DNA of 21,790 bases from a virus. Under the pieces are notes generated by a model, which saw only the letters and a program-made list of their open reading frames with translations, was not told where the DNA came from and did no database searches. Made by a program: the position numbers and the translations under genes. The stretch spans positions 1 through 21,790 of the IMG/VR virus record IMGVR_UViG_3300030118_004221; one strand, given 5' to 3'. Below, piece by piece: positions 1 to 21,790 of this stretch; positions within the stretch are counted from its first letter, which is position 1; the number at the start of each line of letters is the position of its first letter.

Positions 1-498
1 ATAATCTACTTTTGCCAAATAGATTGATGCGTTTGGATAATCAGGAGTATCAACACAATTGAATGCTCCACAATCTACTCCGTTTGGACTAACATATAAA
101 TTATTTTCTGGTATATCCATTAATACCTGATATATTTTTTTAATACCTTCGGACAAACAAAATACTCTAGGTTTAATCTGTGCAAAAGCATTGGCAATAT
201 TTGAATACCCACCAAACATTTCTGGTCTTTCTAGATATCCAAAATGACTTGTACATACGCAAGGATATTGTATGTAATTATATAAACCTACCCAATCATC
301 ATAATGTATGTGAACAAAGTCTGGTCTAAATTCATTTACCTTTTGTATAATTTTTCTTGGATCATTAACATTAACAATATCTACTTCATGTCCCAATACA
401 GTCAGAGCATTACGCATGTCCCATATTAATGATTCAACAGCACCCCAACCAGTGGGAGGTATAGGCATAATACCGGGGCCAATAATACTAATTTTCAT
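1..498 (-). CDS. Glycosyltransferase, GT4/GT-B type (C-terminal part outside the window)
   Basis: The reading frame opens at an ATG at 498-496 and runs off the left edge after 166 residues, so only the N-terminal domain is visible. It begins MKISIIGPGIMPIPPTGWG, the glycine/proline-rich donor-side loop of GT4 enzymes such as WaaG or capsular glycosyltransferases, and later has DFVHIHYDD and VSPNGVD (about residues 143-149), which normally precedes the second Rossmann domain. The start overlaps the stop of the upstream epimerase as ATGA. It is clearly a paralogue of the glycosyltransferase at 3568-4506, whose first 22 residues differ at only a few positions. The role would be transfer of a nucleotide sugar to a growing surface glycan; donor and acceptor cannot be told. 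The catalytic EX7E motif would lie outside the window. Confidence 0.85.
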   Translation of the reverse strand, partial: MKISIIGPGIMPIPPTGWGAVESLIWDMRNALTVLGHEVDIVNVNDPRKIIQKVNEFRPDFVHIHYDDWVGLYNYIQYPCVCTSHFGYLERPEMFGGYSNIANAFAQIKPRVFCLSEGIKKIYQVLMDIPENNLYVSPNGVDCGAFNCVDTPDYPNASIYLAKVDY

Positions 499-1400
499 TT
501 TAACCAGTCCAATACGTCAATCTCAGGTTTCCACCCAATCACTTTCTCTATCTTAGTTATATCAGCAAAAGTGGTGTCCATTTCACCTTTCCTCTCAGGT
601 ATATAAGTTTGATTAAGAGAGATTGCATTTGCTATCTCTTGTATAGTATAGCATGTTCCACTACCTACATTAAATACCTCCCCTAAATGATTATCAACCG
701 GTAAAGTTGCTGCCATATAATTTGCTCTTGCTACATCTTTTACATGCACAAAGTCCCTTCTCTGTGACCCATCACCAACGATTGTGAGTGCTTGACCTGC
801 ATCCTTCTGACGTTGAAATATGCCTATTACAGGGGCATACTGACCCCTTGTAGGAGACCTATCACCAAAGACATTAAAATATCTAAGAACAACAGTTTCT
901 AACCCATATAGATCTGTATACATCTTACAAAATTTCTCTCCTGCAGCCTTTGATGCAGAGTAAGGATTCAAACAATCATCGGGTTGTGTCTCAACATTTG
1001 GATATGGATTGTTTCCATATGCAGAAGATGTAGATGAGTAAACAAATCTTTTTACTCCTGCTTCTCTAGCACACTGAAGCATTACAGTTGTACCCACACA
1101 GTTTTTTTCTACTGCACCGATAGGATTTTCAATCGCAGGTTGTAGTCTTGACTCTGCTGCTAAATGAAAAACATAATCTACATTTGTAAATGCATTCTTC
1201 ATAAACTTATAGTCAGTTATATCGCCACTCACATTGTAAGTGTCTTTGTTCCAATAAAACTTATCATTGTTTGCACTTTCATTATCAATACAAACAACTT
1301 GATGACCCTGTTCTAATAAGTAATCAACAAGATTTGATCCAATAAATCCTGCTGCTCCTGTAACTAAAGATAGTGGTTTTGGTGTGCGTAAACTAATCAT
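495..1400 (-). CDS. NAD-dependent sugar epimerase/dehydratase (extended SDR, UDP-hexose 4-epimerase-like)
   Basis: A 301-residue extended short-chain dehydrogenase/reductase. Visible motifs are the nucleotide-binding GAAGFIG (residues 15-21), an acidic residue D39 at the end of the second strand, FHLAAESR, a serine-rich SSTSSAYG (about 122-129), the catalytic pair Y147/K151 in YSASK, then RYFNVFGDR. This order is that of UDP-glucose/UDP-GlcNAc 4-epimerases and related 4,6-dehydratases; the exact substrate is not readable. The start ATG at 1400 is preceded by a GGAAAAG-like ribosome site and overlaps the end of the upstream HAD-cytidylyltransferase gene by eight bases; the stop overlaps the next glycosyltransferase as ATGA. 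In this cluster it would supply an epimerised nucleotide sugar to the neighbouring glycosyltransferases. It is slightly short at the C-terminus for the family, but all core motifs are present. Confidence 0.88.
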   Translation of the reverse strand: MISLRTPKPLSLVTGAAGFIGSNLVDYLLEQGHQVVCIDNESANNDKFYWNKDTYNVSGDITDYKFMKNAFTNVDYVFHLAAESRLQPAIENPIGAVEKNCVGTTVMLQCAREAGVKRFVYSSTSSAYGNNPYPNVETQPDDCLNPYSASKAAGEKFCKMYTDLYGLETVVLRYFNVFGDRSPTRGQYAPVIGIFQRQKDAGQALTIVGDGSQRRDFVHVKDVARANYMAATLPVDNHLGEVFNVGSGTCYTIQEIANAISLNQTYIPERKGEMDTTFADITKIEKVIGWKPEIDVLDWLK

Positions 1401-2124
1401 AATAAACTTTTCCGTTGATTGTATGATAAATGTCTGTTTTTAATTTTGTGCTTGAATAATTATGTTCTCTTGCAAGCCACACTATATCAATTGGAATATC
1501 TTTACCAGTGTAACTTCCATCTTGATAATCAGTTCCTAAAAATCTAATATCATAATCTTTTAGATAATGATGAAAAGTATCTTCTGCCTGATAGACTACG
1601 ATGTCATCAACATATTTAATCGCACGAAGTATTTCTTTTCTATCCTCTACAGATTGAACTGGTTTTAATTTATGAGGTCTTGCCATAGATGGGTCTTCAT
1701 GTAATGCAACTGTAAGGTGATTACAATGTTCCTTTGCATCTTTAAACATACGAATATATCCGGGATGAATAACATCAAATGCACCTGCAATAATCCCTTT
1801 CACTGGTGGCACTGTTTTTTTCCATTCCTCGACATTAATACCTTTATCATCTATAAACAAATCAGCAGTTGGTTTATGAAACATAGGTTCAAGTTCATGA
1901 TACTTAACACCCCACATATCTAATTGTTTGATTGTCCAATCAGTCCAATTTTTACCAGATCCTCTACCCCTTGCTGTCATAATAATAATCTTATGACCCT
2001 CATCAAAGAGACGATTAACCTGATCTACCATAAAAGGAATCGGATTTGCTTCATGATAAGCAGGCTTATTGTTTACAACTGGTGTATTACAAATAGTTCC
2101 ATCTAGATCAAAACAGTAATTCAT
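1393..2124 (-). CDS. HAD phosphatase-TagD/HldE-type nucleotidyltransferase fusion (putative heptose bisphosphatase/nucleotidyltransferase)
   Basis: The 243-residue protein has two domains. Residues 1-100 are a small HAD phosphatase: DLDGT (6-10, nucleophile D6), MTARG (49-53), K84 and an acidic DLFIDD (88-93). Residues 110-235 are a cytidylyltransferase-fold enzyme: GAFDVIHPGY (114-123), SVEDRKEIL (158-166) and YSSTKLK (223-229), corresponding to HxGH, the R-containing loop and the ISTTKI-type motif of TagD and HldE. I start it at ATG 2124 because this forms an ATGA overlap with the upstream isomerase gene and sits just before the HAD motif; an in-frame ATG at 2157 would add 11 unrelated residues. 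Next to GmhA- and HddA-like genes it plausibly removes the 7-phosphate and activates the sugar with CTP or ATP. That pathway is inference. The last H of HxGH is Y123. Confidence 0.82.
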   Translation of the reverse strand: MNYCFDLDGTICNTPVVNNKPAYHEANPIPFMVDQVNRLFDEGHKIIIMTARGRGSGKNWTDWTIKQLDMWGVKYHELEPMFHKPTADLFIDDKGINVEEWKKTVPPVKGIIAGAFDVIHPGYIRMFKDAKEHCNHLTVALHEDPSMARPHKLKPVQSVEDRKEILRAIKYVDDIVVYQAEDTFHHYLKDYDIRFLGTDYQDGSYTGKDIPIDIVWLAREHNYSSTKLKTDIYHTINGKVYYD

Positions 2125-2624
2125 ACAACTCCGTGAAGAAATATTTGATGCACACATTCAACTACACCGTAACTGTCACTTGCAATATGATAATTAAACA
2201 ATGCGTTTTCTGATTCAGTCCTTATTGTATTGTCTGGTTTGAATCCTGTCAACACACCATAATTAACTTTATTATCCTCACACCAATCTACACAATTTAG
2301 CATGTTTTTAGATTCACCACCAGAACTCATAATAATCACTAACGTATCTTTTTCCACATAGAACTGAAGGAATTTTTCATATGCTTTATCATATCCATAA
2401 TCGTTTGTCAACATTGTGATCATAGAGGGATCAGATAATATTGATACTTTTTTATTATGGAACTTCATGTAGTCCTGAGATATGTGTGAAGCAACAGAGT
2501 TACTACCACCATTACCTAATACAATGATTCTACTGTGAGTGTGAAATGCTTTTTGAAACTTAAAAAATTCTACCTCCATGTGGGCAGACTTTAAGGTATC
2601 AATGTATTCTTCAAATGGATTCAT
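2121..2624 (-). CDS. gmhA: Sedoheptulose-7-phosphate isomerase (SIS domain, GmhA-like)
   Basis: A 167-residue SIS-domain protein, a little shorter than bacterial GmhA (about 190). Key segments are GNGGSNSVASH (37-47), NDYGYDKAYEKF (74-85), SSGGESKN (100-107) and a C-terminal ECVHQIFLH with E156 and H159. These match the phosphosugar-binding loops and the metal/catalytic Glu-His of phosphoheptose isomerases, which convert sedoheptulose 7-phosphate to D-glycero-D-manno-heptose 7-phosphate in the cytoplasm. Its start overlaps the stop of the HddA-like kinase (ATGA at 2621-2624) and its stop overlaps the HAD-nucleotidyltransferase start. That gives the pathway order isomerase, kinase and phosphatase/nucleotidyltransferase in three adjacent genes. 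A different SIS isomerase acting on another sugar phosphate is possible, but the kinase neighbour favours heptose. Confidence 0.87.
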   Translation of the reverse strand: MNPFEEYIDTLKSAHMEVEFFKFQKAFHTHSRIIVLGNGGSNSVASHISQDYMKFHNKKVSILSDPSMITMLTNDYGYDKAYEKFLQFYVEKDTLVIIMSSGGESKNMLNCVDWCEDNKVNYGVLTGFKPDNTIRTESENALFNYHIASDSYGVVECVHQIFLHGVV

Positions 2625-3568
2625 AAAATTTTACCAGTTACACCACTAGGTTCTACAGTTATTTTAACACATTCGTAAGGTATTTTCAAGGTGTTCTTTT
2701 CCGAAAAAGTAAGAAAGAATCCACCATTACCTGCACCACATAACTTGTGTGCACACACAGTTTCATTTTTTTCCAACACATAATCCATCTCACATATTGT
2801 ATCACTCTCTGCTATTGACTTAGATGTTTGTTTCTTTTGATGCCAACTCTTTCCTATTAAAAATAAAAACTTATCATAATTTTCTTTCATGAGAATATCA
2901 TATGCTTTATCACAAGTTTTTAAAAGTGGTTTTACTTTATCTAAGTTTTCTGTGATGTTTTTGAGGATTCTTTTGGAGTTTCTCGTAACACCAGTAAAAA
3001 CAAGATGAGTATCATAGCATTCAAATATATCAGTAGATAGAAACTCATATGTAACAGCGTTATCCCCCATAAAATTAATCCTTTTAAAACCCCCCACCCC
3101 GCAACCATAAGGGTCTTGATACCCACAATATGGGTTGTAAATCCTTTCCAGATGATAGGCCAATTTACATGCATCATTGTCTGAGATTGGTTTGTTTAAA
3201 AATAAACAACAAGCCTTAATGAGACTTATAGTATAAGATGATGAAGAAGCAAGTCCGCTACCTTGAGAATAAGCATCACTTGTGAGTGTAACTTGCACTG
3301 GTGGCATATTATAATACTCTAATACAGTTCTGACAACTTCATTCTGTATGTCTTCAATACAAGAGACCTCTTCTCTCTTTGAATAGTTAATTATATATCT
3401 GTGTTTATGTTTTTGATAACCAAATTTATCTTGACTGATCGTGACATATGTTTTTAAATTAGACGTAAAACTAATCACAGAACCACGACCATACTTCTCA
3501 ACAAAATATGGATTGTCTGTTGATCCTCCAAACAAAGAGATTCTTAAAGGACAAGATGCGATATACAT
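2621..3568 (-). CDS. hddA: GHMP-family sugar kinase (HddA-like D-glycero-D-manno-heptose 7-phosphate kinase)
   Basis: A 315-residue GHMP kinase with all three family motifs: PLRISLFGGSTDNP (7-20), the phosphate-binding loop GSGLASSSS (103-111) and the C-terminal CGAGNGGFFLTF (277-288). The segment CGYQDPYGCGVGGF (148-161) aligns with the GKQDQYAAAFGG region typical of HddA and related heptose or L-fucose kinases. HddA phosphorylates D-glycero-D-manno-heptose 7-phosphate at C1. The placement directly upstream of a GmhA-like isomerase supports this reading. The start ATG at 3568 shares one base with the stop of the upstream glycosyltransferase (TAATG), and the stop overlaps gmhA as ATGA. An L-fucokinase or similar activity is a possible alternative, given the fucose genes in the same cluster, but those kinases are usually larger. 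Confidence 0.86.
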   Translation of the reverse strand: MYIASCPLRISLFGGSTDNPYFVEKYGRGSVISFTSNLKTYVTISQDKFGYQKHKHRYIINYSKREEVSCIEDIQNEVVRTVLEYYNMPPVQVTLTSDAYSQGSGLASSSSYTISLIKACCLFLNKPISDNDACKLAYHLERIYNPYCGYQDPYGCGVGGFKRINFMGDNAVTYEFLSTDIFECYDTHLVFTGVTRNSKRILKNITENLDKVKPLLKTCDKAYDILMKENYDKFLFLIGKSWHQKKQTSKSIAESDTICEMDYVLEKNETVCAHKLCGAGNGGFFLTFSEKNTLKIPYECVKITVEPSGVTGKIL

Positions 3569-4506
3569 TAGATGCTATCAATAATACTTTTGTACTGTTT
3601 TATGATACTAGACCAATCAAAATTATCAAAACAATATTTTCTAATATCATTTCTCATAGTTAAAGATATTTTTCGATTCTCTTTAATTTTTTGATCAAGG
3701 TATGTAGTATCATCTAGTTTATCATCAGGTATTACAGTGATAAAAGGTTGTGACATATCAAGATTAGCAGTGCTTTGCTCTGATAATACAAGTCCCAACC
3801 CAGCTGCCATGCCTTCTAAACAAACAAAAGGATGTGCTTCACCGGAACTTAGTAATACCATACTAGCATACGCAGTAAGATTGTCCATAATATCTTGCTT
3901 ACTCTGCTCACCAAGATAGTGTGGATCTAATTCATCAAAGGATGAGTCAGTGTTATTGCCAATGAAATCAATATTTAAATCTTTATGTTGAAGAAATGAT
4001 TGTCTCTTTCTAGGTTCTATCTTTCCTACAACAATAGATCTATCTGGATAAAGAACGTCAGTCTCATCTAATGTGTATAGATCTGTATCAATACCACAAG
4101 GTAAAACAGATACATTTGTACTATCAATACCTCTGGCAACAAATTCTTTTTTTATTCTATCTGATAAAGATACAACATGACTCTCTGATCTCTTCAGTAG
4201 ATCATATAAAAATACATACTGTGGTTCTGGATTCTCTAAGTAAGGATAATGACTTGTAATCATTTTCTTTTCACACTTGAGATGAGGCATTATCTCTGCA
4301 TACTGATCATAATGTAAGTGAACAGCATCAAAGTTACCATCATTGACTACTTCTACAACCTCTCTTAGGTTTTGAGTATTAACAATAGTAACTTCATCAC
4401 CAACTTTCTTTAATTGATTATGAAAATTCCAAATCAAATGTTCTACTCCACCCCAACCTTCTGGAGGAATAGGCATGATTCCTGGCCCAATCAGGCATAT
4501 CTTCAT
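3568..4506 (-). CDS. Glycosyltransferase, GT4 family
   Basis: A 312-residue GT-B glycosyltransferase. It opens with MKICLIGPGIMPIPPEGWGG, has DAVHLHYD (60-67), SLSDRIKKEF, LPCGIDTDLY (135-144), VVGKIEPRKRQ at the start of the second domain and the catalytic EX7E motif as E223...E231 in SGEAHPFVCLEG. These are the hallmarks of retaining GT4 enzymes that move sugars from nucleotide donors to lipid- or polysaccharide-linked acceptors at the cytoplasmic face. It is paralogous to the truncated gene at 1-498. The start overlaps the HtrL-like gene by ATGA and its stop shares a base with the hddA-like start. The donor could be the heptose made by the neighbouring genes; that is a guess from proximity. 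Confidence 0.9.
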   Translation of the reverse strand: MKICLIGPGIMPIPPEGWGGVEHLIWNFHNQLKKVGDEVTIVNTQNLREVVEVVNDGNFDAVHLHYDQYAEIMPHLKCEKKMITSHYPYLENPEPQYVFLYDLLKRSESHVVSLSDRIKKEFVARGIDSTNVSVLPCGIDTDLYTLDETDVLYPDRSIVVGKIEPRKRQSFLQHKDLNIDFIGNNTDSSFDELDPHYLGEQSKQDIMDNLTAYASMVLLSSGEAHPFVCLEGMAAGLGLVLSEQSTANLDMSQPFITVIPDDKLDDTTYLDQKIKENRKISLTMRNDIRKYCFDNFDWSSIIKQYKSIIDSI

Positions 4507-5312
4507 CTCTTACCTAACTCCTCGAAGATAGCAGCATGTTTGTGGTTCGTGCGTTCATAAATCGCATAGTCATCTGGATTTTCTTTGATAAGATACCCAA
4601 GAGCAATTTGTTCATTATTAACATAATCATTAGCAATCATTTCATTTACTAAGATATCCTCTACATCATTAGCAACTTTCTTTAATGAATTAATTCCACC
4701 ACCAAACATAGATCCAAGAACATATGATCTATTATTCAATAGGTAGGACTTAGGAATCTCATCTGCATCTGCAAGATCAGGATAGTATTCCATATTCATC
4801 TGAACAAGGAATTGATCACCCATTGCCTCAAAAGATTCCATGGCATTTGGACTTGGATAATCCAAAGTTACATCATAATCATCAAAGAATCTTGATCCAC
4901 CAGCATCTAACCAGAAAAACCATTTACTATCAAATGGATTTGAATCTGCAGCAGCAGTAAGCCATTTAAATTTAGAATACTGAATGATTGAATACATCGA
5001 ATGACGACATTCTATTCTACCGGGGTCAGCAATTCTTTCTCTATATTGTTCAGATGCAATAATTTTATCTAACTGATCTTTCAAATAATAATATGGAATA
5101 TCATCTGTAGTCTGAACAATTATTTCTGTAGGAAGATCTCCTCTTCTATCTTTAATAAAATTTTCTAAGTCTTCTGTGACAAATAAAATCATAGGTACTC
5201 TTAATTTAAGAGTCCTTTCAAACCAATCAAGGTAGTCTTGCCATGCTCTACCATCCATACCCTCTCTTTCAATATTAAAGAGAGCAGATACTATAGCGAA
5301 ATCTTTATTCAT
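4503..5312 (-). CDS. HtrL/YibB-type glycosyltransferase
   Basis: A 269-residue protein beginning with FAIVSALFNI and containing the block WFFWLDAGGSRFF (131-143), with HSMYSIIQYSKFKWL upstream of it and NNEQIALGYLI near the end. This order (strand, YS..K..WL, W.DaG, then NNEQ..LGYL) is that of the HtrL/YibB/WlaTC family found in lipopolysaccharide and capsule clusters and presumed to be glycosyltransferases. It is cytoplasmic, with no signal peptide or membrane segment. It overlaps the next upstream glycosyltransferase by eight bases and the downstream GT4 gene as ATGA. Donor, linkage and acceptor cannot be inferred. Assignment to the family is by motif recognition; an aligned profile would be decisive. 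Confidence 0.75.
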   Translation of the reverse strand: MNKDFAIVSALFNIEREGMDGRAWQDYLDWFERTLKLRVPMILFVTEDLENFIKDRRGDLPTEIIVQTTDDIPYYYLKDQLDKIIASEQYRERIADPGRIECRHSMYSIIQYSKFKWLTAAADSNPFDSKWFFWLDAGGSRFFDDYDVTLDYPSPNAMESFEAMGDQFLVQMNMEYYPDLADADEIPKSYLLNNRSYVLGSMFGGGINSLKKVANDVEDILVNEMIANDYVNNEQIALGYLIKENPDDYAIYERTNHKHAAIFEELGKR

Positions 5313-6048
5313 AGTAAACTCTAAACTGATGTACTAATGGATTAGGTTTTGATTGCCATGCACCATCTCTTTCACATTCGATGATATCAGGATTAAATAT
5401 TTCTTCTTCACCCACTAAGGCAAACGTCAGTGGAAGAAGTAAGTCATGTGCATGGAGAGCATAATACTCCATGGATAACTTTTCCATAATACTCCTATCT
5501 GATTTTAGCACATTTAATGCTTTTAGGAAAGTCTCTGTGTGGAAAACACAAGGTTGAGCACCCCAACAATCAATCGGAATACCACCATGATCTGTTAATA
5601 CTTTTTGAAGACCTTTAAATTCTGGTGGTAATTGATTTAATCTAGTTCCTAAAAGCTTAGCACCCTCTGGTATGGTGAGTTCTCCTCTCACTAGTACATC
5701 TGGATCACACATCACCATGTATTCTGTTTTACAGTAGTCTATTGCCTTTTCTAATCTAGTAAGAGTTGCCCATGCACATTTATGTATTGCCTCTTGATTA
5801 TTTCTTTCTCTAAAATTTCCTTGCCAATAGTCACCAGTAATATGAAAGGTAGGTGACATCGTATCCTCTTCTAGATGCGTTGATATTTCATCATAATCCT
5901 CTTCTAAGTAAGAAAAATCAGTACCCTCAGATACCAAATAGATTGGAGCATCAGGATAAACTCTTCTTAATCTTTTAATAGAATATTCTACTGCTCTATT
6001 TTCTTTGTAACAGGTATAGAAAAACCCAATGGGATCGTAAAAATTCAT
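5305..6048 (-). CDS. Putative GT-A-type glycosyltransferase, family uncertain
   Basis: A 247-residue protein with features of a GT-A glycosyltransferase: an opening IGFFYTCYKENRAVEYSIKR, then PDAPIYLVSEG (32-42) where the nucleotide-binding strand should be, and a DxD-like MVMCDPDVLV (111-120) whose D115/D117 would bind metal and sugar nucleotide. A later CWGAQPCVFHTETF and HAHDLLLP fit the acceptor half. I do not recognise a named family. The start is an ATG overlapping the previous stop as ATGA (6045-6048), and the stop overlaps the HtrL-like gene by eight bases. Context inside an uninterrupted glycan operon supports a transferase role; substrate is unknown. Confidence 0.65.
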   Translation of the reverse strand: MNFYDPIGFFYTCYKENRAVEYSIKRLRRVYPDAPIYLVSEGTDFSYLEEDYDEISTHLEEDTMSPTFHITGDYWQGNFRERNNQEAIHKCAWATLTRLEKAIDYCKTEYMVMCDPDVLVRGELTIPEGAKLLGTRLNQLPPEFKGLQKVLTDHGGIPIDCWGAQPCVFHTETFLKALNVLKSDRSIMEKLSMEYYALHAHDLLLPLTFALVGEEEIFNPDIIECERDGAWQSKPNPLVHQFRVYYE

Positions 6049-7010
6049 AAGACTGATAAAATACTTTTCGCTCTATTGATATACGTATGATTTTCTTTTA
6101 CATACTGCATACCTTTACTGATAAGATCAAAGTTGTCTATATTATCTAGACCGTCATAAAACAACTGTCTAGTATCTGGATTGTAGATACAATTACCATC
6201 CATTTCATTATAGATTTCTTCAGAATTAGTAAGACCTAAGTGACCATAACTTATATTTTTAAAAACTCTACAAGTAACTACACGAGTTCTTAAATGTTCT
6301 GGGCCTCTGATGTCAGGTGCTAGAACTGACTCTTGTATTCTTCGAGTAACTTCTTCAAAGGGCAAAGGATTTTGCCAAGGATCATTAACAACAAATTGTA
6401 TGTTGTGCTTATTACATTCCTGCACAAAAGGAACGATTGTAGAATAATTTTCACATACTCCAGAGTTAGATACAGTCCCACAATAATGAACGACATTCTT
6501 TCTAGGTAAAGTTATATTGTTTGGATCTATTTGATCTGGTAATAGATTAGTTGCCCAACTGATATACAATTTATCATAGTCTTTCATTGTATAATCATGA
6601 TAGTCATTTTTGATATGAACCACTTTATCTGTTTTAGATTCAAAGTAACAACCGGGGCCAACTCTAAGTGTCTTTGTTTTGTCTAACGAATAATCATAGA
6701 TGTGATCTTTTATTCCTACTCCTACAGTTCTTACATCAATATATCTTTCTGCTTCTAAATATTTTTCTGGTGATGGACAGTACATAATAAAGTATGCACT
6801 ACTATCATTTATTGGTAGGTTCTTATCAGCAAATCCTTCACCAATGAATAATGTATTTTTAAAATCTTCAGTCTCTGGATAATCATCATCATTAAACCAA
6901 TACGTATCATATCCTAGACTTTTAAATGCCTGATAATATCCATAGTGAACATATGAATGTGTATGAGAATAAAGTGGGTAACCCCAAATTACAACTTTAT
7001 TGTACTTCAC
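6045..7010 (-). CDS. Putative GT-B glycosyltransferase, start codon uncertain (GTG chosen)
   Basis: A protein of 321 residues from the GTG at 7010. The N-terminal block KVVIWGYPLYSHTHSYVHYG followed by YYQAFKSLGYDTYWF resembles other phage and capsular glycosyltransferases in which a His-rich loop precedes the first Rossmann fold. The C-terminal stretch with DIRGPEHL, CRVFKNISYGHLGLTNS and YNPDTRQLFYD fits the donor-binding domain, with G..G..N..E replacing a classical EX7E. No signal peptide or membrane helix is visible. There is no suitable ATG near the N-terminus: GTG at 7010 gives a 14-base overlap with the carbamoyltransferase stop, while a TTG at 7034 would give 38 bases. I prefer the GTG. 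The exact GT family is not identified. Confidence 0.7.
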   Translation of the reverse strand: MKYNKVVIWGYPLYSHTHSYVHYGYYQAFKSLGYDTYWFNDDDYPETEDFKNTLFIGEGFADKNLPINDSSAYFIMYCPSPEKYLEAERYIDVRTVGVGIKDHIYDYSLDKTKTLRVGPGCYFESKTDKVVHIKNDYHDYTMKDYDKLYISWATNLLPDQIDPNNITLPRKNVVHYCGTVSNSGVCENYSTIVPFVQECNKHNIQFVVNDPWQNPLPFEEVTRRIQESVLAPDIRGPEHLRTRVVTCRVFKNISYGHLGLTNSEEIYNEMDGNCIYNPDTRQLFYDGLDNIDNFDLISKGMQYVKENHTYINRAKSILSVL

Positions 7011-8568
7011 GTTTTGTAAATAAGTAATCTTCAATCACGACATGATCCATGTCTGTATTATTTAGTGCATATAGAGCATCGTCAATTGTAGATAATATAG
7101 GGTATCCACGAATATTAAACGATGTATTTAAAAGAACGTTAGTCTCTGATATCTTTCCAAACTCTGTCAACAATTCATAAAAATGTGAGTGTGATTTCTC
7201 TGTGACTGTTTGAAGTCTTGCTGTGCCATCTACGTGTGTGATAGATGGTAGTGTGTCTACCTTAACCCTAGGAGCATAACTCATATACTCCAAATTTTCA
7301 AAGTTAGGTGAATCAAAATACTTGTGTGCTTCTTCTTTCTTACAGAAAGGTGCGAAAGGTCTATACCATTCTCTAAATTTTACTTTAGAGTTTAGTATAT
7401 CTTTCATGTCAGCAATATTAGGGTCACATACAATAGAGCGATTCCCCAGAGCCCTAGGCCCAACCTCTGAATCCCCATAGACCAACCCAATAATTTTACC
7501 ATCTTTAATTAACTGTGCTATCTCTCTTTTATTTACACGAACAGCATCATATTTGTCAACATAATCTTTCAAATTGTAACGATCTAGTAACGGAAGACCT
7601 GCGTAAGTTATATCAATCTGCTTATCTGGTTTTTTGTATAAAAATAAATGTCCTAAAGAGAGACTACCATCATGAGGATTAGGTGGTATATATAATTCTC
7701 TATTATATCTACTCTTAATTTTTTCATTTACTAAAACATTTAGTGCACATCCACCAGTTACAATCAAAGGAACTTCTGTATCATACTTATCTAGAACACT
7801 AAAGAAAGCATTTTCAAATGCCTCTTGTGCTGTTGCAGCAATATCATATCCATACTGTCCTTCAAATGCCCAGTTTTCTAGAGGATTTTTCCAAGGATCA
7901 TTGACGTTTTTAAGAGGTAGATTTGTCCAGTTAGATAACTTTTCGTAGTCTCTATCAAAGAAAAACTCTTCAAACGCAGGAACAAACTCAGGTATAACTT
8001 TTCCATACCCACATAGACCCATCAGTTTTCCTGACAAGGCCAGTTGATGTCTACTTTTTTCTGCTACCTCACGAATCATAGATCCACAAAGCAAATACCC
8101 ACCACCAAAATCAGACTCAACTTTTTTTAGTAATTTAATTTTACCATTTTGTTTATCTCCAACATAGATATTAAAATGACCATCATCACCACCGCCATCA
8201 TAAGATACGATCAATGCTTTATCAAAGGGTGAAAGATAAAGAGCAGACAAGGCATGAGTTTGATGATGAGTTGCTATCGTGGTGACCTTTTCTGTATTAA
8301 ATATCTCTCTAGGATCAGTTTGAATATAACCATCTGAACAAATTAATACTGCTTCATAGTCATTCTTAATACCCCACTCTGCCTCTGCTATATTTCTACA
8401 AGATTCTAAAATATATTTTTGATACTCAGGAGAGTTATCTTCATGTAAACGAAAATATCTTTTCTTTTCAAATCTTTCTATCTCTATAGAATGATATGTA
8501 TTTGCCTCTGCATTATAAAAAGATATATTTGCATCATGTCCAGCAAAAATACTAACTAAATTTTTCAT
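6997..8568 (-). CDS. Carbamoyltransferase, NodU/CmcH/TobZ family
   Basis: A 523-residue two-domain O-carbamoyltransferase. The N-terminal ASKHA/TsaD-like domain has HHQTHA (101-106, metal and carbamoyl-adenylate site), SYDGGGDDG (122-130) and TGGCALNV (271-278). The C-terminal YrdC-like part carries GPRALGNRS (370-378), RPFAPF and the closing NTSFN block. These enzymes use carbamoyl phosphate and ATP to place a carbamoyl group on a sugar hydroxyl, as on Nod factors or tobramycin. Here the acceptor is likely a sugar of the phage-directed glycan. Length is close to the family norm and no key motif is missing. It lies between the GDP-fucose synthase gene (ATGA overlap) and a glycosyltransferase, so it is probably co-translated with both. 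Confidence 0.92.
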   Translation of the reverse strand: MKNLVSIFAGHDANISFYNAEANTYHSIEIERFEKKRYFRLHEDNSPEYQKYILESCRNIAEAEWGIKNDYEAVLICSDGYIQTDPREIFNTEKVTTIATHHQTHALSALYLSPFDKALIVSYDGGGDDGHFNIYVGDKQNGKIKLLKKVESDFGGGYLLCGSMIREVAEKSRHQLALSGKLMGLCGYGKVIPEFVPAFEEFFFDRDYEKLSNWTNLPLKNVNDPWKNPLENWAFEGQYGYDIAATAQEAFENAFFSVLDKYDTEVPLIVTGGCALNVLVNEKIKSRYNRELYIPPNPHDGSLSLGHLFLYKKPDKQIDITYAGLPLLDRYNLKDYVDKYDAVRVNKREIAQLIKDGKIIGLVYGDSEVGPRALGNRSIVCDPNIADMKDILNSKVKFREWYRPFAPFCKKEEAHKYFDSPNFENLEYMSYAPRVKVDTLPSITHVDGTARLQTVTEKSHSHFYELLTEFGKISETNVLLNTSFNIRGYPILSTIDDALYALNNTDMDHVVIEDYLFTKREVQ

Positions 8569-9500
8569 TTGGTTTGTATGTAAGTGTGTTCACAGAACCA
8601 TTCATAGGTTTTCCGTAATCCTTCTGCCAAAGTATACTTTGGTTTCCACCCTAAAGAAGATATCTTAGAATAATCTAAAGGTCTCTTTGGAGTTCCATTA
8701 GGACGACTTGTATCCCATTCTATATTACCATCATATCCTACTACACCAGCGACCATATTGGCAAGGTCTTTGATTGATACGTCTTGACCAGAACCAACAT
8801 TAATTAATTCAGCATTTTCATAGTGATCCATGGCAAACAAACAAGCGTCTGCAAGATCGTCAACATAAGTAAACTCTCTCATAGGTGTTCCATCACCCCA
8901 ACAAACAACTGACTCACCTTTCACAGCACTATTAAATTTTTGCATCAGTGCAGGAATAACATGACCGTTCTCAGGATGAAAATTATCTCCGGGGCCATAC
9001 AAATTAGAAGGCATCAACGATACACCTTTAAAACCATATTGTTTGTTATATGCTTGAAGCATCTTAATACCGTGTATCTTTGCAACAGCATACGCATCAT
9101 TAGTAGGTTCTAGTTCACCACATAACAACTCCTCTTCTTTCACTGGAGTTGGTGCAAACTTAGGATAGATACAAACTGATCCCAAGAAACAAAACTTTTT
9201 AACAAAATATTTGTATGCATAATGAATCAAATTAGTTTGAATCATTGTGTTCTCATAGATAAACTCTGCTGAGTAAGTATCATTAGCATGAATGCCACCA
9301 ACTCTTGCAGCAGCATCAAAAACATAATCAATTCTATTTTCTTCAAATAATTTTTTTACATCTAAAGGATTTAAAAGATCGCATTCCTGTCTAGTTTTAG
9401 TAACAATACGTTTATATCCTCTGTCTTTTAGAGTTCTTACGATAGCAGATCCAACAAGTCCTTTGTGGCCTGCTACAAATATTCTATCGTCTTTTTTCAT
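8565..9500 (-). CDS. fcl: GDP-L-fucose synthase (GDP-4-keto-6-deoxymannose 3,5-epimerase/4-reductase)
   Basis: A 311-residue extended SDR matching Fcl/WcaG throughout. GHKGLVGS (11-18) binds NADPH; S108 and C110 in GSVCIYP, Y137 and K141 in YAVAK and H180 in GHVIPA correspond to the catalytic Ser, Cys, Tyr, Lys and His of the E. coli enzyme with an offset of about one. SNLYGPGDNFHPENGH is also typical. The enzyme epimerises and reduces GDP-4-keto-6-deoxy-D-mannose to GDP-L-fucose in the cytoplasm. The substrate would come from the Gmd encoded two genes upstream; the C-methyltransferase between them may act on the same keto sugar. ATGA overlaps join it to the genes on both sides. Confidence 0.95.
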   Translation of the reverse strand: MKKDDRIFVAGHKGLVGSAIVRTLKDRGYKRIVTKTRQECDLLNPLDVKKLFEENRIDYVFDAAARVGGIHANDTYSAEFIYENTMIQTNLIHYAYKYFVKKFCFLGSVCIYPKFAPTPVKEEELLCGELEPTNDAYAVAKIHGIKMLQAYNKQYGFKGVSLMPSNLYGPGDNFHPENGHVIPALMQKFNSAVKGESVVCWGDGTPMREFTYVDDLADACLFAMDHYENAELINVGSGQDVSIKDLANMVAGVVGYDGNIEWDTSRPNGTPKRPLDYSKISSLGWKPKYTLAEGLRKTYEWFCEHTYIQTK

Positions 9501-10735
9501 GGTGTAATTAACTCTGGTGTGGGTAGAGGGAAGATAAGTTTTTTACCTTTGAACTTAGGATTCTTTATAAAGAAGTTTTTAAAATGCCATGGTAGTATCA
9601 CAAAGACATCATAGTAAGCAAGAACTTCATCTTCATTTTTAATTGGTATCCATGTTCCGGGTGTGTATGAACCATCTTTATCAGGGTTCACATCACCTAT
9701 AGCAAGGATATCTGTGGAAGTAATACCCCATGTTTGAAGAGTAACATTACCTTTCGTACTTGCACCTAAACCAGCAACCTTATATCCCTCATCTCTTAAA
9801 TCTCTAACCATTTTTAAGAACTTATGATTGTTGTCTGTCATACGAGAAGCAAATTCTTCCCAAGGTTTAACAGTATCTAATTTCTCTTCAAGTTCTAAAC
9901 TAAGAAGTGCAGTAAGTTTCGTAGTGCATTCTGGTTTTGATGGAGAAACAACTACAGATATACTACCACCATTCACATCATTAAATTCAAAATCAACAAT
10001 ATTAAATCCTGCCTTGTCCATAATATACTTAAGTTGTCTCATACCATAGTATGATAGATGCTCATGACATACAGTATCAAAAGAATTAACTCTTATCATC
10101 TCAGGCATATAACTCTGCTCTAATACCCAGATACCATCAGGTGAAAGACATTCTTTTATTTGTCTTGCAAATTCACATGGATCTTCTAAGTCATAAAACA
10201 TTGAGAATGATGTGATAACCTTTGCTTTTTGTTTACCAAATCTTTTTTTAAATATACTTTCAGAAAAGAAGTCTGCTATGTAATTTACATTTGGTTTGAA
10301 ATACTTGCCAAACTTTTCTGAGGTAGGATCAATACTTGTTAACTGACAGTCTTCTGGAAAAAATCCTAAGAAAGTTCCATCATTACCTGCAATATCAATT
10401 ACAATATCACCTGATTTTAATTTGACATCCTTTAATATTTTTTCTGCTTTTCCTTTTAAATGCTTTACCATACTAGCATTTAGACCAGAACGATATCCAT
10501 ATTCCTGTCCATACATTGTAGGAAGATCGAAGGTATGTTCTAATTGAACATGTCCACAACCTTTATTTACTTCACTACATTTAACTAACTTAAGTGGCCC
10601 ACATGGATGTTCCAAGTCTATCTTCTTAGGAAAGACTCCAGATAAAAATTGATTACCTAGATCTAACACAGTAATAAGATCTTTATTACCACACACTCTA
10701 CATCCATTAATCTTATGGAATAATTCAGATGCCAT
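9497..10735 (-). CDS. SAM-dependent sugar C-methyltransferase (zinc-binding, TylC3/NovU-like)
   Basis: A 412-residue three-part methyltransferase. An N-terminal zinc site is formed by C12, C15, C53 and C60; the SAM-binding domain has [12 protein letters not shown] (112-123); and the C-terminal Rossmann-like domain has [15 protein letters not shown] and FPLPTPEL. This layout (Methyltransf_13, SAM fold, Methyltransf_14) is that of enzymes that C-methylate 4-keto nucleotide sugars in branched deoxysugar synthesis. HEHLSYYG fits the His/Glu active-site segment of this family. I start at ATG 10735; a TTG one codon earlier is also in frame. It overlaps the end of gmd by 11 bases. Lying between gmd and fcl, it may methylate GDP-4-keto-6-deoxymannose or a derivative, giving a branched sugar besides or instead of fucose; that is inference. 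Confidence 0.9.
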
Positions 10736-11726
10736 CAATACACATTTCCTTAACTAATTGTTCAAAAGAAGTTTTAGGTTCCCACCCCAACTCTTTTTTG
10801 GCCTTTGTCGCGTCACCTAGAAGTTGTTCAACTTCTGCAGGGCGAAAGTATTTAGGGTCAACTTTAATGATAACATTTCCAGTTTTTTTGTCAATGCCAA
10901 CCTCATCTAATCCCTCTCCTATCCACATTATGTCCATATCAAAATATGGAGCACATGCTTCAACGAACTGTCGAACAGAATACATCTTTCCAGTAGCGAT
11001 TACATAGTCATCTGGTTTGTCTTGCTGTAACATCAACCACATTGCCTCTACATAATCTCTTGCATGTCCCCAATCACGCAACGCATTGAGGTTGCCTAAG
11101 TAAAGACAATCTTGTTCTCCTTTAGAAATAGCAGAAAGTCCTAGAGTGATTTTACGTGTTACAAATGTTTCACCCCTACGTGGTGATTCATGATTGAACA
11201 ATATACCAGAGCAAGCATACATGTTATATGACTCTCTATAGTTCTTAATAATCCAATATCCATACATTTTTGCTACACCATAAGGTGAACGTGGATGAAA
11301 TGGAGTGAGTTCGTTTTGTGGAACTGATTGAACCAGTCCAAATAATTCACTGGTGGATGCTTGATACACTCTTACCTTATCTGTCATACCCAATAAACGC
11401 ACAGCCTCAAGGACTCTGAGTGTTCCTACACCATCAGTTTGAGCAGTATACTCAGGAACATCATATGACACTCTTACATGACTTTGAGCACCTAGATTAT
11501 AAATCTCATCTGGTTTAACCTTTCTAATCACACTAATGAGATTAGTAGAGTCAGTTAGGTCACCATAATGCAAATTAAGTTGAGGATATATGTGATCAAT
11601 CCTATGTGTATTAATCAGAGATGTCCTCCTAACAATGCCATGCACTTCATATCCTTTCTCCAATAGGAACTCTGCAAGGTAAGATCCATCTTGACCTGTG
11701 ATTCCTGTAATTAATGCTGTCTTCAT
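10725..11726 (-). CDS. gmd: GDP-mannose 4,6-dehydratase
   Basis: A 333-residue extended SDR with strong Gmd signatures: [16 protein letters not shown] (from residue 7, NADP-binding), [30 protein letters not shown] (124-130), Y149/K153 in [24 protein letters not shown] and YFRPAEVE. These residues distinguish Gmd from general hexose epimerases. It converts GDP-D-mannose to GDP-4-keto-6-deoxy-D-mannose, the branch point to GDP-L-fucose, rhamnose, colitose and perosamine. Downstream fcl points to fucose as one product. Length matches the family. The start ATG at 11726 overlaps the upstream stop by ATGA, and the stop lies inside the methyltransferase start region. Confidence 0.96.
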
Positions 11727-12484
11727 TGACCTTTATGTCCGTATACTAAAAGATTTTCATGTCTAACTTTGATGTTATTATTATTCATATGATGTTTGAT
11801 ATGAAGTTCATTACACCACCAACCATCCATTCTAATAGATTGTTTGATGATTTCATTTATATGATGATAGATACCACAGTATGCATTCATAGGTTCGGTT
11901 CTCCCTATGGCAAACCAATCATGTGGCATTTCGTACGGTAAACCGGTAGAGTGGCACAGTATTTCATCATCTTTTAGATTAAGAACAGGAAAATTAATTA
12001 TACCATGAGGTGCAAAGTCAAATCTACATCTAACAACATAATCATACTCTATACCATTTTCTACAGCGTATTGTTCTTTGAACAGATTTGCCATCATTAC
12101 ACTATACCACATGCTATTTGTCATGTTGAAAATGTATTTTTGACCCTCTTCAATACCACCTGCTACATCTTTTACCCATCCATGACCCTCATCATATTGT
12201 TTATCTCTGAACTCATACTTTCTTCCTACAGCAGGCCACCACTTGGGTTTTTCATGAGACATTCTCTTTGGTTGATATAATTCATAGATTCTTTTCAATG
12301 CATTAGGGTCTAATACTCTATGAACTCTATCAGGAATGACAGAATTTTGACTTAGATTCTCTGGATCAAACCAAGTGTGTATAAAAACATCAACATCATT
12401 ACCATCTAAGATAGATGCTTTGTGTATTGGAAAGTTAATATCAATATCTCTGGGTTGTCCAGAGATGCATAATGCTATTTTCAT
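11723..12484 (-). CDS. Putative glycosyltransferase, GT-A-like, unclassified
   Basis: A 253-residue protein. It starts [14 protein letters not shown], followed by [12 protein letters not shown] (31-41), [21 protein letters not shown] (124-144, an alpha-helical acceptor-side segment) and [13 protein letters not shown] (147-159), where the acidic residue of RxRxD sits in the position of the metal-binding DxD. The pattern CISGxxR, DVFIHTW, YD.V.R.R.D recurs in viral and bacterial polysaccharide clusters as presumed glycosyltransferases, but I cannot name a characterised homologue. It starts on an ATG sharing one base with the WavE-like gene stop and ends in ATGA with gmd. It is cytoplasmic, with no membrane segment. 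A sugar-transferase role is inferred from fold-like motifs and context. Confidence 0.62.
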
Positions 12485-13260
12485 TAATATCCCTCCTCAT
12501 TCCAACCTTCATTACTAGGATCGAAAGGTAAAACATTGATATTTTTTCTAGGCCATGTAAAATGTATTCCCTTTCTAGAAAAACATTTGAATACCTTTGG
12601 TGTTATTTCAGAACTCACTGCGTGTGCTTCTTCCCAATTACTACTTCTATCATACAAGTAATTACCCTGATAGTCAAGCATTTTTTGCACTCTGTTATCA
12701 AATCTAGCACAATAATGTGCACCAATATACGTTTCTGGTCGAGTAATTATGTCCATAAACTGACCATAATTACCACTATTCACATTCATTACCACTGCTT
12801 GATCATTAATTTCATGCGGAATATCAAATAAATTTATTAAATCCTCTCTACGTCCCCAGTAAACCCAGTCTTTTGGGTGAAATAATAGTTCAAATATATT
12901 ACCAGTAACAAAAATAGTATCATCTTTTCTATGCTCAACAAAAAATTCATACATGTTAATCAAACCATCTTCATTGAAAAGTTGATCACTTCTCATCTTA
13001 CCTACCCACGGTGCATCAGATGCTTGAACACCTGCAAGGCATGTGGTTAGTTGTAAATTAACATTTGCTGAACCTGGCCACCCATCATAGGCAGGAGATC
13101 TGACAAATCTAACTCTTGAATCAAATATATTAGACTTTTTATCTGACTCCCAACATGAAACTATAATGTTTCTAACAAAAGGAAGGTTTAAGTAAGAGTA
13201 AATTATTTTGTCAGTGTAGTCTGTATATGGCCCTTGAATGACCAGATCCATATTACTCAT
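12484..13260 (-). CDS. WavE-like lipopolysaccharide-synthesis glycosyltransferase
   Basis: A 258-residue protein with the diagnostic order of the WavE family: MDLVIQGPY at the start, RNIIVSCWESD (30-40), VRFVRSPAYDGWPGSANVNLQLTT (about 50-73, written here for its NVN.Q core) and WVGKMRSDQLF (85-95), where the RSDQ segment corresponds to the KTRSDxR of family members. WavE proteins occur in core-oligosaccharide clusters, first described in Vibrio cholerae, and are thought to be sugar transferases. GNIFELLFHPKDWVYWG fits the conserved second half (FFFPxD..FFG). No transmembrane segment is seen. It overlaps the phosphodiesterase-like gene by eight bases and the next glycosyltransferase by one. 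The sugar transferred is unknown. Confidence 0.78.
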   Translation of the reverse strand: MSNMDLVIQGPYTDYTDKIIYSYLNLPFVRNIIVSCWESDKKSNIFDSRVRFVRSPAYDGWPGSANVNLQLTTCLAGVQASDAPWVGKMRSDQLFNEDGLINMYEFFVEHRKDDTIFVTGNIFELLFHPKDWVYWGRREDLINLFDIPHEINDQAVVMNVNSGNYGQFMDIITRPETYIGAHYCARFDNRVQKMLDYQGNYLYDRSSNWEEAHAVSSEITPKVFKCFSRKGIHFTWPRKNINVLPFDPSNEGWNEEGY

Positions 13261-13711
13261 AAAAGTTAACTAATAATGAAGGGTAATCAGTGCAAATACC
13301 ATATGGTATATTGTTTGTCTGTGATTTAAAAGATTCAATCGCTTGCTGATCCATCAAAGGAATAATTACATTCCTGTCGATTGTCTGGTGTAAATCATGC
13401 AACCAAATCTTTCCAGTAGTGGTATATATGAAGTCATCTTGAGTGTGACAGAATGATTGATATTTCTGACACTCCATTGCTGCTCTAAGATTTTTACAAT
13501 GTATCCATAGATATGACTTTCTTTTCTCTAACCATGCATGATCTATGCGATATTGAGGTTGATCATGGCCTGTCCACAAAGACCCCTTGGAATAACGAAC
13601 ATCAATTTCAACATCGTATCCTGATCCGATTGCACAATCAATATAAGAAGGTCTATTTTCTTTTCCATCTATTGGCCCTCTGATGTTACCTCTATGAGAA
13701 ATGATCTTCAT
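13253..13711 (-). CDS. Short glycerophosphodiester phosphodiesterase (GDPD/PI-PLC-like) homologue
   Basis: A 152-residue protein with the catalytic pattern of the GDPD superfamily: ISHRG (4-8, H6 and R7), KENRPSYI (17-24, E18), EIDVR (35-39, E35 and D37), TGHD (47-50, H49), WIHCKN (69-74) and a closing GICTDYP (138-144) equivalent to the usual GI-TDYP. Such enzymes cut glycerophosphodiesters to glycerol 3-phosphate and an alcohol using a divalent metal. It is about 80-100 residues shorter than cellular GDPDs, so parts of the TIM barrel must be reduced. There is no signal peptide, suggesting action in the cytoplasm. It is encoded between a HAD phosphatase and a WavE-like transferase with ATGA and eight-base overlaps. 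The substrate may be a glycan phosphodiester rather than a phospholipid; that is speculation. Confidence 0.7.
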   Translation of the reverse strand: MKIISHRGNIRGPIDGKENRPSYIDCAIGSGYDVEIDVRYSKGSLWTGHDQPQYRIDHAWLEKRKSYLWIHCKNLRAAMECQKYQSFCHTQDDFIYTTTGKIWLHDLHQTIDRNVIIPLMDQQAIESFKSQTNNIPYGICTDYPSLLVNFYE

Positions 13712-14019
13712 AATTCCTCTATCCTTAATGATTTATCTTCAATGAAAAGATCATAGAAAGGTTTGTCTACTCTCAGTTCATTGTACTTAGCACCCCACTC
13801 ATCAAGTTGTTTTGCAGTGAGTTCTGTCCAATCAATTTGTTTACGACTTCCACGAGCAGTCCAATACACGATTGTATTACCCTCATCATATAATTTATTA
13901 ATCTTATCTATATTCTCTTGAATAGGTTTTGCTTTTGTGTAGTCATGAGTCACACCAAAATCCACAGAGGTTTCTCTATGACAAATAGTTTCGTCAATAT
14001 CAACGTAGATTACTTTCAT
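13708..14019 (-). CDS. Small HAD-superfamily phosphatase
   Basis: A 103-residue mini-HAD without an obvious cap domain. Motif I is DIDETIC (7-13, nucleophile D7 and general acid/base D9), motif II is YWTARG (52-57, T54), K86 is the likely motif III lysine, and DLFIEDK (90-96) is motif IV. The sequence closely parallels the N-terminal half of the HAD-nucleotidyltransferase fusion at 1393-2124, including DE[WG]..I..TARG and Q[L]D.WG.KY.EL, so the two are paralogues. Such proteins occur in capsule and phage sugar clusters as phosphatases of sugar phosphates. It overlaps the aldolase gene and the GDPD-like gene by ATGA on each side. Substrate is unknown; with the aldolase upstream it could act on a small sugar phosphate. 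Confidence 0.82.
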   Translation of the reverse strand: MKVIYVDIDETICHRETSVDFGVTHDYTKAKPIQENIDKINKLYDEGNTIVYWTARGSRKQIDWTELTAKQLDEWGAKYNELRVDKPFYDLFIEDKSLRIEEL

Positions 14020-14708
14020 TGAAGAAGTTGCATTCTATATTTTTCATTTGGATCTGAACTAACTTCTTGTATTTGTTCAGAAGTAAGAGTGGTCATATTG
14101 TTAAGTGTCTTTGCACCGATAAAAATTTCAGCAGACTTTTCACACATTAACGCAGATGTAACACAATCTTTTGCCGAAGCAGACACTGTAATTATACCAT
14201 GATTTTTAAGCAATATCAACTTAGGAAAGAACTTTTCTTTCTCAATGAACTGAGTCACGGACTTTTCTATCTCTCTCATCAACTTGATTCCGGGTGTAGC
14301 ATAACCAACTATACATGATTTAGTTCCGTTTCTTACTACCTGATCTGGAAACAATCTTTTATTTGCAAAATCAAGTATCCTACCAGAGCAAAGAATCATT
14401 GCAGTGCTAGTCGGGTGAGTGTGACAAACAAAATTTATTTCTGGAAAAGTTCTATAGAACCAAGCATGAAAAGATACCTCCATACTAGGTTTTCTCTCTT
14501 CATCTGGTTTTGCACTGCCATCAAAATTACAATATACAGTATCTTCCCACTTTAAATCCTCAAGTGTGGTACCACTTGCTTTAATATAAAATCCATCATC
14601 ACCTCTCATTGATACATTTCCTTCACCACATATAGCTTGTGAACTAACTGAATGTGAAAGATATACTAGATCATCAATGTGTTCAAGATGAGAAGTAGTC
14701 TCGGTCAT
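14016..14708 (-). CDS. Class II aldolase/adducin family protein (fuculose-phosphate aldolase-like)
   Basis: A 230-residue protein carrying the full class II aldolase/epimerase pattern: GEGNVSM (28-34), KASGT (43-47), KPSMEVSFH (73-81, E77 as catalytic acid), HTHPTSTAM (96-104, zinc ligands H96 and H98) and KNHG (168-171, third zinc ligand H170). Members cleave or epimerise small sugar phosphates (L-fuculose 1-phosphate, L-rhamnulose 1-phosphate, ribulose 5-phosphate) or decarboxylate related acids. The ATG at 14708 is chosen; a TTG at 14729 in the same frame would add seven residues and deepen the overlap with the upstream nucleotidyltransferase. The ribosome site is poor, so coupling to the upstream gene is likely. 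In this cluster it may make or recycle a short carbon chain for the glycan. The exact substrate is not readable. Confidence 0.84.
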   Translation of the reverse strand: MTETTSHLEHIDDLVYLSHSVSSQAICGEGNVSMRGDDGFYIKASGTTLEDLKWEDTVYCNFDGSAKPDEERKPSMEVSFHAWFYRTFPEINFVCHTHPTSTAMILCSGRILDFANKRLFPDQVVRNGTKSCIVGYATPGIKLMREIEKSVTQFIEKEKFFPKLILLKNHGIITVSASAKDCVTSALMCEKSAEIFIGAKTLNNMTTLTSEQIQEVSSDPNEKYRMQLLQ

Positions 14709-16248
14709 AGTTGTAAGGATGCCAGTCAACTTTATTAAAAAATCTTTGCCAGTATTGATATGTTTGTAGATCGTTAGGTGTTCCCCAACAAATATAATGA
14801 TCTACTTCAAAATACTTAACTTTATATCCTAATTCTATCGCTTCATTGACTACACTGTCAACATAATATTCGTTATTTACTTTAATATCTTTTTTATATA
14901 ACTGTTCTAACGATTTTAAATACACAGATTTATTACGGAACCAAAATGTTCCAGTAACTGCGTGTTCTTTTAAAGGATCATCACCTACAAATTCTTTCAC
15001 ATGAACTTGCTTTACAGAATCATAGTCTCCTACTTCAACCCAAGCATATGAATTTGGTTTACGATAGGTAGTATAATTATTCCTAAAAGTCCAGACAATC
15101 AAATCACTATCAAGTAATGTTTCTAGTTTATCGGTATCATATAACATACCATTATCACATGCAGACACTAAAATAGATTGATCCTCATCTTGTATTTCAT
15201 TTACAATCTTCTCTGTGGTGCAAGCCTGTCCCGGAAGAACCTCTTCCATCCATACTACATAACCATATTCCTCTAACGGAAGAAGATCTTTATGTCGAGT
15301 CAATGCTCCTAGAATTGTAGCATTTGTTTTAGGTAAACATTTTAATGCACAATCTAACATATAATGCCCATTAACTTGAATACATGGTTTCGGAACCATA
15401 TATCCTTCTTTCGCAAATCTAGATCCCCACCCTGCCATAGGTAAAGCAGTAACACAATTATTAATTGTTAATTCTTTCTGACCCTCTAAGATTTTATTAT
15501 AATAATTTGACCATTGTTGATACTCTGATAAATCTAATGGTGTTCCCCATTGTAACATGTGTGGAACTTCATAAACCATACTTTTCAAACCATCTTCAGT
15601 TAGAAGATTATAAATCATACTTACATAATACTCACCATTGACGGTTATTTCTTTCTCCATCAACTCACGGAAGTATTTCTTCACATAACTTCCTTTCTTA
15701 AAGTAATATGTTCCAGTAGAAGCATACTCTGACATCTTATTGTCAGTAAATGGTTGCTTCTCTCTTATCTCGATTATATTATTATCTTCATCTACCTTAC
15801 AGAATGCGTAATTATCTCCACCTAACATGTGAGGATGAAATCCTGTGTAGCAAACTACACAACCATCACACTCAGTTTCATTTACAAATTTTTCAAAGTT
15901 ACTATAATCCCAATCCATTGAGAAATCACAGTAATTAACTATGACCTGTTCATCATCATCAATATGATTTTCAAATGTATTTACAGAAAATACAGGGCCT
16001 TTTTTATGAACAGGGACACAACAGATCTCTACCTGATCTAAATCAAGTTTATCTAAAAACTCGCAAAGTTCCCTATCTTTTGCATGATTATCATTGATAA
16101 TAAAAAGAAAATCAGAATCTTTTGGGTAAAGTTCTACAATATGTTCGATGACTTTTTTGCCATCAACATCTATCATAAACTTGGGTACAGTATATCCGGC
16201 ATTAGTAAATCTACTACTCATGCCGGACATGGAAATAACAATTTTCAT
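14683..16248 (-). CDS. Tandem sugar-phosphate nucleotidyltransferase (two GT-A-type domains in one chain)
   Basis: A 521-residue protein built from two copies of the same nucleotidyltransferase domain. Copy 1 (about 1-250) has ISMSGMSSRF (5-14), VPKFMI (21-26), YCDFSMDWD (106-114), GEYYV (205-209) and WGTPLDL (234-240). Copy 2 (about 265-510) has LPMAGWGSRF (269-278), VPKPCI (285-290), SACDNGMLYD (362-371), NEYYV (459-463) and WGTPNDL (488-494). G-x-S-R-F is the nucleotide-binding loop and VPK the sugar-phosphate lysine of nucleoside-diphosphate-sugar pyrophosphorylases. Both halves keep these residues, so both might be active, with the same or different sugars. Nucleotide and sugar are unknown; it could supply a GDP-mannose-like donor for Gmd, but the motifs do not prove it. 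It starts at ATG 16248 and is the first gene of the uninterrupted overlapping glycan run. Confidence 0.85.
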   Translation of the reverse strand: MKIVISMSGMSSRFTNAGYTVPKFMIDVDGKKVIEHIVELYPKDSDFLFIINDNHAKDRELCEFLDKLDLDQVEICCVPVHKKGPVFSVNTFENHIDDDEQVIVNYCDFSMDWDYSNFEKFVNETECDGCVVCYTGFHPHMLGGDNYAFCKVDEDNNIIEIREKQPFTDNKMSEYASTGTYYFKKGSYVKKYFRELMEKEITVNGEYYVSMIYNLLTEDGLKSMVYEVPHMLQWGTPLDLSEYQQWSNYYNKILEGQKELTINNCVTALPMAGWGSRFAKEGYMVPKPCIQVNGHYMLDCALKCLPKTNATILGALTRHKDLLPLEEYGYVVWMEEVLPGQACTTEKIVNEIQDEDQSILVSACDNGMLYDTDKLETLLDSDLIVWTFRNNYTTYRKPNSYAWVEVGDYDSVKQVHVKEFVGDDPLKEHAVTGTFWFRNKSVYLKSLEQLYKKDIKVNNEYYVDSVVNEAIELGYKVKYFEVDHYICWGTPNDLQTYQYWQRFFNKVDWHPYNYDRDYFSS

Positions 16249-16266
16249 AACAAATTGATATCTATT

Positions 16267-16488
16267 TTAAAATTTTCCGGGGAAAGCGTCGTGTAATTTA
16301 CTAAGCGTACTCAAAAGAAGATCATGATCACCAGATGTATCTACGTCACCGCCACGATCTGGGTGTGAATGTTCTTTAAGTTCTGCGACTGCTGCTTCTA
16401 ATGCTTTGAGTCTTGCCTCTACTTCAACATCATACTTAGACATTGAAGCACCAGTAGAGGATTTTGCTGCTGTTCCTTTTGCTGCCAT
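16267..16488 (-). CDS. Small coiled-coil protein, function unknown
   Basis: A 73-residue protein from ATG 16488; a TTG at 16503 would add five residues. The N-terminus is Ala/Lys/Ser/Thr-rich (MAAKGTAAKSSTG), followed by a heptad-like amphipathic helix with Leu and Ala repeats (roughly residues 20-40, VEARLKALEAAVAELKEH) and a polar His/Asp/Gly loop, then a Leu-rich tail ending FPGKF. Similar short proteins with an LKALE..V..LK coiled coil are common in marine T4-like phages, but I know no function. It sits 18 bases upstream of the tandem nucleotidyltransferase and just downstream of a possible late promoter, so it may be expressed late. Its leader is almost identical to the bases before the gene at 16739-16948. 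Confidence 0.7.
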   Translation of the reverse strand: MAAKGTAAKSSTGASMSKYDVEVEARLKALEAAVAELKEHSHPDRGGDVDTSGDHDLLLSTLSKLHDAFPGKF

Positions 16489-16511
16489 TGTTTTGTAATT
16501 CAACTGTAACT

Positions 16512-16523
16512 TATTTATTTATC
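16512..16523 (-). promoter_or_regulatory. Possible T4-type late promoter (two overlapping NATAAATA octamers)
   Basis: On the minus strand the bases read GATAAATAAATA, giving GATAAATA at 16523-16516 and AATAAATA at 16519-16512. T4-like cyanophages use NATAAATA as the late promoter recognised by gp55. The site lies 24 or more bases upstream of the ATG at 16488 and overlaps the stop codon of the upstream gene (16515-16517). Such A/T octamers also arise by chance in this A+T-rich sequence, so transcript mapping is needed to accept it. Confidence 0.4.
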
Positions 16524-16742
16524 TTTCACATAGCAAGGTACACCTGCGGGATCAAGCCATTTTGTGTATTCAAAATCATCTATGGCAGTCTTAAACTGCA
16601 TATAATTATCACAAAGATACATGTCTTTGTAACCATTATGATTATTCCACTTTTGAATACGATAGTCTGGTTGACCATTCTCAAGTAGATTAGGCATCTT
16701 TATATACCTGTATGGATCATTCTGTACTAATACTTCAATCAT
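16515..16742 (-). CDS. Conserved-looking small phage protein, unknown function
   Basis: A 75-residue protein started at ATG 16742, where it overlaps the previous stop as ATGA; an in-frame ATG at 16766 would add eight residues but bury the start in the upstream gene. The protein is rich in aromatic and polar residues (NDPYRYIKMP, WNNHNGYKDMYLCDNY, EYTKWLDPAG) with no membrane helix, signal peptide or recognised catalytic motif. The regular spread of Trp and Tyr suggests a compact folded domain. It is in a three-gene set behind the promoter at 16972-17000. I do not recognise a function; the style is that of accessory proteins of marine T4-like phages. Confidence 0.72.
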   Translation of the reverse strand: MIEVLVQNDPYRYIKMPNLLENGQPDYRIQKWNNHNGYKDMYLCDNYMQFKTAIDDFEYTKWLDPAGVPCYVKDK

Positions 16743-16948
16743 AAATCTAAATCCTGTCTTATACATTCTATCACAGCATTGTAGTCTGCGTCAGGATCTT
16801 CTCCTGATAAATTAATTAATTGTAACCCTTCGTAATATCTACGAACTTTTTTAAATAGTTTTGGATTTTTCACATCTAAAAAAATTTCTCCCTCAACAGA
16901 AGCACGAAGTGTGTTAAGGTCTTTTTTAAATTTTGAAGTAAGCGTCAT
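16739..16948 (-). CDS. Small phage protein of unknown function, first gene after a consensus promoter
   Basis: A 69-residue protein with a basic N-terminal half (SKFKKDLNTLR, KLFKKVRRYYEG) and an acidic C-terminal half (SGEDPDADYNAV, IRQDLDL). The segment EIFLDVKNPKLFKKVRRYY looks like a short helix-rich fold. No catalytic motif or membrane segment is visible. The start ATG at 16948 lies roughly 20 bases downstream of the expected transcription start of the TTGACA-N17-TATAAT promoter, so this is the leader gene of that transcript. Similar small proteins are, to my knowledge, widespread in cyanomyoviruses as conserved hypotheticals; I cannot assign a role. Confidence 0.75.
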   Translation of the reverse strand: MTLTSKFKKDLNTLRASVEGEIFLDVKNPKLFKKVRRYYEGLQLINLSGEDPDADYNAVIECIRQDLDL

Positions 16949-16971
16949 TGCTTTGTAAAGTGGACGCTAGT

Positions 16972-17000
16972 ATTATAAGCAATACTTACCCAGTTGTCAA
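16972..17000 (-). promoter_or_regulatory. Consensus sigma70-type promoter
   Basis: On the minus strand TTGACA (17000-16995) and TATAAT (16977-16972) are both perfect matches, separated by exactly 17 bases. Transcription should begin near 16965 and gives a leader of about 15-20 bases before the ATG at 16948. The site begins just after the stop codon of the antitoxin-like gene at 17004. It is the last clear promoter before the glycan genes and could drive the small genes and then the whole run to the left edge. Confidence 0.8.
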
Positions 17001-17003
17001 GAG

Positions 17004-17174
17004 TTACATCACTGACCCTCTTCCTCTATTGTATAGTTCGTAGTAATACTCATCAGAAGGGAGTAACACTGCACTTACTTCACCATCAGTTAAGGCAATT
17101 TTTTCACCCTGTTCAATTCTTCTAATTATTTCTTCAGAGTTTTCACAAAACTCTTCAATGGTTATGGTTTCCAT
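17004..17174 (-). CDS. Phd/YefM-type antitoxin-like protein, no toxin partner seen
   Basis: A 56-residue reading frame from ATG 17174 to TAA 17004. It begins METITIEEFCENSEEIIRRI and continues EQGEKIALTDGEVSAVLLP then SDEYYYELYN. This is the pattern of the Phd/YefM N-terminal domain: an initial strand, the helix (EF..N..EI..RIE.GE), a strand (IALTDG), a second strand (AVLLP) and S.EYYYEL. Full antitoxins are usually 70-90 residues, with a C-terminal toxin-binding tail that is very short here. A purine-rich AAAGG site lies about a dozen bases upstream. Cellular members bind operator DNA and neutralise RelE- or Doc-type toxins. None of the neighbouring genes resembles such a toxin, so it may counter a host toxin or act as a DNA-binding regulator; that is inference. 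Confidence 0.75.
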   Translation of the reverse strand: METITIEEFCENSEEIIRRIEQGEKIALTDGEVSAVLLPSDEYYYELYNRGRGSVM

Positions 17175-17201
17175 CTTTTTATTTTACCTTTGATCTATAT
17201 A

Positions 17202-17489
17202 TCATATTCCATTCCAGAAGGTATCTACAGGTGCTTGCACATTTCTTGCTGCAAAATACAATCCTATATTACATATAAACCAAGCAAGATTTGCTACCCA
17301 AGCCTGCTTCCAACAATACTTTCTATTGCTCTGTACAATATACATATTCCTATCATTCATTACGGTATCAACAGATAAAGGTCTAACCTTCAACCATTGT
17401 TCTAGTATCAACGCAATCACAAAACCGATTGCAAAGATAAAGAATGTAAAGTTAAAAAAACTTGATGTGTAAAGTAAAAATGAAATCAT
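17202..17489 (-). CDS. Small membrane protein with two predicted transmembrane helices
   Basis: A 95-residue protein with a strongly hydrophobic N-terminal segment (about residues 4-29, FFNFTFFIFAIGFVIALIL) and a second (about 63-81, AWVANLAWFICNIGLYFAA). A polar loop between them contains VRPLSVDTVMNDRNMY and a basic RKYCWKQ. By the positive-inside rule the loop would face the cytoplasm, leaving both ends outside. It begins four bases after the TAA of the preceding gene (TAAAATG). No family is recognised. Small inner-membrane proteins are frequent among phage early genes, but nothing here shows a mechanism. Confidence 0.68.
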   Translation of the reverse strand: MISFLLYTSSFFNFTFFIFAIGFVIALILEQWLKVRPLSVDTVMNDRNMYIVQSNRKYCWKQAWVANLAWFICNIGLYFAARNVQAPVDTFWNGI

Positions 17490-17490
17490 T

Positions 17491-17703
17491 TTAGTCTAGT
17501 GCGTCTAATTTACCGTGTCTTGGTCTATGATTTTTCATACCGTCATGATTACCATCATTTGGCAATCTACCGGTCATCAAATAAATGATAGTATCTTGAC
17601 ATCCCTTAAGATAAGATACTCTCTCTTTATCCTCTGGATTTGTTTGTGATAATCTCTTAGTAAATCTTGCTAAGAGTTGTTCATAATTTTCAGTAGTCTT
17701 CAT
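17491..17703 (-). CDS. Small hydrophilic protein, unknown function
   Basis: A 70-residue soluble protein. The N-terminal two thirds look helical (ENYEQLLARFTKRLSQ, then KERVSYLKGCQDTIIYLMTGRLP), followed by a Gly/Asn/His/Arg-rich tail (NDGNHDGMKNHRPRHGKLD) likely to be disordered. There is no recognised motif. The start ATG at 17703 overlaps the stop of a 37-residue gene as ATGA, and its own stop is followed by the membrane protein gene after one base, so the three are probably translated together. Function is unknown. Confidence 0.65.
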   Translation of the reverse strand: MKTTENYEQLLARFTKRLSQTNPEDKERVSYLKGCQDTIIYLMTGRLPNDGNHDGMKNHRPRHGKLDALD

Positions 17704-17813
17704 CCAAATAAATGCATGTTGTAATGTTTACGAATTGGTGGATACTTAATTACTCTGGGCACAACAACTGTGCGATAAATTTTAAGTAGTTTTTCAGTTG
17801 AAAGTGTTTTCAT
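17700..17813 (-). CDS. Very small basic protein (37 residues), unknown function
   Basis: The frame runs from ATG 17813 to TGA 17700. The product starts MKTLSTEKLLKIYRTVVVP and ends RKHYNMHLFG, is basic and has no membrane segment. The evidence that it is real is its context: its ATG overlaps the stop of the upstream gene as ATGA (17810-17813) and its TGA overlaps the start of the next gene as ATGA (17700-17703). It fills exactly the space between two genes that would otherwise be separated by 106 bases in a region with almost no gaps. Function is unknown. Confidence 0.7.
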   Translation of the reverse strand: MKTLSTEKLLKIYRTVVVPRVIKYPPIRKHYNMHLFG

Positions 17814-18133
17814 GTTCTTACTACAATGTCACCGTCATCATCATCATCGTCATCATCTTCCTCAAGTTTTTGTTTGAGTTCATTGATACGAGTTTGTAAA
17901 GCATCATACTCGTCAAGATCACAACTTTTAAAAGTAACACCCATGACTTCCTCTCCATCTCTAGGTGCTTCTGGATGAGGTGTGTATGCTCTCATGACAT
18001 CATTATAAGATTTAACTGGTCGTTTGTCAAACTCTACTAAAGTTGATCTCATCAGGGTAAACATGTAAGCAAACGTTGCAGCTGCTAAAGCCACAAAAAA
18101 AATCAAGTATAAAAAAATAGTAATGTCGTTCAT
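17810..18133 (-). CDS. Single-pass membrane protein with an acidic C-terminal tail
   Basis: A 107-residue protein. Residues about 5-27 (TIFLYLIFFVALAAATFAYMF) form one hydrophobic helix, followed by a basic stretch (RSTLVEFDKRPVK) that should keep the C-terminus in the cytoplasm, a proline-rich linker (TPHPEAPRDGEE) and a helical segment (DEYDALQTRINELKQKLEE) of coiled-coil type, ending in eight consecutive Asp. The Asp tract is encoded by a trinucleotide repeat at 17834-17857. Genes upstream and downstream overlap by ATGA. I do not know a function; a membrane-anchored acidic coiled coil could recruit another protein, but nothing proves this. Confidence 0.68.
   Translation of the reverse strand: MNDITIFLYLIFFVALAAATFAYMFTLMRSTLVEFDKRPVKSYNDVMRAYTPHPEAPRDGEEVMGVTFKSCDLDEYDALQTRINELKQKLEEDDDDDDDDGDIVVRT
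17834..17857 (-). repeat. Asp-codon trinucleotide repeat (eight GAT/GAC units)
   Basis: Eight consecutive Asp codons, six GAT and two GAC, lie near the 3' end of the membrane protein gene. Such a tract can change length by slippage without shifting the frame. Confidence 0.85.
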
Positions 18134-18513
18134 CTAAAACCAGATTGGAATATTCTTTGAATGGGAACTTGTTTTATTTTATTAATAATGTCAGTTTCTA
18201 TTCTTTCTAATATATTAACATCTAAATCCATAAATGGTGGAATGATTCCAAGCATTCTTAGTAACCCATCAACAAATAATGCAAGAGTTGTAAAACCAAG
18301 AATCATACTAATCACAGTAGCATCACGGTTATGTTTTGCCATTGATATCTCATCAATCTCTCTTGCCTGATCAACTGCATCTTTTACAGCAGCAGCGATT
18401 AGAGCATCTACCTCATTTTTGGTATATGCATACTTCCGTATTTTTTCTTCTGTAACTGTCCTTTCTTTAGGAACATCAGTTAAAGGAAATTCTGATAGGA
18501 TTTGTTTTATCAT
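18130..18513 (-). CDS. Membrane-associated small phage protein, unknown function
   Basis: A 127-residue protein. The N-terminal half is soluble and helical (YTKNEVDALIAAAVKDAVDQAREIDE, shown here only for its Ala-rich helix), then a hydrophobic segment of roughly 20-25 residues from ATVISMILGFTTLALFV to LLRMLGIIPPF, and a C-terminal amphipathic region with repeated Ile and Lys (ERIETDIINKIKQVPIQRI). One membrane pass, or a hairpin broken by the GIIPP turn, is possible. No family is recognised. It overlaps the next gene by ATGA (18130-18133) and follows the zinc-ribbon gene after 17 bases, so it belongs to the transcript that begins at the structured leader. Confidence 0.68.
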   Translation of the reverse strand: MIKQILSEFPLTDVPKERTVTEEKIRKYAYTKNEVDALIAAAVKDAVDQAREIDEISMAKHNRDATVISMILGFTTLALFVDGLLRMLGIIPPFMDLDVNILERIETDIINKIKQVPIQRIFQSGFR

Positions 18514-18530
18514 AGTTGATTTTTTAATCG

Positions 18531-18785
18531 TTACCTAATCTCGAAGTCTAGTTTACGAACTTTACGTTTGCGTCTCTCCTCTTGAAATTGTAATTCTTGT
18601 GGAGAGAATAGAGATTGTTTCTTGGAAGTGTCCTTCCCAGATTTTATCATTATAACTTTAGTTAGGTCAACTGCACTAAAAGTGTCACCAGTAACAGTTA
18701 CCATGTTAGGACATCCACATGAATATGCTCTTGATGTATGGCCTGATACCTCTTTATTGCATTGTTTACATCTAACGACAATCAT
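18531..18785 (-). CDS. Small zinc-ribbon-like protein
   Basis: An 84-residue protein with two cysteine pairs, RCKQCNKE (C6, C9) and YSCGCPN (C23, C25), spaced as in small zinc ribbons. The middle ([21 protein letters not shown]) is strand-rich and the C-terminus is very basic ([16 protein letters not shown]), suggesting nucleic-acid contact. It shares ATGA with the mannose-6-phosphate isomerase gene upstream. The second pair is CxC rather than CxxC, which is unusual for a classic ribbon but still able to bind zinc. I know no assigned function; a role in transcription or DNA handling is a guess from the basic tail. Confidence 0.68.
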
Positions 18786-19153
18786 CGTTCTTCATTTAAC
18801 TCCTGTTGTGTTTTAAGTCTTCCGTATACGTCTTCTAAACGTGTTATATCATCTTCTTCCAAGTATGACCCACTTTGCACTTCAATTATTCTTAAAGGTA
18901 TTTTTCCGGGATTAGATAATCGGTGGATCGAGCCTATAGGTATATAGGTACTTTCGTTTTCAGTGAGTAGTTTTTCTTCATCACCAACTTGTACAAGAGC
19001 AGTTCCTTCAACTACCACCCAATGTTCTGCACGGTGATGATGCATTTGTAAAGAGAGTCTTTCTCCGGGTTTGACTTCAATACTTTTTACTTTATATCTT
19101 TTATCACTATCAATAACATCATACCATCCCCAAGGTCTATCTGTTTTAGTCAT
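18782..19153 (-). CDS. manA: Mannose-6-phosphate isomerase, type II cupin domain
   Basis: A 123-residue stand-alone cupin equal to the C-terminal domain of bifunctional ManC/AlgA proteins. It has RPWGWYDVI (6-14), [20 protein letters not shown] (33-52, metal ligands among H38-H40 and H44), [13 protein letters not shown] (71-83, H77), [14 protein letters not shown] (89-102) and RLEDVYGR (105-112). Type II isomerases interconvert fructose 6-phosphate and mannose 6-phosphate with a bound metal. The guanylyltransferase half is absent. I start it at ATG 19153: a GTG at 19204 is in frame but falls inside a hairpin of the leader RNA and would add 17 residues foreign to the family. With the phosphomannomutase at 20161-20865 and gmd/fcl it forms most of a GDP-fucose route. 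It is the first gene behind the structured leader. Confidence 0.88.
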
Positions 19154-19192
19154 GATGTTCTCTGAAATATTTAAGGGGGAGGTTGGGTTTCT

Positions 19193-19495
19193 GTGTTCCA
19201 ACACGCAGAGGGCATTTCTACAGTTTAGAAAATCTCTACGACCTGAGTTCTATCTGGTAGGATAGTTCTGCCATTCCTGACAGCGAGCACCACCTCTAAC
19301 TCATCACCTTAACTAGACTTATGCCAGCAAGTTTATTCAGTCACTCCCAGAGTAAACTCGTCAGTCTACTCGAAGCGGATACTTGGTACTGCCCCAAGTT
19401 CTATAGGTTGGAAACCTACCATAATACTTTTATACGATACCCGCAAGATTGGGCCTTACTCAGAGAGAAGTGGTGGTGGTCTCCCTGATGCCCAA
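19193..19495 (-). ncRNA. Large structured 5' leader, candidate manA-motif RNA (possible riboswitch)
   Basis: Between the promoter and the mannose-6-phosphate isomerase ATG lie about 340 bases without a credible gene. Written 5'-3' on the minus strand, I can fold seven elements by eye. H1: TTGGGC/GCCCAA (19490-19495 with 19449-19454) plus an inner 8-bp helix (19480-19487 with 19461-19468). H2: GCGGGT/ATCCGC (19439-19444 with 19375-19380) closing two hairpins, TAGGTT/AACCTA (19404-19418) and ACTTGG/CCAAGT (19381-19399). H3: a 9-bp hairpin at 19350-19371. H4: TGAGTT/AACTCA (19298-19303 with 19244-19249) closing three arms (19285-19296, 19268-19283, 19250-19265). H5: 7 bp (19234-19240 with 19204-19210) around TTTCTA/TAGAAA. 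H6: 19193-19204. The manA RNA motif is reported from marine bacteria and cyanophages upstream of mannose genes. Gene context and size fit; identity is inference until checked with a covariance model. Confidence 0.72.
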
Positions 19496-19499
19496 ATAT

Positions 19500-19527
19500 A
19501 TTATATACGATTTAATTTATTTGTCAA
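19500..19527 (-). promoter_or_regulatory. Consensus sigma70-type promoter of the structured leader
   Basis: On the minus strand TTGACA (19527-19522) and TATAAT (19505-19500) are perfect consensus hexamers with a 16-base spacer. The expected start point, about seven bases downstream, is near 19493, which is the base of the first RNA helix. The -35 element lies inside the last codons of the small acidic gene upstream (stop at 19517-19519). Confidence 0.8.
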
Positions 19528-19723
19528 CATCTTTATCATCTTCATAGAAAGGTTCTAATTGATCTAAAGATAATATATCTAGTTCTGGTGAAGGTTCTAT
19601 CCATTCTTGAAACTCTACGTAGATAGATTCAGCATCGAGATCTGAGATATCTTCACTGTCCATTCGAGTTAATGACCATGCTCTGGCATCAGCAACAGCT
19701 TCTTCAGTCGTTTTCATTTCCAT
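19517..19723 (-). CDS. Small acidic protein, unknown function
   Basis: From ATG 19723 the product is 68 residues, strongly acidic: MEMKTTEEAVADARAW, then MDSEDISDLDAESIYVEF and a tail rich in Glu and Asp (LEPFYEDDKDVDK). There is no membrane segment or catalytic motif. A second ATG two codons on (19717) is an alternative start; longer in-frame extensions would run inside the upstream nuclease gene in another frame and are rejected. The gene overlaps that nuclease gene by 20 bases and its 3' end contains the -35 box of the leader promoter. Highly acidic small proteins in phages are sometimes DNA mimics, but nothing specific supports that here. Confidence 0.62.
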   Translation of the reverse strand: MEMKTTEEAVADARAWSLTRMDSEDISDLDAESIYVEFQEWIEPSPELDILSLDQLEPFYEDDKDVDK

Positions 19724-20150
19724 AATAGTCTTTTCTGAAATACCTTGAGAGGATGTTGCTATTATAGTACTTTGGTGTTCCATCGTCAAGCTGTTCAGTG
19801 AGGACTTTATTTGCGAAGAGTTGCCTCGTCTCTTCGTAGTTTGTTTTGCCTTTTGTATAATGTAGTGATAAGATAGTTCGACTAAAATTTTGTCTACCAA
19901 ACTGTTTAATCTCTTCTTTAAGTTCTGGACAAGACCCATAATATTTTTTCCAATCAGATTCAGATTTTACTTTTCTTTTCTTTCCCTTGGGAGTTCTAAA
20001 CTTCCAAAAATATTTTCGTCCGATATATTCTCTCCCATTCTGGAGATTTGTAATACGGTAGACGTAACCGAAGAAATCATTAATATCGTCAGTAGTGAAA
20101 GGTTTACCCTCATATAGCCAGGGGTTTTCGTAAACTCCTCCTTCAACCAT
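19704..20150 (-). CDS. GIY-YIG-type nuclease-like protein (Seg-like)
   Basis: A 148-residue protein with a GIY-YIG-like core: FGYVYRITNLQNGREYIGRK (27-46), where G28-Y29-V30 stands for GIY and Y42-I43-G44 for YIG, followed by R45, a basic insert KGKKRKVK, KKYYGSCPELKEEIKQFG (68-85), E106/E107 in NYEETRQLF as candidate catalytic Glu and YYNSNI (128-133). This is the order of the family that includes T4 Seg homing endonucleases. An aromatic N-terminal segment (ENPWLYEGKPF) precedes it. It lies between the phosphomannomutase gene and a small acidic gene, close to nrdB, where T4-like phages often carry free-standing nucleases. Whether it is a mobile homing enzyme or a domesticated one cannot be said. 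Confidence 0.75.
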   Translation of the reverse strand: MVEGGVYENPWLYEGKPFTTDDINDFFGYVYRITNLQNGREYIGRKYFWKFRTPKGKKRKVKSESDWKKYYGSCPELKEEIKQFGRQNFSRTILSLHYTKGKTNYEETRQLFANKVLTEQLDDGTPKYYNSNILSRYFRKDYYGNEND

Positions 20151-20160
20151 TTCATAATTT

Positions 20161-20865
20161 TTAATTGCACATTTTATTTAGTATACTCCATGTATGCCTA
20201 AAATCACGAACATGGTGTGTATATCCACCCATTTCTTCAATTGCTTTTGCTAAAGGATAATCATTTTCTCCCTCATTCATCATGTCACCAAAGAAATGTA
20301 ATTCATCATTTGGATTAAAGTCTCTAAGTATCTGACTCTTATCACCATCAGATATATCAAGACCAGTTTGACCACCTATCTGAACATTAAGATCTGGAAA
20401 TTGATTTTTTATTCTATCTGCAATGGCAATTCTCTCACCAGTATTCCTATCCCACTTTACATACTCTTCTCTACTAGCAAGATCAACTCCAGTTCCTCTT
20501 CCTAAGATACTAAAGTTAATACCACCAGGCCTATGTTCAATATGCAATCCATTACGAATAGGAAACTGACTGTAATCCAATTCATCTTGTAAAAATTTTT
20601 CTACTTCCTCTGACACTTTCCAACTAGACCGATACACATTTGTATCTCTTTTATAAGTATCAGCACCAGAACAATTATAAACTTTCTCTGCTCTAAAACA
20701 AATATCAAGACCTATTTGATCAATAGTCTTTTGTCTATCGCTACCAGTAACAAGATAAACTGGATACTTACAGCAGAACACAATCATATATGCTTCAAAG
20801 GACGTGTCGATTGGTTGACGACTAAGTGTTAATGTCCCATCAATATCAAAAATAAATTTCTTCAA
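20161..20865 (-). CDS. HAD-family phosphomannomutase, eukaryote-type (PMM-like)
   Basis: A 234-residue HAD protein whose pattern follows eukaryotic phosphomannomutase rather than bacterial ManB: FDIDGTL (6-12, D7 nucleophile and D9), VTGSDRQK (39-46), RNGLHIEHRPGGINFSILGR (104-123, equivalent to the RNGMLNVSPIGR substrate loop), VQIGGQTGLDIS then DGDKSQIL (161-180) and HFFGDMMNEGENDYPLA (190-206, metal site). Such enzymes convert mannose 6-phosphate to mannose 1-phosphate. No ATG exists near the N-terminus; the TTG at 20865 overlaps the nrdB stop (TTGA) and places the nucleophile at residue 7, so TTG is the start. The product would feed GDP-mannose synthesis for gmd. A general HAD sugar phosphatase is the alternative, but the RPGG..ILGR and GGQ segments argue for PMM. 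Confidence 0.85.
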   Translation of the reverse strand: MKKFIFDIDGTLTLSRQPIDTSFEAYMIVFCCKYPVYLVTGSDRQKTIDQIGLDICFRAEKVYNCSGADTYKRDTNVYRSSWKVSEEVEKFLQDELDYSQFPIRNGLHIEHRPGGINFSILGRGTGVDLASREEYVKWDRNTGERIAIADRIKNQFPDLNVQIGGQTGLDISDGDKSQILRDFNPNDELHFFGDMMNEGENDYPLAKAIEEMGGYTHHVRDFRHTWSILNKMCN

Positions 20866-21790
20866 AGTTTAAATCCACTAAATGTGTCTTTTTTGACATC
20901 TTGTTTGATACCACCAACTACGTATGACTCTACTTCTGTTTCCTGTGGTGCCACTTGAAGACCCTTAGAACTAATCCAATGTTGAGTCCAAGGTAATGGA
21001 TTATGTTTTGCTGCAATATCATATACTGGTTTTAAACCTATGGTTTTTAATCTTCTATTTGCGATCCACTCAACATATTGTTGAAGTAATTTGTCATTCA
21101 AACCAATCATGCTACCATTTTTAAACAAATAGTCTGCCCATCTTTTCTCTTCATTCACACATTTGTCAAACATTTTATATGTCCACTCTTCTTCTTCCTT
21201 CATTATTTGAACCATATCTGGATCATCACCCTTCTTCCAGTTTCTTAAAATGTTTTGGGTGAGGGCGAGGTGTTGGTTCTCGTCTCTTGCAATAAGGGAT
21301 ATGATCTTAGCTGACCCTTCCATAAGCTTGAGTTCACCGAATGCGAAAGAACAAGCAAAAGAGACGTAAAAACGAATACCTTCCAAGATGTTGACATTTG
21401 CGACTGCACGATAAAGTTTTCTTTTCAATTCTTTCATTTCAAAGTTTGATAAGAAAGAACCTCTCCTATCTTCTTGATATAAATTACCCTGATCCCACTG
21501 ATGTGCTTCGTTAATAAAATCGTCATAAGATTCAGTAACACTTGCAGCACGTTCTAGTATTCTTGGATCACTGATAATAGTATCAAATACTTCAGACGGA
21601 TCTGAATAAACATTTTTTATAACATATGTATATGAGCGACTATGAATCATCTCCATAAATCCCCAGACTTCCATACAAGACTCTAGTTCTGGTAAAGAAC
21701 AATATGGAATAAAAGCCATTCCGGGTGCACGACCTTGCACAGAGTCTAACATAATCTGATACTTCAAGTTAGAAGTATAGATATGTTTCT
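20862..21790 (-). CDS. nrdB: Ribonucleotide reductase class Ia, small (beta) subunit, N-terminus outside the window
   Basis: About 308 residues are visible; the frame enters from the right edge (KHIYTSNLKYQIM) and about 60-80 N-terminal residues, including the first iron ligand, are missing. Visible iron ligands and radical residue: E and H in MEMIHSRSY, whose Tyr is the radical tyrosine (Y122 of E. coli), E in NILEGIRFYVSFACSF, and E and H in ARDENQH. The C-terminus (DTFSGFKL) is the peptide that docks to the large subunit. NrdB supplies the tyrosyl radical for making deoxyribonucleotides for phage replication, which is standard in T4-like phages. It is the only core-metabolism gene in the window and anchors the assignment. 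Its stop overlaps the phosphomannomutase TTG start. Confidence 0.96.
   Translation of the reverse strand, partial: KHIYTSNLKYQIMLDSVQGRAPGMAFIPYCSLPELESCMEVWGFMEMIHSRSYTYVIKNVYSDPSEVFDTIISDPRILERAASVTESYDDFINEAHQWDQGNLYQEDRRGSFLSNFEMKELKRKLYRAVANVNILEGIRFYVSFACSFAFGELKLMEGSAKIISLIARDENQHLALTQNILRNWKKGDDPDMVQIMKEEEEWTYKMFDKCVNEEKRWADYLFKNGSMIGLNDKLLQQYVEWIANRRLKTIGLKPVYDIAAKHNPLPWTQHWISSKGLQVAPQETEVESYVVGGIKQDVKKDTFSGFKL

Follow-up and report, generated by a model that had tools for sequence, protein, structure and literature searches.

What RNA occupies the gene-free leader of a viral mannose-6-phosphate isomerase gene, and what might it do there? The question is raised by a 21,790-nt stretch of viral DNA (IMG/VR record IMGVR_UViG_3300030118_004221; the whole stretch is hereafter called the window). 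The isomerase, a protein of 123 amino acids with a type II-kind cupin domain, is encoded on the minus strand at 18782–19153, and the name that it had received in the initial annotation was confirmed by Pfam (PF01050, MannoseP_isomer, 8.5e-55). The roughly 340 bases before its ATG had also been described correctly as free of genes; on the minus strand, no ORF was found between the stop of the upstream ORF at 19517 and the ATG at 19153. The proposed sigma-70-type promoter, TTGACA-N16-TATAAT (19500–19527, minus strand), matches the consensus at 12 of 12 positions, with the first base of TTGACA at 19527, a 16-nt spacer, and the end of TATAAT at 19500. The predicted transcription start (around 19493) is the first G of a 5′ hairpin, the first helix of the leader, and thus falls at the helix base where it had been placed. 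The same promoter sequence is present in two contigs of the same population, L002 and L003. The minus strand of the window carries three such perfect promoters (at 19527, 18030, and 17000), compared with 0.04 expected per window in dinucleotide shuffles, and those at 18030 and 17000 would provide further start points downstream of the isomerase.

The folding energy of the leader is unremarkable (−98.9 kcal/mol, z = −1.07, with 10 of 100 shuffles equally stable). Because energy alone is not significant, the seven hairpins or multi-helix domains, including two junctions, that had been found by eye required other evidence, which was provided by the manA covariance model and by covariation of manA, a tRNA-like element, and the 5′ hairpin. 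The claim of structure was upheld, and the helices resolve into one hairpin, one cloverleaf, and the multi-helix fold of manA. The leader is predicted to be a composite 5′ untranslated region, in which a hairpin (19451–19493), a tRNA-Gly-like element (19374–19444), and a complete manA RNA (19172–19370), all on the minus strand, are followed by the isomerase. The hairpin and the tRNA-Gly-like element make up the 5′ half, the latter preceding manA by 3 nt, while manA (199 nt) makes up the 3′ half and ends 19 nt before the isomerase ATG, on the same strand and with the promoter upstream. The three elements, found here in this order, are conserved with covariation and recur elsewhere as separate modules. 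With its manA, the leader adds one more member to an established family; the new parts are the tRNA-like leader family and the 5′ hairpin.

In the Rfam scan, the sole hit was manA (RF01745, minus strand), matched over model positions 1–192 of 192 with 166.9 bits (E = 4.8e-45, cut-off 55.2), and no wcaG RNA, the other family that had been suggested, was found in the window. When the Rfam structure was transferred onto 34 divergent viral sequences, 92.4% of pair cells were standard pairs, and changes on both sides were observed in 33 of 55 pairs, compared with 18.0 in shuffles. Only 33–50% of cells were paired when the structure was slid by 1–3 columns as a control; alignment of the model's first helix is poor among these sequences (59% paired). 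Resting on this match and this covariation, the assignment of 19172–19370 to manA is secure. The initial annotation had taken the leader to be manA or a relative, which was right for the 3′ half (a manA RNA proper rather than a relative) and left the hairpin and the tRNA-Gly-like element of the 5′ half unrecognized.

The main text of Weinberg et al. (2010; PMC2864571) describes manA as a riboswitch candidate. The window agrees with that description in its full-length match, its conserved core GGGAGUGACUGAAUAAACUU, its closing GGGAG/CUCCC helix, and its setting as the 5′ leader of a mannose gene in a marine phage; it differs in that two further elements, a hairpin and one resembling a tRNA, intervene between the promoter and manA, and no tRNA-like neighbour of manA is mentioned in that main text. 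Occurrence of manA together with wcaG and glnA in a cyanophage is listed in the paper on S-CREM1 (PMC9964418). No paper giving manA a ligand was found in the open-access literature.

The genes that follow manA at most loci include transaldolase (talC), gp32-like, thyX, 2OG-oxygenase, DUF6561, and others, the names being recognized by reading translations, of which only some were checked against family libraries. Among 53 isomerase loci, most lack manA, and the two in which it immediately precedes the isomerase, L002 and L003, both belong to the population of the window. A tight link between manA and the isomerase was therefore rejected. No single pathway emerges from the neighbours of manA, and the earlier idea that the leader senses a mannose-type sugar metabolite is weakened and finds no support in this survey, because manA precedes varied genes and isomerase loci mostly do without it. 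A stand-alone RNA (promoter, manA, terminator) is at most a minority arrangement, with a simple terminator within 160 nt at 9 of 98 loci (0.8% in shuffles).

Some other features were observed beside manA. A second conserved hairpin, GACCUAAGAUGCAACU...AGUGGGGCAGAUGGUC, lies 8–15 nt after manA in 25 of 105 distinct manA RNAs and carries a U-rich tail in 13 of these 25 (for example, in L061, L063, L065, L080, and L112). In L134, manA and a terminator stand upstream of an ORF whose translation reads like glycine dehydrogenase GcvP, a possible glycine link beside the association of manA with a tRNA-Gly-like element.

The tRNA-Gly-like element of the window scores 38.5 bits (cut-off 29) in a sensitive scan of the leader with the Rfam tRNA model, whereas ARAGORN called no tRNA in the window. 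It has a cloverleaf with acceptor, anticodon, and T stems of 7, 5, and 5 bp, all intact, the anticodon UCC, and discriminator U; CCA is not encoded, the next bases being UCG. It was aligned without gaps with the tRNA-Gly of phage T4 and 67 other sequences. In an alignment of T4 with 68 distinct sequences, which were taken from exact T-arm matches (61 viral contigs) and D-arm/anticodon pattern matches (at least 120 stretches), 99.5% of pair cells hold a pair, and the acceptor, anticodon, and T stems covary strongly; the D-arm is invariant in this alignment by construction of the search. In the set selected by the T-arm, a search that left the anticodon and D-arm free, the anticodon is UCC or ACC throughout, and the same D-arm is present wherever the contig reaches. 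G1–C72, C2–G71, G3–C70, U73, and anticodon bases C35 and C36, which are glycine identity elements for bacterial GlyRS, are kept in 69 of 69 aligned sequences. Differences between the window and L002/L003 preserve the pairs of the anticodon stem and of the 5′ hairpin.

With regard to the elbow, the canonical G18 G19 of the D-loop and UUCRANN of the T-loop are replaced in the window by AAAAGUA and GGCAGUA, with A in place of G18 and G in place of U55, and a non-canonical elbow was found in every variant sequence compared. Such an elbow may impair RNase P, RNase Z, or charging. The element is a maintained structure and not a decayed tRNA. Phage tRNA-Gly(UCC), such as that of T4 (AF158101), resembles it in the gapless alignment, the anticodon, and the acceptor end, and that of Synechococcus phage Bellamy lies at the same locus behind the same hairpin. 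However, T4 has AAUGGUA in the D-loop and UUCGAUU in the T-loop, and the tRNA-like element is usually single and located before a protein gene rather than in a tRNA cluster.

The element was found at about 150 marine-phage loci, usually alone and mostly just before a start codon. CCA is encoded in 129 of 156 instances, a canonical tRNA lies nearby in just one, and ARAGORN calls four; since the tRNA finder mostly makes no call, the family is easily overlooked. The following ORF typically starts no more than a few tens of nucleotides away. Most commonly it is the gp45 sliding clamp, as judged from the annotation of that ORF in Mosig and from similar translations. Among the 88 distinct upstream regions without manA, a sigma-70-like promoter is present in 67 (11.2 expected), and in 49 the −10 hexamer ends 5–7 nt before the first base of the element, which puts the predicted transcription start on, or very near, the element itself.

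An exact T-arm match was absent from 84,980 bacterial and archaeal genomes, in which the D-arm/anticodon pattern gave 13 hits; one of these is the element, on an alphaproteobacterial MAG contig (L450) that is possibly viral. The cultured Pelagibacter phage Mosig also carries the element, its first base at record position 7852 on the minus strand, under an annotated hypothetical protein (Mosig_000011, L177:1485-1580), which is probably not a real gene; three tRNAs were reported in the genome announcement (PMC7892664). Among open-access papers, none was found that describes the tRNA-like leader or the tRNA-cluster hairpin of marine phages.

Leaders that place a tRNA-like fold shortly ahead of a start codon have precedents, such as the thrS operator of Escherichia coli, from which the phage element differs in being a complete cloverleaf with an acceptor stem, often with CCA, and in preceding unrelated genes. 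The yjdF riboswitch (PMC9142559) also has a tRNA-like fold close upstream of the start codon, and the same complete cloverleaf with acceptor stem, frequently encoded CCA, and unrelated genes set the phage family apart from it.

The association with manA is not confined to the window. In the reverse neighbourhood, 17 further contigs have manA before the tRNA-like element, directly or closely, with a gap of 3–4 nt in eight of them (e.g., L174, L330, L337, and L383) and a second hairpin in between in the others. The window, L002, and L003 have the opposite order, so that direct abutment of the two RNAs occurs both ways.

The 5′ hairpin (43 nt, 19493–19451) has the form GGGCAUC-stem-CCACCACCAC-stem-AGUAAGGCCC and matches no Rfam family. 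It recurs in 45 viral contigs, and its inner stem shows covariation in 6 of 8 pairs, with 98.7% of cells paired. In about 38 viral contigs, it lies 3–8 nt before tRNA-Gly(UCC) in cyanophage tRNA arrays (4 nt before it in Bellamy); it precedes tRNA-Thr in L005 and L181 and stands directly before the isomerase ATG in L004. A looser, loop-free pattern was matched in 72 contigs, compared with about 9 by a rough chance estimate, and these matches include other phage types with other loops. A kissing interaction, in which the loop CACCAC of the hairpin would pair with the GGUGGUG conserved in manA, was considered; the complementarity in the window extends over 10 nt (p = 0.04 against shuffles), but the proposal is unsupported because p = 0.22 in L002 and the hairpin occurs without manA in Bellamy.

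Two related hairpin types were also noted. In L420, L422, L425, L428, L430, L437, and L418, a GGGCAUC...UGUGUAAGNCCC hairpin occurs upstream of a GIY-YIG endonuclease-like ORF, and its loop is complementary to a stretch just before the AUG of that ORF, over 13–14 nt in the L420 type and over 11 nt, with a different sequence, in L418 (0 of 100 shuffles as good); it is a candidate antisense switch. In L411, L419, L421, L432, L433, L434, and L438, the hairpin frame is embedded in a terminator-like stem, AGAGUCAA...UUGACUCUUUUUU, that separates a pair of phage genes, the stem being stable and the loop very variable.

Related phages show what else can occupy the locus. The order in the window is nrdB, a phosphomannomutase-like gene, a SegE-like gene, a small ORF, hairpin, tRNA-like element, manA, and isomerase; in Bellamy it is nrdB, an ORF, a SegE-like gene (77% identical to that of the window), a small ORF, tRNA-Arg, hairpin, and tRNA-Gly; and in P-TIM68 it is nrdB, ndhP, a gene annotated as NAD synthetase, manA, and talC. 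L004 has hairpin and isomerase only, and L005 has hairpin, tRNA-Thr, and isomerase. The RNA elements thus look like modules exchanged at one site. In addition, the SegE GIY-YIG family protein of the window (19704–20150, minus strand; Pfam 1.4e-55) belongs to PHROG 447, which is named 'NAD synthetase', as is P-TIM68 AIR93507.1; for SegE-like proteins this name is probably a misannotation.

How might such a leader work? In the reading that we favour, and to which we give about an even chance, it is a composite in which manA is cis-regulatory and the tRNA-like domain is excised by host tRNA-processing enzymes. Briefly, the strong sigma-70-type promoter would start the transcript on the small hairpin, followed by the tRNA-Gly-like cloverleaf, the complete manA 3 nt later, and then the isomerase start codon. 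Host RNase P and RNase Z would most likely cut out the tRNA-like domain, so that the isomerase mRNA would then begin with manA. Such a 5′-terminal place is taken as usual for manA, because at 92 of 98 loci a promoter directly precedes it (shuffles give 12%); nearly all 98 loci also have a gene behind it on the same strand, and from this arrangement, its own promoter before it and a same-strand gene behind, we infer a cis-acting leader. It would serve the isomerase and perhaps also the following sugar-nucleotide genes, and would probably be an aptamer, with a putative ligand that is not mannose-specific. The reading is also favoured by the kept glycine identity positions, by the abutment of manA and the tRNA-like element in both orders, and by the hairpin that immediately precedes tRNA-Gly at the same locus (nrdB, SegE-like gene, small ORF) in cyanophage arrays. 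The varied gene neighbours of manA count against the reading as a whole. Against excision stand the non-canonical elbow and the predicted start on the first base of the element in most relatives, where no 5′ cut would be needed.

These two points lead to a different, rather doubtful possibility, namely that the tRNA-like domain is not excised and stays at or near the mRNA 5′ end, where it would serve as a protective structure or, bound by glycyl-tRNA synthetase or some other tRNA-binding protein, as a regulator, in which case manA and the tRNA-like element would be two stacked cis-regulators. Retention is consistent with the usual solitary placement shortly ahead of a start codon (no canonical tRNA near 155 of 156 instances), with a −10 that ends 5–7 nt upstream of the element's first base in 49 of 88 distinct cases, and with the non-canonical elbow of every variant compared. 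On the other hand, encoded CCA in 129 of 156 instances and the kept glycine identity positions and anticodon are expected of a released, charged tRNA, and in the window the element sits behind a hairpin rather than at the 5′ end. It is improbable that the hairpin and the tRNA-like element persist as passive remnants of a tRNA array, joined by recombination to manA and the isomerase, with only manA, or nothing, acting on the gene: the locus is that of the Bellamy array and the interval between hairpin and isomerase varies (nothing in L004, tRNA-Thr in L005, tRNA-like element and manA in the window), but all stems are intact, the differences from L002/L003 keep the hairpin and anticodon-stem pairs, and the promoter is perfect and identical in the window, L002, and L003.

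The tRNA-like part of the favoured composite leader belongs to a phage family that is found mostly at the predicted very start of messenger RNAs. For marine T4-like phages as a whole, it is tentatively proposed, at somewhat less than an even chance, that a glycine-tRNA-like element specific to phages, its elbow rewired, forms the 5′ end of mRNAs, mainly that of the sliding clamp, with transcription beginning on its first base. A single promoter would then yield either a tRNA together with an mRNA or one mRNA capped by a tRNA; the window would combine this element with manA and a second RNA motif outside the Rfam models. If transcription truly begins on the first base of the element, this would be an unusual start for a phage mRNA. 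That manA directly adjoins a tRNA-Gly-like element, sometimes ahead of it and sometimes behind it, and also precedes genes with no relation to mannose provides new leads on what manA may sense or do.
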